Assembly: GCF_000373925.1 (NCBI RefSeq)
Contig: NZ_KB892740.1
Location: 1-64,000 of the forward strand
Direction of reading: 5' to 3'
Source of the DNA: Actinopolymorpha alba DSM 45243
GTDB taxonomy: Bacteria; Actinomycetota; Actinomycetes; Propionibacteriales; Actinopolymorphaceae
DNA length: 64,000 nt
Positions 1-64,000 of this stretch are shown here, piece by piece; position 1 is the stretch's first letter, and each line of letters opens with the position of its first letter. Below the pieces are notes generated by a model. The model saw only the letters and a program-made list of their open reading frames with translations, was not told the origin of the DNA and searched no databases. Position numbers and translations under genes: made by a program.

Positions 1-312
1 CTGATCGGTGACAAAGGCTTTGCCGGCAAGGAGTTCAGCGCCCAAGCCGCGCTCGACGATGTGGCCTTCGTCCGCCCAGACCGCAGAAACGAAAAACGCC
101 GTTTCGGCAACCTCGCCGGCATCCGCCAGCTCATCGAATCGGTCTTCGACACCGGCAAAGGCCAGCTCTCCCTCGAACTACACGGCGCCCGCACCCCCGA
201 AAGCCTCTACGCCCGCATCGCCCAACGCCTCCTCGCCCTCGCAACCGCAATCTGGCACAACCACAACACCGGCACCCCCATCACCCGATCCCTCATCGCC
301 TACGACCACTGA
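1..312 (+). CDS. IS982-type transposase, C-terminal part (runs off the left edge)
   Basis: Frame 1 is open from the first base to the TGA at 310-312 and encodes about 103 residues of a DDE transposase. It begins with the GDKGF motif typical of the second catalytic Asp region and contains RQLIESVFDTGKGQL, which carries the probable catalytic Glu. It ends RSLIAYDH, an ending I associate with actinobacterial IS982-family transposases. The N-terminal half lies outside the window, so intactness cannot be judged. The inverted repeat of the element should lie just after 312 but was not delimited. It marks the left flank as a mobile or rearranged region. IS family assignment is from memory of the family. 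Confidence 0.8.
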   Translation: MIGDKGFAGKEFSAQAALDDVAFVRPDRRNEKRRFGNLAGIRQLIESVFDTGKGQLSLELHGARTPESLYARIAQRLLALATAIWHNHNTGTPITRSLIAYDH

Positions 313-385
313 GTTAGGAATCAGTCGTCTAGGGGGGCGAAGGTCAGTGGGCTCCTCGAGCGCATCCATCCTCGGCGGACAGCGC

Positions 386-2071
386 TCACCACCAGGGAGC
401 GCGCACGCTTTCAAGCTGGCCTTCGTAACGTTCCAGCCAAGCATTGAACACCAGCAAGGTGTGCAACCACATCCGCCCGCCCCACGTCCCGCTCAGGGCA
501 CGGGGGTCGGGGACGCTCGCCGGGTCGAGTCCTTGGCGTTCCGCGAGGCCGAGCAGCGAATGCCTGGCCCAGGATATGGCGGCGGCGCCGGCCGATCGCG
601 ATCGTGAGTACGCCGGGCGGGCGGGGTGCGGGTCGTTCGTGGACGGGAGTTCGGCCAACCGCGGGTCCGCGGCGTGGAGGCACTGCCGGTAGAAGTCGCC
701 GCTCGTCTTCGCCTCGAGGGGCACCGACAGCGCGGCCGCCATGACCTCGTTGTCCAGAAAGGGAACGCAGACATCGGCCTCCGGCGCGAACAGCCCGAAC
801 GGCGACAGCGAAACGCAACGGGAGGTCCTCGTGAACAGCACGGTGAGGGTGGCCTCGGCGGGGTGGCCGGCGAAACGTTCCCGCTCTGTATCGAAGTCAG
901 GCCGGGTCATCGCGCTGAGCTCGGCGACCACTTCTTCACCCACCCACGGCCGCCCACTCGCCGGTGGTTTGGCCAGCTTCGACCAGAGAACCCCACCCAA
1001 CTGGTCGAAGGTCCGGCTGGCAAGGACTGACTCGTCCACGATGCGGCTCTTCAGGAGCAGGTCACCACCGAGCCCGTCGAGGATGGATCCTCTGGCCGCC
1101 CTGAGCCGGCCGGCCATGGGTTCGAGCCAACCGTGGTAGGGCGTTTGGTACTCGACCCGCCGGAACCCGTCGCCGGTGTACGCCGGCCAGTCGTCCGGCT
1201 TCGGGTCCTCGATCTCCTGCCTGATCCCGAGGTGCCGCGCCACCGGGATGCTGAGCATGACGTCGAGATCAAGTCCGTCGTCCGGGCTGGCGGTGAACGC
1301 GGTAAGTCTCCGAGGGCCGATGACGGGCGCCGCGCAGCCAGCGACCAGGCGGGAATCCCAACCCCCGCTCAAGGTGATCGTCCAGGCACGGAATCGCTTT
1401 CGCCAGCGAGTCGGCCGGGCCGCGGCGATGGAGGTCTGGATGGCCCGTCGTACCAAGTGGACGAGCTCGTCGGGTGAAGCGGGTGGCCGCCGCGCGTCGA
1501 GCACCGAAGGGAGACGTCGAGACCTGGTCAGGTGATTGCGCGCGCGGTCCCAATGCCAGGCTGCGCCCGCCGGCATGCGTTCGATCTCCTCGAACGGCGT
1601 ACGCCATCCGATCGGGCTCTTGAGCGTGACTATCGACGCCCACGCCATCCAGTCGGCGTGAAGATGCCCGTCAGACAACCCACACAGGTTATGAATCGTC
1701 GGAGCGAAAACGATCGCGTCCCCGAACCGCCGGGCATAGAGGGGCTGCATTCCCAGCGACGCCGCATGGACTGTTGCCCCGGCGGCGGAGACTTCTACGC
1801 CAAGGGCCTCGCACGTATCTGATGCCTCCTGCCAGGTCGTCGGATGCTGACCTGGGCGTAACGGCCACCAGGCGAGTCCGTTCCGCTGCGAGCCCTGCCA
1901 GGACGCGAGCGGCGCGGAGCTCCAGACCGTGAGTCCGGGTGCTTCGAGCAGCCGCGCCAGTCCCGAGGCACAGCTGCGCTCTACCCGGCGGCGTTGGTCT
2001 TCGCTGGGCTGCCCGAGGATTCCGACGACTCGTGGAATCCGGTCTGGTTTCGATGGTTGGTTCGCCGACAT
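386..2071 (-). CDS. Asparagine-synthetase-like (AsnB/lasso-cyclase-type) ATP-dependent amide synthetase lacking the glutaminase Cys
   Basis: A 561-residue protein. The C-terminal synthetase domain carries the ATP pyrophosphatase loop SGGWDSR around residue 236 and the PFLDNEV motif typical of AsnB. The N-terminal part resembles an Ntn glutaminase fold but starts VVGILG where AsnB has the catalytic Cys2 (MCGI), so ammonia release from glutamine is not expected. This pattern is known from beta-lactam synthetases and lasso-peptide cyclases, which activate a carboxylate and close an amide with an internal amine. The ATG is preceded by GGGGGAAG at a good distance. No precursor peptide, protease or RRE gene is visible nearby, so substrate and pathway are unknown. 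It may be an orphan left by the IS rearrangement. Confidence 0.8.
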   Translation of the reverse strand: MSANQPSKPDRIPRVVGILGQPSEDQRRRVERSCASGLARLLEAPGLTVWSSAPLASWQGSQRNGLAWWPLRPGQHPTTWQEASDTCEALGVEVSAAGATVHAASLGMQPLYARRFGDAIVFAPTIHNLCGLSDGHLHADWMAWASIVTLKSPIGWRTPFEEIERMPAGAAWHWDRARNHLTRSRRLPSVLDARRPPASPDELVHLVRRAIQTSIAAARPTRWRKRFRAWTITLSGGWDSRLVAGCAAPVIGPRRLTAFTASPDDGLDLDVMLSIPVARHLGIRQEIEDPKPDDWPAYTGDGFRRVEYQTPYHGWLEPMAGRLRAARGSILDGLGGDLLLKSRIVDESVLASRTFDQLGGVLWSKLAKPPASGRPWVGEEVVAELSAMTRPDFDTERERFAGHPAEATLTVLFTRTSRCVSLSPFGLFAPEADVCVPFLDNEVMAAALSVPLEAKTSGDFYRQCLHAADPRLAELPSTNDPHPARPAYSRSRSAGAAAISWARHSLLGLAERQGLDPASVPDPRALSGTWGGRMWLHTLLVFNAWLERYEGQLESVRAPWW

Positions 2072-2211
2072 GAAACTTCCCCCGCTGATTCATGCCTTTT
2101 CTCCCCGTCGATCCCGACTCGTACACCTCGGCCCGGCCGGCGCCATAACAGTAGGCTTCGTCGTCAGATCACGTCAGATGTGGTGAAGGGCTCATCAAGG
2201 TTGAGGAAGTC

Positions 2212-2709
2212 TTGTGGTCGACGACCCAGCCAGCGTTGAAGGTGCCGCACCGGATCGACCTGGTGCGATCGGCCGTACTTCCGCCGACTGATCAGATCAC
2301 CTGCGCGTTCGTGCTCACGATCGGTCGTTCTGGGCGCGTCCTTCTCGCCTACGTCGACCGGCCTGGTCGGGGATGGGATGTTCCCGGTGGCCATCTCGAT
2401 CCCGGCGAAACACCACAAGCGGCCGCGCTCCGCGAACTCAGGGAAGAGACCGGGTTCGCTTTGACCGAGGAAGACTTGTCCGTCATTGGCTGGACGCGAT
2501 TCAGTCTCGCTGAGCGGCCGCCTGGCTACCGCTACCCGTATCCGCTCAGCTACCTGGTGTTCTTCGTCGCTCGCAGCGATAACGACGATCCGCCGACCAA
2601 ACCCGAGCCTGGGTCAGAGTGCACGGCCGCTGGCTGGCTGACCGTCGCCGAGGTGGAAGAACAATGCACGAACCCGGACTGGCTGCCACTCCTGAAAGGG
2701 TGGATTTGA
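2212..2709 (+). CDS. NUDIX hydrolase
   Basis: A 165-residue protein with a complete Nudix box: GHLDPGE, then REL, then REETG, matching GX5EX7REUXEEXGU. The box binds Mg2+ and hydrolyses nucleoside-diphosphate derivatives; the substrate cannot be told from sequence. TTG at 2212 is chosen because GAGG lies five bases upstream and no better in-frame start exists; this is the least certain part. It reads divergently from the AsnB-like gene and converges on the methyltransferase, with only 37 bases between the stop codons. A sanitising or nucleotide-sugar/ADP-ribose role is possible but not shown. Confidence 0.85.
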   Translation: MWSTTQPALKVPHRIDLVRSAVLPPTDQITCAFVLTIGRSGRVLLAYVDRPGRGWDVPGGHLDPGETPQAAALRELREETGFALTEEDLSVIGWTRFSLAERPPGYRYPYPLSYLVFFVARSDNDDPPTKPEPGSECTAAGWLTVAEVEEQCTNPDWLPLLKGWI

Positions 2710-2746
2710 CAACGGCCGAAGGCCGTTGGGGAGTTGTGGTCGCCAA

Positions 2747-3532
2747 CTACCTGCGGACTCCACGGACGGAGAACATCGCAGGTAGGTCGTATCGCGCCGA
2801 CCCGGTGTCGAGTTGCGGAATAGGCATGAGGTACGCCTCCGCGGCCGGAAACTCGTGGAGAAAATCGATCTCAATGCCGGCCTGAATCAAGGCGGTGACG
2901 ATATCTCCGAGAGTGTGTGTCCACTCCCGCGACTCCTTGTTCTCCAGCACAGCATCGGGAACGGCGTACGATCCATCCGCTACGACAACAGTTGGTTCTG
3001 GGCTGTAGAAGTAACTGCGGTGAAGCTTCAGTCCGTCCTCGGTTTGGGTAACTGAGTTCGCAAGCGGGTGGTAGTCGAGGAGGTAGAAGACACCGCCTGG
3101 CTTGAGGAGCCGAGCGCAGGTGTCCGCCCACGCCGACAGGTCCTGGATCCACATCATGACGCCCTTGGACTTGAACACGATGTCGAAGGTTTCATCAAGG
3201 TAGTCGGCGGCTTGGAGTACGTCACAGCAGACGAACTGAGCCTTAGTCTGCACCTGCTCGGCTAGCTGGCGTGCGATACCGATAGCTTCGGAGGAGAAGT
3301 CGACCCCGGTGACCTGGGCACCTCTCTGCGCCCACGACAACGTATCCATCCCGAAGTGACACATGAGGTGAAGCAGCCGCTTGCCGGCGACCTCGCCCAC
3401 CTCTTCAATCTCCAGGTCCCCGAGCTTGCTCTCGCCCTGGAGGAATGCCTTGACGTCGTAATGGCTGGAACTGGCATGCAGTGGTGTCAGTTCGTCCCAC
3501 ACCCTCTGATTAACCGCCGTATGCGAATCCAC
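2747..3532 (-). CDS. SAM-dependent class I methyltransferase
   Basis: A 261-residue protein. Motif I is recognisable as LLHLMCHFGMDTLSWA followed by VTGVDFSSEAI (acidic residue binding the SAM ribose), then CDVLQ and KPGGVFYLLDYHP. These define the class I Rossmann methyltransferase fold. The substrate is not predictable; the family includes small-molecule, ubiquinone-like and tRNA enzymes. The start is GTG at 3532, without a clear Shine-Dalgarno sequence, so the first residues are uncertain. It is convergent with the NUDIX gene and upstream of, but not clearly co-transcribed with, the two-component genes. Confidence 0.8.
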   Translation of the reverse strand: MDSHTAVNQRVWDELTPLHASSSHYDVKAFLQGESKLGDLEIEEVGEVAGKRLLHLMCHFGMDTLSWAQRGAQVTGVDFSSEAIGIARQLAEQVQTKAQFVCCDVLQAADYLDETFDIVFKSKGVMMWIQDLSAWADTCARLLKPGGVFYLLDYHPLANSVTQTEDGLKLHRSYFYSPEPTVVVADGSYAVPDAVLENKESREWTHTLGDIVTALIQAGIEIDFLHEFPAAEAYLMPIPQLDTGSARYDLPAMFSVRGVRR

Positions 3533-3633
3533 GAAGGTGAGGCTGCCACAATGCCTGGTAGTTGGCGACAGCTTTGATCAGCTCTTGCCCGCTCCTCAAC
3601 CGGCTGGTCATCGGCCGGGCGGCAGACCTGCCG

Positions 3634-4995
3634 TCACGCAAGACGCATTTCGGAACTTGCGGCTGGTAAGAGGATGGCGAAGGTCGCGCCGCTGGCCGTC
3701 GACACATGATGAACGTCTCCACCCGCACTGCGGGCGAGCCTTCTGGCGAGCGGAAGCCCGAGTCCGGCACCGTCGTGCCCGTCGTCGGGATCGTGGCGCC
3801 AGCCGGGGGTGAACGCGGCCTCCGCCACCTGGTCGGCGAGGCCAGGCCCGTCATCTTCGATCAGAATCTCCACGGCGGATTCCGCTCGTCGCACGGACAG
3901 GTGAACCTCGCGGTGAGCATGGCGTACCGCGTTGTCGAGGACTGGACTGAGTACGCGCTCGAGGATGTCAGCACTGACGCCGCACTCCAGCGGCCCGCTG
4001 TCGACCCCGGAAAGCTCGATCGAGGGCACGCCGCCGACCTGTCGTTGCTCGACCATGGCGGCAAGGACCTCGGCCACGATGCAGCTGCCCGGCGGGGTGA
4101 CCGCCTCCGCGCGCGCGGAGACCAGCAGGGTCTCGATGATCTGGCCCATGCGTTCGGCGCTGTCGCGGATGGATACGTGGGCCGACTGGAGTTCGTCCCG
4201 AGAGCGCGGTCTGCACAGGAGGAGCTCGGTCTCGGCGGTGATGCGCGCGAGCGGTGTACGGAGTTCGTGGGACAGCTCGGCGGAGAGTTGCTGCTCGTGT
4301 CGGAGTACGGCTGAGAGCCGATCGAGGAGGCCGTCGAGACTGCGTGCGAGGTCCTCGAGCTCGGCCGGCCGGCCGGCGGTGCCGAAGCGCTGGGTGACGT
4401 CCTGGGCGCTCCACTCGGCGGCTTGATGGGCCATCCGGTATACCGGGGCAAGCGTGCGTTTGACCGTCAGGCGCGCTACGACGTACACGCCCGCCAGCAG
4501 GAGCCCGGCAAGGGCGGCGGAGCCGATAAGAGCAATGCGGGCCGTCCGCTGGTAAGGATCGAGGTCGACGGCCGCGACGACTGTGCCGACCTGACGGTGC
4601 CCGAGGCGCAAGGGCAGCGCATACATCCGCGTCGCGCCCGGCCCTTGGCTGTCCTGGAAACGCTCACCGCGATTCGCGAGGCTCTCCACCAAGCGTTGCG
4701 GTGTCGTTGTCCTGCTGGCATCTGGTTCGAGCAGGCGGGGACCCTCGAAGATCCAGATCCCGGTGTCGAGGGCCGTGTCGTTGGGAGCTTCACGAACCCC
4801 GAGCGTCCCGTCTGAGCGGATGTCGATCGTGGCCTGCGCGGCTTCGGCTCTTGTTCGGAGCAGGTCGTCTGCCTGGCTCCGGAGCTGGTGCCCGAGTCCG
4901 TAGTTGAACGCAACCGTCAGGATGGCCACCCACATGGTGACGGTGAGCAGACCAACCAGAGCCAGCCGGCCACGCAGGGTCGAGGGGCGGGTCAT
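3634..4995 (-). CDS. Sensor histidine kinase
   Basis: A 453-residue membrane kinase. Order: transmembrane helix about residues 13-32, extracytoplasmic sensor about 35-150, second helix about 150-172, HAMP linker, then the H box SHELRTPLARI (phospho-acceptor His), N box VLDNAVRHA, and G boxes DDGPGL and GAGLGLPLARRLA. The start is ATG at 4995, which overlaps the response-regulator stop by four bases (ATGA). Longer upstream reading is therefore unlikely. Together with the regulator it forms a classic OmpR-type two-component pair. The signal is unknown; the likely target is the divergent COG4705 membrane gene, since phased repeats lie between them. Confidence 0.9.
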   Translation of the reverse strand: MTRPSTLRGRLALVGLLTVTMWVAILTVAFNYGLGHQLRSQADDLLRTRAEAAQATIDIRSDGTLGVREAPNDTALDTGIWIFEGPRLLEPDASRTTTPQRLVESLANRGERFQDSQGPGATRMYALPLRLGHRQVGTVVAAVDLDPYQRTARIALIGSAALAGLLLAGVYVVARLTVKRTLAPVYRMAHQAAEWSAQDVTQRFGTAGRPAELEDLARSLDGLLDRLSAVLRHEQQLSAELSHELRTPLARITAETELLLCRPRSRDELQSAHVSIRDSAERMGQIIETLLVSARAEAVTPPGSCIVAEVLAAMVEQRQVGGVPSIELSGVDSGPLECGVSADILERVLSPVLDNAVRHAHREVHLSVRRAESAVEILIEDDGPGLADQVAEAAFTPGWRHDPDDGHDGAGLGLPLARRLARSAGGDVHHVSTASGATFAILLPAASSEMRLA

Positions 4996-5669
4996 GTGAG
5001 GCGGTATCCGAGTCCGCGGGAGGTCTCCAGGCAAACCGTCGCTCCGACGTCGCGCAGCTTTCGGCGCAGCCTGGCGATGTACTGGTCGAGTGTGTTGTCG
5101 GCGACGATCGCGCCGTCCGGCCACCCGACCGCCAGTAGTTGGTGCCGGCGTACGACCGAACCGCGCGCCGAGACGAGCCGGGCCAGCAGCCTGAACTCCG
5201 TCGGGGTCAAGGCGACGATCCGTTCCCGTACACCCATCTCATGGCTCACCGGATCCAGCCGCAGGTCGTCGGCGATCGCGGATGGTTCGCGCTCGGTGCG
5301 GCGTAGCGCGGCGTGGAGGCGGGCGACCAGTTCGGCGAAGTGGAATGGCTTGACGAGGTAGTCGTCGCCGCCCGCGGAGAACCCGGAGAGCCGGTCAGTG
5401 ATCCCGTCACGCGCGGTGAGGAAGACCACCGGCACAGTGACACCGCGGGCTCGGAACGCCTGGCACAGGTCGCGGCCGTCGGAGTCAGGCAGACCGATGT
5501 CGATGATGATCGCGTCGACGTCGGGAACGTGAGTACGCAGGGCGCCCGCACCATTACTGGCCGAGATGACACTGAAGTCCGCCTCGCGGAGCCCACGGAC
5601 CAGAATGTCCCTGAGCTCATGATTGTCCTCGACGACAAGGACCGTGGCGGCAGTCGTCATCTGCGTCAT
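4992..5669 (-). CDS. OmpR-family response regulator
   Basis: About 225 residues from ATG 5669. An upstream GTG at 5693 and an ATG at 5660 are alternatives; GGGGA four bases before 5669 supports it. The receiver domain has VVEDN acidic residues, phospho-acceptor Asp57 in IIIDIGLPDSDG, Thr in LTARDG and Lys in LVKPFHF. A C-terminal winged helix contains LTPTEFRLLARL and the RRKLRD recognition region. It receives phosphate from the downstream kinase, to which it is translationally coupled. It probably binds TCAGGTT repeats in its own divergent promoter region, controlling both itself and the membrane gene. Confidence 0.9.
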   Translation of the reverse strand: MTQMTTAATVLVVEDNHELRDILVRGLREADFSVISASNGAGALRTHVPDVDAIIIDIGLPDSDGRDLCQAFRARGVTVPVVFLTARDGITDRLSGFSAGGDDYLVKPFHFAELVARLHAALRRTEREPSAIADDLRLDPVSHEMGVRERIVALTPTEFRLLARLVSARGSVVRRHQLLAVGWPDGAIVADNTLDQYIARLRRKLRDVGATVCLETSRGLGYRLT

Positions 5670-5733
5670 TATCCCCAGCAGGTCTTGGATCACCCCACCA
5701 ACTGCCGTGCCTGGAGTGGTCCCGCCGCGCTGC

Positions 5734-5759
5734 TCAGGTTGTTTTCAGGTTCCCTGAAC
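5734..5759. promoter_or_regulatory. Candidate response-regulator box between the two-component system and COG4705 gene
   Basis: Two identical heptamers TCAGGTT begin at 5734 and 5745, exactly 11 bases apart, as expected for tandem binding of an OmpR-type regulator to one DNA face. A reversed partial copy (CCTGAAC) follows at 5753-5759. The site is 14 bases before the ATG of the membrane gene and about 65 bases upstream of the regulator start. Binding is inferred, not shown. Confidence 0.5.
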
Positions 5760-5772
5760 GACGCTCGCACCC

Positions 5773-6573
5773 ATGACGAGCAACACGCATCTGGGTGTCC
5801 CACGGCCAGGAGCCCGGCAGATGCTGAACAAGGTTCCAGAGATCACGATCTACTTCTGGATCATCAAGGTCCTGTGTACGACCGTGGGTGAGACCGCGGC
5901 GGACTACCTGAACGAAAACCTCCATCTCGGTCTAACCAACACGAGCTACGTGATGAGCGTGCTCCTGATCGTGGCGCTGGTCTTCCAGTTCAGGTCGAGG
6001 AAGTACGCACCCGGCCTCTACTGGCTCGTGGTTGTTTTGATCAGCATCGTGGGCACGCTGATCACTGACAATCTGACGGACAACTTCGAGGTCGCGCTGG
6101 AAACGACCACCATCGTTTTCACCGTCGCGCTCGCGGCGACGTTCGCGGTGTGGTACGCAAGTGAGCGGACGCTGTCCATCCACACCATCTACACGTCCCG
6201 GCGAGAAGCCTTCTACTGGTTGGCGATCCTGTTCACCTTCGCCCTGGGTACGGCGGCGGGTGACCTGGTGGCCGAGCGGCTCAACTTGGGCTACTGGATC
6301 TCGGCACTGATGTTCGGCGCGGCAATCGCGCTAGTCGCCCTCGCGCACTTCCGCCTTAGTCTCAAGCCCGTTCCGGCCTTCTGGATGGCGTACATCCTGA
6401 CCCGGCCGCTCGGCGCCTCGCTCGGCGACTACCTCTCCCAATCGCGCCAGGACGGCGGTCTTGGTCTGGGTACGGTCGGGACCAGCTCGCTCTTCCTCGT
6501 CACGATCCTCGGGCTCGTCATCTATCTGACCTTCACCAGAAGGGACGAGCGCCAGGCAGAGGAACTCGCCTGA
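5773..6573 (+). CDS. COG4705-type multi-spanning membrane protein
   Basis: A 266-residue, very hydrophobic protein with about eight transmembrane segments. I recognise it as the uncharacterised membrane-anchored family COG4705. It has four internal repeats, each with a glycine then an acidic residue in a helix: VGETAADYL (38-46), VGTLITDNL (93-101), LGTAAGDLV (158-166) and LGASLGDYL (213-221). Such repeated intramembrane acidic motifs suggest a pore or ion-binding path, but the function is not known to me. ATG 5773 is used; ATG 5821 is an alternative that removes a polar N-terminus. It lies divergent from a two-component system whose probable box overlaps this promoter, so it is likely the regulated effector. 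Confidence 0.75.
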   Translation: MTSNTHLGVPRPGARQMLNKVPEITIYFWIIKVLCTTVGETAADYLNENLHLGLTNTSYVMSVLLIVALVFQFRSRKYAPGLYWLVVVLISIVGTLITDNLTDNFEVALETTTIVFTVALAATFAVWYASERTLSIHTIYTSRREAFYWLAILFTFALGTAAGDLVAERLNLGYWISALMFGAAIALVALAHFRLSLKPVPAFWMAYILTRPLGASLGDYLSQSRQDGGLGLGTVGTSSLFLVTILGLVIYLTFTRRDERQAEELA

Positions 6574-6615
6574 GAACTCCTCATCTGGCCCCCACGTACC
6601 TGGCGGCTTGCGACT

Positions 6616-6665
6616 GACTTGGCGGAGGAGTTTCGGCAAAGAAGCCGAGGCACCTCCGCCAAGTC
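6616..6665. terminator. Long hairpin, probable terminator after the COG4705 gene
   Basis: A perfect 13-bp inverted repeat (6616-6628 with 6653-6665, GACTTGGCGGAGG) encloses an inner 5-bp stem (TCGGC/GCCGA at 6633-6637 and 6644-6648). No U-tract follows, as is common in actinomycetes. It lies 43 bases after the stop codon and 120 before the next gene. Confidence 0.6.
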
Positions 6666-6785
6666 GGTTCCGGCTCCCCGCAACATTCCACGGTCTGTCT
6701 ATACGAGGGTTTTGAATAGCCCTCCATTCGAGCCGGGTGCGACCGACCATGTCCCTCTGTCGGTACCTTCTGGCAGCCTGCGCGC

Positions 6786-7610
6786 ATGGATAACGGTGAG
6801 CTGATCGATGTAGGAGAAGTGACGCTGTTCGTCCGCCGGCTTGGTCAGCGGCGGGAAGACAAGCCCTCGTTGGTAGTGCTGCACGGCGGCCCAGACATCG
6901 GCCACAGCTACCTGCTGCCCGGGTTCGAACCCTTGGCCCGTGACCATCACGTGGTTCTGTTCGACTTCCGCGGTTGCGGACGGAGCAGCCGAAACCTGCC
7001 AGAAGATGCTCTGCAACCGGAGTCCGTCATCGAAGACGCCCACCGGCTGATCGACATCCTTGAGCTGGGGCAAGTGGACCTGCTCGGCTTTTCGACCGGA
7101 GGGCGCGCCGCCGTACAGTTCGTGGACAAGCATCCCGACCAGGTACGCCGAGTCATACTCGCCTCCACCTCGGCGTACAGCAGCGCTGACAACGAGCCGT
7201 ACCTTGAGAACTGGGAGGAGTACCAACGGCGCCGCGCCGCTGAGGAAGCCCAGAATTGGGCGCTACGAAACTCGACGATCTTCGTCTGGGATCTGGAGCT
7301 GGCGCCCGCGTATCTCAACCTGCTGGACGGCCTGGACGAGGGCGACTGGAGCTACGAGGCCTATCTCGCCGGGCGAATGCATCCATGGTTCTCAGGTGAC
7401 CCCGAGGAGATCCTGCGAGCATCGGGCAAACCGATCCTCATCCTGCACGGCGATAAGGACATGGGCTTCCCCCTACAGCTGGCCCACCGCCTCCACGCGT
7501 CGGTGCCCAACAGCGACCTGGCGATCATCGAGAACGCCGCCCACATGTGCCACTTCGAGAAGCCCGACATCTGGTCACAGCACATCCGGGAGTTCCTGAG
7601 CCGCAAGTGA
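6786..7610 (+). CDS. Alpha/beta-fold hydrolase (proline-iminopeptidase-like)
   Basis: A 274-residue protein. HGGPD forms the oxyanion region, GFSTG is the nucleophile elbow with catalytic Ser near residue 100, ILHGDKD supplies the Asp, and NAAHMCHFEKPD the catalytic His. The FRGCGRS segment also fits the proline iminopeptidase branch. No signal peptide is seen, so it is cytoplasmic. ATG at 6786 fits the family length. The substrate is unknown; it stands alone between a terminator hairpin and the convergent SDR gene. Confidence 0.85.
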   Translation: MDNGELIDVGEVTLFVRRLGQRREDKPSLVVLHGGPDIGHSYLLPGFEPLARDHHVVLFDFRGCGRSSRNLPEDALQPESVIEDAHRLIDILELGQVDLLGFSTGGRAAVQFVDKHPDQVRRVILASTSAYSSADNEPYLENWEEYQRRRAAEEAQNWALRNSTIFVWDLELAPAYLNLLDGLDEGDWSYEAYLAGRMHPWFSGDPEEILRASGKPILILHGDKDMGFPLQLAHRLHASVPNSDLAIIENAAHMCHFEKPDIWSQHIREFLSRK

Positions 7611-7676
7611 GTCTCCTGCGGTCGTAGCATCAGCACAGACAACGGCCGGAGCCTGTTGGTTGTCCCTGCCGGGTAT

Positions 7677-8438
7677 TCATGAGAAGACGAACTGCTGCCC
7701 ACCGTCGATGTCGTACGTCGCGCCGGTGAGCGCAGTGTTGCTCATGATGTGCACGGCGAGTGCGGCGACGTCGGTAGGGCCGACGACGCGGCCGATCGGG
7801 AGCGTCGCCCGCAGTTCGTTCCGGCGTTCCTCCAGTCGATCGCCGAGTAGCGAGACCGACAACGGGGTGTCGACGAAGCCGGCGGCGATGAGATTGACGC
7901 GAACCGGCGCGAGCTCAAGCGCGAGGGCTGCCGCGAACGCAGGAAGTGCGGCGGTGGCGGCCGAGGCGATCCCGAGGCCGCGAGTGACGCGCCGGGCGCC
8001 GGTCCCGCCCATGAGCAGCAATGTGCCCCCAGGCCTCATCTTGGCGGCGGCGTTGCGCGCGACCTCGAGCGCCAACACCACGTGTTCGCTGATTGCCTGG
8101 CGCACCTGTTCTGAGTCCATCTCGAGCAGCGGCCCGTATCGCGGGCCACCCGCCGTGACCATGACATGGTCGATCGGGGTTGGAAGGTCGTGGAAGAACC
8201 TCGCTACGGAAGCCGCGTCGCTGGCGTCGAAGGCCGCGGTGCGTTGCGCGTCGACTTCCAGCGCCGCTTGCTCGAGCCGGTCGGGATTGCGGCCAGTGAG
8301 AATGACATCGGCACCCTCAGCCCGCGCACGTCGAGCTGTTTCAAGCCCGATGCCCGCACTGCCGCCGATCACGACGACGGTCTGTCCGAGTAGTTCTGGT
8401 TCGCGCTGGGCGGAGGTAGGAGTGGTTGCGCTGGTCAT
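7677..8438 (-). CDS. SDR-family Rossmann protein without the usual Tyr-x-x-x-Lys
   Basis: A 253-residue protein of classical SDR length. The dinucleotide-binding GGSAGIG near residues 25-31, the TGRN segment after beta-2 and AAGFVDTPLS near the end are typical. Where active SDRs have Ser-Tyr-x-x-x-Lys, this sequence reads GLGIASAATAALPAF, lacking both Tyr and Lys. It may therefore bind NAD(P) without ordinary redox catalysis, or use other residues. CGGAGGAG precedes the ATG. The gene is monocistronic as far as visible, convergent with the alpha/beta hydrolase. Fold assignment is firm; enzymatic activity is doubtful. Confidence 0.8.
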   Translation of the reverse strand: MTSATTPTSAQREPELLGQTVVVIGGSAGIGLETARRARAEGADVILTGRNPDRLEQAALEVDAQRTAAFDASDAASVARFFHDLPTPIDHVMVTAGGPRYGPLLEMDSEQVRQAISEHVVLALEVARNAAAKMRPGGTLLLMGGTGARRVTRGLGIASAATAALPAFAAALALELAPVRVNLIAAGFVDTPLSVSLLGDRLEERRNELRATLPIGRVVGPTDVAALAVHIMSNTALTGATYDIDGGQQFVFS

Positions 8439-8630
8439 GGCTCCTCCGATCGGCGGTGCCAGCGACCAGTCAACCGATCGCCGGCGGCGCTTGTGAGCAG
8501 AAGTCCCACACCGCCTTTCTCACCCCGACAGGCTCCGCCTCGACGAGGAATATCGCCCAGCTGACCGGGTTGAACCCGGGCCGTACGACCCGACCTCACA
8601 AGTCCAGTGGGGGAGCATGCACGCATCGTT

Positions 8631-9188
8631 CTAGAAGGTGAAGTCCTCTGGCGCGCCCTCACCCACGCGACCATCCACTGCCTCACGCAGGATGTCCGCG
8701 TGACCCGTGTGTCGTGCGTACTCCTCAATCATGTCCAGGAGCATGGCGCGGACAGTGGGCGTGCGGCCGCCCGGCCAGGAAAAGGACGCCGGTCCGTCGA
8801 GCCCGCGCTCCTCGATAACCTCGGCCACTACCTTGCGCGACCGCTCGACAGCTTCTCGCCACAGCGCGTAGACATTTTCCGGCGAGTCCAGCTTTCCCGT
8901 ACGCCATTCCCAGTCGGGGTCGGCGTCGAAATCGACTGCGCCCCACGGAGCGCCGTACTCCTGACCGGCGAGCTTGACGGCCAGCCAGTCTGCCTCGACC
9001 AGGGCCACATGCTTGACCAGACCACCGAGTGTCATCGAACTGGCGGCCGTGGTCGCGCGCAGACCCTTCTCGTCGAGCCCCGACGTCTTCCAGGCGAAGG
9101 TCCGCCGGTTGCGCTCGAGGACTGACAGCAGGGACTCAGCCTCGGTGCGCACCGCCGACGGGGAAGGCTGTGGAGCAGTTTCACTCAT
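8631..9188 (-). CDS. DinB/DUF664-type putative thiol transferase
   Basis: About 185 residues from ATG 9188 (MSETAPQ); an upstream extension to 9263 is possible but unlike the family. The sequence has the four-helix-bundle layout of DinB-like proteins with the metal-binding His residues in VKHVALVEADW and in EYARHTGHADILRE. In actinomycetes this superfamily includes mycothiol-dependent enzymes, often of detoxification. Substrate and thiol are inferred only from family. It lies downstream of the SDR-like gene in the opposite order of transcription (both minus, 192 bases apart). Confidence 0.8.
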   Translation of the reverse strand: MSETAPQPSPSAVRTEAESLLSVLERNRRTFAWKTSGLDEKGLRATTAASSMTLGGLVKHVALVEADWLAVKLAGQEYGAPWGAVDFDADPDWEWRTGKLDSPENVYALWREAVERSRKVVAEVIEERGLDGPASFSWPGGRTPTVRAMLLDMIEEYARHTGHADILREAVDGRVGEGAPEDFTF

Positions 9189-9288
9189 GGCCGGAGCATA
9201 GCCAGCTACTTGAACGATCAAGGAAGATGGCCAGGCGAGTGTCAGTTGATCTCGCGTTCCCACACAGGTGACGCGCTCGGCCGACGGT

Positions 9289-10515
9289 TTACCGGGCCGT
9301 TTCGGTCCAGGTGACCGGCAGTTCGTGGACGCCGTAGATGTTCATGTCGGTCCTGAGTTTCACCTCACCGGCGGGGATGGCGAGTTCGAGAGTCGGGAGG
9401 CGACGCAGCAGTCCGTCGAAACCGGCGCGCATCTCGATGCGGGCCAGCTGCTGGCCGAGACACTGGTGGACGCCGTGGCCAAAGGACAAGTGACCACGGG
9501 CCTGGCGGTGGACGTCCAGGGCGTCGGGGTTCTCGAAGCGCCGGGGGTCGCGGTTGGCGGCCAGCAACGAGATGACGACGGTCGATCCCTTTCCGATCGT
9601 CTCGCCGCCGAGTTCGATGTCCTCCGTGGCGTAGCGAAAGAAGATGTCCGCAACGGACAGGTAGCGCATGAGTTCCTCGACGGCACCGGGCAGCAGATCC
9701 GGGTTGGCGCGCAACTCGGCCAGCTGCTCGGGGTGCTCCAGGAGCGCGAACGTGCCCAGCGCCAGCATGTTGGCGGTGGTCTCGTGGCCCGCGAGCAGCA
9801 GCAGGAAGGCGATGCCGACGAGCTCCTCGATGGTGAGGTCGTCATCGCGGGCCAGGTCGGACAGGATGTCTTCGCCGGGTTCGGCGCGCTTGCGTGTGAC
9901 CAGTTCGGCGAGGTAGGTGGTCATTGCGCCGTACGCGGCGATCTTCTCCTCGAGCGACTGGTCCCTGACCAGGAACTTGGCGGAGTTGACCTGGAAGGTC
10001 TCCCGGTCCGCGTAGGGGACGCCGAGCAGCTCGCAGATCACCAGCGAGGGCACCGGCAGCGCGAACTCCTTGACCAGGTCGACCGGCGGGGTCAGGCGCG
10101 CCAGCTCGTCCAGTTGCCGCTCGGCGATGGCGATGATCTGTTCTTCGAGCATTTTCATGCGCCTGACGGTGAAGGCGCCGATGAGCTTGCGCCGCAGCCG
10201 GGTCTGGTCCGGCGGGTCCATAGCGACGAACAAGCCCGGCGTCTGCGGGGACGGCTCGGTCTGCACGGGCATACCGGGCGTCTCGTACGGCACGTGGATG
10301 ATGCCGAGGTCCTGGCGGGAGCTGAACCGGGTGTCGGCCACGAGCTGGCGGACCGCTTCGTAGCCGGTGACGAGCCAGCCCTCGTGACCGTCGGGGAAGA
10401 CCATGCGACTGACCGGACGGGCCTCGCGCAGCCGGGTGATCTCGCGGGGCGGGTCGAAGGGACCCGCGTCGCGCTCCATGGAAAGGCCCTGCGGGATGGG
10501 AACCGTTTGACTCAT
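9289..10515 (-). CDS. Cytochrome P450
   Basis: A 408-residue P450 of the soluble bacterial class. I-helix AGHETT is at 242-247, the ExxR pair is Glu281/Arg284, and the haem loop FGHGVHQCLG gives ligand Cys352. The loop resembles CYP105-type enzymes of actinomycetes. AAGGAG three bases before ATG 10515 fixes the start. No ferredoxin or reductase gene adjoins, so electron partners must be elsewhere. Four phased CTGACAC-type repeats lie 48-86 bases upstream, and the divergent neighbour is an AfsR/SARP regulator, so SARP-activated expression is likely. The substrate is unknown. Confidence 0.92.
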   Translation of the reverse strand: MSQTVPIPQGLSMERDAGPFDPPREITRLREARPVSRMVFPDGHEGWLVTGYEAVRQLVADTRFSSRQDLGIIHVPYETPGMPVQTEPSPQTPGLFVAMDPPDQTRLRRKLIGAFTVRRMKMLEEQIIAIAERQLDELARLTPPVDLVKEFALPVPSLVICELLGVPYADRETFQVNSAKFLVRDQSLEEKIAAYGAMTTYLAELVTRKRAEPGEDILSDLARDDDLTIEELVGIAFLLLLAGHETTANMLALGTFALLEHPEQLAELRANPDLLPGAVEELMRYLSVADIFFRYATEDIELGGETIGKGSTVVISLLAANRDPRRFENPDALDVHRQARGHLSFGHGVHQCLGQQLARIEMRAGFDGLLRRLPTLELAIPAGEVKLRTDMNIYGVHELPVTWTETAR

Positions 10516-10562
10516 CGGATCTCCTTCGTGGCGGGTTGTTGCATCCACAGTCGCCGACGGAC

Positions 10563-10601
10563 CTGACATACGACTGACACGGCTCTGACACCGACTGACC
10601 T
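10563..10601. promoter_or_regulatory. Phased SARP-type operator upstream of the P450
   Basis: Heptamers CTGACAT (10563), CTGACAC (10574), CTGACAC (10585) and CTGACCT (10595) are spaced 11, 11 and 10 bases, one helical turn each. SARP regulators bind direct heptamer repeats with 11-bp phasing. The same heptamer in the same orientation relative to the gene recurs upstream of the ABC exporter at 15608-15648. The divergent SARP gene starts at 10729. Confidence 0.65.
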
Positions 10602-10728
10602 GCGGTGGCCGCGGCAGGCCTGGCCGCCATGATCCACAAGACACGCCCACGGGGCCATTGCTTCAGCAACCTTCTGCGCCGCGTCAGCAGTCGGAGTCCT
10701 GCCCATCGCCCATGGCAAAATCAGCCGG

Positions 10729-13700
10729 GTGCAGATCGGGATGCTTGGACCATTCGAGGTTCGTACGGACGACGGCGTCCTAGCCGACGTGCCGGGCGCC
10801 CGGCTGCGCGCACTGTTGATCGCCCTCGCGCTCGAACCAGGTCGCGCAGTCCCGAAGGCGACGCTCGTCGACTGGATTTGGGGTGAACACCCGCCCTCCG
10901 ACGCAGCGAATGCCTTGCAACGCTTGGTTTCCCGGCTGCGGAAGGCACTGCCGGAAGGGTTGGTCGAAGGGCAGACGGACGGCTACCGGTTGAGGGTGGA
11001 ACCCGACGCTGTCGACGCCGTGCGGTTCGAACGCCTCGTCGCCCACGCCCGAAATGACGAGGATCCACAGGGAGTACGGCGGCTGCGCGAGGGCCTCGCG
11101 TTGTGGCGCGGCGCGGCCATGCAGGACGTCGGTTTGCCCGATAGCGCAGCGTTTGACGCGGCGGTCACCCGGCTCGAAGGGCTACGCCTGACAGCCATGG
11201 AGGACCGGTTCGATGCGGAGATCAGCCTCGGCCACGGTGCGGAGCTGGTCACGGAACTGACCGACTTGGTGGCCGCGCACCCGGTGCGAGAACGCCTTGT
11301 CGCCGCGTTGATGCGCGCCCTCGTCGCGACCGGTCGCGACACCGAGGCGCTGCTCGCGTACGAGCGCACCAGGGAAACCCTGGCCGACGAGCTGGGCGTC
11401 GACCCCTCATCGGAGCTGTCCGCACTGCACGTCGCGCTGCTGCGGGGCGAGTTGGGACGGCGGGAGGAAAACCGCAAGACCAACTTGCGTGCCGAGCTGA
11501 CCAGCTACGTCGGCAAGGACGCTGATGTCGCCGCGGTCCGCGACCTCATCGCCGAACACCGGCTCACCACCCTGATCGGACCGGGCGGCTCGGGGAAGAC
11601 CCGGCTGGCCACGGAAACCGCGCGCACCCTGCTCGGCGACCTGCCGGACGGGGTCTGGGTGGTCGAACTCGCGGCCATCGGCGCTGATGGTGACGTGGCA
11701 CAAGCAACGCTCGACGCGCTCAGGCTGCGGGATCCGCTGCTCGGCGAGGCACCGGACGCGGAGCCGACGGATCGGGTCATCGCCGCGGTCCGCGAGCGGG
11801 CGATGTTGCTGATTCTGGACAACTGCGAGCACGTGATCGAGTCCGCGGCGACCTTCGCCCATCGCGTGCTCGGAGAGTGCCGGCGGCTGCGGATCCTCGC
11901 GACGAGCAGGGAACCCCTCGGCATCACCGGTGAGGCACTGTGGCCGGTCGCGCCGTTGGTCCTACCAGCAGAGGAGGCCGGCCCCGCCGAGATCGAGTCC
12001 GCTCCGGCCATCCGGCTGCTGCAGGACCGAGCCGGCGCGGTGCGCAAGGACCTCGCGGCCGACGCCACCACGTTGTCGGCGATGGCGCGCCTGTGCCGGG
12101 CGGTGGACGGGATGCCACTGGCAATCGAACTCGCCGCGGCCAGGCTGCGCACGATGACCCTCGATCAGCTTGCCGACCGGCTCGACGATCGGTTCCGCCT
12201 GCTGACCGGTGGCAGCCGCACCGCGCTGCCGCGGCACCGGACGCTGCGTGCGGTGATCGACTGGAGCTGGGAACTCCTCACCGACGGCGAGCGGATGGTG
12301 CTGTGCAGGCTCTCGGTGTTCTCCGGTGGTGCGAGCATGGAAGCGGCCGAGTGGGTCTGCGCAGACACGGGGGGCGGGCCCACAGGGGATGGGCCCGAAG
12401 GGCAGGGGAGCGGGAAGAACACGCCGGTCGAGGCGGGTGAGGTGCTCGAGTTACTGACCGCGCTGACCGAGAAGTCGCTGGTGGTCACCGAGGGCGACCG
12501 GGCGCCGCGCTACCGGATGCTCGGCACGATCAAGGAGTACGCCCAGCAGCGTCTCGCGGAGGCGGGGGAATCGGATCTCGCGCGCCGTGCGCATCTCGCG
12601 TACTTCACCGAACTCGCCGAAACCGCGGAGCCGCAGCTTCGCCGTGCCGACCAAGTGGAATGGCTTGCCACGCTCGGGGCCGAGCACGACAACCTCGGCG
12701 CGGCGATGCGCGGCGCGCTCGCGGCCGGCGATGCGCCGGCGGCGATGCGGCTCGCGGCGGGCGCCGGGTGGTACTGGTGGCTCGCCGGGCACAAGACCGA
12801 AGGCTTGGAGCTGATCACCGCGGCCACGGAAATGCCCGGCGAGGTGACCGATGAGGTCCGGGCCACGGTGTACGCCCTCATCGTGCTGTTCGTGACCTCC
12901 GGGCCCGGCGACGAACAGCAGGCGGCGGAGTGGATCCACAAGGCGTACCAGGTCAGCCGTCACCTCGAGGGCGGCCATCCGGGGCTGGGACTCGTCGTCG
13001 CGATGGAACACCTATTGCACGGACCAGACGGGGCCTTGACCGCGTTCGAACCGGCGTTGGACGACGAGGATCCCTGGGTACGCGCCCTGGCCCGGCTGCA
13101 ACTCGGCAAGATGCGGGTCATCTTCGGTCAAGGCGGGCGGGACGCCGACGAGTATCTCGAGACGGCGCTCACCGAGTTCGAGGCGATCGGTGAACGCTTC
13201 GGGATCTCCTTCGCGCTCACCGAGCTGGCCGAGCTCATCGCCATGCACGGTGAGCTCGCTCGCGCGTGCGAGCACTACGAAGAGGCGATCGCGGCCGTCA
13301 CCGAGATCAATGCCGTCGACGATGTCATCCGGATGCGGGCGCGACAGGCTCAGCTGTACTGGCTGCTGGGCGACAAGGAGTCCAGTGCGGCCGCCATCGG
13401 CGAGGCCCAACGGCGTGCGGAAGGGGTCGCCTGGCCGGGCACGCTGGCCGTGCTGGCTCTCTCGAAGGCGGAACTCGCCCGCTGGGGCGGCGACGCCGAG
13501 GAGGCGTACCAGCAACTCGACGTCCTCAGGACCGTGCTGGGCGACGAAGCGGAGCGGCCGAACATCCGCGCAACGACACACGACCTTCTGGGCTACCTCG
13601 CCAGCGATCTCGACGAGGCCCGCGAGCACCGCGCGGCGGCCTGCGAGGCGGCGGCCGAGGCGGGGCACGCGATCACGATCGCGCAGGTGCTCATCGGGGT

Positions 13701-13920
13701 CGCGGACCTGGCGCTGCGCCGCGACCAGTACGAGCAGGCCGCGCGGCTGCTCGCGGCGAGCACCAGCGTGCGCGACCTGCCGGATCGTTCCCAACTGGAT
13801 GCGGCCCGGATCGAGCGGGCCACGCGGCATCGCCTCGGTGACACGCGGTTCACCGAGGCGACGCAGGAGGGGGCGCAGGCGAGCTGGCGCGAGCTGGTCG
13901 CGGTCACGCTCGCTTCTTGA
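10729..13920 (+). CDS. AfsR/SARP-family regulator with BTAD, NB-ARC and TPR-like domains
   Basis: A 1063-residue regulator. Residues 1-90 form an OmpR-like winged helix (MLGPFEVR start, VSRLRKAL recognition helix). About 95-240 is the bacterial transcriptional activator domain. The NTPase P-loop GPGGSGKTR is at 284-292, with LLILDNCEHV and ATSREPLGI as Walker B and sensor regions of an NB-ARC ATPase. About 600-1060 is a helical repeat region, probably TPR. GTG 10729 lies at the usual SARP N-terminus. It overlaps the ABC permease by 17 bases tail to tail. It probably activates the P450 and ABC genes through CTGACAC repeats. Confidence 0.9.
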   Translation: MQIGMLGPFEVRTDDGVLADVPGARLRALLIALALEPGRAVPKATLVDWIWGEHPPSDAANALQRLVSRLRKALPEGLVEGQTDGYRLRVEPDAVDAVRFERLVAHARNDEDPQGVRRLREGLALWRGAAMQDVGLPDSAAFDAAVTRLEGLRLTAMEDRFDAEISLGHGAELVTELTDLVAAHPVRERLVAALMRALVATGRDTEALLAYERTRETLADELGVDPSSELSALHVALLRGELGRREENRKTNLRAELTSYVGKDADVAAVRDLIAEHRLTTLIGPGGSGKTRLATETARTLLGDLPDGVWVVELAAIGADGDVAQATLDALRLRDPLLGEAPDAEPTDRVIAAVRERAMLLILDNCEHVIESAATFAHRVLGECRRLRILATSREPLGITGEALWPVAPLVLPAEEAGPAEIESAPAIRLLQDRAGAVRKDLAADATTLSAMARLCRAVDGMPLAIELAAARLRTMTLDQLADRLDDRFRLLTGGSRTALPRHRTLRAVIDWSWELLTDGERMVLCRLSVFSGGASMEAAEWVCADTGGGPTGDGPEGQGSGKNTPVEAGEVLELLTALTEKSLVVTEGDRAPRYRMLGTIKEYAQQRLAEAGESDLARRAHLAYFTELAETAEPQLRRADQVEWLATLGAEHDNLGAAMRGALAAGDAPAAMRLAAGAGWYWWLAGHKTEGLELITAATEMPGEVTDEVRATVYALIVLFVTSGPGDEQQAAEWIHKAYQVSRHLEGGHPGLGLVVAMEHLLHGPDGALTAFEPALDDEDPWVRALARLQLGKMRVIFGQGGRDADEYLETALTEFEAIGERFGISFALTELAELIAMHGELARACEHYEEAIAAVTEINAVDDVIRMRARQAQLYWLLGDKESSAAAIGEAQRRAEGVAWPGTLAVLALSKAELARWGGDAEEAYQQLDVLRTVLGDEAERPNIRATTHDLLGYLASDLDEAREHRAAACEAAAEAGHAITIAQVLIGVADLALRRDQYEQAARLLAASTSVRDLPDRSQLDAARIERATRHRLGDTRFTEATQEGAQASWRELVAVTLAS

Positions 13921-14647
13921 ATGTAGAGGACGCCCACAGGTACCCGACGAGAGCGATCCCGACGCACCAGGCGAGCGCGGTGATCAGGTCGCTGGTGTCC
14001 GGCGCGCCGTTGAGCAGCCCGCGCAGGGTTTCGATGATCGGCGTGAAGGGCTGGTACTCCGCGAACTGCCGGAGGCCCGGACCCATCTTCTCCGCCGGCA
14101 CGATCGCGCTGCTGAAGAACGGAAGCATGACCAGCGGCACGGAGGCCATGCCCGCCGATTCCGGGGATTTCGCCGCCAATCCCAAGGCGATCGTGAGCCA
14201 GCCGGCCGCGAGACCGAGCAGCACGACGAGGCCGACCACGCCGAGCCAGTCGAGGAAACTCGCCGACGGACTGAATCCCAGTAGGAAGGCCACTCCGATG
14301 ATCGCCGCGATGGCGATCAGATTGGTCAGCAGACTGGCAATGACGTGACCGTTCAAGACGGCGCTGCGAGAGACGTCCATGACCTTGAACCGGTTGATGA
14401 TGCCCTTGGTCATGTCGGAGTTCACCGTCGTCGCTACGGACCCCAGCCCGTAACAGACCGCCAACAGCATGAGTCCCGGCGTCGCGTAGTCGACGTAGTC
14501 GACACCGACGTTGAAAGCGTCTCCGAGCATGTACACGAACATCAACATGACCACGACCGGCATCAGGACCGCGTTGAACACCGTGATCGGATTCCGGGCG
14601 ATGTGTTTGAAGTTGCGGCGCAACATCACGATCGAATGGGACTTCAT
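13904..14647 (-). CDS. ABC-2 type permease (DrrB-like)
   Basis: A 247-residue membrane protein with about six hydrophobic helices, of the ABC-2 family (drug/daunorubicin exporter permeases). The ABC-2 signature region PFFSSAIVPAEKMGPGLR and the C-terminal QPFTPIIETLRGLL are conserved in DrrB-like proteins. The ATG overlaps the stop of the ATPase gene by four bases (ATGA), so the two are translationally coupled. The C-terminus converges on the SARP gene with a 17-base overlap. Probable partner of the ATPase in exporting a hydrophobic compound or lipid; the substrate is unknown. Confidence 0.88.
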   Translation of the reverse strand: MKSHSIVMLRRNFKHIARNPITVFNAVLMPVVVMLMFVYMLGDAFNVGVDYVDYATPGLMLLAVCYGLGSVATTVNSDMTKGIINRFKVMDVSRSAVLNGHVIASLLTNLIAIAAIIGVAFLLGFSPSASFLDWLGVVGLVVLLGLAAGWLTIALGLAAKSPESAGMASVPLVMLPFFSSAIVPAEKMGPGLRQFAEYQPFTPIIETLRGLLNGAPDTSDLITALAWCVGIALVGYLWASSTFKKRA

Positions 14648-15585
14648 TTCGCGACCACCTCCGTGGTGTGGCCCGTGAGGGCGAGGAAAACGTCATCGAG
14701 GTCCGGCGTGTGCACGGTGAAGCCTTCGGCGTGGAGCGAGTACTCGTCGAGCCTGTCCAGCAGAGCCCGCAACGACTTCGTGCCGCCATCGCTGGGAACC
14801 CGCAGGGCCAGTGCCTCGTCGTCCCGCGTCGAGTCGGGGAAGATCCGCGCGGCCGCGTCGAGTTCGGCGACGGTGGTGAACCGGAGCCTGACGTGCGTCC
14901 CGGGCATCTGGCGTTTGAGCTCGTCGGGAGTGCCCTGGGCGACCAGGCGGCCCTGATCGAGTACCGCGAGCTGGTCGGCGAGCTGGTCGGCTTCGTCGAG
15001 GTACTGGGTGGTGAGGAAGATGGTCACACCGTCGGCCACCAAATCGCGGATGATCGACCACATCGTGCGACGGCTGCGCGGGTCCAGACCCGTCGTCGGC
15101 TCGTCCAGGAAGATGATCCGCGGGTTGCCGACCAGCGTCATCGCCAGGTCGAGCTTCCGGCGCATGCCTCCGGAGTAGGTCGACGCGGACTTCCGCGCCG
15201 ACTCCACCAGATCGAAGCGCTCCAGCAGATCGGTGACGATCCGCCTGCCGTTGTTGGAGGCGCCTCGGTTCAGATCCACCATCAGCTGCAGGTTCTCCTG
15301 CCCCGTCAGCAGCTCGTCCACCGCCGCGAACTGACCGGTGACACCGATCGCCGCGCGCACCGCCTTGGCCTCGGTCGCGACGTCATGCCCGGCAACGCGC
15401 ACCGTCCCACCATCGGCCTTCAACAACGTGGTCAGCACGTTCACCGTCGTGGTCTTGCCGGCCCCGTTCGGGCCGAGCAGGGAGAAAACCGTGCCCGCGC
15501 GAACATCCAGATCGATGCAGTCGAGCACGATCTTGTCCTTGTAGGCCTTTCGCAGTCCTGAGACCGCAATCGCTGAACTTGTCAT
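14644..15585 (-). CDS. ABC transporter ATPase (DrrA-like)
   Basis: About 313 residues from ATG 15585. Walker A GPNGAGKTT is at 38-46, the Q-loop near VTGQF, signature YSGGMRRKLDLA, Walker B IIFLDEPTTGLD, and a C-terminal extension with HAEGFTVHTPDLDDVFL found in DrrA-type drug exporters. No Shine-Dalgarno is visible before ATG 15585, and a repeat operator ends 23 bases upstream, so the mRNA may be nearly leaderless. Coupled to the permease by ATGA. Likely SARP-activated together with the P450 and DUF4097 genes. Confidence 0.9.
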   Translation of the reverse strand: MTSSAIAVSGLRKAYKDKIVLDCIDLDVRAGTVFSLLGPNGAGKTTTVNVLTTLLKADGGTVRVAGHDVATEAKAVRAAIGVTGQFAAVDELLTGQENLQLMVDLNRGASNNGRRIVTDLLERFDLVESARKSASTYSGGMRRKLDLAMTLVGNPRIIFLDEPTTGLDPRSRRTMWSIIRDLVADGVTIFLTTQYLDEADQLADQLAVLDQGRLVAQGTPDELKRQMPGTHVRLRFTTVAELDAAARIFPDSTRDDEALALRVPSDGGTKSLRALLDRLDEYSLHAEGFTVHTPDLDDVFLALTGHTTEVVAK

Positions 15586-15607
15586 GCGACCACTGTCATC
15601 GGCCGGC

Positions 15608-15681
15608 CTGTCACCCACCTGACACGCGCCTGACACGACCACTGACACGGCCATGTCAGCACGATGACTGACCGGTGTCAG
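15608..15681. promoter_or_regulatory. Divergent phased-repeat operator between the ABC exporter and DUF4097 gene
   Basis: CTGTCAC (15608), CTGACAC (15619), CTGACAC (15630) and CTGACAC (15642) are spaced 11, 11 and 12 bases and face the exporter. ATGTCAG (15653) and GTGTCAG (15675), two turns apart, are the same heptamer pointing toward the DUF4097 gene. The heptamer matches the P450 operator. A SARP binding both ways would co-activate both transcripts; this is inference from pattern. Confidence 0.65.
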
Positions 15682-15803
15682 GCCGGCGGGCGATCGTGGT
15701 TGTCGTGATCAGCTCATCGAACGGGTGGTTGGTCACGACATCGACATCGACCACGCGTCCTCACCAGCGGAGACGCCAGAAAGACCTTCAGGAGAGCACC
15801 GTC

Positions 15804-16643
15804 ATGACAACCTTCGACACCCCTGAGCCGATCTCGGCGACGGTCGACATCGTCTTCGGAAGCATCCAGTTCAAAGCCAGCGACCGCGCCGACACCGTGG
15901 TCGAGGTCCGCCCGGTCGACCCGTCCTGGGAGCTGGACGTCAAGGCCGCCGAACAGGCCAAGGTCGAGTTCGCCAACGGAAAGCTGATGGTCAAGCACCC
16001 GAAGCTGCGTACCGCGTTCAACAACAAGTACGGCAGGGTCGAGGTGCTGGTGGAGCTGCCTTTCGGGTCGGACGTGCAGGGTGACACCGCGAAGGGCGAC
16101 TACCTCGTCGAGGGCGTGGTCGGCTCGTGCCAGCTGAAGACCCCCACCGGGAACATCCGGGTCGAGCAGGCCACCGGCGTGCAGCTGAAGACCACCAGCG
16201 GCAAGGTGAACGTGGACCGCGTGACCGACCAGGCGAACGTGAGCGGGAACGGGGACATCCGGATCCGCCAGGTCGACGGCGGCGCGGTGGTCAAGAACAT
16301 CGGCGGCGAAACCTGGGTCGGCGAGGTCGGCGGCGACCTGCGGGTGAAGTCGGCCAACGGCGGCATCACCGTCGACGTGGCGCTTGCCGCGGTCGACGTC
16401 AAGACCGCCAGCGGCGACATTCGCGTCGGCGAGCTTGGCAGCGGCCCGGTCGACCTGTACACCCCCAACGGCGAGCTGGAGGTCGGCATCCCCCAGGGCA
16501 CCGCCGCCCGGCTGGACGCGCACACCTCGGCCGGCCGGGTGCGCAACCACCTGGAGGCTCTCGACGCCTCCGAACAGTCCGACCGGACCGTCAAGGTGCG
16601 CGCCCGCAGCCACGGTGGTGACATCATCGTCCGCCGCGCCTGA
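15804..16643 (+). CDS. DUF4097-family beta-strand-repeat (toastrack-like) protein
   Basis: A 279-residue protein starting at ATG 15804 with AGGAGAG upstream; longer in-frame reading lacks a ribosome site. The middle and C-terminal part is a regular series of short beta-strands (GDYLVEG, TPTGNIRV, TSGKVNVDRV, NGDIRIRQVDGG, ANGGITVDVA, ASGDIRVGELG, PNGELEVGI), the hallmark of DUF4097 beta-helix proteins. No signal peptide or membrane segment is seen, so it is probably cytoplasmic or membrane-associated. DUF4097 genes often accompany DrrAB-type ABC genes in actinomycetes; the function is unknown, perhaps sensing or scaffolding for the exporter. Confidence 0.85.
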   Translation: MTTFDTPEPISATVDIVFGSIQFKASDRADTVVEVRPVDPSWELDVKAAEQAKVEFANGKLMVKHPKLRTAFNNKYGRVEVLVELPFGSDVQGDTAKGDYLVEGVVGSCQLKTPTGNIRVEQATGVQLKTTSGKVNVDRVTDQANVSGNGDIRIRQVDGGAVVKNIGGETWVGEVGGDLRVKSANGGITVDVALAAVDVKTASGDIRVGELGSGPVDLYTPNGELEVGIPQGTAARLDAHTSAGRVRNHLEALDASEQSDRTVKVRARSHGGDIIVRRA

Positions 16644-16656
16644 CCCCGCTCGCCGG

Positions 16657-16797
16657 ATGCCGCGGGCCTTCCGGCGAGTGGAGGTCGCGGCGCTGGCGGT
16701 CGCGCTGCTGGCCGGTGCGGCCACACCCGGGGTGGCCACCGCGGACAGCACGGCCGTGCCGAAGGCCGCTGCCGGGCAGGATCCGCCAGCGGCCTAG
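16657..16797 (+). pseudogene. Signal-peptide stub of a lost secreted protein
   Basis: Forty-six codons from ATG 16657, 13 bases after the DUF4097 stop. The sequence MPRAFRRVEVAALAVALL followed by AGAATPGVATADS is a standard Sec signal peptide with an AxA-like cleavage site. The mature part is only about 17 residues (ending AAAGQDPPAA) and then stops. This looks like the 5' remnant of a longer exported protein whose body is deleted, not a functional gene. About 77 bases later comes the 3' end of tRNA-Ala, a common junction for integrative elements. No clear Shine-Dalgarno is seen. Confidence 0.45.
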
Positions 16798-16874
16798 GTC
16801 TACCGGGCTGTACCGACGATATCTACTACTCTGCGTACAAAAGCGCAGGTCAGACCACAAAATTGAATTCTCGG

Positions 16875-16947
16875 TGGAGACGAGGGGACTCGAACCCCTA
16901 ACCCCTGCCTTGCAAAGGCAGTGCTCTGCCAGTTGAGCTACGCCCCC
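16875..16947 (-). tRNA. tRNA-Ala (anticodon TGC)
   Basis: A 73-base cloverleaf without encoded CCA. The anticodon loop reads CTTTGCAAG, giving TGC (GCA codons). The acceptor stem GGGGGCG/CGTCTCC contains the G3-U70 wobble pair that identifies alanine tRNAs. The T-loop GTTCGAGTC and discriminator A are normal. It is part of the gyrA-downstream tRNA-Ile/tRNA-Ala pair typical of actinomycetes. Confidence 0.96.
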
Positions 16948-16976
16948 AGGATGACGCCGATGCGTCCCGGCGCCGC

Positions 16977-17117
16977 TTAGTGCAACACTCCGGAAGGTGG
17001 CACCGGGTCGGTTGCTTCCGCCCAGAGGTCCTGCCCCGCCTTCTCTGACTGGAGCCGCCGGTAGGCAAGCCAGCCGCCAAGGATGACGAGGGCTGCGAGG
17101 AGAGCCTTCTTGGCCAT
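16977..17117 (-). CDS. DLW-39 family micro-protein
   Basis: A 46-residue single-span membrane peptide beginning MAKKALLAALVILGGW, then YRRLQSEKAGQ and the diagnostic DLWAEATDPV. I recognise this as the DLW-39 family of tiny actinobacterial proteins encoded near gyrA and tRNA genes. An N-terminal hydrophobic helix (about 4-18) is followed by a charged tail; function is unknown. AGGAGG seven bases upstream of ATG 17117 supports translation. It lies between tRNA-Ile and tRNA-Ala and its 5' region is enclosed by a nested hairpin. Confidence 0.85.
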   Translation of the reverse strand: MAKKALLAALVILGGWLAYRRLQSEKAGQDLWAEATDPVPPSGVLH

Positions 17118-17130
17118 GAGGAGCCTCCTA

Positions 17131-17235
17131 GGAGCGGCACCGGAAACCTGAACTGAAAACGCGGCCAGCGCCTGGTGAGCGTGGGTGCGGACGGCCTCGC
17201 GCCGACCACCACGCTCACCTTCGCTGTGCCGCTCC
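17131..17235. other. Nested inverted repeats between tRNA-Ile and DLW-39
   Basis: An outer 10-bp perfect stem pairs GGAGCGGCAC (17131-17140) with GTGCCGCTCC (17226-17235). An inner 11-bp perfect stem pairs GGTGAGCGTGG (17174-17184) with CCACGCTCACC (17209-17219). The outer arm ends beside the DLW-39 Shine-Dalgarno. The inner hairpin could terminate or process the tRNA-Ile transcript; the outer stem could affect DLW-39 translation. Confidence 0.55.
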
Positions 17236-17241
17236 GGTGGG

Positions 17242-17316
17242 TGGGCCTAACTGGACTTGAACCAGTGACCTCTTCCTTATCAGGGAAGCGCTCTAACCGT
17301 GCTGAGCTATAGGCCC
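17242..17316 (-). tRNA. tRNA-Ile (anticodon GAT)
   Basis: A 75-base cloverleaf without encoded CCA. The anticodon arm reads CTTCCCTGATAAGGAAG, anticodon GAT for ATC/ATT. Acceptor GGGCCTA pairs with TAGGCCC, the T-loop is GTTCAAGTC and the discriminator base is A. It follows the DUF3566 gene downstream of gyrA, as in many actinomycetes. Confidence 0.96.
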
Positions 17317-17433
17317 GGGCGCCGATGAACGTTACCCCAACCCTAGCGTCCCGCCCAAACCGGGCTGGCAGCGGAGGGTCCACACGCCGCCGCGACCCTG
17401 GAATCGTCGCTGATCGCAGGGCGGTGACTTCGG

Positions 17434-18122
17434 TCAGTCATCCTCGGCAAGAGTGACCTCGAGGCCTCCGAGCAGGCTTGCGGAGAGGTTGTAGAGGAAC
17501 GCGCAGAGTGTCGCGATCGCGGTGATCAGCACCACGTCGACGACGCAGATCAGGGCGGTGAATCCGAGGACCCGCTGAAGCCCGACGTAGTCCTCGAGGT
17601 TGAACCGGGTGTCGGAGGCGCTACCGAGGACGTCGGTCACCGTGCGGCTGATCGAGTCATAGACCCCGGCGGCCTGGAGCACGTACCAGACAATCGTGAC
17701 GGCCACCACCGTGACGATCGCGAAGGCGATCGACAGCAGGAAGGCGGTCTTCATAACTGACCACGGGTCGACCCGGACAGCGCGGAGCCGCGCTCGGCGT
17801 ACCCGCCCGCCCGGGGTCTCCGGACGGGTGGGCGGAGTGGGAGCGACCTCGCGCGGGCGGAAGCCGTTGCCCTCCCGTGCGCGGTTGGGATCCGGTCGCT
17901 GCGGATCGGGACGGCGGACATCCGCTCGAGGTGGCACCGGCCGCGGGGGTGGCTGTGACGCCTCCAACCGTGGCGCTGCCTTCGCGGGCGTCGCCGTCGC
18001 CGGCGCTGCCTGGGTCGCCTCGGACTGCCCTCCACTCGGTCGTGCGGGCCCGGCCGGATTGCCGGTGCCCCCCGACGTGGAGATGACCTGGGTAGCGGAT
18101 TCTTCAGGCCCGCCGTTCCGTG

Positions 18123-18126
<4 letters not shown>
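17434..18126 (-). CDS. DUF3566 membrane protein downstream of gyrA
   Basis: A 230-residue protein. About 110 N-terminal residues are Pro/Arg/Ala-rich and probably disordered. The DUF3566 domain follows ([20 protein letters not shown] to the end), with two hydrophobic helices near residues 125-150 and 190-215 and the conserved [13 protein letters not shown] end. The GTG start overlaps the gyrA stop by four bases (GTGA), so it is translationally coupled to gyrase. The family is restricted to actinomycetes and always near gyrA; its role is unknown, possibly envelope-linked. Confidence 0.88.
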
Positions 18127-20717
<2,591 letters not shown>

Positions 20718-20760
20718 AAGCCCTGTTCCTTAACAGAAATACAGAAGTAGCCGGGCACGA

Positions 20761-22832
<2,072 letters not shown>

Positions 22833-23018
22833 CCTGCCCGGACACCCAGAGGCCCGCGTGGCAGGCCCCTGAAGCCACTCTGACCCGCGCAGCGGTAGGA
22901 CAGGTACCCCCCTTCATGTCCGCGCGGCCGTAAAGCGATCTGCGGCGCTTCTGTCGGCGATGAGCGATGGCCCTCAGACACCGTCTGGACGCCGTCTCAG
23001 CGGCGTCGGGTCACCCCG

Positions 23019-23639
23019 TCAGCCGTACGTGTCGCGCGGACCGACGCCGTCCCGGGTGGTACGTGGTCCCTTCCGCCAACTCGGAGCAGCCGGGCCGAGC
23101 ACGACCACCCGGCTGACGGTGCCGTCGCCGAGTTCTTCGTTCAGCCGCTTCACCAGGCTGGGGGCGAGGAGCCGGACCTGTGTGGCCCACGCGGTGGAGT
23201 CCGCCTGCACCGTCAGCTCCTGGTCGACGTAGCGCACGGCGCGGCAGTGCGCCGCCACGTCCGGTCCGACGATGTGGTCCCATCGGGCGATCGCGCCGGC
23301 GACGGCAACGCTGCTGGTCCAGCCGCGCTCGTTGACGAGCCGGTCGATGGTGGAGTCAAGCGCCTGTGGGTCCCGATCGTCAGGCCGCGCTCCCGACCGG
23401 GTCGAGCGGTCGCGTCCAGTCCTCGTCCGCCGAGTTTTCCGGCCACTCGACGTCCGGCCGGCGTGTTTGCCGGTCGCCCCGCGGGCTCCGGTGGCGGCCG
23501 CCGCACCGAGGGAGGCAGCCACCGCGCGGGCCAGGTCGAGCCCGGTGGGGTTCCAGGACGACTCCGACATGTCGCCATTCGCGCCAGGCTCAGGCGACTC
23601 AGTCGGCGGGGCCGGTCGCTGACGCCCGTCATCCGACAC
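23019..23639 (-). CDS. DUF721 (DciA-like) protein
   Basis: About 206 residues from GTG 23639, which has AAGGTGAGG at six bases; GTG 23651 is an alternative. The N-terminal half is Ala/Arg/Gly-rich and basic. The DUF721 domain lies at about 100-190 with [19 protein letters not shown] and [18 protein letters not shown]. The family includes DciA, the replicative-helicase loader/regulator of bacteria without DnaC. It overlaps the end of recF by 11 bases, as in most actinomycetes, and precedes gyrB. The function is by family only. Confidence 0.85.
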
Positions 23640-24741
23640 GGCGTACCTCACCTTCGGCGACGACGTGACGAACGCCGGTCAGCTGGGGTGGCACGTCCTC
23701 GGGAACGGCGGCCGTCACCAGCACCTGTTCCGCACCGGCCACGAGCGTCGCGAGGCGACTCCGTCGAGCACTGTCCAGCTCGGCGAAGACGTCGTCGAGG
23801 ATCAGGACGGGTTCGCCGCCGTCGCCGCACAACAGGTCGTACGCCGCGAGCCGCACGGCAAGCGCCATCGACCAGGACTCACCGTGGCTGGCGTACCCCT
23901 TGGCGGGGAACTCTCCGAGGCTCAGCAGGAGGTCGTCGCGATGCGGGCCGACCAGGGAGACGCCCCGGCGGAGTTCATCGCTTCGCCGCTCGGCGAGCGC
24001 GTCGGTGAGCTTGTCGGCAAGCGCCGCCGCGGTGGTCGCGTCGCCGAGCTCGACGCCACTGCGATAGTCGATCCGGGCCTCCTCCTGGGCGGGGGAGACG
24101 TGCGCATACGCCTTCGCGACCAGGGGTTGGAGCACCTCGACCGTCGCCAGGCGAGCGGCCAGAAGCTCGCCACCCAGCCGAGCGAGGTGCGCGTCCCAGG
24201 CGTCCAGCGTCCGGAGCGCGCCCGCGGACGCCTGAGCGGCCGTCTTGAGGAGGGTGTTGCGCTGGCGGAGGACCCGCTCGTAGTCCTGGCGTACGCCGGC
24301 CAGCCGGGGGGTACGGGCGACGAGGAGTTCGTCGAGGAACCGGCGGCGGGTGTCGGGATCTCCCTTGACCAGGGCCAGGTCCTCGGGAGCGAAGAGGACG
24401 GTACGGAGGACGCCGAGCACGTCACGGGTTCGCGACACCGGCGCGCGGTTGAGCCGCGCCCGGTTGGAACGCCCCGGGGTGATCTCGATCTCGATCAGGG
24501 CGTGCCGCCCGTCCCGCACCACGTCGCCCCTGACGATCGACCTGGTCGCGCCGGACCGCACGAGTGGCCCGTCGTTCGGGACGCGATGGGATCCGAGCGT
24601 CGCGAGATAGCCGACCGCCTCGACCAGATTGGTCTTGCCCTGGCCGTTCTGCCCCACGAAGACCGTGACGCCTGGCTCGAGGGGAAGCTCGACGCCGGCG
24701 TAGTTACGGAAGTCGGTGAGCGACAGGTGAGCGATGTACAC
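23629..24741 (-). CDS. recF: DNA replication/repair protein RecF
   Basis: A 370-residue SMC-like ABC ATPase. It starts [19 protein letters not shown], with Walker [10 protein letters not shown] near residues 30-38, signature [19 protein letters not shown] and Walker [13 protein letters not shown]. RecF binds gapped duplex DNA and helps load RecA with RecO and RecR. It sits between gnd and the DUF721 gene, 21 bases after gnd, in the standard actinobacterial dnaN-gnd-recF order, so probably in one transcript. Confidence 0.96.
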
Positions 24742-24762
24742 GGGAGCTGACCGCCGAGGCGC

Positions 24763-25671
24763 TCAGGGAGCTTCGGTGTCCGGACGGACCGCAGTCGCGT
24801 CCGGGTGGACCGCGTGGCCGCCGAACTGGTTGCGCATCGCCGCGATCGCCTTCATCGCGGGGGAGTCGTCCTGGCGGGACGCGAACCGCGCGAAGAGGGC
24901 AGCGGAGATGGCGGGCATGGGTACGGCGTTCTCGATCGCCGCTTCGACCGTCCAGCGTCCTTCGCCGGAGTCTTCGGCGTACCCCTTGATCGTGGCGAGA
25001 CCGTCGTCCTCTTCGAGTGCGGCGACCAGAAGGTCGAGCAGCCACGACCGGATGACGGTGCCCTCCCGCCAGGACCGGAACACGTCGGTGACGTTGTCGA
25101 CGATGTCGGTGGCCTCGAGCAGCTCGTAGCCCTCGGCGTACGCCTGCATGAGGCCGTACTCGATGCCGTTGTGGACCATCTTGGCGAAGTGGCCGGCACC
25201 CACCTTGCCGGCGTGGACGAACCCGAACTCGCCCTCGGGCTTCAGCGCGTCGAACGCCGGTTGGACCTTCGCGACGTGTTCGGCACGGCCACCGCACATG
25301 AGGGCGTAGCCGTTGGTACGACCCCACACGCCACCGGACACGCCGCAGTCGACGAAGCCGATGCCCTTTGTGGCGAGCAGCTCTGCGTTGTGGAGGTCGT
25401 CGGTCCAGCGGGAGTTGCCGCCGTCGACGACGACGTCCCCCTCGCCGAGCAGGTCGGACAGCTGCCTGATCACGGACTTGGTCGGCGGTCCGGCCGGCAC
25501 CATCACCCACACCACGCGGGGGCTCGCCAGCCGTTGGGTGAGTTCGGAGAGGCTGGCCGCGTCGGAAACCTCGGGGTTGGTGTCGTAGCCGACGACCGTG
25601 TGCCCCTTCGCGCGAAGGCGTTCGCGCATGTTGGCGCCCATCTTGCCCAGGCCAACGAGCCCGATCTCCAT
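24763..25671 (-). CDS. gnd: 6-phosphogluconate dehydrogenase, decarboxylating (short GntZ/YqeC type)
   Basis: About 302 residues from ATG 25671, with GGAGGG ten bases upstream. The Rossmann motif GLVGLGKMGANM opens the protein; DGGNSRW and KMVHNGIEYGLMQAYAEG are the substrate and catalytic segments of 6PGDH. The short length fits the 300-residue NAD-preferring class rather than the 470-residue form. It oxidises 6-phosphogluconate to ribulose-5-phosphate with CO2 release. Its place between dnaN and recF is conserved in actinomycetes, though the metabolic link to replication is unclear. Confidence 0.93.
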   Translation of the reverse strand: MEIGLVGLGKMGANMRERLRAKGHTVVGYDTNPEVSDAASLSELTQRLASPRVVWVMVPAGPPTKSVIRQLSDLLGEGDVVVDGGNSRWTDDLHNAELLATKGIGFVDCGVSGGVWGRTNGYALMCGGRAEHVAKVQPAFDALKPEGEFGFVHAGKVGAGHFAKMVHNGIEYGLMQAYAEGYELLEATDIVDNVTDVFRSWREGTVIRSWLLDLLVAALEEDDGLATIKGYAEDSGEGRWTVEAAIENAVPMPAISAALFARFASRQDDSPAMKAIAAMRNQFGGHAVHPDATAVRPDTEAP

Positions 25672-25757
25672 GACGACCAGTCCCTCCACTCCACGACAGG
25701 TCCGGTGCTCACCTTCCAGGCAACCACCCTGGGGCATGGGCGTGAGTCCCGCGGGGG

Positions 25758-26906
25758 TTAGTTCTGCAGGCGCACCGGCATGAGCAGGTAGCGGTAGTCG
25801 GTGTTGGGCTCGGCGTCGGCCGCGGCCAGTCCGGTGAGGACCGCTGGGCGGGTGGGTTGGGTGAACGAGAACTGCGCCACCGGCGCTTCCAGCGCCCCGA
25901 GCCCGTCGAGGAGGTACTGCGGGTTGAAGCCGATCGTCAACGACTCGCCCTCGATGGCGGCCTCGATCGACTCCGATGCCTGGGCCTCGTCGCTGCTGCC
26001 GGCCTCGAGCGTGGCCTGACCGTCGCCGAGCGTCAGCCGGATGGGCGTGTTGCGTTCGGCGACGAGGGCGACCCGCTTGAGCGACTCCACCAGCGGGGCC
26101 GTCTCGACCCGCGCGACCGTCTGCTGCTCAGGCGGGAAGAGCGTGCGGTATTTCGGGAACTCACCGTCAAGGAGCCGGGTGGTGGTGCGGCGCATCGTGC
26201 CACCGCTGATGCCCGCGAAACCGACAAGACCCTCGCCGGTGCCAGAGCCGGGCACGGCAAGCGCGATCGTGACATCGGAACCGGACGCGAACGCCTTGGC
26301 GGTGTCGGCGAGAACGCGAGCAGGCACGAGCGCGGTGGCGGACAGATCGGGCTTCTCGGGCGTCCAGGAGAACTCCCGGACGGCGAGTCGGTAGCGGTCG
26401 GTGGCCGCGAGCGTGACGGCCGAGCCCTCGATCTCGATTCGTACGCCGGTGAGGACCGGCAGCATGTCGTCGCGTCCTGCCGCCACGGCCACCTGCGAGA
26501 CGGCGTTGGCGAACACATCGCCCTTGACGATGCCCGACGCGGTCGGCATCTCCGGAAGCTCGGGGTAGTCCTCGACGGGCAACGTCTGGACCGTGAACCT
26601 CGCGCTGCGGCAGGTCACCACGACCTTGCCGCCGTCGGCGGTCAGGTCGACGGGTTGGGCCGGAAGGCTCCGGCTGATGTCGGCGAGGAGGCGTCCGGAC
26701 ACGAGGGCCGAGCCTTCGCTGGTGACCTCGGCCGGGACCTGGACGCGTGCCGAAGTCTCGTAGTCGAAGCCGGACAGCAGGAGCTCACCGTCTCTGGCAT
26801 CGATCAGCATGCCGGCGAGGACGGGCAACGAGGGGCGGGACGGGAGGCTGCGTGCCACCCACGCCACAGCATCGGCGAGGACATCACGGTCGACACGGAA
26901 CTTCAC
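25758..26906 (-). CDS. dnaN: DNA polymerase III sliding clamp (beta subunit)
   Basis: A 382-residue clamp with three repeated clamp folds. MKFRVDRDVLADAVAWVARS begins domain 1, ALVSGRLLADISRSLP and MLPVLTGVRIEI mark domain boundaries, and the C-terminus ends YLLMPVRLQN, close to the consensus MPM/VRL tail that lines the protein-binding cleft. The ring tethers polymerase III and repair proteins to DNA. It lies just beyond oriC, on the same strand as dnaA, and starts the dnaN-gnd-recF-DUF721 series. Confidence 0.97.
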   Translation of the reverse strand: MKFRVDRDVLADAVAWVARSLPSRPSLPVLAGMLIDARDGELLLSGFDYETSARVQVPAEVTSEGSALVSGRLLADISRSLPAQPVDLTADGGKVVVTCRSARFTVQTLPVEDYPELPEMPTASGIVKGDVFANAVSQVAVAAGRDDMLPVLTGVRIEIEGSAVTLAATDRYRLAVREFSWTPEKPDLSATALVPARVLADTAKAFASGSDVTIALAVPGSGTGEGLVGFAGISGGTMRRTTTRLLDGEFPKYRTLFPPEQQTVARVETAPLVESLKRVALVAERNTPIRLTLGDGQATLEAGSSDEAQASESIEAAIEGESLTIGFNPQYLLDGLGALEAPVAQFSFTQPTRPAVLTGLAAADAEPNTDYRYLLMPVRLQN

Positions 26907-27371
26907 CGCTCATCGCCTCCTCGACATAGGGCAGCCCACGGTGAGAGAGCACGACCGTACACCGGGGCGATCGGGACGTGTCGCGCCGGGGCGGACCGTC
27001 GGGTTCGGGGGCAGGGACGGTGCGGTCCCCAGATCGCGCCGTTGTGGATTGTGGAGTTTTTGTAATTCACGTGAGGAGACTCAGCATCGTCGTAGGTTCG
27101 GTGGACACTGTGGATAAGAAGGATTTCTGCAGGTCAGAACTCTTTCTGTCATCCACGACGGTTGTGGGTCGAGCTTGGGATAACCGGGGTCCCCTGTGGA
27201 GCGTTGCCGGCCATCCCACGCGATCCACACTCCTTCCCCGTCTGCTTCCCCGTCGATCCACAGAGTTGTCCCCAGGGTGTGAGGAGTAAGCCGCAGCTGC
27301 GATCAAACGTGATGAAAAGGAACATTCGACCGCGATGGCTCGCTACACATCGGGAGAAGCCGGCGACTGGG
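26907..27371. other. Chromosomal replication origin region (oriC)
   Basis: A 465-base gap between dnaA and dnaN, less GC-rich than its surroundings, with many DnaA-box-like nonamers. The best is TGTGGATAA at 27109-27117, a perfect match to the consensus in reverse. Others include TTGTGGATT 27042, TTGTGGAGT 27049, TCATCCACG 27149, TTGGGATAA 27175, TGTGGAGCG 27195, CGATCCACA 27221 and 27254, and TTGTCCCCA 27266. Both orientations occur. T-rich stretches near 27057-27067 and 27141-27150 could unwind. The dnaN promoter and ribosome site also lie here. Confidence 0.88.
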
Positions 27372-28883
27372 TCAGGACGAGCGGGCCTGTTGCTTGATGC
27401 GGTTCGTCAGCTCAGTGACCTGGTTGTAGACACTGCGGCGTTCGGCCATGAGTTGGCGGATCTTGCGGTCGGCGTGCATGACCGTCGTGTGATCGCGGCC
27501 GCCGAACTGCTGCCCGATCTTGGGGAGCGAGAGGTCCGTCAGCTCCCGGCAGAGATACATCGCGATCTGCCGTGCGGTGACGAGCACCCGGCTACGGCTC
27601 GACCCGCACAGGTCGTCCATGGACAGCCCGAAGTAGGACGACGTCTGCGCCATGATCTGGCCGGCGGTGATCTCGGGTTCCCCGCCGGTGGGGATGAGGT
27701 CCTTGAGCACGATCTCGGCGAGCGCGAGGTCGACCGCCTGACGGTTGAGACTGGCGAACGCCGTGACCCGGATCAGCGCGCCCTCGAGCTCCCGGATGTT
27801 CGTCTGGATCTTGCTGGCGATGAACTCCAGCACCTCCGGCGGCGCGGTGAGGCGTTCCTGGGCGGCCTTCTTGCGCAGGATCGCGATCCTGGTCTCGAGA
27901 TCCGGCGGCTGGATGTCGGTGATCAGGCCCCACTCGAACCTGTTGCGCAGCCGGTCCTCCAGGGTTTCCAGTCGCTTCGGCGGCCGGTCGGAGGAGATCA
28001 CGATCTGCTTGTTGGCGTTGTGGAGCGCGTTGAACGTGTGGAAGAACTCCTCCTGCGTCCGCTCTTTGTTCTCCAGGAACTGGATGTCGTCGACGAGCAG
28101 GACGTCGACGTCGCGGTAGCGGCGCTGGAACGTGGGTGCCTTGTCGTCCCGGATCGAGTTGATGAAGTCGTTGGTGAACTCTTCGCTGGAGACGTACCGG
28201 ATCCGGGCGTTCGCGTAGAGATTGCGTACGTAGTGCCCGATGGCGTGGAGCAGGTGGGTTTTGCCGAGTCCGGAGTCGCCGTAGATCAGCAACGGGTTGT
28301 ACGCCTTGCCCGGGGCCTCCGACACCGCCACGGCCGCGGCGTGCGCGAAGCGGTTCGACGAGCCGATGACGAACGTGTCGAACATGTACTTCGGATTGAG
28401 CCGCGGGGGCTCGCTGTCGGCGCGTACCGGTTGACCAGGTGGTGCTGACGACAGTGCGAACGCGTCGGGATTGCTCGGGCTGACGGCGAGCCCGGAACGC
28501 TGCGGCTCGTCGTGGTCGGGCAGCGGGGTCGCGCCCGGTGGCATCGACCCAGGGCCGGCGGCGGTGCTTTCGTCGGCGTCCGCGGACCGGGGCTCATCGA
28601 CATCGTCGACGTCGTCCAGAGACAGGGAAGGCTCAACGGTGATCGCGAGCCTGACCGGCTGGCCGAGCGCTGACGTCAGCGCCTCCTCCAGGCGGGGGCG
28701 CAGTTTCGTCTCGAGTTGGGTCCGTGTGAAGTCGTCGCGGACAGCGACGATGGCGGTGTTGCCGTGTAACGTGACCGGCCGGCTCTGTGCCAGCCACACC
28801 CGGTGGGTAGGTCCTAGCTCCTGGTCGAGGTCATCACGGACGTGTCGCCAGGTGGCACTCAACGCGTCAGGCTCTGCGGCCAC
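27372..28883 (-). CDS. dnaA: Chromosomal replication initiator DnaA
   Basis: About 503 residues from GTG 28883, preceded by GGGAG at seven bases; this start puts the conserved Trp of domain I near residue 12, as in relatives. Upstream codons are open to 29030 but lack family similarity. Domain I is about 1-85, a variable acidic/Pro-rich domain II 90-165, then AAA+ with Walker A GDSGLGKTHLL and Walker B VDVLLVDDIQFL, and domain IV with FGGRDHTTVMHA, the DnaA-box-binding signature. Binds the boxes on both flanks to unwind oriC. Confidence 0.97.
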   Translation of the reverse strand: MAAEPDALSATWRHVRDDLDQELGPTHRVWLAQSRPVTLHGNTAIVAVRDDFTRTQLETKLRPRLEEALTSALGQPVRLAITVEPSLSLDDVDDVDEPRSADADESTAAGPGSMPPGATPLPDHDEPQRSGLAVSPSNPDAFALSSAPPGQPVRADSEPPRLNPKYMFDTFVIGSSNRFAHAAAVAVSEAPGKAYNPLLIYGDSGLGKTHLLHAIGHYVRNLYANARIRYVSSEEFTNDFINSIRDDKAPTFQRRYRDVDVLLVDDIQFLENKERTQEEFFHTFNALHNANKQIVISSDRPPKRLETLEDRLRNRFEWGLITDIQPPDLETRIAILRKKAAQERLTAPPEVLEFIASKIQTNIRELEGALIRVTAFASLNRQAVDLALAEIVLKDLIPTGGEPEITAGQIMAQTSSYFGLSMDDLCGSSRSRVLVTARQIAMYLCRELTDLSLPKIGQQFGGRDHTTVMHADRKIRQLMAERRSVYNQVTELTNRIKQQARSS

Positions 28884-28997
28884 TGCGCCACTCCCGTCTC
28901 CGTCAGGCGGTTCGATGCCCCGTGCGCTTGCGAGCGTCACGGCGACGCGGGTGAAGCACTGCCGTGGCTCTTGGTGAGCGACTCCGGTGGCCGGATG

Positions 28998-29043
28998 ACA
29001 TCCACAGATCCTTCCACAGCCTGTGCACAATCGCTGTGGAAGA
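28998..29043. promoter_or_regulatory. DnaA-box-like cluster upstream of dnaA
   Basis: ACATCCACA (28998-29006), CTTCCACAG (29011-29019), TGTGCACA (29022-29029) and TGTGGAAGA (29035-29043) lie close together before dnaA. They resemble DnaA boxes with one or two mismatches and suggest autoregulation or a second origin part. The remaining bases to the rpmH promoter show no other clear feature. Confidence 0.5.
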
Positions 29044-29217
29044 CCTTAGGGGGTCGAGGAACGTAGCAACCTCACAACGGGCACATCAAGGGTTGTTCAC
29101 GCTCAAGGCGCCAGCTTTGGGCTGATTCTCAGGGCGGCTCCGGCGTGTCGAGTCGACATCAAGACGGCCGACTTCAAGACTTGGCGGTTGCCCTCGCGCC
29201 GGCGAGAGAGACCCGGT

Positions 29218-29247
29218 TTGACCGAGCGACCGGCCGGCCCGTACCGT
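29218..29247 (+). promoter_or_regulatory. Probable rpmH promoter
   Basis: TTGACC at 29218-29223 and TACCGT at 29242-29247 are separated by 18 bases, a good match to the housekeeping sigma consensus of actinomycetes. It would transcribe rpmH-rnpA-yidD-yidC from about 29254, leaving a long leader of about 145 bases. Confidence 0.55.
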
Positions 29248-29284
29248 GGATCGGTCACGATGCCGTTCTCTCGGCGATCGCCGT

Positions 29285-29401
29285 ATGCTCACGGACAGTC
29301 GCAATGTCACGCTGGAGGCGTGCGCTGCGCCGCGGGTGGACGGTGTCGTCGAGCAGCCGGCACCCGCGATCTTCCTCAATGACCCGGGAGACTCCCTGTG
29401 A
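29285..29401 (+). CDS. Possible 38-residue leader ORF coupled to rpmH
   Basis: ATG 29285 opens 38 codons (starting [13 protein letters not shown], ending FLNDPGDSL) and stops at TGA 29399-29401, overlapping the rpmH GTG by GTGA. No ribosome site is visible, and the ATG overlaps a -10-like TATGCT. It may be chance, or a coupled leader peptide. No family is recognised. Confidence 0.25.
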
Positions 29402-29532
29402 AGCGCACATTCCAGCCCAACAACCGGCGACGCCACAAGACGCACGGGTTCCGGCTGCGGATGCGGACCCGTGCTGGCCGCGCCATCCTCGCTGCTCGAC
29501 GGCGCAAGGGGCGCCAGCGCCTCGCCGTCTGA
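29398..29532 (+). CDS. rpmH: 50S ribosomal protein L34
   Basis: A 44-residue basic protein: [20 protein letters not shown], then [20 protein letters not shown], the full L34 signature. It is a small subunit-stabilising protein of the large ribosomal subunit. GTG 29398 follows GGGAG at nine bases. It heads the rpmH-rnpA-yidD-yidC-jag-rsmG series transcribed away from dnaA. Confidence 0.97.
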
Positions 29533-29568
29533 GACGGCTGAGGTCCCGCCCAGGTCGAACTCGATGTC

Positions 29569-29937
29569 GTGGTGCCGACTCGTCATCGGATGCGCCGCTC
29601 GGCTGACTTCGCTACGGCTGTTCGCCGTGGCCGCCGAGCGGCGCGGTCGACGTTGGTCGCCCACCTGGTGGTTCTCCCCGACGGGGAGCTACCGAGGGTC
29701 GGATTCGTGGTGAGCCGAGCGGTTGGTCAGGCCGTGGTCCGCAATTTGGTACGCCGAAGGCTCCGGCATCTGGCGCAGGATCGACTTGGTCTCCTGCCCG
29801 CCGGAACCTTACTCGTCGTACGCGCGTTACCGTCGGCAGCGAGGGCGTCTAACGAAGAGTTGGCACGTGACCTCGACGCGGCGCTAGGCGTAGTGGTTGC
29901 GCGGCCGCGGTTTCTCGCGTCGGAGAGTGCGCGGTGA
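29569..29937 (+). CDS. rnpA: Ribonuclease P protein component
   Basis: A 122-residue basic protein. [17 protein letters not shown] at the start, [16 protein letters not shown] and the RNR signature [11 protein letters not shown] identify RnpA, the protein cofactor that helps RNase P RNA bind pre-tRNA. GTG 29569 is used; GTG 29572 would give one residue less. It overlaps yidD by four bases (GTGA). Confidence 0.95.
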
Positions 29938-30194
29938 AGACCGTTCTTGTAGTACTACTCAAGGGCTACCGGATGTTCGTGAGTCCCTTGTACGGCCAGG
30001 TGTGCCGCTATCACCCGTCCTGTTCGGCGTACGCCCTGCAGGCGATCGAAACTCATGGGGCTCTTCGCGGCAGCTGGCTGGCGATTCGCCGGCTGGCACG
30101 TTGCCATCCCTGGACGCCCGGCGGATACGACCCTGTACCGCCGGCCCGACCGCGCGCCGGCGTGGGCGCGCCAACCCACATCCGAGGTGCGTGA
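29934..30194 (+). CDS. yidD: Membrane protein insertion efficiency factor YidD
   Basis: An 86-residue protein with the YidD core [20 protein letters not shown] and [19 protein letters not shown], including the conserved Cys residues, and [14 protein letters not shown]. YidD is an amphipathic membrane-associated helper of YidC. The GTG overlaps the rnpA stop and yidC follows three bases later, so the three are coupled. Confidence 0.95.
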
Positions 30195-30197
30195 ATC

Positions 30198-31166
30198 GTG
30201 ACTTGGTACGACACGATCCTTTCCCCGCTCTACTTCGTCGTGTCGTGGATCATGCGGTCATTCCACACGATCTTCTCGCCACTCCTCGGGCCCGACTCCG
30301 GCTGGACGTGGGCGCTGTCGATCGTCGGTCTGGTCGTGGTGATCCGGATCCTCCTGATCCCGCTCTTCGTCCGCCAGATCCGGGCGAGCCGCAACATGGC
30401 GTTGCTCCAACCGAAGGTTCGTGAGCTCCAGAAGAAGTACGGCCATGACCGGGAGCGGATGGGCCAGGAGCTCATGAAGCTCTACAAGGAGAGCGGTACC
30501 AACCCGTTCTCCTCCTGCATGCCGATCCTGCTGCAGTCGCCGATCTTCATCGCGCTCTTCCGCGTCCTGGATGGTGCGGCCAACGGTGTGGTTCGAGGGA
30601 GTGGTCTCAACAAGGACCTCGTCGACTCGCTGCGCCACGCGACGATCTTCGGCGCGCAGATCTCAGACAAGTTCATCGGCGCCAACAGCCTGAACGTGCA
30701 GATCGTGACCGTTGTCCTCATCCTTCTGATGACGGCGACGACGTTCACGACGCAGCGGCAGCTGATGCGCAAGAACATGCCGCCAGAGGCGCTCACCGGT
30801 CAGTACGCCCAGCAGCAGAAGATCCTCCTGTATGTCCTGCCGCTCGTCTTCGCCGTAGGTGGCGTGAACTTCCCGGTTGGTGTGCTCATCTACTGGTTCA
30901 CCACCAACCTGTGGACGATGGGTCAGCAGTTCTGGGTGATTCGCCGGAACCCCGCGCCGGGTACCCCCGCCTACGAGGCGTTCCAGCATCGGAAGTCTCG
31001 CAAGGCCGAGCGCAAAGGCGTGGGGGTTCTCCTGCCAGGCTCGAAGGGAGCCCAGAATGGCGCGGCGGCGGCCGCCGTCGATGGCAGCGAGGCGGAAGCC
31101 GCGGCGCCAGCCGTCAGGCGGGTCCAGCCGCAGCGGTTGCCCCGGAGTAAGCGTAAGAGTCGTTGA
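30198..31166 (+). CDS. yidC: Membrane protein insertase YidC
   Basis: A 322-residue Oxa1-family insertase with about five membrane helices. Conserved parts include VVVIRILLIPLFVRQIR with the positively charged groove Arg, LYKESGTNPFSSCMPILLQS in the cytoplasmic loop, and GVNFPVGVLIYWFTTNLW near the end. The basic C-terminal tail (residues about 255-322) is Ala/Lys/Arg-rich and may contact the ribosome. It inserts membrane proteins alone or with SecYEG. It lacks the large periplasmic domain of proteobacteria, as expected. Confidence 0.96.
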   Translation: MTWYDTILSPLYFVVSWIMRSFHTIFSPLLGPDSGWTWALSIVGLVVVIRILLIPLFVRQIRASRNMALLQPKVRELQKKYGHDRERMGQELMKLYKESGTNPFSSCMPILLQSPIFIALFRVLDGAANGVVRGSGLNKDLVDSLRHATIFGAQISDKFIGANSLNVQIVTVVLILLMTATTFTTQRQLMRKNMPPEALTGQYAQQQKILLYVLPLVFAVGGVNFPVGVLIYWFTTNLWTMGQQFWVIRRNPAPGTPAYEAFQHRKSRKAERKGVGVLLPGSKGAQNGAAAAAVDGSEAEAAAPAVRRVQPQRLPRSKRKSR

Positions 31167-31240
31167 ACGTGACCACGGCGTGGTGCGTTCCGATGGTTTG
31201 TGAGGCGCCGGCCCATGGCGCAGACATGAAGGAGTAGGTC

Positions 31241-31813
31241 GTGACTGAGGGCGCAACCTCGTTCGTTGACGACGACAACGTCGACGACGGTCGAAACGAC
31301 TCCGGCGCGGAGGCGGGCTCCGGCCGGCCGAGCCGCACCGAGTCCCAGGAGGACCAGATCACCCGCCTCGAGGGCGAAGGTGACGTTGCCGCGGACTATC
31401 TCGAGGAGCTTCTCGACATCGCGGACATCGACGGTGACATCGACCTCGACGTCGAGGGTGACCGGGCGATGGTGGCCATTGTCGGTGGTGACCTCAAGAA
31501 TCTGGTCGGACGGAACGGCGAGGTACTGGAGGCTCTCCAAGAGTTGACCAGGCTCGCCGTCTATCGCGAGACGGGAGAGCGTAGCCGGCTGATGCTGGAC
31601 GTTGCCGGCTACCGCGCTGAGCGCCGGAGTGAGCTCGTTGCTCTGGCGGAGAAGGTCGCACAGGACGTAGCGGCGACGGGTGAACCGGTTCGAATGGAGC
31701 CCATGACGCCGTTCGAGCGCAAGATCATCCACGACACGGTGGCGGCGAAGGGACTGACAAGTGAGTCGGAGGGCGAAGAGCCCGAACGCAGGGTTGTCGT
31801 CCAGCCGGCGTGA
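31241..31813 (+). CDS. jag: Jag-family R3H/KH RNA-binding protein
   Basis: A 190-residue protein. About 50 acidic residues come first, then a KH-like domain (YLEELLDIADIDGDI, GGDLKNLVGRNGEVLEALQE) and an R3H domain (RAERRSELVALAEKVAQDV, MEPMTPFERKIIHD). It binds single-stranded RNA in related bacteria (KhpB). GTG 31241 has AAGGAG upstream. It follows yidC and overlaps the start of rsmG. Confidence 0.92.
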   Translation: MTEGATSFVDDDNVDDGRNDSGAEAGSGRPSRTESQEDQITRLEGEGDVAADYLEELLDIADIDGDIDLDVEGDRAMVAIVGGDLKNLVGRNGEVLEALQELTRLAVYRETGERSRLMLDVAGYRAERRSELVALAEKVAQDVAATGEPVRMEPMTPFERKIIHDTVAAKGLTSESEGEEPERRVVVQPA

Positions 31814-32474
31814 GTCGACGAACCACGTTTCACGTGGAACGAACCCGCTCATCAGTGCCCCAGCGGCGCCGGCGGTCGCGCAGACGCTCTTCGGTGAGCG
31901 GCTTGAGGCCGTCGAACGGTACGCCGATCTCCTTGCCGGCCCGGGCGTCCAACGCGGACTGCTCGGCCCGCGCGAGGTCGGGCGGCTATGGGACCGACAT
32001 CTTCTGAACTGCGGAGCTCTGGGCTCTCTGATCCCGCACGGAGCCGACGTGTGCGACGTCGGCTCCGGCGCAGGGCTCCCGGGTCTCGTCCTGGCACTGG
32101 CTCGGCCGGACCTGACCGTCACGCTCATCGAGCCACTTCTTCGTCGAGCCACCTTTCTTTCCGAAGCGGTCGACGCCCTGGGGTTGACTAACACCCGCGT
32201 CGTACGTGCGAGGGCCGAGGACCACAGCGATCTCTATGACACGGTCACGGCCCGCGCGGTGGCGCCGCTGCCGCGATTGGTTCGTGTCACGCTTGGCCTC
32301 TGCCGCCCCGGTGGTTCAGTCTTGGCGATGAAGGGGGAACGCGCGGCCTTGGAACTCGCGGAGGTCGAGCCTGAGCTCGCGGCACACGGGGTCGCGAGCT
32401 GGACTATCGAGCGGCTCGGAGAAGGTCTTCTGGAGACCCCCACAACCGTGGTGCGATTGGTCGCGCGAAGTTGA
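31761..32474 (+). CDS. rsmG: 16S rRNA (guanine527-N7)-methyltransferase RsmG
   Basis: A 237-residue methyltransferase. LFGERLEAVERYADLLAGPG and LLGPREVGRLWDRHLLNC form the N-terminal helical part; VCDVGSGAGLPGLVLALARP is SAM motif I; ARAVAPLPRL follows. It methylates G527 of 16S rRNA; loss can give streptomycin resistance. GTG 31761, inside jag, is chosen for GAAGGGA seven bases upstream; TTG 31794 is an alternative. A parS-like site lies in its first codons. Confidence 0.92.
   Translation: MSRRAKSPNAGLSSSRRESTNHVSRGTNPLISAPAAPAVAQTLFGERLEAVERYADLLAGPGVQRGLLGPREVGRLWDRHLLNCGALGSLIPHGADVCDVGSGAGLPGLVLALARPDLTVTLIEPLLRRATFLSEAVDALGLTNTRVVRARAEDHSDLYDTVTARAVAPLPRLVRVTLGLCRPGGSVLAMKGERAALELAEVEPELAAHGVASWTIERLGEGLLETPTTVVRLVARS
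31827..31840. other. parS-like site 1
   Basis: GTTTCACGTGGAAC differs by one base from the bacterial parS core GTTTCACGTGAAAC. It lies 14 bases after the jag stop, in early rsmG codons, about 4.5 kb from oriC. Confidence 0.75.
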
Positions 32475-32529
32475 CGGAGCTTTGAAAGGGCGGGCGTAGG
32501 GCCAGGTGCCCTCGTCCGGTGAGGGGAGT

Positions 32530-33672
32530 ATGACTGTGACGGAGGCGCACGTGGCGGTTGGTCTTGGATGGCCCACCGAGTCGCTTTCCACACCTGGTGA
32601 TGCAGCTGTGGATTCAGGTGAGCGACGGCAGGTGCACCATCGACCTACGGGTCTCGGCTGGCCTTCCAATGAGCCTGATGCTGGGCCCGAAGAGGCGGCC
32701 CCGGTGAGCGAAGAGATCGCGGAGCCCGTTTCACGTGAAACGGCCGACCCGCCGGCGACCCGCACGTCGGCGCCGGACGCTGATGCCCCGGTGGCGTTCA
32801 CCCCCACCCTCCCCAAGCCGGCACAGACCAGAGTCTTCGTCGTCGCCAATCAGAAGGGCGGCGTCGGCAAGACGACCACGGCGGTCAACCTCGCCGCCGC
32901 TCTCGCCGGCTCGGGAGCTCGGGTCCTCGTGGTCGACCTCGACCCCCAGGGCAACGCCTCCACCGCTCTGGGCATCGAGCATTCCGAAGGACTCCCGAAC
33001 GTCTACGACGTTCTTGTCGACGGCGAGCCGCTCGCCGACTTCGTCTATCCGGTCCCCCGATTCCCCACGCTCTTTGCCGTTCCAGCCACCATTGATCTCT
33101 CCGGTGCCGAGCTCGAGTTGGCGAGCGTGGTCGCGCGGGAGGCGCGGCTCAAGCGCGCGCTCGACGTGTTCCTCAACGAGCAGGAGACGGCGGGGGAGCG
33201 ATTCGACTACGTCCTCATCGACTGCCCGCCGTCGCTCGGTTTGCTCACGATGAACGCGCTTGTGGCCGGGCGGGAGGTGCTCGTCCCGATCCAGTGCGAG
33301 TACTACGCGCTCGAGGGCGTCGAGACACTCTTCCGCATCGTCGACCTGGTACGCGAACTCAACCGCAGTCTCGAAGTCACCACTGTGCTCCTCACGATGT
33401 ACGACGCCAGGACCCGCCTCTCCGCGCAGGTGGCGGAGAACGCTCGGGAGAGCCTCGGCCGCACGGTCCTTCGTACGGCAGTCCCTCGCTCGGTCCGCAT
33501 CTCGGAGGCGCCGAGCTTCGGGCAGACGGTCATGACCTGGGACCCCGGATCGCCCGGAGCGCTCTCGTATCTCGAGGCCGCCCGGGAGATCGCGCTGCGC
33601 GATGCGACCGTGAACCAGAGCCGGCCGGCCGCCGAGGCCGACGCATCGGCGCACCTCGCCCGCGGCCGTTGA
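32530..33672 (+). CDS. parA: Chromosome-partitioning ATPase ParA (Soj)
   Basis: About 380 residues from ATG 32530 (GAGGGG close upstream); GTG 32506 would add eight. About 95 N-terminal residues are variable and Pro/Ala/Glu-rich, then the deviant Walker A KGGVGKTTTAVNLAAALA, VLVVDLDPQGNAST, and DYVLIDCPPSLGLLTMNA. ParA binds DNA as an ATP dimer and moves ParB-bound origins. A perfect parS core is embedded in the N-terminal extension, coding VSRET. parB lies 130 bases downstream. Confidence 0.95.
   Translation: MTVTEAHVAVGLGWPTESLSTPGDAAVDSGERRQVHHRPTGLGWPSNEPDAGPEEAAPVSEEIAEPVSRETADPPATRTSAPDADAPVAFTPTLPKPAQTRVFVVANQKGGVGKTTTAVNLAAALAGSGARVLVVDLDPQGNASTALGIEHSEGLPNVYDVLVDGEPLADFVYPVPRFPTLFAVPATIDLSGAELELASVVAREARLKRALDVFLNEQETAGERFDYVLIDCPPSLGLLTMNALVAGREVLVPIQCEYYALEGVETLFRIVDLVRELNRSLEVTTVLLTMYDARTRLSAQVAENARESLGRTVLRTAVPRSVRISEAPSFGQTVMTWDPGSPGALSYLEAAREIALRDATVNQSRPAAEADASAHLARGR
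32728..32741. other. parS-like site 2 (perfect core)
   Basis: GTTTCACGTGAAAC, the exact palindromic ParB-binding core, within the ParA coding region (Val-Ser-Arg-Glu-Thr). Its location beside parAB and oriC supports a functional centromere. Confidence 0.9.
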
Positions 33673-33802
33673 CGTACTAAGGTCTGTCTGGCGTGGACGA
33701 GTTGACCAGCGAGCGAGGCATTAGCGGGAGACCGAGATGTCACGGGCCGGCTCCGGCGTTGCTGTACAAGCGTCGAGTTCTACCAATCGATAGGAAGTGC
33801 CG

Positions 33803-34774
33803 ATGACCGTTCGACGTGGACTGGGCCGGGGGCTTGGTGCGCTGATTCCTTCAGCTCCGTCTTCTGTGGAGACGCCCGCGCCGCCGGTCAGCCGCGAGCC
33901 CGAGTTAACCGACAGCGCCACTGTCGCCCTCAGCCCGAGCGTCGAGTCGCCGGCACCTGTCCAGGGAGCGCACTTCGCGGAGATACCAGTCACCGCGATC
34001 ACGCCGAACCCGCGCCAGCCGCGTCAGGTCTTTGACGAGGAAGCACTGGCGGAGCTCGTCCACTCCATCAAGGAGATCGGCCTTCTCCAGCCGGTGGTCG
34101 TCCGGCGTACCGGCCCGGAGAAGTACGAACTCGTCATGGGAGAACGCCGCTGGCGAGCATCCCAGGAGGCCGGGCTGTCCGCGATCCCCGCGATCGTTCG
34201 TGACACCGGCGACGACGTCATGCTGCGTGACGCGTTGCTCGAGAACCTCCACCGCGCCCAGCTCAATCCCCTCGAAGAGGCCGCCGCCTATGGACAGCTC
34301 CTCGAGGACTTCGGGTGCACCCACGACGAACTCGCCCAGCGGATCGGGCGGTCCCGTCCCCAGATCACCAACACGCTTCGACTCCTGAAGCTCCCGCCGA
34401 GCGTTCAGCGGCGGGTCGCGGCCGGTGTCCTGTCGGCGGGCCACGCTCGGGCGATCCTGGCGGCTGAGGGTGAGGAGACCCAGGAACACCTCGCCCACCG
34501 CGTGGTCGCCGAAGGGTTGTCGGTCAGGGCGCTCGAGGAGATCGTGACGCTGAGCTCCGGCAAGGAACGCCGGACGAAGGTTTCACGTAGAACCAAGCCC
34601 GTCGCCCCTCGGTTGGCCGACCTCGAACACCGGCTCGCCGACCGGTACGACACCAGGGTCAAGGTGGACCTCGGCAAGTCCAAGGGAAAGATCGTCGTGG
34701 AGTTCGCCTCGCTGGAGGACCTCGAGCGGATCATCACCCTGATGGATCCGCCCCGTCCCGAAGCCACGTCTTAG
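33803..34774 (+). CDS. parB: Chromosome-partitioning protein ParB (Spo0J)
   Basis: About 323 residues from ATG 33803 with AGGAA seven bases upstream; a GTG six bases earlier is too close to it. Begins [16 protein letters not shown]. The CTP-binding/clamp region has [18 protein letters not shown] and [27 protein letters not shown] follows, then the helix-turn-helix ([20 protein letters not shown]) that recognises parS, and a C-terminal dimer domain. It loads at parS and spreads as a CTP-dependent clamp; ParA acts on the complex. Confidence 0.96.
34580..34593. other. parS-like site 3 (degenerate)
   Basis: GTTTCACGTAGAAC has two mismatches to the parS core, inside the parB gene. Lower affinity than sites 1 and 2 would be expected. 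Confidence 0.5.
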
Positions 34775-34804
34775 AGGTCGCGTCCAACCACCCGACGCCA
34801 GCAG

Positions 34805-34861
34805 ATGAAGGGAGCCCCTGCTCCGACCCGAACTTCCGGTCGGAGCAGGGGCTCCCTTCAT
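34805..34861. terminator. Strong bidirectional terminator between parB and the ligase gene
   Basis: A perfect 24-bp inverted repeat (34805-34828 with 34838-34861) encloses a nine-base loop. It lies 30 bases after the parB stop and 22 after the ligase stop on the other strand. Short T-runs flank it (TTCATTTACG). It can end both convergent transcripts. Confidence 0.92.
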
Positions 34862-34883
34862 TTACGTACGCGAGAACCCGCGC

Positions 34884-35864
34884 TCAGCGGCCGCCGCGTT
34901 CGGCGCGCTCGGCCTCGGCCCGGTGGGCCGCGCCGTGCAGGAGATCGCGGCACACGATGCCCAGGTCCAGGCCGGCCGACTCGACGGCGAGCGGGACGAG
35001 CGACGTCTCGGTCATGCCTGGCGCGACGTTGACCTCAAGGAACCACGGGACTCCGTCACGATCGACGATCAGGTCCGTCCGCGACAGATCACGCAGACCC
35101 AGCGCCTGGTGGGCCGCCAATGCGACGTCGGCACACACGGCCGCGGCCGCATCACTGAGGCGGGCAGGAGCCACGAACTCCGTCGCCCCCGCGTTGTAGC
35201 GCGCCGCATAGTCGTAGAACCCACTGTCCGGCACGATCTCCACCGCCGGCAGCGCGCGCGGCCCGTCGCCGACATCCACCACGGCGACGCTGACCTCGGT
35301 GCCGGAAACGTGCTGCTCGAGCAGCGACACCTCGCCGTAGGCGAAGCAGTTGACCATCGCGGCGGGGAGCTCGGGCACCGTGCGGACGACGTTGCACCCC
35401 AACGCCGACCCACCCCGGGTTGGCTTCACCACCAGGGGCAGCCCGAGGCGTTCGACGATGCGGCCCAGGACCGTCTGGGCGCCGAGCTCCCGGAAGGTCT
35501 CGTGCGGGAGGACCACGGACTTCGGCGTCCGTAGTCCGGCGGCCGCCACGATCGTCTTGGCCACCGGCTTGTCGAACGCGAGCCGGCACGCGACCGGCGA
35601 CGCACCGACGTACGGAACGTCCAGTAGGTCAAGCACCTCACGCAGTGCGCCGTCCTCGCCGGCCGAGCCATGGAGGAGCGGGAACACTGCTGACGGCGGA
35701 TCGTCCTGCAGTGCCGGGATGAGCCCGGCATCAGCGTCGCGCTCCTCGACGTCCACCCCGACCGCGCGGAGTGCCTCGCTGACCCGGCGACCCGAACGCA
35801 GTGACACGTCTCGCTCGTGGGACAGTCCGCCCGCAAGCACCAACACGCGTCCCAGATCGCTCAT
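34884..35864 (-). CDS. D-alanine--D-alanine ligase family protein (ATP-grasp)
   Basis: About 326 residues from ATG 35864 with AAGGGA six bases upstream; longer upstream reading is only the shadow of the next gene. Contains LAGGLSHERDVSLRSG (N-terminal ligase loop with Glu and Ser), PLLHGSAGEDGALREVLDLL, KPTRGGSALGCNVV, and FLEVNVAPGMTETSLVP, the Mg2+/ATP-grasp end. These support joining of two D-alanines for peptidoglycan, but the main Ddl of the cell may be elsewhere. The family also contains D-Ala-D-Lac enzymes; specificity cannot be set here. Confidence 0.85.
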   Translation of the reverse strand: MSDLGRVLVLAGGLSHERDVSLRSGRRVSEALRAVGVDVEERDADAGLIPALQDDPPSAVFPLLHGSAGEDGALREVLDLLDVPYVGASPVACRLAFDKPVAKTIVAAAGLRTPKSVVLPHETFRELGAQTVLGRIVERLGLPLVVKPTRGGSALGCNVVRTVPELPAAMVNCFAYGEVSLLEQHVSGTEVSVAVVDVGDGPRALPAVEIVPDSGFYDYAARYNAGATEFVAPARLSDAAAAVCADVALAAHQALGLRDLSRTDLIVDRDGVPWFLEVNVAPGMTETSLVPLAVESAGLDLGIVCRDLLHGAAHRAEAERAERGGR

Positions 35865-35901
35865 ATGTTGTCCCTTCACTACCACCGGCACAGTCACCGG
35901 G

Positions 35902-37221
35902 CTACCTGAGGTCAGGACCTGGGGACTCCACGCCCCGTCCTCGACCCAGGTGTAGCGGCCCGAAGGTGTCCCGCAGATCCATCTCTTGTTCGACGACGGC
36001 GGCGAGCCGGCGGATCCCCTCCCGGATGCGTTCCGGTGAGGGGAAGCAGTAGGAGAGCCGCATGCTCTGGCTTCCGAACCCGTCGGCGTAGAACGCCGTA
36101 CCGGGAACGTAGGCAACTCGTGCGGTGATGGCTCGCGGTGACATCGCCTTGGCGTCGATACCCTCCGGCAGGGTGACCCAGACGTAGAAGCCGCCATTGG
36201 GTTTGGTCCACGTGGTGGTGGCCGGCATGAGGTCGGCAAGGGAGGCGAGCATCGCGTCGCGGCGCTCGCGATACATCTCCCGGAAGGCTTTGATCTGGCC
36301 GCGCCAGTCGTGGTTGGCGAGGTAGGTGCCCACCGCGTGCTGGCTGAACGTCGGCGGGCAGAGCGTCGCGGACTCCTGGGCGAGCACGAGCTTGTCGCGG
36401 ATCGCGTGCGGTGCCAGCGCCCACCCCACCCGGAAACCGGGCGCGAAGGTCTTGGAGAACGACCCGAGATAGACCACGCGGGCCGGATCATCCGCGCGCA
36501 GGGCGCGGTAGGGCTCCCCGTCGAACCCAAGCAGACCGTAGGGGTCGTCCTCGATGACGAGCACGTCGTGGCGCCGGCAGATCTCGAGGACCTGCGCCCG
36601 GCGTTCGAGGCTGAGGGACACGCCCATCGGGTTGTGATGGCTCGGGATCGTGTAGAGGAACTTCGCCCGGCGCCCGCTCGCGGCGACGCTGGCCAACGCA
36701 CTGTCGAGGTGCTCTGGGATGAGCCCATGGTCGTCCATCGCCACGTGCACGACGTCGCATTGGTACGACGCGAACACACCGAGCGCGCCGACGTAGCTCG
36801 GCGCCTCGCAGATCACCACGTCGCCCGGATCGCAGAAGATCCGGGTCACCAGATCCAGTGCCTGCTGGCTCCCGACGGTCACCACCACGTCGTCAGGGCT
36901 CGCGTCGATGCCGACCAGGCTCATGACGTCGGTGATCTGCTCGCGAAGAGCCGGATCTCCCTGCGCCGAGCCGTACTGCATCGCGACCGTCCCGCGCTCG
37001 CCGACGAGTTCGTTGAGAAGCGAACCGACGACGTCGAGCGGAAGCCCAGAGATGTTGGGGGCTCCGCCGGCGAGCGACACGACCTCGGGGCGGTTGGCGA
37101 CGGAGAACAATGCTCGGATTTCGGAGGCAACCATCCCTTTTGCACGTGCTGCGTACCGTGCGAGATCGGCGTCAAACCGAGTCTCGCGGTGTACGGGCCG
37201 ATACTCCGGGACGTCCTCCAT
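35902..37221 (-). CDS. PLP-dependent aminotransferase (class I/II, 2-aminoadipate/MocR-like fold without DNA-binding domain)
   Basis: A 439-residue fold-type I aminotransferase, ATG 37221 with GGAG close upstream. VSLAGGAPNISGLPLD starts the core, then YGSAQGDPALREQI, GSQQALDLVTRIFCDPGD, IPSHHNPMGVSLS, VIEDDPYGLL, and GSFSKTFAPGFRVGW, with the PLP Lys in the last. The family covers 2-aminoadipate and kynurenine aminotransferases. The amino-acid substrate is not predictable. It lies 37 bases upstream of the D-Ala-D-Ala ligase gene, so both may be co-transcribed. Confidence 0.88.
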   Translation of the reverse strand: MEDVPEYRPVHRETRFDADLARYAARAKGMVASEIRALFSVANRPEVVSLAGGAPNISGLPLDVVGSLLNELVGERGTVAMQYGSAQGDPALREQITDVMSLVGIDASPDDVVVTVGSQQALDLVTRIFCDPGDVVICEAPSYVGALGVFASYQCDVVHVAMDDHGLIPEHLDSALASVAASGRRAKFLYTIPSHHNPMGVSLSLERRAQVLEICRRHDVLVIEDDPYGLLGFDGEPYRALRADDPARVVYLGSFSKTFAPGFRVGWALAPHAIRDKLVLAQESATLCPPTFSQHAVGTYLANHDWRGQIKAFREMYRERRDAMLASLADLMPATTTWTKPNGGFYVWVTLPEGIDAKAMSPRAITARVAYVPGTAFYADGFGSQSMRLSYCFPSPERIREGIRRLAAVVEQEMDLRDTFGPLHLGRGRGVESPGPDLR

Positions 37222-37344
37222 AGCGCTCCGTGCTCCTCTCCTCATCGAAGCGTGCGGCCTCTGTGACGACGCCACACACCCGCTACTACGATGCCCTATA
37301 AGGCGCTTCCTTGGGGAGCGGGGGCGCTCTCCGGAAGGGTTGTC

Positions 37345-37569
37345 ATGCGATTCGTCTCCTGGATTCTGCTAGGGATCGGTGCGGGCGTCCTCGCCGGATT
37401 CGCCGGTGGCCTTCTTCGGCCGCAGTCCAGCCGGCCCAAGCGGGTGGCGGCGGCTTATGCCGGCGGCTATTCCCCGCCGACTCCGTCGGATGATCACACC
37501 GCCGCGCAGCCGGAGGTCGTCTCAACGCGGACCCGCTTCGGGCGGACAAAACGTCCGCCACGGCGATAG
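37345..37569 (+). CDS. Small membrane protein of unknown function
   Basis: A 74-residue protein from ATG 37345 with GGAAGGG seven bases upstream. MRFVSWILLGIGAGVLAGFA is a single membrane helix or uncleaved signal; the rest is basic and Pro/Ser-rich. No family is recognised. It reads away from the aminotransferase gene and its stop abuts the GNAT gene, so it may be its upstream partner. Confidence 0.55.
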   Translation: MRFVSWILLGIGAGVLAGFAGGLLRPQSSRPKRVAAAYAGGYSPPTPSDDHTAAQPEVVSTRTRFGRTKRPPRR

Positions 37570-37599
37570 ATGCAAGACAAAACGGGAAAGCAACCCGAC

Positions 37600-38223
37600 A
37601 TGACAACGCCCCGACGGCTCGCGAACGTCACGCTGGACAATCTTGACGATCTGCCGAATACCTGTCGGCGCTGTGTCTTCTGGGAGCTTGACCCGGTGGC
37701 CCGCCAGCGGGCAGAGGAGGCCGGCGACCCAGCCTTGGAGAAGGAGGCCTGGATCTCCGCGGCGCTTCTCGAATGGGGTTCGTGCGGAAAGATCTGTTAT
37801 GTCGATCGTGTGCCGGCTGGCTATATCTTGTACGCCCCGCCGGCTTACGTGCCGCGCTCGGTCGCCTTTCCGACCTCTCCGGTGAGCGCTGACGCGGCAT
37901 TACTCATGACGGCGCAGGTCCTGCCCGATTTCGCCGCCGCGGGTCTTGGCCGGATGCTCGTTCAGGGTGTGGCCAAAGACCTCGTCAAACGGGGGATCAG
38001 GGCGCTCGAGGCATTCGGGGACGCGAAATGGCAGCAGCCGGCGTGCGTCGTTCCCGCTGATTTCCTGCTGTCGGTGGGGTTCAAGACGGTACGCCCGCAC
38101 CACCGATACCCGCGGCTTCGCCTCGAACTCCGTAACGCCCTTACCTGGAAGGAAGATGTCGAGGCGGCGTTGGAGAAACTGCTCGGCTCGATGACGCCAG
38201 AAGGCGCCTTCCGGCCGGTCTGA
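37600..38223 (+). CDS. GNAT-family acetyltransferase
   Basis: About 207 residues from ATG 37600 (MTTPRRLANVTLDNLDDLP); ATG 37570 is a possible earlier start directly after the previous stop. RCRRC-like CRRCVFWELDP near the start is typical of this actinobacterial subfamily; DFAAAGLGRMLVQGVAKDLVKRG is the acetyl-CoA-binding pyrophosphate loop, Gly-rich as expected. The substrate is unknown. In other actinomycetes a similar gene lies near parB/cwlM, so this is part of the conserved origin-proximal block. An imperfect terminator follows. Confidence 0.8.
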   Translation: MTTPRRLANVTLDNLDDLPNTCRRCVFWELDPVARQRAEEAGDPALEKEAWISAALLEWGSCGKICYVDRVPAGYILYAPPAYVPRSVAFPTSPVSADAALLMTAQVLPDFAAAGLGRMLVQGVAKDLVKRGIRALEAFGDAKWQQPACVVPADFLLSVGFKTVRPHHRYPRLRLELRNALTWKEDVEAALEKLLGSMTPEGAFRPV

Positions 38224-38241
38224 CCGCGTAGGACCACGAAG

Positions 38242-38307
38242 GACCGCAGCCTGGGCGAGGCTTCCCTTGAAGGACGCCCCACCCAGGCCTTGTCGGGTCC
38301 TGCGGTC
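38242..38307. terminator. Imperfect hairpin after the GNAT gene
   Basis: GACCGCAG (38242-38249) pairs with CTGCGGTC (38300-38307), and GCCTGGG (38249-38255) with CCCAGGC (38282-38288) inside. It lies between two convergent genes (GNAT stop 38223, glycerophosphodiesterase stop 38306), so it may end both transcripts. Confidence 0.5.
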
Positions 38308-39373
38308 AGGACCCGAGCGGTCGGTCGTACCTCTTCGGAAGCTTGAATCCCCGGTCGGCCAGGACGGAACGCAGTCGATCGGGATAATCGGTGATCAGGC
38401 CGTCGATACCGTCGTCGATCAGCTTGTTCATGGTCGCCTCGTCATCGACGGTCCACGGGATCACCTTGATGCCGAGGGAGTGTGCCTCCCGCACCATCTC
38501 CTTGGTGACGTACGGCTGGTAACCGGGATCGGTGATCTTGCCGTTCTGCGGAAATCCGTGCACCGGCGAGAACGCATCCGCACCAAACGACTTGATGGCC
38601 AGCAGTGGATCGCCGCCGAAGTCGTCGATATCGATGCCTCCGAGCCACGGCGAAGCCCCCGGCTGCCCGGTCTGCAGGAAGTCGCGGTTCGTCAGCGCGA
38701 CGATCGGCAGCCGCGGCTCAACCTGGCGCATCCGCATAAGCGCGCCCCAGTCGAAGCTCTGGATCGTCACCTGCCGCAGCATCCGGGCGTTCCTGATCTC
38801 CCGCACCACCACCTGGACGAACTGCTCGCGCGGCGCGGTCTCATGGGGCGCGCCGGCCTCGACCTTCGTCTCGACATTGAGCTTCACGCCGTACGCGCGG
38901 TAGCGATGGACGAGGTCGAACACCTCCCGGAGCAGCGGCATCTTCTCTCCCGGGTGGGCCTTCTGTCCCGGGAACTCGGACAGCGTCAGCGAGCCGCAGT
39001 CCAACGTCCTGACCTGGGCCAGGCTCAGGGTGTTGATGTACTTGCCGACGTAGGGGAACTCCGGGTCGCCAGGGGTCGCCGGAGCGGTGTCGCGGCACTT
39101 GCGGTCGCTGATCCGGCGGTCATGAGTGACGACTGCCTGCCCGTCCTCAGTGATCTGGACGTCGAGTTCGAGGGTGCTGACACCCAGTCGCAGCGCGTTC
39201 TCGAACCCGGGGATGGTGCTCTCGACCACCAGCCCGAGACCGCCTCGATGGGCCTGGAGGTCGAAGGACCGGCTCGGCCGGTCGGCTGCCTGCGCCGACG
39301 CATGGGCGGGAACGGCGCCCACAACCGTGCCGGCAAGGACTGTGGCCGCGGCCACAGCGCGCCATCTGCGCAT
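38306..39373 (-). CDS. Secreted glycerophosphodiester phosphodiesterase
   Basis: A 355-residue protein with a signal peptide (RRWRAVAAATVLAGTVVGAV, cleavage after AHA/SAQA). The GDPD TIM barrel follows: QAHRGGLGLVVESTIPGFEN with catalytic His and Glu, LELDVQITEDGQAVVTHD, KLNVETKVE, and IDGLITDYPDRL. It hydrolyses glycerophosphodiesters from lipids or teichoic acids outside the membrane. About 215 bases separate it from cwlM downstream, holding no other gene that I can support. Confidence 0.92.
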   Translation of the reverse strand: MRRWRAVAAATVLAGTVVGAVPAHASAQAADRPSRSFDLQAHRGGLGLVVESTIPGFENALRLGVSTLELDVQITEDGQAVVTHDRRISDRKCRDTAPATPGDPEFPYVGKYINTLSLAQVRTLDCGSLTLSEFPGQKAHPGEKMPLLREVFDLVHRYRAYGVKLNVETKVEAGAPHETAPREQFVQVVVREIRNARMLRQVTIQSFDWGALMRMRQVEPRLPIVALTNRDFLQTGQPGASPWLGGIDIDDFGGDPLLAIKSFGADAFSPVHGFPQNGKITDPGYQPYVTKEMVREAHSLGIKVIPWTVDDEATMNKLIDDGIDGLITDYPDRLRSVLADRGFKLPKRYDRPLGS

Positions 39374-39588
39374 GAATGGAATCCCTTCGGTTCGCGGAAC
39401 CTAGAGATCGCGCGGATAGGGATGTCGCGAGCGACCCCTACCCGCGCGACCTCTTATCCGCAGCACCTTCGAGCATCGGCACGGCCAGCGTGGGGTGCAG
39501 AAGGTGAGGTGGAAGCGAAATCTTCGCGAGAACAGAAGGAATTGATACCGCAGGACCTGCGGCGAACAGGCTCACAGACCGGAGCCGG

Positions 39589-40731
39589 TCAGCGAATGAG
39601 CTCTCCCAACTGGAGAACGCCGGTCGGCGCGTCCAGGTCGGGTGGGAGGTAGACGCGCTGGACGGCGACCACGATGGCTTCGGCGACGACGTCCCGGAAC
39701 CCTGGATCGGCGAGCCGGACGGCGTCTCCGGAGTTCGTGACGTAGCCGAGCTCGACCCGGACCGCCGGCATCTTCGTGTAGCGCAGCAGGTCCCAGGTCT
39801 TGGCATGCGAATGGCAGTCGCGCAGGTCGGTCCGGGCGACGATCTCGCGCTGGACCAGCCCCGCGAAACGCTCACCCAGGGTTGAGCGCATGTCGTCGCT
39901 ACCCTGCGTGCCGTAGTAGTACGTCGCGACACCGCTGGCCTGTGGGTTCAAGTGCTCGTCGACGTGCACCGAAACGACGAGGTCGGCGTTGGTCTCGTTG
40001 GCGAACTCCGCGCGGCTGGCCTCGTCGGGGCTGTTTTCGCGGCCCCGAGTGAGGAAGACCCGCACGCCCGTCGCCGCCAGCCGGCCCTCGATCCGCGACG
40101 CGAGATCGAAGGCGATCTCAGACTCGACGAGGCCGTGGGACGAGCAACCGTGGTCCACCCCGCCGTGCCCAGGGTCGATCACGACGATCTTGCCGGGGAG
40201 GCCGGGGCCGGCGCGACGGATGCGCTCGGAATCCCTCAGCGCATCGGCCCGACCACCCGTCACGATCGGCGAGAGGCGGGCCAGTGCCTTGAACGTCGCC
40301 GGCCCGCAGGTGCCGTCGGCCGGGGCGCCAACGCTGCGTTGGAACTCTCTCACAGCGTGTTCGGTCGCCGGGCCATAGACACCATCGACCCGGTCGACCT
40401 CGAACCCGAGTTCGAGGAGGCGCCGCTGCAGCGTGGATACGTCATCACCGATGGTGAGGTGGCCGGCGACGTAGGAGAGCAGCCGGTCGCCAAGGCGCCA
40501 GCGTGCCTCGTCGAGCACGCGGTAGGTCTCGGCGTCGACGACGCCGTGCGCGGTCAGCCCGCGCTCCTGCTGGAAGTGACGAACCGCCTGGTCGACCGCC
40601 TGGTCGAAGACGGCGTCCAGAGGATCGACCTGACTCGCGACCGCGGGCAGCAAACCGAGTTGGACGAGCTTCGTGCGGATCTCGGCAACCGCGGGACCGT
40701 GGTCGCCCAGTCCGTATCGGTGCTCGGCCAT
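39589..40731 (-). CDS. cwlM: N-acetylmuramoyl-L-alanine amidase-like CwlM
   Basis: A 380-residue protein without a signal peptide. Two peptidoglycan-binding-type domains (about 8-75 and 90-155, with VRHFQQERGL and VREFQRSVGAPADG) precede an Amidase_3 domain with VIDPGHGGVDHG, SEIAFDLASRIEG, SVHVDEHLNP and RVELGYVTN. In mycobacteria CwlM is not an active amidase but a cytoplasmic regulator of MurA and partner of FhaA/MurJ, phosphorylated by PknB. The zinc ligands (His, Glu, His) appear present here, so activity is possible. Neighbours trx genes, sigM and murJ match the actinobacterial order. Confidence 0.9.
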   Translation of the reverse strand: MAEHRYGLGDHGPAVAEIRTKLVQLGLLPAVASQVDPLDAVFDQAVDQAVRHFQQERGLTAHGVVDAETYRVLDEARWRLGDRLLSYVAGHLTIGDDVSTLQRRLLELGFEVDRVDGVYGPATEHAVREFQRSVGAPADGTCGPATFKALARLSPIVTGGRADALRDSERIRRAGPGLPGKIVVIDPGHGGVDHGCSSHGLVESEIAFDLASRIEGRLAATGVRVFLTRGRENSPDEASRAEFANETNADLVVSVHVDEHLNPQASGVATYYYGTQGSDDMRSTLGERFAGLVQREIVARTDLRDCHSHAKTWDLLRYTKMPAVRVELGYVTNSGDAVRLADPGFRDVVAEAIVVAVQRVYLPPDLDAPTGVLQLGELIR

Positions 40732-41004
40732 GAGCGCCTCCGACGTCAGTGTGCGTGAGCTCTCTGGCGGACCCAGATCGCGCCTGCCGCCATGCTATCC
40801 ATGCCGGCTGGAGGCCAGCCGCTGGCGGGCGCGAACATCCCACCAGATGCTGAACGAATCCTGGACCAGCGACGACGAGGGCCCCGGACGAAGGAGGATC
40901 ACCCAAAGGTCCCACCGTGGTTCGCACGGACGAGACCGGGTGACTCCCTCGCCGGGGCCCCTCGATCAGACGTCGCAGATCAGCTGGGTCCGACCGCGCC
41001 GGAG

Positions 41005-41334
41005 TCAGGCCGGGACCAACGCTGCGATCTCGGCCTTGATCGCCGCCTTCGGCCGGGCGCCGACCAGCGACTTCACGACCTCGCCGCCCACATAGACGTT
41101 GATCGTCGGAATGCCGGTGACGCGGTACTGCAGCGGGGTCTGCGGGTTTTCGTCCACGTTCAGCTTGACGAAGGTGATCTGGTCGGCGTACTCGACGGCA
41201 AGCTCCTCGAGCACCGGAGCGACCTGGCGGCACGGGCCGCACCACTCCGCCCAGAAGTCGACCACCACTGGCTTGTCGCTCTGCAGGACCTTCGCCGTGA
41301 ACTCGGCGTCGGTCACAGGCTGGATTGCGCCCAC
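41005..41334 (-). CDS. trxA: Thioredoxin
   Basis: A 109-residue protein with [20 protein letters not shown], the WCGPC active site, and the cis-Pro in [16 protein letters not shown] 41334 has AGGAG about eight bases before; upstream codons are not thioredoxin-like. It reduces protein disulfides and is recycled by the reductase encoded 27 bases upstream in the same transcript. The 273 bases downstream, before cwlM, hold only a weak GC-rich inverted repeat. Confidence 0.95.
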
Positions 41335-41361
41335 GGACTTTCTCCTCTCCAATGTGGGACG

Positions 41362-42333
41362 TCAGGATTGAACGATCTGGGCGGTGGTCACCGCCGGAAC
41401 GTCCTCCAGGGCCGCGAGGTACCGCTCCGCGTCCAGCGCGGCGGCGCAGCCGGTGCCGGCCGCCGTGATCGCCTGGCGGTACGTGCTGTCCACGAGGTCG
41501 CCGGCCGCGAACACGCCGGGCAGGTTCGTGCGCGTCGACGGCTGGTCGACCAGGACATAGCCGGCCTCGTCGACGTCGACCTGACCGCGGACGAGCACGC
41601 TGCGCGGATCGTGACCGATCGCCTCGAAGAACCCGGTGACGGGAAGGACGGACTCCTCGCCGGTCTCGACGTTCCTGAGCTTCAGGCCTTCGACCTTGTC
41701 TGTGCCCAGGACCTCGGTGACGGTGGAGTCCCAGACGAACCGGATCTTGTCGTTGGCGAACGCGCGGTCCTGCATGATCTTGCTGGCCCGCAGCTTGTCG
41801 CGCCGGTGGATCAGGGTGACCGATCGGGCGAACTTCGTGAGGAACGTCGCTTCCTCCACGGCCGAGTCGCCTCCGCCCACCACGGCGATGTCCTGGTCGC
41901 GGAAGAAGAAGCCGTCGCAGGTGGCGCACCACGAGACACCGTGCCCGGAAAGCTTGTCTTCGCCGGGGATGCCGAGCTTGCGGTAGCTGGAGCCCATCGC
42001 CAGGATGATTGCCCGCGCCCGGTGCTCGGTGCCAGCGGAGTCGCGGACGACCTTGATGTCACCGGTCAGGTCCACGCTCACGATGTCGTCGGGCACCAGG
42101 GTGGCGTCGAAACGTTCCGCCTGCTTGCGGAACGCGTCCATGAGGTCTGGGCCCATGATGGCGTCGGGAAAGCCGGGGTAGTTTTCGACCTCCGTGGTGT
42201 TCATGAGTGCCCCGCCGGCTTCGACCGAACCCTCGAAGACAAGGGGATACAACCGCGCTCGCGCCGCGTACAACGCGGCCGTGTAGCCAGCTGGGCCGGA
42301 TCCGATGACAATCACATTGCGGACGTCGGACAC
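41362..42333 (-). CDS. trxB: Thioredoxin reductase
   Basis: A 323-residue FAD/NADPH enzyme. GTG 42333 has GAGGAG at six bases. [17 protein letters not shown] binds [14 protein letters not shown] carries the redox [17 protein letters not shown] binds NADPH, and [21 protein letters not shown] is the second FAD motif. It passes electrons from NADPH to thioredoxin encoded just downstream. A SigR-type promoter lies about 45 bases upstream, suggesting disulfide-stress control. Confidence 0.96.
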
Positions 42334-42377
42334 GGACGCTCCTCGCTCTTTGGGGCCGGTGATGATGCCACTGGGGT

Positions 42378-42403
42378 AACCGATCCTAGGTGCCCCGCAT
42401 TCC
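42378..42403 (-). promoter_or_regulatory. SigR/SigH-type promoter of trxBA
   Basis: Minus-strand GGAAT (42403-42399), 18 bases, then GTT (42380-42378): the GGAAT-N18-GTT pattern of ECF sigma SigR (mycobacterial SigH). trxBA is a classical SigR target in Streptomyces. The predicted start lies about 35-40 bases before the trxB GTG. Confidence 0.7.
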
Positions 42404-42452
42404 ACCCTCACCCGAGCGGGCCGATCGTGGGTGTCGACGCCTGTGTCGTCGA

Positions 42453-43274
42453 TCAGCGGACCGTGATGGTGCCGCTGTGCAGAATCTGTGGGTTTGGGCC
42501 CGGGCAGCCAGCGATGGCGTAGGCCCGTACGGCACTCGGGCCCTTGCCGGCGGCGATCACCAGCATCACCTGCCGGCCGTCGAACTTCGCCGGCATCGCG
42601 TCGAGGCTCGCGCTCACACCGGCCTCGCGAAGGACGTCCGCGATGCAGCGCGCAGGCGGCATCGACACCCCTTGGCCACCGGGGGGTTGGAAGCTCTTGC
42701 CCGAAGCGGTGGGACCGGCGGAGGGCGAGCCTTGCTGGACGAGCTGGCCCACCTGGTCAGAGAAGCCGGCCGCGCTCAGCTGCGGAGCTTGGGAGCTGGC
42801 CTTGAGCTCAAAGGACGTCGGACCGCTGGAGCGCGGCGTGACCGTCGATGTGCTGTGGGTCGGCTCCGCCACAGGTGTGGTGCCGCCGGCTCGGAGCATC
42901 GAGATGGCGACCCCGCCCCCGACCGCGAGAACCGCGACGCTGGCCGCCGCGACCAGGGCCCGGGTGAACCGCCCTGTCGTACGACGACGGTGCCGGGCCG
43001 CGCTGAGCGACGCGACACCGGTCTCGTCGGCGCGGGCTCGGGACTCCGCGGCGATGACAGCGTCGAGACGCTCGCCGACCGCGGTTGGCATCGTCGGTGC
43101 GTCAACGCCAGCCTGCCGGAGGAGGACCTGGAGGTCGCGTAAGGCATCCAAGGCCAGCGAGCATTCGGCGCAGCCAGCCAGATGCGCCTCGACCGCGGCA
43201 CGTGAGTGGTCGGGGAGAAGACCCTCGACATAATCAGACAGAAGATCGTTGGGGATGTGCGGGCTCGTCGTCAT
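42453..43274 (-). CDS. Anti-sigma factor of SigM
   Basis: A 273-residue protein. The N-terminus has the zinc-binding anti-sigma motif HLAGCAECS (HxxxCxxC) near residue 31, then a membrane helix at about 105-128 ([20 protein letters not shown]) and an extracytoplasmic domain of about 140 residues with [11 protein letters not shown]. Its ATG overlaps the sigM stop by four bases. It should hold SigM at the membrane until an envelope signal releases it. The release mechanism is not known from sequence. Confidence 0.9.
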
Positions 43275-44023
43275 GGTGCCTCACCTCCCTGTCGATCTCG
43301 GGTCTGTCGACCCCTGCTGGTCGAAGCCGGGGAACGTGGTGGATCATGGCCGGGGTCTGCCCTCGGCACGCCTTGGACGCTCGGTGACACAGAGTGGTTC
43401 CCGCCCGAGTCGCCGTCTCCTGCCGATTTCGTGGCAGCTGACCGCAGATGGACGAGCAGCGGTGCGAGTTTTGCCCGCCCGCGCGCGCATCGGCTCTTGA
43501 TCGTTCCCGGCGCGCAGTCGAGAATCTGGGCCGCCTCCTCGACGGAGTAGCCCTCCATGTCGACGAGGACGATCGCCGCCCGCTGGTCGGCGTTCAGGGT
43601 GTCGAGTGCCGTCATGATGTCGATGCGGAGTTCCTGCGCCTCGGCGGGGTCTGGTGGCCGCACGGCGGCGAGTTCGGCCGCGCGGTCGTCCTCGGGCAGA
43701 GGCTCGGCCGCGCGGACGGTCCGGCGGCGTACCCGATCGAGGCAGGCGTTGACCACGACCCGGTGCAGCCAGGTGGTGACGGCGGACTCGCCACGGAACT
43801 GCGCGGCATTGCGGAACGCCGAGACCAACGCGTCCTGGAGGGCGTCGGCCGCCTCTTCGGGGTCGGAGAGCGTGCGCAGTGCCACGGCCCAGAGCCGGTC
43901 GCGATGGCGGCGAAAGAGCTCCGCGAACGCGTCGGGGTCACCCGCGACGTGACGAGCTATGAGGTCTTTGTCGGTCGGGGCAGAACTGCCCTCGCCAAGG
44001 CTGCTCGGCGTGCTGACTGTCAT
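43271..44023 (-). CDS. sigM: ECF RNA polymerase sigma factor SigM
   Basis: A 250-residue ECF sigma factor. Region 2 is AFAELFRRHRDRLWAVALR and DPEEAADALQDALVSAFRNA; region 4 is LNADQRAAIVLVDMEGYSVE followed by TIKSRCARGRAKLAPLL. The C-terminal tail of about 45 residues is variable. The ATG overlaps the pseudokinase stop and the stop overlaps the anti-sigma start, so all three are translationally coupled. In relatives SigM responds to envelope and oxidative stress. Target promoters are not visible here. Confidence 0.92.
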   Translation of the reverse strand: MTVSTPSSLGEGSSAPTDKDLIARHVAGDPDAFAELFRRHRDRLWAVALRTLSDPEEAADALQDALVSAFRNAAQFRGESAVTTWLHRVVVNACLDRVRRRTVRAAEPLPEDDRAAELAAVRPPDPAEAQELRIDIMTALDTLNADQRAAIVLVDMEGYSVEEAAQILDCAPGTIKSRCARGRAKLAPLLVHLRSAATKSAGDGDSGGNHSVSPSVQGVPRADPGHDPPRSPASTSRGRQTRDRQGGEAP

Positions 44024-45741
44024 CGGCGTACGACGATCTCCGCAACGCCGCCTCGGAACTCCCCGCCGTCAGGCGGAAGCTTGGTCAGCCACACCAGCAG
44101 GTAGCGGGTGCGGGAAGGCTTCTCGAGGTTGAGGGTGACCTGGGTGCCGGCGCCCTCCGACTCGGCGACCTTCTGCCAGTCGTCGGCGGCCGCGGGCGCA
44201 CTGGACGCCTCCTCAGGAGCGGCTCGCAACTCAAGGTCAGTGCCCGTGCCGACGAGCGTGAGCTCGACGCTCGAGACCTCCTGGACGCTACCGAGATCGA
44301 ACCAGATCCCGACACCGTCCTTGAGCCGGCCCAGGCGAGGGTCGCCGCGGTAGGACATTGTGCGCCAGGCGGTGCCCGGCTTGCCGTCGTAGGCGAGCTG
44401 GACCTCGTTGGGATGCTCTTCGCCGTTGCCCTCCGGCGGAGGGTCGTAGTCGCGCGCGCCCGCGATCGCCACCGGGGTGCCCCGGGCTGCCGCGCTGGAC
44501 GCGGATGGGCTGGGGGTGTTCTTCGGAGAGGTTGTCTCGGACGGCCCCCCCGAGTTGAACGCCTGGCTCATCAGCTGCCAGGCGAGCAGGCCGGCACCAG
44601 CCAGCAGAACGAGTCCGATGAACACGCCGGCGATCCGCCACCACCGGGGTGCGCTTCGCTGAGATGGGGCATACGCGGGATTCGACGGGCGGGCCGGTGC
44701 GTAGGCGGCACGGGGTCGGAACGCCGCCGTCTGTGCGTTGGCAGCGGCGGCCTGACCTGGGGCGCCCGGCCCGCTGGCCCGGGCCGCCTCCATCCGTGGA
44801 CGGGTGGGACCGGAGCCGTTGTGGTGGGAGAGACCTGGATCAACCGGCCGGCCGCCGACCTGGGTGGCTTCACCGGCGTATGCGGCGTTGGCGCGCGAGG
44901 CGGGCGCACCGAGGTCCGCGGGGCGGTTGGAGGGTGGCAGCACACCCTCGATCGGGGTGACGCCCACGACCTCGGTCAGGGCAGTCGCGATCTCGCGTGG
45001 CGTGGTGAGAGACGCGCCGTTGCGTGGCCGGTCAGAAAGGATGCGCTCGGTGATCTCGTCGAGCGATCGGGGTACACCCGCGCGGCACTGCCGGGGTGAC
45101 AGAAGAGTGCCGTCGGCCGCACGGGGTGCCGCGTCGAGGCCCGACCTCGGGCCGGTCGGCCAGCGAGCCGTGAGGGCGGCGTACAACAGGCGGCCGAGAC
45201 CGACCGCGTCGGCACGGATGGGATCACCCTCGCCCGAACCACCACTCGTCGTGAGGGCCGCCTGGGTGGCGAGCCCGACGATCTTGATCGACCCGGCATC
45301 AGTGACGACGATGCTGTCGGGGTCGAGCCGTTGGTGGGCGAGGTCCTGCTCGTGTGCCCTCGCCAGCGCCTCGGCGACCTCGCGCACGACCAGACCAGCC
45401 TGCTGCGGTGGGAGAGGTCCGTCGGCCAGCACCGTGCCGAGGCTGCGACCTGGCACCCACTCGCGTACGACATAGGCGACGCCGTCATCACGCATCGCGT
45501 CGAGCACACGGATGAAGCGCACATCGGCAGCGGTGGCCGCACGCCGCGATGCCTCCAGCAAACCTTCGGACCGGGGGTCGTCGGCGGCGAGGACATGCAC
45601 GACCACAGAACGTGAGAGCACCTCGTCGACCGCGCGCCAGGTCTGTGCCACTCCGCCGTCGCCGGGGGTCTCCGCGAGGAGCTCCGCGACCCGGTAACGG
45701 CCGGCGAGCGTCACGCCTGGGTCGACATCAGTGGGATGCAC
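44020..45741 (-). CDS. Membrane pseudokinase with C-terminal discoidin-like domain (MviN-associated)
   Basis: A 573-residue protein. A kinase-like domain (about 10-260) has GRYRVAELL but the catalytic loop reads HQRLDPDSIV instead of HRDxKxxN and the DFG site reads KIVGLAT, so it should lack phosphotransfer. Pro/Ala/Arg-rich linker, one membrane helix (about 365-390, IAGVFIGLVLLAGAGLLAWQ), then an outer domain with AYDGKPGTAWRTMSY, resembling F5/8-type sugar-binding folds. In mycobacteria this module is fused to MurJ (MviN) and recruits FhaA. Here it is separate but next to murJ. GTG has AGGAGGG upstream. Confidence 0.85.
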   Translation of the reverse strand: MHPTDVDPGVTLAGRYRVAELLAETPGDGGVAQTWRAVDEVLSRSVVVHVLAADDPRSEGLLEASRRAATAADVRFIRVLDAMRDDGVAYVVREWVPGRSLGTVLADGPLPPQQAGLVVREVAEALARAHEQDLAHQRLDPDSIVVTDAGSIKIVGLATQAALTTSGGSGEGDPIRADAVGLGRLLYAALTARWPTGPRSGLDAAPRAADGTLLSPRQCRAGVPRSLDEITERILSDRPRNGASLTTPREIATALTEVVGVTPIEGVLPPSNRPADLGAPASRANAAYAGEATQVGGRPVDPGLSHHNGSGPTRPRMEAARASGPGAPGQAAAANAQTAAFRPRAAYAPARPSNPAYAPSQRSAPRWWRIAGVFIGLVLLAGAGLLAWQLMSQAFNSGGPSETTSPKNTPSPSASSAAARGTPVAIAGARDYDPPPEGNGEEHPNEVQLAYDGKPGTAWRTMSYRGDPRLGRLKDGVGIWFDLGSVQEVSSVELTLVGTGTDLELRAAPEEASSAPAAADDWQKVAESEGAGTQVTLNLEKPSRTRYLLVWLTKLPPDGGEFRGGVAEIVVRR

Positions 45742-45861
45742 GGCCCTCCTGCTCGCCGAGGGACGGTGGCCGTCCCGTGGTGGTTGGCTTGCTGCTACAT
45801 GCTAATGCCCGGCGGCCGACGTTGCTGGGAGCGGCGACTAGCATCCCGGCATCCGTCCGGT

Positions 45862-47550
45862 TTACGAGGCCGCCCGTCCAAGGCGGGCACGTAGAAGCCC
45901 GAGGAGTTCGGTGACCTCCCGCACCCGGAACCACCGGGCCAGCAGAAGGTACCCCCCGGCGAGGACAACCCCGCCGGCGGCCACCGCCGTCACCGCCACC
46001 ACCAGACCGGAACCCAAGCCCCCCGTGACCAGTCGGGCCGTACCGAACGCCGCCAAGCCCGCGAGCAAGGCGGCCGCACCCGCACGAATGTACGTGCTCG
46101 CGATCCGGCGCCCGTCGGCGCCACCGATCCGGCGGCGCAGAACGTGGAGGCTGACCACGAAACCGATCCAGTAGCTGACGCTGTAGGCCGCCGCGATTCC
46201 GACCGTCTTCCACTGCACCGGCAGGATCTGATCGGCGATGACGGCGCAGACGATGCTGGCCACCACCACGACGAGCTGGATGAAGACGGGCGTCCGGGTG
46301 TCCTCGTAGGCGTAGAAGCCGCGCAACACGATGTGGTGGCTGGAGAAGCCGATCAGGCCGAGCGCGAACCCCATCAACACGTACCCCATGAACTGCGCGC
46401 TCTGGAAGCCCACCTGACCGTGCATGAAGAGCGCGACCGTCATGTCGGGGCCGAGCGCGAGGAACGCGGCGGCAGCCGGGATCATCGCGACCGCGGTCAA
46501 CCGGAGCCCTTCGGACAGGCTGGCACGGACGTCGGCGTGCCTGCCCTCCGCGGCGAACCCACTCATCCGTGGGAGCAGGGCGGCCACGATGGAGACGGTG
46601 ATGACCGCATGCGGGAGGATGAAGATGTTGTAGGCGTTGAGGTACGGCGTCAGACCATAACCGCGATCATCACCGAACGTCCCGAGCGCCTCGGCTCCCG
46701 CACCGGTGGTGAGTCGACTCGCGACGAGAAACCACACCTGGTTGACCAGGACGTACCCGATCGTCCACAGCGCCAGCTTGCCCGACTTGCCGACGCCGCC
46801 CCCGCGGAAGTCCCAGCGTGGGCGGAGCCGGAACCCTGCCCGGCGAAGCACAGGCAGGAGGCAGAGCGCCTGGACGGCGATCCCCGCGGTCGAGCCGAGG
46901 CCCAGGAGCGCGATCTCGCCACCCGTGATGTTCGCGGGGGAGTCCGCGTCCGACACGACGATGAACGCCACGAAGACGGCGATCGCGATGAGGTTGTTGA
47001 GGATCGGCGCCCACATCATCGGACCGAAACGCCCGCGGGCGTTGAGGATCTGGCCGACGATGAGGTAGAGACCGTAGAAGAAGATCTGCGGCAGGCAGTA
47101 CCACGCGAACGCCACCGCGAGGGCGAAGTACGGCTCGTTCGCAGACGTCAGCAGCGTGTCGCTCGCGTACGCGCCAATCAGAAGCGGCGCACACACGACG
47201 GCGACCGCACTCATGATCGCGAGCACCAGCGCGGTCAGCGTGAGCAGCCGTTGCCCGAACGCCTCCCCGCCGTCCGGGTCGTTCTTCATCGCCCGGACAA
47301 GCTGCGGGACGAAGACTGCGTTCAGGGCGCCGCCGGCGATCAGGATGTAGAGCGAGTTCGGGATCGTGTTGGCGAGGTTGAACGTGTCGGCGAACAACGC
47401 CATCCCGAGCGCCCAGGCGAGGACCAGGGTGCGGGCGAAGCCGGTGACCCGGGACACGATCGTGCCGAGGGCCATGACAACGCTGGCCCGCAGCAGGCTG
47501 GAGTCGCGACTCGACGTACTCTGCGGCGCCGCGGCCGTCTCGCCGCTCAC
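45862..47550 (-). CDS. murJ: Lipid II flippase MurJ (MviN)
   Basis: A 562-residue protein with about 14 membrane helices. VMALGTIVSRVTGFARTLV opens the MVF fold; LANTIPNSLYILIAGGALNA and FVPQLVRAM are conserved; later loops include YGLTPYLNAYNIFILPHAVI. It moves lipid II across the membrane for peptidoglycan synthesis. It is not fused to the pseudokinase domain, which is encoded 120 bases downstream. GTG overlaps the stop of the DUF6049 gene by four bases (GTGA). Confidence 0.95.
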   Translation of the reverse strand: MSGETAAAPQSTSSRDSSLLRASVVMALGTIVSRVTGFARTLVLAWALGMALFADTFNLANTIPNSLYILIAGGALNAVFVPQLVRAMKNDPDGGEAFGQRLLTLTALVLAIMSAVAVVCAPLLIGAYASDTLLTSANEPYFALAVAFAWYCLPQIFFYGLYLIVGQILNARGRFGPMMWAPILNNLIAIAVFVAFIVVSDADSPANITGGEIALLGLGSTAGIAVQALCLLPVLRRAGFRLRPRWDFRGGGVGKSGKLALWTIGYVLVNQVWFLVASRLTTGAGAEALGTFGDDRGYGLTPYLNAYNIFILPHAVITVSIVAALLPRMSGFAAEGRHADVRASLSEGLRLTAVAMIPAAAAFLALGPDMTVALFMHGQVGFQSAQFMGYVLMGFALGLIGFSSHHIVLRGFYAYEDTRTPVFIQLVVVVASIVCAVIADQILPVQWKTVGIAAAYSVSYWIGFVVSLHVLRRRIGGADGRRIASTYIRAGAAALLAGLAAFGTARLVTGGLGSGLVVAVTAVAAGGVVLAGGYLLLARWFRVREVTELLGLLRARLGRAAS

Positions 47551-49988
47551 CGGTCGGCCTTCGTCATGTCGAGGTCCGGGTCGCTCTCGTTGGACGGCCC
47601 AGCGGCTTCTGTCGCACCGGCCGGCCGGCCGTCGGGAACGCCGGCCGGATCCTGGTGCTCGATCTGCGCTGCCTGGCTGTTGTGCACGACCTGCGGATCC
47701 TCTGTCTCGTCGAACCGCACCGAAGGCTCGGTGGCGGGCTGGGGTTCAGGCTCAGATTCGGGCTGCGGTTCAGGCTCAGATTCGGGTTCGGTCGTACCGT
47801 CGGGTGCCGTGCCGCCAGTGGATTCCTCGGCGGGCGCCGGCTCATCCGGCTCGTCTGCCTGGTCGCGCCGCGCGGACCGCCGGGCGACCAGCGCCGACCT
47901 GACGCGGGGCACGATCCGCGCCCCCGCCGCGAGGAACAGGAGGCCAAGACCCACGTAGATGACCACCCAGCCGACCTGGCCGTACCCGGTGACGCGGACA
48001 GGGAACGACTGGACCGGACCGAACGGCGTCCCTGACGGTGTCGTCAGGCGGACCTCCATCTGGACGGCGCCACCGCTGGACGTCTCGGCGGTCACGCTGA
48101 CCGTCGCCCGCCGCTTCGGGTCGACGCGGACCGTCTCGATCGGCGCGACGGTGAGGACGTTCGGGTCCCGCGGGCGTACCTGCAACTGCACCCTGACCGC
48201 CTGGTTACCGCGGTTCCAGATCGTGACGGGGAAGCGGCCGCTCTGGCTGGACAGCGTGACGAGGCGCGGCGGCACGACCGAAACCTCGCTGATGTTGGAG
48301 CGGAGGTTGGCGTCCATCGCGTCGATGAGATCGATCGCCTGTTCCGGGTGACCGCGCCAGGCCATCGAGGTGCCGCGGAGGAAGCCGCGGTCGAGCGAGG
48401 GACGCGACTCCTCGGGCCTGGCGAGGAGGTCAAGCATGCTGTCGGTGGTTGAGGACAGCTGCCGCAGCCGGTTGATGACGCTGGGGCTGAGCTGGGCGCG
48501 CCGGTCGGCGTTCGACGGTGCGAGCGGACCGCCGTACGCGGTCGGCGCCTGGGAGAGCAGCGCGCCGGTGGAGATACGGCGCAGCCACGACGTCGATTCC
48601 AGCGTCCTGAACAACGTGGCGCCCCCGGCGCCCGGGTCCCAGGTGCGGGGGAACGCCGCGACCACCCGGCGGAGGGTCTTGGGTGAACCCCCGCCCGCCA
48701 TCGCGAGGAGGGCGGTCTCGCTGAGGAAGCGCTGCTGGACGTTCGCCGCGGAGGACTGCCCGGACGGGCCGCCCGCCGTCAGGGTCGGGTCTGAGACGAG
48801 TGCGGTGAGCGCGCCTTCGGGGGTGGCGAGCGAGGCGACCGGGCTCGAGCCGTCCCGTGGCAGCTTCGGTAGTGCGTTCTGGGTGAGGAGCACGGTCCGC
48901 GCGCCGGTCGAGGCGATCGTCTCGAGCGTGCCGGCGTCAGCGAACCCGGTGCCGGGCCAGACCAGCGTGCCCGCGGCCTGGTAGTCCTTGGCCCACTGAC
49001 CCGCCGCCTTGACGGCCTCGGGGTAGCGGTCGGTGAGACGGTACCGCTCGAGGGCCGGAAGGTCGGGATCGGCGTACGGCAGAACGTAGGCGTCGCCGGC
49101 GGCCAGGACGCCGCGGGCGCGGTTGAGCCAGCGGAGCACGTCGGTGGTGGCGCTGGCACCCACCTTGTTCCCGGCGGCGGTGGTGTAGCCGTTGCTGAGT
49201 TGCTGCGCCTCGGCGAGGAGTTCCGGATCGATCGCGAAGGTGAGGTCGTAGGCCGCGCCGAGTTCGATGAGGCGGCTCAGGCGACCGCCTGGCGCGAAGT
49301 CCGCGAGGTTGGGGGCTGGTTCGCCCGGATCCCGAGTCGGTGGGACACCGGCCTGCGCGGCGGTACCCGCACCACCGGCGAACTCGTCGCCGCCGATCAG
49401 GCTGGGCCGCTCGGTGATCGGAAGCACGAACGCCACCTCGACCGGCGTCATCTTGGTGCTCTTCGGGAGGTACGGCAGGAAGGACCGCGCGCGCCAGGTC
49501 TCCCGGGTGCTGGAGTTGGGCAGCGTGCCCCGGATGTCGACTCCCACGACGTAGACGCCCGCCCGCGTGATCTCCAGTTCGCTGAGCGGGACGTCCACCG
49601 CGAACTTCGCCGAGGCTCGGGGTTTGAGCGTCTCGGTGACCTGGTCGACGAGGTTCCACGGCTCGTCGATGCGGATGCCGAGGCGCTCGCCGGGTTGCTC
49701 GGCAGCGGCGGCGGAGAGTTCGGCGCGGGTGGTGAGCGGCGAACGGTCGAACCAGAACATCGCGTTCACCGTCGACAGGGGTGCGTCACCCGTGTTGACG
49801 ACCCGCCCGGTGATACGGACATGGTCTGCCGGCTTGCTCGCGAACGGCGTGATCGAGTCGAGCATCACCCGGACCCGGGGCTCCTGGGCGGCGGCGGGTC
49901 CGGCTGCGACGGTGAGGAAGCCACCGAGACTGACGAGCACCGTCACCACGGCGCACACCAGTCTCGCTCGACGTCGGACCTTTGACAC
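47547..49988 (-). CDS. DUF6049-family secreted membrane-anchored protein (Rv3909-like)
   Basis: An 813-residue protein. An N-terminal signal (RRRARLVCAVVTVLVSLG) leads into a large outer region; a membrane helix near 675-700 (YGQVGWVVIYVGLGLLFLAA) is followed by an acidic cytoplasmic tail with repeated PxPEPESEP segments. Conserved parts include VRITGRVVNTGDAPLS and the repeated TEETASSGG-like beta domain near the end. This matches the large protein beside MurJ in actinomycetes (Rv3909). The function is unknown, probably envelope assembly. GTG 49988 is the start. Confidence 0.85.
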   Translation of the reverse strand: MSKVRRRARLVCAVVTVLVSLGGFLTVAAGPAAAQEPRVRVMLDSITPFASKPADHVRITGRVVNTGDAPLSTVNAMFWFDRSPLTTRAELSAAAAEQPGERLGIRIDEPWNLVDQVTETLKPRASAKFAVDVPLSELEITRAGVYVVGVDIRGTLPNSSTRETWRARSFLPYLPKSTKMTPVEVAFVLPITERPSLIGGDEFAGGAGTAAQAGVPPTRDPGEPAPNLADFAPGGRLSRLIELGAAYDLTFAIDPELLAEAQQLSNGYTTAAGNKVGASATTDVLRWLNRARGVLAAGDAYVLPYADPDLPALERYRLTDRYPEAVKAAGQWAKDYQAAGTLVWPGTGFADAGTLETIASTGARTVLLTQNALPKLPRDGSSPVASLATPEGALTALVSDPTLTAGGPSGQSSAANVQQRFLSETALLAMAGGGSPKTLRRVVAAFPRTWDPGAGGATLFRTLESTSWLRRISTGALLSQAPTAYGGPLAPSNADRRAQLSPSVINRLRQLSSTTDSMLDLLARPEESRPSLDRGFLRGTSMAWRGHPEQAIDLIDAMDANLRSNISEVSVVPPRLVTLSSQSGRFPVTIWNRGNQAVRVQLQVRPRDPNVLTVAPIETVRVDPKRRATVSVTAETSSGGAVQMEVRLTTPSGTPFGPVQSFPVRVTGYGQVGWVVIYVGLGLLFLAAGARIVPRVRSALVARRSARRDQADEPDEPAPAEESTGGTAPDGTTEPESEPEPQPESEPEPQPATEPSVRFDETEDPQVVHNSQAAQIEHQDPAGVPDGRPAGATEAAGPSNESDPDLDMTKADR

Positions 49989-50132
49989 GCCTCGATGCTA
50001 ATGGGCCAACCTGCGTGCCCAGTGCCGAAGCCGGAGCGCGGGGTGCTTGCGGTCGATCATGTCAGTGCTTCACGGGCGGCCGCGGGGCGCCTGGTCGCCG
50101 CCTGGGGGAGGCACGACGTACGCTTGCGTCCC

Positions 50133-51581
50133 GTGTCGAAGGACCGCCTGAGCGAAGCACAGCGTCGTGGCGTTCGCGAGCTCCTGCGGATCGCCCCCGT
50201 GGTCGATGAGTTGGGCGCGCGCTTCCAGCGTGCGGATCAGCAGATCGCGTTGGTGGGTGGTTCCGTGCGGGACGCCCTCCTCGGCCGGCTCGGCACCGAC
50301 CTCGACTTCACCACCAGTGCACGACCCGAGCAGGTCGAGCGGCTCCTCGTCGGCTGGGCGGACGCCACCTGGGACATCGGACGTGAATTCGGGACGATCG
50401 GGGCGCGCAAGGGCGACTGGCGGATCGAGATCACGACCTTCCGGGCCGAGGCGTACGACCCCGACAGCCGCAAACCGCGGGTGACGTACGGCGACACCCT
50501 CGAAGGTGACCTCGGCCGGCGCGACTTCACCGTCAACGCGCTCGCGGTCGCACTGCCCGGTCGGGAGTTCGTCGACCCGTTCGGTGGCCTGACCGACCTG
50601 GCCGCGGGTGTCCTGCGCACACCGGCCACGCCGGAGGAGTCGTTCACCGATGACCCGCTGCGGATGATGCGGGCGGCGCGGTTCGCGAGTCAGCTCGGCT
50701 TCGCCGTCGCACCCGAGGTCGTCGACGCGATCCGGGCGATGGCCGACCGCATCACGATCGTGTCCGCCGAGCGGGTACGCGACGAGCTGGTCAAGCTGAT
50801 CCTCGGCGACCACCCCCGAGCCGGGCTCGAGTTGGTCGTCTCCACCGGGCTGGCCGACCACATCCTCCCTGAGCTGCCGGCGTTGCGTCTCGAGGTTGAC
50901 GAGCACCACCGGCACAAGGACGTCTACGAACACAGTCTGACGGTCCTGGAGCAGGCGATCGCGCTCGAAAATCGGATCGGTGACGGTGGGCCCGACTTCA
51001 TCACCCGGTTCGCCGCGCTCATCCACGACATCGGCAAGCCCAGGACGCGGCGGTTCGAGGGCGGCGGCCGGGTGACCTTCCACCACCACGAGGCGGTCGG
51101 TGCCAAGCTCACCGCGAAGCGGATGCGCGCCCTGCGGTTCGGCAGCGACCAGGTAGATGCGGTCTCCCGGCTGGTCGAGTTGCACCTGCGGTTCCACGGT
51201 TACGGCGGTGGGGAGTGGACCGATTCGGCCGTACGCCGGTACGTCCGCGACGCCGGCCCGCTGCTCGATCGGCTCCACGTGCTGACCCGGGCCGACTGCA
51301 CGACCCGCAACCGCCGCAAGGCCGAGGCCCTCCAGCGCACCTACGACCACCTCGAGGAACGCATCGCCCGGCTGGCCGAGGAGGAGGAGCTGGGCAAGAT
51401 CCGGCCCGACCTCGACGGCAACGAGATCATGGAGATCCTCGCTATCGGTCCCGGACCGGTGGTCGGGCGCGCCTGGAAGCACCTGCTCGAAGTGCGCCTC
51501 GATCAGGGACCGTTGGACAAGGACGCCGTACGCGCCGAACTCCTGCGCTGGTGGAAGGAACTACCCGAGTCCCACCAGTAA
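50133..51581 (+). CDS. pcnA: CCA tRNA nucleotidyltransferase with HD domain
   Basis: About 482 residues from GTG 50133 (start VSKDRLSEAQRRGVREL). A -10-like TACGCT ends eight bases before, with no ribosome site, suggesting a leaderless mRNA. The head has GGSVRDALL and DLDFTT (metal Asp pair), then RRDFTVNALA and EESFTDDPLRMMRAARFAS; an HD domain has HHRHKDVYEHSL and IHDIGKPRTRR. It adds or repairs the CCA end of tRNAs. Divergent from the DUF6049 gene with 144 bases between. Confidence 0.94.
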   Translation: MSKDRLSEAQRRGVRELLRIAPVVDELGARFQRADQQIALVGGSVRDALLGRLGTDLDFTTSARPEQVERLLVGWADATWDIGREFGTIGARKGDWRIEITTFRAEAYDPDSRKPRVTYGDTLEGDLGRRDFTVNALAVALPGREFVDPFGGLTDLAAGVLRTPATPEESFTDDPLRMMRAARFASQLGFAVAPEVVDAIRAMADRITIVSAERVRDELVKLILGDHPRAGLELVVSTGLADHILPELPALRLEVDEHHRHKDVYEHSLTVLEQAIALENRIGDGGPDFITRFAALIHDIGKPRTRRFEGGGRVTFHHHEAVGAKLTAKRMRALRFGSDQVDAVSRLVELHLRFHGYGGGEWTDSAVRRYVRDAGPLLDRLHVLTRADCTTRNRRKAEALQRTYDHLEERIARLAEEEELGKIRPDLDGNEIMEILAIGPGPVVGRAWKHLLEVRLDQGPLDKDAVRAELLRWWKELPESHQ

Positions 51582-51687
51582 CAGGGCTCAGCTTTCTGCG
51601 TGTTGATCTCGGTCGAGCTCGAAGATCGCTCGCCTGCTGCCGGACATCACGTGGCAAATGCCCAAGCTTTTCGCTACGGCAAACCTC

Positions 51688-51714
51688 GCCGGCCGAGGCT
51701 TCTCGGTGGCCGGC
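51688..51714. terminator. Probable terminator between pcnA and the MFS gene
   Basis: GCCGGCCGAG (51688-51697), a GCTT loop, then CTCGG and GGCCGGC (51702-51714) with a small bulge form a hairpin. It lies between convergent stops at 51581 and 51742. Confidence 0.5.
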
Positions 51715-51741
51715 AGTCACCGACATATGGGTTGGAAACGG

Positions 51742-53064
51742 TTACGGCAGCCGGGAGCTCTCGGGATAGGCCCGGGGTTGTGGGCGGGGCCAGATCCCAG
51801 TGAGCCGGGCGTACACCGCCGCCGCACCAATGTAGGTGGCCGAGGAAAGCGCGAGGATGGCGTACGACCGGCCGGTCGGTGGGAGGGTCACGGCGGCGAA
51901 GGCGGCCGCCCCCACGAAGACGACGTTGAAGATCACGTCATAGAAGGAGAAGACCCGTCCCCGATAGACGTCGTCGACGTTCTCCTGGACGAGGGTGTCG
52001 ACGCAGATCTTGATGCCCTGCGCCGCGAGCCCGAGCACGAAGGCCGCGACGAGCATGCTCGGCTCCGTGTAGAACGCGCCCGGCACCAGCAGCGCGAACG
52101 CCGCCGCCATGAACAACAGGACGATCCAGGTCTCCTTACGCATCCGGCGTACGGCGATCGGCGTCAGCAGCGCCGCGGCGCCGAAACCCAGCCCGGAGGC
52201 GAGCACCGTCGTCGCGATCCCGGCGAGTGCGGCGGAGGGATCGGTGGGCTCGAAGTAGTTGCGGTACAACAGGATGGTCGCGACAAGTTGGACGCTGTAG
52301 AAGAACCTCTGGACTCCGATCGCGGCGAGCCCGAGTGTCGCCGGCCGGCGCGAGAGCACGTGCCGGCCGCCGTCGACCAGGCCGCGGAAGACGTGGTGGA
52401 CGGCTTCCCGCACCGCCTGTTTGGCACTGGCCAGATCGGGTCCGAGGAGTGTCCGCGGGATCCGGAGGGCGAGAAGCGCCCCACCCAGGTATCCCAGGGC
52501 GGCGACCAGGAGGACGAACGTCTCGGCATTGGTGGCGGCGCCTTGGCTGAGCGCCGCGACGCTTGACCCGGCAACGAGCCCAATGAGGTACGCCAGGGTC
52601 CCGCAGGTCGGCGACACGGCGTTCGCCATCACGAGCCGTTCGGTGGGCACCACGTGCGGAAGGGCCGCCGACAGCGCGGCCAGCAAGAATCGGTTGACAG
52701 ACAGGCAGGCCAGGATGAGGGCGAAGAAGCCCGGACCGTCATTGCCGCGGGCGACGAAGAACACGACTGCCAGGACGAGTGCCGCCCGGATGAGGTTCGA
52801 CCCCAGGAGCACCTGGCGGCGCGACCAGCGGTCGAGGAGGACGCCGCAGAACGGCCCCAGAAGCGAGAAGGGGAGTAGCAGGATGGCGAATCCCGCCGCG
52901 ATCCCGCCGGCGGTCGGCTGACGTTCAGGAGAAAACAGGACGTACGACGCGAGCGCGACCTGAAAGATGCCGTCTGAGAACTGCGACACCAGGCGGACGG
53001 AGAACAACCGCCGGAAATAGCGGTAGCCCACAAGGAGCGTACGGACATCGATCAGGAACTGCAC
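51742..53064 (-). CDS. MFS transporter
   Basis: A 440-residue protein with about 12 membrane helices. FRRLFSVRLVSQFSDGIFQV and LLDRWSRRQVLLGSNLIRA are conserved MFS loop motifs (the latter the loop 2-3 signature). The substrate is unknown. This gene lies between pcnA and inositol-phosphate synthase in Streptomyces as well, so it belongs to the core block and is not recently acquired. Confidence 0.85.
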   Translation of the reverse strand: MQFLIDVRTLLVGYRYFRRLFSVRLVSQFSDGIFQVALASYVLFSPERQPTAGGIAAGFAILLLPFSLLGPFCGVLLDRWSRRQVLLGSNLIRAALVLAVVFFVARGNDGPGFFALILACLSVNRFLLAALSAALPHVVPTERLVMANAVSPTCGTLAYLIGLVAGSSVAALSQGAATNAETFVLLVAALGYLGGALLALRIPRTLLGPDLASAKQAVREAVHHVFRGLVDGGRHVLSRRPATLGLAAIGVQRFFYSVQLVATILLYRNYFEPTDPSAALAGIATTVLASGLGFGAAALLTPIAVRRMRKETWIVLLFMAAAFALLVPGAFYTEPSMLVAAFVLGLAAQGIKICVDTLVQENVDDVYRGRVFSFYDVIFNVVFVGAAAFAAVTLPPTGRSYAILALSSATYIGAAAVYARLTGIWPRPQPRAYPESSRLP

Positions 53065-53127
53065 TTCTGCAGGCTAGTCGCTGGTCTGGTCCGCTACTGG
53101 CAGTGGCGGGCTATCCGGCGGAGTTGA

Positions 53128-53173
53128 CTCGGGCGCACCCTTGTGCGGATCTTTTGATCAAAGGTGCCCCGAG
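53128..53173. terminator. Hairpin after the inositol-phosphate synthase gene
   Basis: CTCGGGCGCACC (53128-53139) pairs with GGTGCCCCGAG (53163-53173) with one bulge; the loop contains GATCTTTTGATC. It lies 22 bases after the stop at 53196 on the minus strand, before the MFS gene. Confidence 0.55.
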
Positions 53174-53195
53174 CCAACAAACCGGCGTCACACGC

Positions 53196-54281
53196 TCAGC
53201 GCTCGACCTCTCCGCTGATGAACTTCTCTACAAGGTCGCGCGCCTGGTCGTCGGAGTACTGAATCGGCGGACTCTTCATGAAGTACGACGAGGCGGACAG
53301 AATGGGCCCACCGATCCCGCGGTCCTTCGCGATCTTGGCGGCCCGGATCGCGTCGATGATGATGCCGGCCGAGTTGGGAGAGTCCCAGACCTCCAGCTTG
53401 TATTCGAGGCTGAGCGGCACGTCACCAAAGGCGCGGCCCTCGAGCCGGACGTACGCCCATTTCCTGTCGTCCAACCACGGCACGTGATCGCTCGGGCCGA
53501 CATGGACGTTCCGCTTCTCGAGTTCATGCGGAATCTGCGAGGTGACCGACTGGGTCTTGGAGATCTTCTTGGATTCCAGGCGGTCACGCTCGAGCATGTT
53601 CATGAAATCCATGTTGCCGCCGAAGTTGAGTTGGTACGTCCGCTCGACGACGACCCCGCGGTCCTCGAACAGCTTCGACAACACCCGGTGGGTGATCGTG
53701 GCGCCGACCTGACTCTTGATGTCGTCTCCCACGATGGGCAGGCCCGCGTCCTCGAACTTCTTCGCCCATTCCGGATCCGTCGCGATGAACACCGGAAGGG
53801 CGTTCACGAACGCGACCCCTGCGTCAAGGGCGCATTGCGCGTAGAACTTGTCGGCTTCCTCCGACCCCACCGGCAGGTAGGAGACGAGCACGTCCGCATT
53901 TGTGTCCTTCAGGATCTGGACGACATTGACTGGTTCCGCGTCGGATTCGGTGATGGTCTCGCGGTAGTACTTCCCGAGTCCGTCAAAGGTGTGCCCACGC
54001 TGAACGATGACGTTCGTGGGCGGGACGTCGCAGATCTTGATGGTGTTGTTCTCGCTGGCGACGGTCGCGTCGGCGAGATCCTGTCCGACCTTCTTGGCGT
54101 CGACGTCGAAGGCGGCGACGAATTCTACGTCGCGTACGTGATACGGGCCGAACTGAACGTGCATGAGGCCGGGCACCTTCTGGGTGGGGTCGGCGTCCCG
54201 GTAATAGTGCACGCCCTGAATCAATGAGGTCGCGCAGTTTCCGACTCCGACGATGGCGACCCGTACCGTTTGGGAACCCAT
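53196..54281 (-). CDS. ino1: Inositol-3-phosphate synthase
   Basis: A 361-residue NAD-dependent enzyme. [18 protein letters not shown] is the Rossmann loop; [20 protein letters not shown] and [12 protein letters not shown] with [17 protein letters not shown] are the substrate/catalytic parts. It converts glucose-6-phosphate to inositol-3-phosphate, the first step to phosphatidylinositol and mycothiol. The PadR regulator gene lies 75 bases upstream on the same strand, so they probably form one regulated unit. Confidence 0.95.
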
Positions 54282-54356
54282 TCGGACATCTCCTTTGGTG
54301 AAGCCGGCGCGATGCCGGTCCAGCCTTTTCTGGATCCGACTCGCGCTCGGACGTGA

Positions 54357-55022
54357 TCAGGTGGGATTCGGCTTCCTGAACTTCGATCTGCTGGTCGCGC
54401 GTGGTTCTTCACCCGGACCGGCGAGGGTTCGCCGTGCACCCTTGGTGGTCCGTTTGCCCCCACCGGCGGGTGGTTTCACATCGCCGTGCCGTTCTGATGC
54501 GATCAGACCGCTGAGCCAGTCGACTTCCCGCTCGACCGATTCGAGGCCGTGCCGTTGGAGTTCGAGGGCGTAGGCGTCCAGTCGTTCCTGCGTGCGCTGG
54601 AGTTGGGTGCGTACGCGGTCGAGTCGCTCCTCGAGCCGGCGGCGCCTCCCCTCGAGGATCCGCAGGCGGACGGCCGCGTCTGTGCGGGCGAAGAACGCGA
54701 AGTGGACGCCGAAGTTGTCGTCCTCCCAGGCGGAGGGGCCGCCCTCGTCGAGGAGTTCGGCGAACCGCCGCCTGCCTTCGGGTGAGAGCCGGTAGACGAT
54801 CTTGGCTCGCCGGAGCGGCGGCGTGCCCGCGGCCGGCGCGTCGTCAGAGATCCAGCCCTCGGCCAGCATCGTCTTCAGGCACGGGTACAGCGAGCCGTAT
54901 GACAGGGCACGCCCCCACCCGAAGGCGGAGTTGAGCCGTTTGCGGAGTTCGTAGCCGTGCATGGGTGCCTCGTGAAGCAGGCCGAGCACGGCCAGTTCAA
55001 GGACACCGCTCCTGCGTGCCAT
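54357..55022 (-). CDS. PadR-family transcriptional regulator
   Basis: A 221-residue protein. The N-terminal winged helix has VLELAVLGLLHEAPMHGYEL, RLNSAFGWGRALSYGSLYPC and KIVYRLSPEGRRRFAELL; a long helical, coiled-coil-prone C-terminal part (about 120-180) mediates dimerisation, and a basic, Gly-rich tail follows. A PadR gene before ino1 is conserved in actinomycetes. A perfect palindrome upstream (55102-55140) is the probable autoregulatory operator. The effector is unknown. Confidence 0.9.
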   Translation of the reverse strand: MARRSGVLELAVLGLLHEAPMHGYELRKRLNSAFGWGRALSYGSLYPCLKTMLAEGWISDDAPAAGTPPLRRAKIVYRLSPEGRRRFAELLDEGGPSAWEDDNFGVHFAFFARTDAAVRLRILEGRRRRLEERLDRVRTQLQRTQERLDAYALELQRHGLESVEREVDWLSGLIASERHGDVKPPAGGGKRTTKGARRTLAGPGEEPRATSRSKFRKPNPT

Positions 55023-55101
55023 GCCTCACCTGCCCACAAATCGCCCTGCCGACCTCGGGCCCCTGTCGGCGGCCCCGAGGCGGGTTGGTTGGCCGGGTCT
55101 C

Positions 55102-55140
55102 TATCGCTTCGATATATCGAACCGATACATCGAAGCGATA
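55102..55140. promoter_or_regulatory. PadR-ino1 operator palindrome
   Basis: TATCGCTTCGAT (55102-55113) and ATCGAAGCGATA (55129-55140) form a perfect 12-bp inverted repeat. The spacer holds a second small palindrome, TATCG-AAC-CGATA (55115-55127). The region is AT-rich compared with its surroundings and lies 80-118 bases before padR, where a promoter is expected. Confidence 0.75.
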
Positions 55141-55215
55141 TGTGAGGACGATAGGTCGCGAAGCGTGCGGGACGCAAGACCCCCGAGCAGGCCGCCAGGT
55201 CCTCGCGCTGGGTTC

Positions 55216-55279
55216 CGTTCTGGGTCGGGGGCACCCTTGTCCAATAGAGCCGTACAGGGGCGCCCCCGACCCAGAACGG
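55216..55279. other. Strong hairpin between divergent padR and DUF5318 promoters
   Basis: A perfect 18-bp inverted repeat (55216-55233 with 55262-55279, CCGTTCTGGGTCGGGGGC) with further pairing inside the 28-base loop (CCCTTGT with ACAGGGG). It sits upstream of both divergent genes, which is not a place for an ordinary gene-end terminator. No gene lies in the rest of this 334-base gap. Confidence 0.7.
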
Positions 55280-55356
55280 CTTTGGGCTGAGGGTTCTGAT
55301 CCCTAGTGACGGGAGTGACCTTCTGCCTGTTGGCTAGACGTCGTACCCTCGTTGCC

Positions 55357-55773
55357 ATGTGGTCCCAACGGTCGGTCGTCGACTACAGCTTGCAGCGCAA
55401 GGCGACGCTGCGCGCGCTGTACGGCGGCCATGCGACCGTGATGGAGGACGTCTGTGATGCTGACCCGTATCTCTTGCGGGCGGCGAAGTTTCACGGGGAA
55501 CAGACCGACCGGGACTGCCCGGTCTGTCGCAAGGAGAGGCTGACGCACGTCACCTATGTCTTCGGTGACGAGCTCGGACAGTACTCCGGCCGGATTCGTC
55601 AGACCCCAGAGCTGGAGGCGATGGCGCGCGAGCACGGAGAGTTCCGTGTCTACGTCGTCGAGGTCTGTCAAAGCTGCGGGTGGAACCACCTCACCACGTC
55701 GTACGTCCTCGGTGATGGCACGCCGCGACGACCCCCACGTCGACAGCGAACGGTGGAGGACGAATACTCATAG
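55357..55773 (+). CDS. DUF5318 zinc-ribbon-like protein
   Basis: A 138-residue protein. MWSQRSVVDYSLQRKATLRA starts it; CPVC near residue 53 and CQSCGW near 105 form a zinc ribbon (two CxxC pairs). The actinobacterial DUF5318 family lies before the penicillin-binding protein gene in many genomes; the role is unknown. ATG 55357 is preceded by TACCCT at seven bases with no ribosome site, so the mRNA may be leaderless. ponA follows 66 bases after. Confidence 0.88.
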   Translation: MWSQRSVVDYSLQRKATLRALYGGHATVMEDVCDADPYLLRAAKFHGEQTDRDCPVCRKERLTHVTYVFGDELGQYSGRIRQTPELEAMAREHGEFRVYVVEVCQSCGWNHLTTSYVLGDGTPRRPPRRQRTVEDEYS

Positions 55774-55839
55774 ACCGGACACTTTGCCGTACCCGTCGGC
55801 AGCGCCGGTCGCTGCCGGCCGACCCCCTGGGACGACACT

Positions 55840-58161
55840 GTGACACGGACCCACCTGCGCGACGACGGTTCTGTGTACGCCGCCGCGCAAAGCAAGCGCC
55901 GACCCACTGACGGCTCGTACGCCCGACCGACCCGGCAGTACGCCAGGGGTTCCGTCGATGTCCTCGATGACACCCCCGCGTCGCGCCACGGTCCCCCGGG
56001 TCGGCGAGCGACGCGGGTCCGCCGACGCCGTCGTGGTCGACGATTCCTCTTCGGCCTGCTGATCACCCTGGTGGTGGTGCTGCTCGGCGGGGTCGCGGCG
56101 TTCGTCATCGGCTACGCCAAAACCCCGATCCCCGACCCCAACACGCTGGTGGACGCCAACACCACGACGTTGTATTACAGCGACGGCAAGAGCGTCCTGG
56201 GGTCCTTCCACGCCCAGAACCGCATCTCGGTGCCGCTCGACCAGGTGCCGAAGCCGGTGCAGGACGCGGTGCTCGCGGCGGAGAACCGCACGTTCTGGAC
56301 TGACAAGGGTGTCTCGCCGTCCGGCATCCTCCGCGCGGTCTGGAACCAAGCGCGCGGTCAGTCGACGCAGGGTGGGTCCACGATCACCCAGCAGTACGTC
56401 AAGAACTACTACCTCACGCAGGACCAGACCTGGAGCCGCAAGCTCAAGGAGCTCTTCATCTCGCTGAAGGTCCAGCGCCAGCTCTCCAAGCAGGAGATCC
56501 TCCAGCACTACCTCAACACCAGCTACTTCGGGCGCGGCGCGCACGGCATCGAGGTGGCGGCCCAGTCCTACTTCGGCACGCATGTCCAAGACCTCACGCC
56601 CGAGCAGGCGGCGGTGCTGGCAGCGGTCCTCCGTGCCCCGTCCAACTACGACCCAGCCTCTGACCCGCAGAACGAGAAACGGCTCGAAGGCCGCTACCGC
56701 TACGTGCTGCGCGGCATGGCGGACCTCGGGAGTTTTGACCGGGCCGCGGCCGAGCAGGTGCCGCTGCCCAAGCTCAAGCCTGTCAACAGCAAGCAGGTCT
56801 ACCGCGGGCCCGGTGGTTTCCTCCTCGTGCAGGTGCGCAAGGAGCTCCTGCGCCTCGGATACACCGAGCAGCAGATCGAAGCCGGTGGCCTGCAGGTCAC
56901 CACGACGTACGACCCGAAGGCCCAGCGGGCCATGGAGAAGGCGTTCAAGGAGAACTTCCCGACCAAGAACGCCAAGGGCGTCCACGCTGGTGGCGCCGCG
57001 ATCCGGCCCGGCACCGGCGAAGTCGTGGCGATGTACGGCGGACCCGACTACCTCGAGCGCCAGTTCAACGACGCGACGCAGGCCAAGCTCCAGCCGGGTT
57101 CGACGTTCAAGCCGTTCGCGCTCACCGCGGCGCTGGAGGACGGCATCTCCCTCAAGAGCCGGTTCTGGGGTAACACCCCGTACGAACTTCCCAACGGGGA
57201 CAAGGTCAAGAACGAGTTCAACCGCGACTACGGGCGCTATGTCGACCTGATGCGCGCCACGCGCGACTCGATCAACACCGCGTACGTCGACCTCACCGTC
57301 AGCGCCATCAAGCCCGATGACGTCGTCGACGCCGCCGTGCGTGCCGGCGTCCCAGCGAACTCACCCGGCCTCGAAAAGCACGCGAAGGTCTCCCTCGGTT
57401 TCGCGTCCGTCTCCCCGATGGACATGGCGAACTCCTACGCGACGTTCGCGATCGGCGGCCAGCGTTCCTCCTGGCACGTCGTCGACAAGGTGATGACCCG
57501 AAGTGGGGAGGTCACCTACGAGGCCAAGCCGGCGATGAAGCGGGAGTTCGACAGCGACGTCATGCGGGACGTCAACTACGCCCTCCAGGACGTCATCCAG
57601 GGCGGCAGCGGGGAGAAGGAGGCCAAGAAGATCGGTCGGCCCGCCGCGGGCAAGACGGGTACGCACGAGGACCAGACCGCGTGGTTCGTCGGATACACCC
57701 CGCAGATGTCGGCCTCGGTCGCGTTCTACAAGGACGCTAACGGCGACGGCGTGAAGGAGTCGCTGGACGACGTGGGCGGCATGAACACCTTCTTCGGCGG
57801 TGGCTACCCCGCCAGGATCTGGACCGCGTTCATGGCTGAGGCGCTCGACGGTCAGCCGGTCCAGCAGTTCCCACCGCCGGCCAAGATTGGTACCGACGTC
57901 AACCCGGCGCCGACTCGTACCACCACGCCGACACCGACCCTTGGTCCCACGACGCCGGCCCCCCTGCCGACGACGCCCGAGCCGACGTTCACTCCGCAGC
58001 GGCCGCGGCCGAAGCCCACCTACACGCCGTTGCCACCAACGCCGGGACCGAGGCCCGGGCCGACCCGCACCAAGGATCCGAAGCCGCAGCCATCTCCGAC
58101 CAGGACGAAGCCGTTCCCACGGTCGACCGACCTGCCCACGGCGCCACCGCCCCCGGGCTGA
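55840..58161 (+). CDS. ponA: Class A penicillin-binding protein (transglycosylase/transpeptidase)
   Basis: A 773-residue bifunctional peptidoglycan synthase. Cytoplasmic basic head (about 1-65), membrane helix (about 68-93), transglycosylase with AVLAAENRTFW and GGSTITQQYVKN, then transpeptidase with SxxK in GSTFKP, SxN in RDSINTAY and KTG in AGKTGT. The last 120 residues are a Thr/Pro-rich tail, probably wall-spanning. It polymerises lipid II flipped by MurJ, encoded 8 kb away. GTG 55840 is the start. Confidence 0.95.
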   Translation: MTRTHLRDDGSVYAAAQSKRRPTDGSYARPTRQYARGSVDVLDDTPASRHGPPGRRATRVRRRRRGRRFLFGLLITLVVVLLGGVAAFVIGYAKTPIPDPNTLVDANTTTLYYSDGKSVLGSFHAQNRISVPLDQVPKPVQDAVLAAENRTFWTDKGVSPSGILRAVWNQARGQSTQGGSTITQQYVKNYYLTQDQTWSRKLKELFISLKVQRQLSKQEILQHYLNTSYFGRGAHGIEVAAQSYFGTHVQDLTPEQAAVLAAVLRAPSNYDPASDPQNEKRLEGRYRYVLRGMADLGSFDRAAAEQVPLPKLKPVNSKQVYRGPGGFLLVQVRKELLRLGYTEQQIEAGGLQVTTTYDPKAQRAMEKAFKENFPTKNAKGVHAGGAAIRPGTGEVVAMYGGPDYLERQFNDATQAKLQPGSTFKPFALTAALEDGISLKSRFWGNTPYELPNGDKVKNEFNRDYGRYVDLMRATRDSINTAYVDLTVSAIKPDDVVDAAVRAGVPANSPGLEKHAKVSLGFASVSPMDMANSYATFAIGGQRSSWHVVDKVMTRSGEVTYEAKPAMKREFDSDVMRDVNYALQDVIQGGSGEKEAKKIGRPAAGKTGTHEDQTAWFVGYTPQMSASVAFYKDANGDGVKESLDDVGGMNTFFGGGYPARIWTAFMAEALDGQPVQQFPPPAKIGTDVNPAPTRTTTPTPTLGPTTPAPLPTTPEPTFTPQRPRPKPTYTPLPPTPGPRPGPTRTKDPKPQPSPTRTKPFPRSTDLPTAPPPPG

Positions 58162-58414
58162 GCGAGGTCCTCCCCCCGCATGTCCGTAGGTTCCATTTCC
58201 GCCGGGATCGGGGAGGGGACCCCCGGCAGGTGCCGACAGAACGGCCCGGATAGGGCACGATGGGGCCCGGAACGGCGCGGACGGATCCATGCCACTGGCT
58301 GGAGCCGTCCGTGGGCGGACAGCTTGTACGACGAGAAGCGGCCGTGACACCCGGAGGCGTGGGGCCGAACCACGTCTGGGTGCGGCGGTGCGAACCAGAA
58401 GGCACGGAGGCGTG

Positions 58415-59830
58415 GTGACCAGGAGCCCGTCGCGGGACGATTCACTGGCCCGCGTAATGACCACGTGGCTCGGCGGTCCCATCGGCTACTACGCCCGCCT
58501 CAGCGCTTCCCGTTGGTCACCGCTCGCGGTCGTCATCCTGGTCACCACCGCGATGTTCGTCATCGGCGTGATCCAGAAGGCGCCGTGCCACATCGAAGGT
58601 TGGCCCCGCGAGACCGGGTACGCCTTCAGCCGGCTCTGCTACAGCGACGTGGCGTACCTCTACCGCGAGCGCGGCTTCGCTCAGGGCAGCATCGCCTACC
58701 TCGACAGCGGCAACTACCCCGCGCTCGAGTACCCCGTCCTGACCGGCCTCGTCATGCAGATCACCGCCTGGGTCACGCAGGCGTTCGGCAATGGCGCGGC
58801 CGTCGCCGAGAGTGTGCTCTTCTTCGACCTCACCGTCGTCGTGCTGTTCCTGTTCGCCCTGCTCGCCGTGTGGTCGCTGAGCCGGATCGCCCCGCATCGC
58901 CCGTACGACGCGATGTTCTTCGCGGCGGCGCCGACCCTCGCCCTTGCCGGCACGATCAACTGGGATCTCGTGGCGGTCGCGCTCACCGCCTGCGCCCTTC
59001 TGACCTGGTCACGGTCCCGGCCATTCGCCACCGGTGTCCTGATCGGTCTCGGAGCGGCGGCGAAGTTCTATCCGCTGTTGCTGCTCGGACCCCTGCTCGT
59101 GCTGGCACTGCGGTCGGGGAAGCTGCGCCTGTGGGGGGTCACGATGCTCTCCGCCAGCGCCGCCTGGCTCGCGGTCAACCTGCCGTTGATCGTCCTGGCG
59201 CAGGACAGCTGGAAGGTGTTCTGGTCGTTCAACACCGGCCGCGACGGCGACTTCGGCTCGATCTGGTACGTCCTCAAGCTCGCGGAGCATCCGGTGCCCG
59301 GGGTCAACGCGGTGTCGCTCGGCCTCTTCGCACTGGCCTGCCTCGGGATCGCAAGCCTGGCCATCCTGGCACCCAGGCGACCCCGGCTCGCGTCGCTCGT
59401 GTTCCTGACCGTTGCCGCGTTCCTGCTGGTCAACAAGGTGTACTCGCCGCAGTACGTCCTGTGGCTCCTGCCGTTCGTGGCCCTCGCCCGCCCTCGGTGG
59501 CGGGACTGGGCGGTGTGGCAGGTCGGCGAGTTGATCTACTGGGTGGCAATCTGGCTCCACCTGGCCGGCATCCTGGCGCCGGCCAACGACGCGCCTGACC
59601 GCCTCTACTGGGCGGCGGTTGGTATCCGGATCGCGGCCACGCTCTACCTGTGCGCGGTCGTCGTTCGCGACATCCTCGTTCCGTCGGCAGACGTGGTCCG
59701 CGAGCGCGGACTCGTCGACGATCCGACCGGCGGTCCGTTCGACCAGGCGGCTGACGCCCGTTGGTGCCGGCGACTCCTCGGTGCCCGTCGGCCGGGTCGG
59801 CCACCCCTGCAGGAGGGCGTGACGCCATGA
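58415..59830 (+). CDS. GT87-like polytopic glycosyltransferase (DUF2029)
   Basis: About 471 residues from GTG 58415 with CGGAGG four bases upstream; upstream codons lack similarity. About ten membrane helices. The outer loop holds YPALEYPVLTGLVMQ and the early Asp (SDVAYLYRERG) typical of GT87 mannosyl/arabinosyltransferases using polyprenyl-phosphate sugars. Possible role in cell-wall or lipoglycan glycosylation. Its TGA overlaps the ATG of the first 80-bp repeat (ATGA), so translation is coupled to the repeat ORFs. Confidence 0.8.
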   Translation: MTRSPSRDDSLARVMTTWLGGPIGYYARLSASRWSPLAVVILVTTAMFVIGVIQKAPCHIEGWPRETGYAFSRLCYSDVAYLYRERGFAQGSIAYLDSGNYPALEYPVLTGLVMQITAWVTQAFGNGAAVAESVLFFDLTVVVLFLFALLAVWSLSRIAPHRPYDAMFFAAAPTLALAGTINWDLVAVALTACALLTWSRSRPFATGVLIGLGAAAKFYPLLLLGPLLVLALRSGKLRLWGVTMLSASAAWLAVNLPLIVLAQDSWKVFWSFNTGRDGDFGSIWYVLKLAEHPVPGVNAVSLGLFALACLGIASLAILAPRRPRLASLVFLTVAAFLLVNKVYSPQYVLWLLPFVALARPRWRDWAVWQVGELIYWVAIWLHLAGILAPANDAPDRLYWAAVGIRIAATLYLCAVVVRDILVPSADVVRERGLVDDPTGGPFDQAADARWCRRLLGARRPGRPPLQEGVTP

Positions 59831-59986
59831 GCAAGCGCAGCGCGCGAATCATCAAACACAGCGCCATTGGTGCCTCATGCGCGCCCGCAGCGAAGCGAGG
59901 ACGGGCATGAGCGAGCGCAGCGCGCGAATCATCAGACACAGCGCCATTGGTGCCTCATGCGCGCCCGCAGCGAAGCGAGGACGGGC
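59827..59986 (+). repeat. Two tandem 80-bp repeats, each a 27-codon ORF linked by ATGA overlaps
   Basis: Units 59827-59906 and 59907-59986 differ at two positions only. Each begins ATGAGC and opens a 27-residue ORF (MSKRSARIIKHS or MSERSARIIRHS at the start, AAKRGRA at the end). Each ends at a TGA that overlaps the next ATG by four bases. The GT87-like TGA overlaps the first ATG and the mannosyltransferase ATG (59987) overlaps the last TGA. So stop-start coupling is kept across both copies. No known element is recognised. Confidence 0.85.
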
Positions 59987-62299
59987 ATGAGCAAGAGACG
60001 CAGATGGGGTACGGAACCACCTCCTGAGGAGCCCGATCGGCGAGATCCTCCTCAGACGTGGGGCGAGGACCAGCTGCCAAGCGTCCGCGCCCGGCGCAGA
60101 GGGGACCTTCCCAGCTGGGGCGACGTACCCCCGTCGCCCGATCCGCGCCCAGCAGTCGAGCCGCCGCCCGCTGGCCGGCGCGGATACGTCGACCCGGGGT
60201 TGTCCGACCACACAGCGGTTTGGCCGGGAGCCCCCGTCCCGCCGGACAGAACGCCGGCGGACCCGGGCACGTCGCCCGCTCAACCTTCGACAGGCTGGCC
60301 GGACTCGGGGGATCAGACCACCGCCCGGGGCCAGCAACCCAGCTGGGACACCGGAGCCGCGTGGGGCAGCCGTCCGGCATCCGACCCGACCACGGGGCGC
60401 CCGTCCACCGGGCGCCAGCCCGCGCGGGAGGAACCCTCCTCGTGGGAAGCCGATGCACGGTGGCCGCACGCGTCCCCGCTCCGAGACGAGACGGCGGCCT
60501 TCACCGATCCGACCCGCGGCGTCGACCCGTCACAGCCGGGCGGGCCGGCCTGGGGAAATCCCGCGTCGCCCCGCGAAAGCACCGGCCGGCATGCCGTTCC
60601 ACCCGAGTGGTCAGCTGAGCAGACCTGGTCCAGCGATGCACTGGGTTCCCGGACGCCCACGACCGGACCCGTCACCGACACCGGCTGGTACGGCGCGAAC
60701 GACGTGGAGGCGGCTGATCGGGGTACCTGGACCACATCCCATCGCGAGGCCGCCGACGATCCCGTGACGAGGACCAGCACCGGGTGGTCGGGTCCGGGTT
60801 CGCTGGGGTACGACGAGGCCGACGCGAACGCCGACTGGCGGCAGGGGCCCCAGTCGGCTGACGATAACCGGCGGTGGGACGACACGCAGAGCTGGCGGGA
60901 CCTCACCATCACGGATCCGCCGAATACCGCTGCCTCCGGTGCGCAGGCAGCGCCGGAGCCCCCGATGCCGCCTGGCCTCGCGCCGCTTGCGGCTGATCTC
61001 GCGCTGCCGACACCGACACCAACCCCTGGCCAGGGCATCCCGGGCGAGGGTGGTGGCGCCGGTACGGCCATGCAAACCCGCGGCGCCGCCTTCCCCGACA
61101 CCGATCCCAGCACCGCCCGCGCAGGCTCAGCCACTCCAGTACCCCCGACCGGGCTGTGGTCCCGACTGCCGTCCTGGGCACGGCTGAGCCGGAATGACCT
61201 CGAGGTCCTCGCGTGGTGGACGTTCACCAGGATCGGGATCCTCCTGGTGGCACTCGCCGGTCCGTGGCTCTTCCTCACTGAGAGTAAGGTTCCGGGCTTC
61301 CTCGACCGTTGGCAGCAGTGGGACTTCTGGCACTTCGACCGGATCGCCACCCACGGCTACTTCGCCAAGGGCTGGGACACCCCGGTCGAGGCGTTCTTCC
61401 CGGGCTTTCCAGCGTTGCTGTCCGTGGGCCACGCGATCGGCCTGCCGACGGCGGTGGCCGGACTCTGCGTGTCGTTCGTCGCCGGTGCGATCGCCGCGAT
61501 CGCCCTGGGACGGCTCGCGGACGCCGAGTGGGGCCAGGGTGCCGGCCGCCGGGCCGCCGCCATGTGGATGCTCGCACCGCCGGCGATCTTTCTCGCGGCG
61601 CCGTACACCGAGTCGTTGTTCCTCGGGTTCGCGATCCCGGCCTGGCTGGCTGCCCGCCGCGGACACTGGTGGGTCGCTGGGCTGCTCGCCGCGGGCGCGT
61701 CGACGGTCCGGGTTTCGGGTGTGTTCCTGATCGCCGCGCTGGTTGTGGAGTTCCTGACGTCCCGCAAGCGTCGTGACTGGGTGCAGGGTGCCTGGCTCGC
61801 GCTCCCGCTCGTGCCGCTTCTCGGCTACATGGCATACCTTCGCGTCAACACCGGCGACTGGATGCGGTGGTACCACGCGCAGTCGCAGGAGTGGTACCGC
61901 GGCGCGACGTTCCCCGTCGAATCGCTGCTCAACACGGTGGACGCCGCGACCGGCCAGACCACCTTCGGAGACGTGAGCGAGGCCGTACGGGCGAACTGGG
62001 AGTGGATGTTCCGCGCCGAACTGGTCGCGATGCTCGTCGGCCTGGTGGTCACCGTGACCCTGCTCGCGTTGCAACGCTGGGGCGAGGCCACCTGGGTGGG
62101 CATCCAGGTGATCGCGTTTTCGACGTCGTACTGGTTCTTCTCCGTACCCCGGGCGACTCTCCTCTGGTTTCCGCTGTGGATGGGACTCGCCGCGCTGGCG
62201 GTGCGCTGGACCTGGGTATGGCGGATCTACCTCGTGCTCGCCGTGCCGTTATTCGGAGTGTGGGCGGCGGCGTACCTCACCGGACGATGGTCTGGCTGA
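59987..62299 (+). CDS. PIG-V-like mannosyltransferase with a long disordered N-terminus
   Basis: About 770 residues from ATG 59987. About 400 N-terminal residues are Pro/Ser/Thr/Trp/Asp-rich, of low complexity, with repeated SW/W-acid segments; then a polytopic domain of about 370 residues with nine or ten helices and WQQWDFWHFDRIATHGYF, AFFPGFPALL and WYRGATFP, which fit the PIG-V/GPI-mannosyltransferase-II clan. It may add mannose from a lipid carrier to lipoglycans. The long head is unusual and its partner is unknown. It is coupled to the preceding repeat ORF by ATGA. Confidence 0.8.
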   Translation: MSKRRRWGTEPPPEEPDRRDPPQTWGEDQLPSVRARRRGDLPSWGDVPPSPDPRPAVEPPPAGRRGYVDPGLSDHTAVWPGAPVPPDRTPADPGTSPAQPSTGWPDSGDQTTARGQQPSWDTGAAWGSRPASDPTTGRPSTGRQPAREEPSSWEADARWPHASPLRDETAAFTDPTRGVDPSQPGGPAWGNPASPRESTGRHAVPPEWSAEQTWSSDALGSRTPTTGPVTDTGWYGANDVEAADRGTWTTSHREAADDPVTRTSTGWSGPGSLGYDEADANADWRQGPQSADDNRRWDDTQSWRDLTITDPPNTAASGAQAAPEPPMPPGLAPLAADLALPTPTPTPGQGIPGEGGGAGTAMQTRGAAFPDTDPSTARAGSATPVPPTGLWSRLPSWARLSRNDLEVLAWWTFTRIGILLVALAGPWLFLTESKVPGFLDRWQQWDFWHFDRIATHGYFAKGWDTPVEAFFPGFPALLSVGHAIGLPTAVAGLCVSFVAGAIAAIALGRLADAEWGQGAGRRAAAMWMLAPPAIFLAAPYTESLFLGFAIPAWLAARRGHWWVAGLLAAGASTVRVSGVFLIAALVVEFLTSRKRRDWVQGAWLALPLVPLLGYMAYLRVNTGDWMRWYHAQSQEWYRGATFPVESLLNTVDAATGQTTFGDVSEAVRANWEWMFRAELVAMLVGLVVTVTLLALQRWGEATWVGIQVIAFSTSYWFFSVPRATLLWFPLWMGLAALAVRWTWVWRIYLVLAVPLFGVWAAAYLTGRWSG

Positions 62300-62317
62300 G
62301 CCCCGAACCCGGTCCTC

Positions 62318-63568
62318 CTACGTCTCCGGCACCTGCGTCTCGGCCCCGGCCGTCCGTAGCCGGAAGAAACCCCGGCGCCCGACGCGGAGCAGCTCCCCGT
62401 CAACAGGCTCGAGAACGCCGTCCGGGTCAGACAGGACCCGCTCACCGAGCCGGACGGCGTTCTCCAGCACGAGGCGGCGGGCCGCACTCCGGCTGGCTGA
62501 CGGCCGGGCCCGGCAGACGAGGTCGAGCACGGTCACCCGGGGCGTGGTGAGGACGAGGTCGGGCACGTCCGTGGGCTCGCGCCGCTCGGAGAACGTCGCC
62601 AGGAACCACTCGCGCTCCTCATCCGCCCGCTCGGCGCCGTGGTAGCGGGCGACGACCGCGTGGGCGAGACCGAGCTTGGCGTCCCGGACCGCACGGCCGC
62701 CGCGCTCCAAGGCCTGCCGGGCGTCCTCGACCATCGCGTCCGGGAGCGTCGTGTAGACCTCGAGGTACTCCGGCGTGAGCGTGTCCGGGAGCCGCGTCAG
62801 CTTGCCGAACTTCTCCCGCGGCGGATCCGTGAGCGCGACGTAGTTGCCGAGGCTCTTGGACTGCTTCTCGCGGCCGTCGGTCCCGGGCGTGATCTTGGTG
62901 GTGATCACCACCTGCGGCGGCGCGCCGAGGCGCTGCTGGTAGTGCCGGCCGAGCATCTCGTTGAACAGCTGGTCGCTGCCGACGATGGTGAGGTCGGAGC
63001 GTACGGCGTAGGAGTCGTAGCCCTGCAGGACGGGGTAGCACAGCTCGTGCATCGCGATCTCGCGCCCGGCCGCGATCCGGCGGCGGAACATGTCCCGGGC
63101 GAGCAGTTGCGCGTGGGTGACGTGGGAGAGGAGTTCGAGCATCCCGGTCGTGGTGAGGCCGGCGTACCACTCGGAGTTCCGGCGTACCTCGAACACCGCG
63201 GGATCGGTGCGAAGCACCAGTCCCACCTGCTCGACGAACGCGGCCGCGTTGCGCTCGATCTCCTCGGGTGGGAGTACCGGGCGGCTCTCGGACCGGCCGG
63301 TCGGATCTCCGACCTGGGTCGTGACGTCGCCCAGCAGGAAGACGACCTTGTGGCCGGCGTCCTGCAGGCGCCGCATCAGCCACAGGTTGACCGCGTGCCC
63401 GAGATGGAGGAACGGCGCGGTGCAGTCGACGCCGTACTTCACTCGGAGTGGGCGGCCGCCGGCCAGCAGGGCGGAGAGTTCGGAGGCACCGACGACCTGG
63501 TCCGTGGTGCGTGCGAGGTCGGCGAAGAGGTGGGCAGCAGCGTCGTCGGACAGCTGGATGGCAGACAT
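62318..63568 (-). CDS. tyrS: Tyrosyl-tRNA synthetase
   Basis: A 416-residue class I synthetase. PFLHLGHAVNL is the HIGH motif, QGYDSYAVRSDLTIVGSDQLFN binds tyrosine/ATP, and REKQSKSLGNY is the KMSKS motif; a small S4-like C-terminal domain (RSAARRLVLENAVRLGERVL) binds tRNA. The KQSKSLGN form suggests the TyrZ-type branch. It is not the usual neighbour of the preceding core genes, so this may be a second or moved copy. A short leader ORF with one Tyr codon lies upstream. Confidence 0.95.
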   Translation of the reverse strand: MSAIQLSDDAAAHLFADLARTTDQVVGASELSALLAGGRPLRVKYGVDCTAPFLHLGHAVNLWLMRRLQDAGHKVVFLLGDVTTQVGDPTGRSESRPVLPPEEIERNAAAFVEQVGLVLRTDPAVFEVRRNSEWYAGLTTTGMLELLSHVTHAQLLARDMFRRRIAAGREIAMHELCYPVLQGYDSYAVRSDLTIVGSDQLFNEMLGRHYQQRLGAPPQVVITTKITPGTDGREKQSKSLGNYVALTDPPREKFGKLTRLPDTLTPEYLEVYTTLPDAMVEDARQALERGGRAVRDAKLGLAHAVVARYHGAERADEEREWFLATFSERREPTDVPDLVLTTPRVTVLDLVCRARPSASRSAARRLVLENAVRLGERVLSDPDGVLEPVDGELLRVGRRGFFRLRTAGAETQVPET

Positions 63569-63629
63569 GTTCGGGAAAATCCTTCGGAGGAGAGCAGCGG
63601 AGCCGCCCGACAGCGGGCAGCACTGAAAC

Positions 63630-63670
63630 CGGCGCGGTTAGCGCCGATATCGCCACTCGGTCCCGAACAT
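63630..63670 (-). promoter_or_regulatory. Possible leader-peptide attenuator of tyrS
   Basis: On the minus strand ATG 63670 to TAA 63638 encodes MFGTEWRYRR. A -10-like TAGTGT lies about eight bases before the ATG, with no ribosome site. A perfect 6-bp stem (63630-63635 with 63641-63646) overlaps the stop and follows directly on the single Tyr codon TAT. No U-tract is seen, so regulation would be by hairpin blocking, if at all. Confidence 0.35.
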
Positions 63671-64000
63671 GCCCGGGACACTAGCGCACCGACAGTGGAT
63701 CCGCCACGCCTTCACCGTGTTCACCGGACCAGCCTCGTCCCTTGACCGGGGCGCATGGGCTGACTGACATTCAAGGAAGTGTTGGCTGCGCTGGTAGCTG
63801 AGACCGGGCAAGTTGCGCCGCGGTGGCGATTGCCTCAGTGGTGTAGCTCTTGACCAAAATGGTGACGATGTGTTCTTTGCCCGACTTGGCTGGAGACGGA
63901 CCGGTGCGTCTCCAGCCAGGTCGGACGCTTCCAAAAGATCGAGCCGTGGGTTCAGTCCAGCGTCGGCGAGGTGGGCCATGGCCGCATCCAGCAACTCTCG
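63671..64000 (-). pseudogene. Unidentified, apparently frame-broken ORF at the right edge
   Basis: The minus strand has protein-like text in two frames. One starts at the edge (MLDAAMAHLADAGLNPRLDL, LEASDLAGDAPVRLQPSRAK). The other holds SGKEHIVTILVKSYTTEAIA and AQLARSQLPAQPTLP and stops at 63771. The frames exchange near a perfect 11-bp hairpin (63887-63897 with 63908-63918). This suggests a damaged gene, but neither half is recognised and the start is outside the window. Confidence 0.3.

Follow-up and report, generated by a model that had tools for sequence, protein, structure and literature searches.

A large AfsR-type SARP of 1063 residues very likely activates a cytochrome P450, a DrrAB exporter and a DUF4097 protein by way of GTGTCAG repeats that replace the -35 box of their promoters. 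The locus lies in the window, the whole stretch of 64,000 nucleotides analysed, and its features are collected in Table 1. To judge from the sequence, it looks like a SARP operator with a heptamer not found reported for a SARP and serving a resistance regulon.

Table 1. Genes and promoter elements of the locus (positions in the window).
Feature	Position	Strand	Remarks
Cytochrome P450, 408 aa, predicted target	9289..10515	-	Best PDB sequence matches are CYP105AS1 entries
-10-like hexamer GACTGT, P450 promoter	10547..10552	-	N10 from last heptamer; putative function
P450 operator, three GTGTCAG-type heptamers	10563..10591	-	Conserved
AGGTCAG, proposed fourth P450 repeat	10595..10601	-	2 mismatches; not conserved
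Large SARP, 1063 aa: OmpR-type DNA-binding domain, BTAD, P-loop NTPase, C-terminal region	10729..13920	+	
ABC-2 permease, DrrB-like	13904..14647	-	End overlaps SARP end
ABC ATPase, DrrA-like	14644..15585	-	Predicted leaderless, ATG at +1
-10-like hexamer GACAGT, drrAB promoter	15592..15597	-	Putative function
drrAB operator, GTGTCAG N5 GTGTCAG N4 GTGTCAG N4 GTGACAG	15608..15648	-	Operator in 75/83 orthologs
DUF4097 operator, ATGTCAG N4 ATGACTG N4 GTGTCAG	15653..15681	+	Site with 1 mismatch
-10-like hexamer GATCGT, DUF4097 promoter	15692..15697	+	Putative function
DUF4097 (toastrack) protein, 279 aa	15804..16643	+	

Pfam places PF00486 at residues 27-76 of the regulator and PF03704 at 95-238, that is, an OmpR-type winged helix followed by the BTAD that marks a SARP. 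The recognition helix, NALQRLVSRLRK, spans residues 61-72. A P-loop, GPGGSGKT, is visible in the sequence, AAA_22 scores 26.3 bits, slightly under the Pfam cut-off of 27, and no TPR family was reported. The best solved relative is AfsR (E 1e-34). The AfsR equivalog family NF053617 gave 163.8 bits against a cut-off of 1430, thus the protein is not AfsR. The exporter ATPase fell about 2 bits short of the drrA family TIGR01188 (310.1 bits, cut-off 312.45) and is therefore called DrrA-like. Pfam analysis of the 10 flanking reading frames found proteins of gyrase A and B type, a mycothiol transferase, a histidine kinase, an asparagine-synthase-domain protein and others, and no PKS or NRPS among them.

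The first-pass annotation had proposed phased CTGACAC-type heptamers before the P450 and the exporter. The bare word CTGACAC is not in excess in the window (9 found, 9.9 expected), so the case for an operator has to rest on phasing. The phased pair RTGWCAG-N4-RTGWCAG, allowing one mismatch, occurs six times against 0.18 expected, a number reached in none of 100 shuffles, and all six pairs sit in the P450, exporter and DUF4097 arrays; the phased heptamers are thus real and far above chance. Read in the sense of the genes, the repeats are GTGTCAG heptamers in 11-12 bp steps. Written as they stand in the window, those upstream of the P450 are CTGACAT (10563-10569), CTGACAC (at 10574-10580 and again at 10585-10591) and, as a weak copy, CTGACCT (10595-10601). 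Three of the four copies claimed here stand and are conserved; the last was dropped, as it has 2 mismatches to GTGTCAG and a 10 bp step and is absent from the consensus of 37 P450 promoters. All four copies proposed before the exporter were read, CTGTCAC at 15608-15614 and CTGACAC at 15619-15625, 15630-15636 and 15642-15648. On the opposite strand, toward DUF4097, both of the copies described as two turns apart are present, ATGTCAG (15653-15659) and GTGTCAG (15675-15681), but a degenerate third copy, ATGACTG at 15664-15670, lies between them, so this site is also phased at 11 bp.

A GAnnGT hexamer stands exactly N10 beyond the last heptamer in each of the three arrays; these hexamers had gone unmentioned in the first reading. 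That of the P450 is conserved across 37 P450 promoters. Transcription is predicted to start at 10540 for the P450 and at 15704 for DUF4097, where an in-frame GTG beside the predicted +1 would lengthen the DUF4097 protein. The DrrA ATG coincides with the predicted +1, and from the distance statistics its message is predicted to be leaderless. A scan of the window's genome for the operator with at most 1 mismatch returned three sites, all at the P450, drrAB and DUF4097.

Conservation near orthologous loci had been set beforehand as the test that could refute the proposal. A site with at most 1 mismatch was found at 70 of 80 named ortholog loci and at 0/80 with the reversed sequence; four of the 80 have no site even at 2 mismatches. 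The SARP orthologs compared are 64-83% identical over their best segment. With gene matches counted from at least 60% identity for DrrA and P450, and with at most 2 mismatches, the operator lies upstream of DrrA in 75/83 ortholog loci (reversed pattern 0/83) and upstream of the P450 in 37/41 (reversed 0/41). In the remaining four the operator (1 mismatch) is farther upstream, before a ferredoxin-like frame identified by eye. DUF4097 genes, counted from at least 28% identity, carry the operator in 10 of the 17 cases not behind drrB, and two of these 17 free-standing genes have no operator site at all. Together with the 1-mismatch site in the window this agrees with DUF4097 as the probable member it had been taken for. 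Duplicate loci L035, L040, L042 and L045 were excluded from the promoter, recognition-helix and free-standing DUF4097 counts, and paralog loci L058-L061 also from the 83/41 promoter, helix-residue and DUF4097 counts. By eye, the operator keeps the same orientation relative to each gene, as had been claimed, also where the gene has been moved or inverted. On this sequence evidence the P450/exporter/DUF4097 switch very probably recurs in some two dozen actinobacterial groups, in some cases joined by further genes at other places in the genome.

The operator and the SARP also occur together. Within one order, a site was present in 21 of 25 genomes with a SARP ortholog and in 1 of 32 without (Fisher p 1.2e-10), a distribution that partly follows phylogeny; the reversed control gave 2 matches. 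Among 45 further ortholog genomes, drawn from the 80 ortholog loci, 42 have a site, and the reversed control has none. In Streptomyces, the genus of L093, sites were found in 5/5 genomes with an ortholog, two of which also belong to the 45-genome set, and in 18/116 without (p 1.7e-4). The reversed control was 0/121, so these 18 sites are not mere chance, though four of them share one identical sequence. One of the 18 genomes has drrAB (DrrA 79%) with the operator and no SARP ortholog at E<=1e-250. Sites in such genomes mean that other proteins may read the heptamer.

Other genomes have the operator in front of further genes as well, those for alpha/beta-hydrolases, serine hydrolases, GtrA-like proteins and a protein of about 134 aa whose family has no Pfam or NCBIfam match. 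These classes come from 64 chosen sites, 52 stretches from the 45-genome set (about 7 of them at or near SARP loci themselves) and 12 order-set loci, and are post hoc, since the reference proteins were taken from the same matches. Copying of promoter plus leader between GtrA and drrA is suggested by 4/4 pairs scoring above all 1000 shuffles. For alpha/beta-hydrolase and drrA no pair of three did so, and the idea that P450 promoters were the source for DUF4097 or serine hydrolase was dropped (1/5 pairs).

ActII-ORF4 and DnrI are SARPs with TCGAG-type heptamer boxes. Such boxes resemble the present ones in being phased direct repeats over the -35 region, in several cases in three copies (PMC10972967); they differ in the heptamer, and their SARPs belong to antibiotic clusters. 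According to PMC5930380, the SARP-LAL operators of PimR, SanG and PolR likewise have heptamers in two or three copies, with 4-bp spacers in the main PimR operator, but the heptamer is CGGCAAG, the clusters make polyene or nucleoside antibiotics, and the PimR operator, unlike those of the window, does not overlap the -35 box. AfsR of Streptomyces coelicolor is the closest parallel. By the definition in PMC10936776, a SARP-dependent promoter has direct repeats spaced by 11 or 22 bp and set at a constant distance from the -10, and the window promoters have this spacing. AfsR has the SARP domain order of the present protein, and the afsS promoter has 11-bp direct repeats from -40 to -19 and a weak -10 hexamer; its box geometry, including the -10 spacing, equals that seen here when the TCA common to both repeats is aligned (PMC10936776). 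S91 and R94 of the AfsR recognition helix are kept in all 101 orthologs and R92 in 100. Differences are the heptamer, GTGTCAG against CGTT(T/C)ATCG for AfsR (PMC10972967), R in place of T88, a repeat number of three or four where AfsR has two, a different set of targets and the predicted leaderless DrrA. A literature search covering few subscription journals, and sources in part, found no report tying GTGTCAG or CTGACAC to a SARP; the suggestion of a new SARP specificity holds to that extent, tempered by the TCA. The lunaemycin cluster, with DUF4097, DrrAB and a 285-aa SARP (PMC9866976), was set aside as a biosynthetic cluster and not the window's system.

Largely by analogy, we infer that the SARP binds the repeats, activates the genes, contacts sigma and is gated by ATP. 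Its DNA-binding domains would lie next to each other on the GTGTCAG direct repeats, each a helical turn from the next. The proximal pair of repeats (-40 to -34 and -29 to -23) would stand in for the -35 box and hold sigma region 4, with transcription starting from the poor GAnnGT -10 box, and the one or two heptamers farther upstream may take additional SARP protomers. A signal would act through the P-loop NTPase and the C-terminal region, which would gate activity. The output, P450, DrrAB exporter and DUF4097, would modify and export a compound and perhaps protect the envelope, in keeping with a presumed role in detoxification.

A paralogous SARP clade (L188-L190, L284-L298) near another DrrAB bears on the specificity. 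Like the ortholog it has a similar geometry and a DrrA target, and its recognition helix is alike apart from one base-contacting position; unlike the ortholog it goes with GTGCCAG repeats and, by eye, a leader with a ribosome-binding site. In the three paralog loci examined (L188-L190), neither P450 nor DUF4097 gave a match. The residue matching the base-contacting T88 of AfsR is R in 95/101 orthologs and S in 21/22 paralogs, and base 4 of the heptamer is T or A in 154/162 ortholog drrA copies, from sites selected with a pattern favouring T/A there, and C in 22/26 paralog copies; this covariation is a single contrast between two clades. The paralog heptamers were aligned on CAG and come from 13/20 loci, three loci without DrrA being left out and L293, L298, L299 and L301 excluded by hand because a clear hexamer or repeat was lacking. 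In five SARPs the T88-matching position is A, yet base 4 is still T (15/15). The idea that A at helix position 65 always goes with GTATCAG was dropped, as other Nocardia have sites with GTATCAG too.

It is unlikely that another regulator, SARP-type or unrelated, reads the repeats while the SARP of the window is a mere neighbour. The Streptomyces sites without an ortholog would fit such a regulator, as would the one at L303, some 150 bases ahead of a P450 and with no similar SARP for about 9 kb around. The sites of the TetR regulator SAV151 contain CTGACAC and GTGTCAG, yet they are listed as palindromes of CTGACA/GTGTCAG, whereas here 11-bp direct repeats of SARP-type geometry stand at a fixed distance from the -10 box (PMC10933834). 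The strong co-occurrence in three genome sets and the different heptamer beside the paralogous SARP also argue against a foreign reader.

Given that large SARPs such as AfsR can be restrained by their own C-terminal domains (PMC10936776) and that a negative regulatory function is mentioned for Atr32 in PMC10972967, the SARP might bind mainly as a repressor lifted by a ligand. We regard this as very improbable, because the repeats lie at an AfsR-like distance in the -35 place before a poor -10, as at activator-dependent promoters. Slippage can create short direct repeats, but no result here points to it, and non-functional repeats from slippage or mobile-element spread can practically be dismissed: heptamers and hexamer are fixed while spacers vary across 24/26 genus-level groups, and reversed controls are as low as stated. 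Control of P450, exporter and DUF4097 by the SARP, as the first-pass annotation had it, is supported by conservation, AfsR-box -10 spacing and co-occurrence, with binding itself a prediction.

What is known of SARPs is a role as pathway switches in antibiotic clusters; the member described here appears to control a resistance or detoxification regulon that is conserved in many genera. We would give even chances to a wider picture, in which an NTPase-type sensor SARP outside antibiotic clusters governs a widespread actinobacterial chemical-defence regulon of P450s, ABC and other exporters, alpha/beta- and beta-lactamase-fold hydrolases, DUF4097 and the ~134-aa family, with GTGTCAG replacing the -35 and a leaderless DrrA mRNA, some members (GtrA-like) recruited by copying the drrA promoter and first drrA codons, and one recognition-helix position setting GTGTCAG or GTGCCAG. 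The operator is precise enough to locate regulon members by pattern in unannotated genomes, and the two natural SARP/operator pairs, set apart by a single base-contacting position of the helix and a single base, offer a direct test of SARP specificity. SARP and operator together are a candidate sensor-promoter part. With a P450, an exporter and families of unassigned function tied to one signal, discovery of the inducer would explain them all together.

The genes for a P450 and a DrrAB-type exporter flank the gene for a 1063-residue SARP, and the first-pass annotation had proposed that phased CTGACAC heptamers form an operator shared by the P450 and exporter genes and probably by the gene for a DUF4097 protein. 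On the strand of the downstream gene the heptamer is GTGTCAG, CTGACAC being the other strand. Three good copies precede the P450 gene, four precede drrAB and three, the middle one degenerate, precede the DUF4097 gene. A GAnnGT hexamer sits N10 past the end of each of the three arrays. Six phased heptamer pairs were found in the window versus 0.18 expected, while the bare CTGACAC word was not enriched there. Using the pattern RTGWCAG-N4-RTGWCAG-N10-GAnnGT at ≤1 mismatch, only the three window sites were found in the organism's own genome (127 contigs, 96% complete). Two mismatches gave four more matches, one overlapping the drrAB array, and the reversed control gave one. A mycothiol-S-transferase gene, another of detoxification type, adjoins the P450 gene and has no operator site listed in front of it.

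Genes and sites discussed in the text (L, numbered loci; G, numbered genomes)
Feature	Location	Strand	Remark
Mycothiol-S-transferase	window 8631-9263	-	
P450	window 9289-10515	-	operator
SARP	window 10729-13920	+	
drrB	window 13904-14647	-	
drrA	window 14644-15585	-	operator
DUF4097	window 15804-16643	+	operator
~134-aa protein	L237:159-560	+	behind operator
Fusion, ~134-aa protein as N-terminal part of beta-lactamase-fold serine hydrolase	L236:169-1764	-	
GtrA-like	L239:1351-1794	-	behind operator copy
GtrA-like	L245:1306-1794	-	behind operator copy
GtrA-like	L232		behind operator copy
GtrA-like	L249		behind operator copy
0-mismatch site	L303, about 9001-9034		G134; ~150 bases upstream of P450
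0-mismatch site	L305, about 10001-10034		G217; ~1.8 kb before P450

Of 57 genomes of the order, the own genome included in the count, 25 have a SARP ortholog (66-79% identity, own copy excluded). Scanning named genomes yielded 80 loci with an ortholog, 4 of them duplicates of loci already in the set. The SARP gene is mostly convergent with drrB-drrA; the P450 and DUF4097 genes vary in position and strand. At ≤2 mismatches and in the 300 bases that precede the gene match, the operator was present for DrrA in 75/83, P450 in 37/41 and DUF4097 in 10/32, and the reversed pattern for none of these (0/83, 0/41 and 0/32). The remaining four P450s have a 1-mismatch site farther upstream, before a frame that by eye reads as a ferredoxin start, and at one locus (L103) DrrA lies downstream of an operator-bearing P450. 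In 15 of 32 cases the DUF4097 gene follows drrB on its strand and needs no operator of its own; none of these 15 has one. The other 17 have it in ten cases at ≤2 mismatches and five at 3-4, two being without. One locus (L047, genome G009) has no operator within 1500 bases, a shortened DrrA match beginning inside the gene and a SARP match short at its end, and is therefore probably decayed. Among the 80 named loci a site was found in 70 at ≤1 mismatch and in 76 at ≤2, with 24 of 26 genus-level groups represented; the reversed sequence gave none at ≤1 mismatch. The phased pairs and this upstream conservation support the proposed operator.

Site and SARP also occur together. Across the 57 genomes the site was present in 21/25 with the ortholog versus 1/32 without (p 1.2e-10), a contrast that partly follows phylogeny, and the reversed control gave two matches altogether. 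Of the genomes with named ortholog loci, 45 of 80 were scanned and 42 had the site (reversed control 0). In 121 Streptomyces genomes, with orthologs accepted at E≤1e-250, all five genomes with an ortholog have the site, adjoining the SARP gene, versus 18/116 without (p 1.7e-4), four of the 18 having an identical sequence in common. As the reversed control gave 0/121, the word is also used where the SARP was not found. Two genomes without the ortholog have a 0-mismatch site before a P450 (L303, L305); the L303 P450 is 42% identical to that of the window, and a different SARP lies ~30 kb from the site (L304). In genome G125 (L307) drrAB has a 0-mismatch operator and a DrrA 79% identical, the ortholog not being found at E≤1e-250.

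Seven recurrent families account for the genes behind 50 out of 64 further sites: the ~134-aa protein, which had no hit in Pfam or NCBIfam (13), alpha/beta-hydrolase (11), DUF4097 (10), P450 (6), GtrA-like (4), serine hydrolase (4) and DrrA (2, one also matching DUF4097). One more site precedes another SARP and 13 are unclassed, including two before genes that by eye read as MMPL-type transporters; a few of the 64, mostly with one mismatch, look like chance matches. The alpha/beta-hydrolase occurs in 10 of the 57 relatives, all ten with the SARP, and has repeats in front in seven (five at ≤1 mismatch, two weaker, by eye); the window's genome has no match at E≤1e-60. The first codons of the GtrA-like genes resemble the drrA start (4/4 pairs above 1000 shuffles), as if the drrA promoter and first codons had been copied.

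If GAnnGT is taken as the -10 box (-12 to -7), the heptamers lie at -29 to -23, -40 to -34 and -51 to -45, with a further drrA copy at -63 to -57 (12-bp step). According to PMC10936776, the afsS promoter has AfsR repeats at -40 to -30 and -29 to -19 and the -10 element CACTGT; AfsR R92 contacts the base at -38 and T88 that at -36. When the AfsR repeat, CGTT(T/C)ATCGNN according to a review (PMC10972967), is aligned with GTGTCAG on these promoter positions, TCA coincides. The first ATG/GTG follows the hexamer by 6 nt in 42/75 DrrA promoters and by 7 nt in 20/75, which predicts a start codon at +1 and a leaderless mRNA. The window P450 has a predicted 25-nt leader with GGAG before the ATG.

The recognition helix, NALQRLVSRLRK, has R at the AfsR T88 position in 95/101 orthologs. 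Related paralog SARPs (n=22; 43-51% identical in the DNA-binding domain) have a similar helix with S there in 21/22, and the last helix position, K72, likewise differs in most. They often lie near another DrrAB, where the promoter has GTGCCAG repeats of similar geometry. At base 4 of the heptamer, the copies in drrA promoters of ortholog loci, whose sites were selected with a pattern that accepts T or A there without penalty, have T 112, A 42, G 8, C 0; 13 paralog promoters have C 22, A 3, T 1. The two consensus sequences agree at the other six positions. This is one clade contrast and does not prove a contact. Five Nocardia SARPs (L123, L129, L131, L132, L141) have A for R in the helix; their drrA promoters have a GTATCAG copy and no GTGACAG copy.

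These results support the earlier reading of an operator and a SARP regulon of P450, exporter and probably DUF4097, in which a signal would lead the SARP to bind the repeats and activate transcription. The mechanism is a known one; this operator type and target set were not found in the literature searched. The closest solved relatives of the window P450 are CYP105AS1, gyrase-type genes lie near the locus, and no PKS or NRPS occurs among ten flanking frames examined. Together with the exporter, hydrolases and DUF4097, this suggests that the locus serves in chemical defence.
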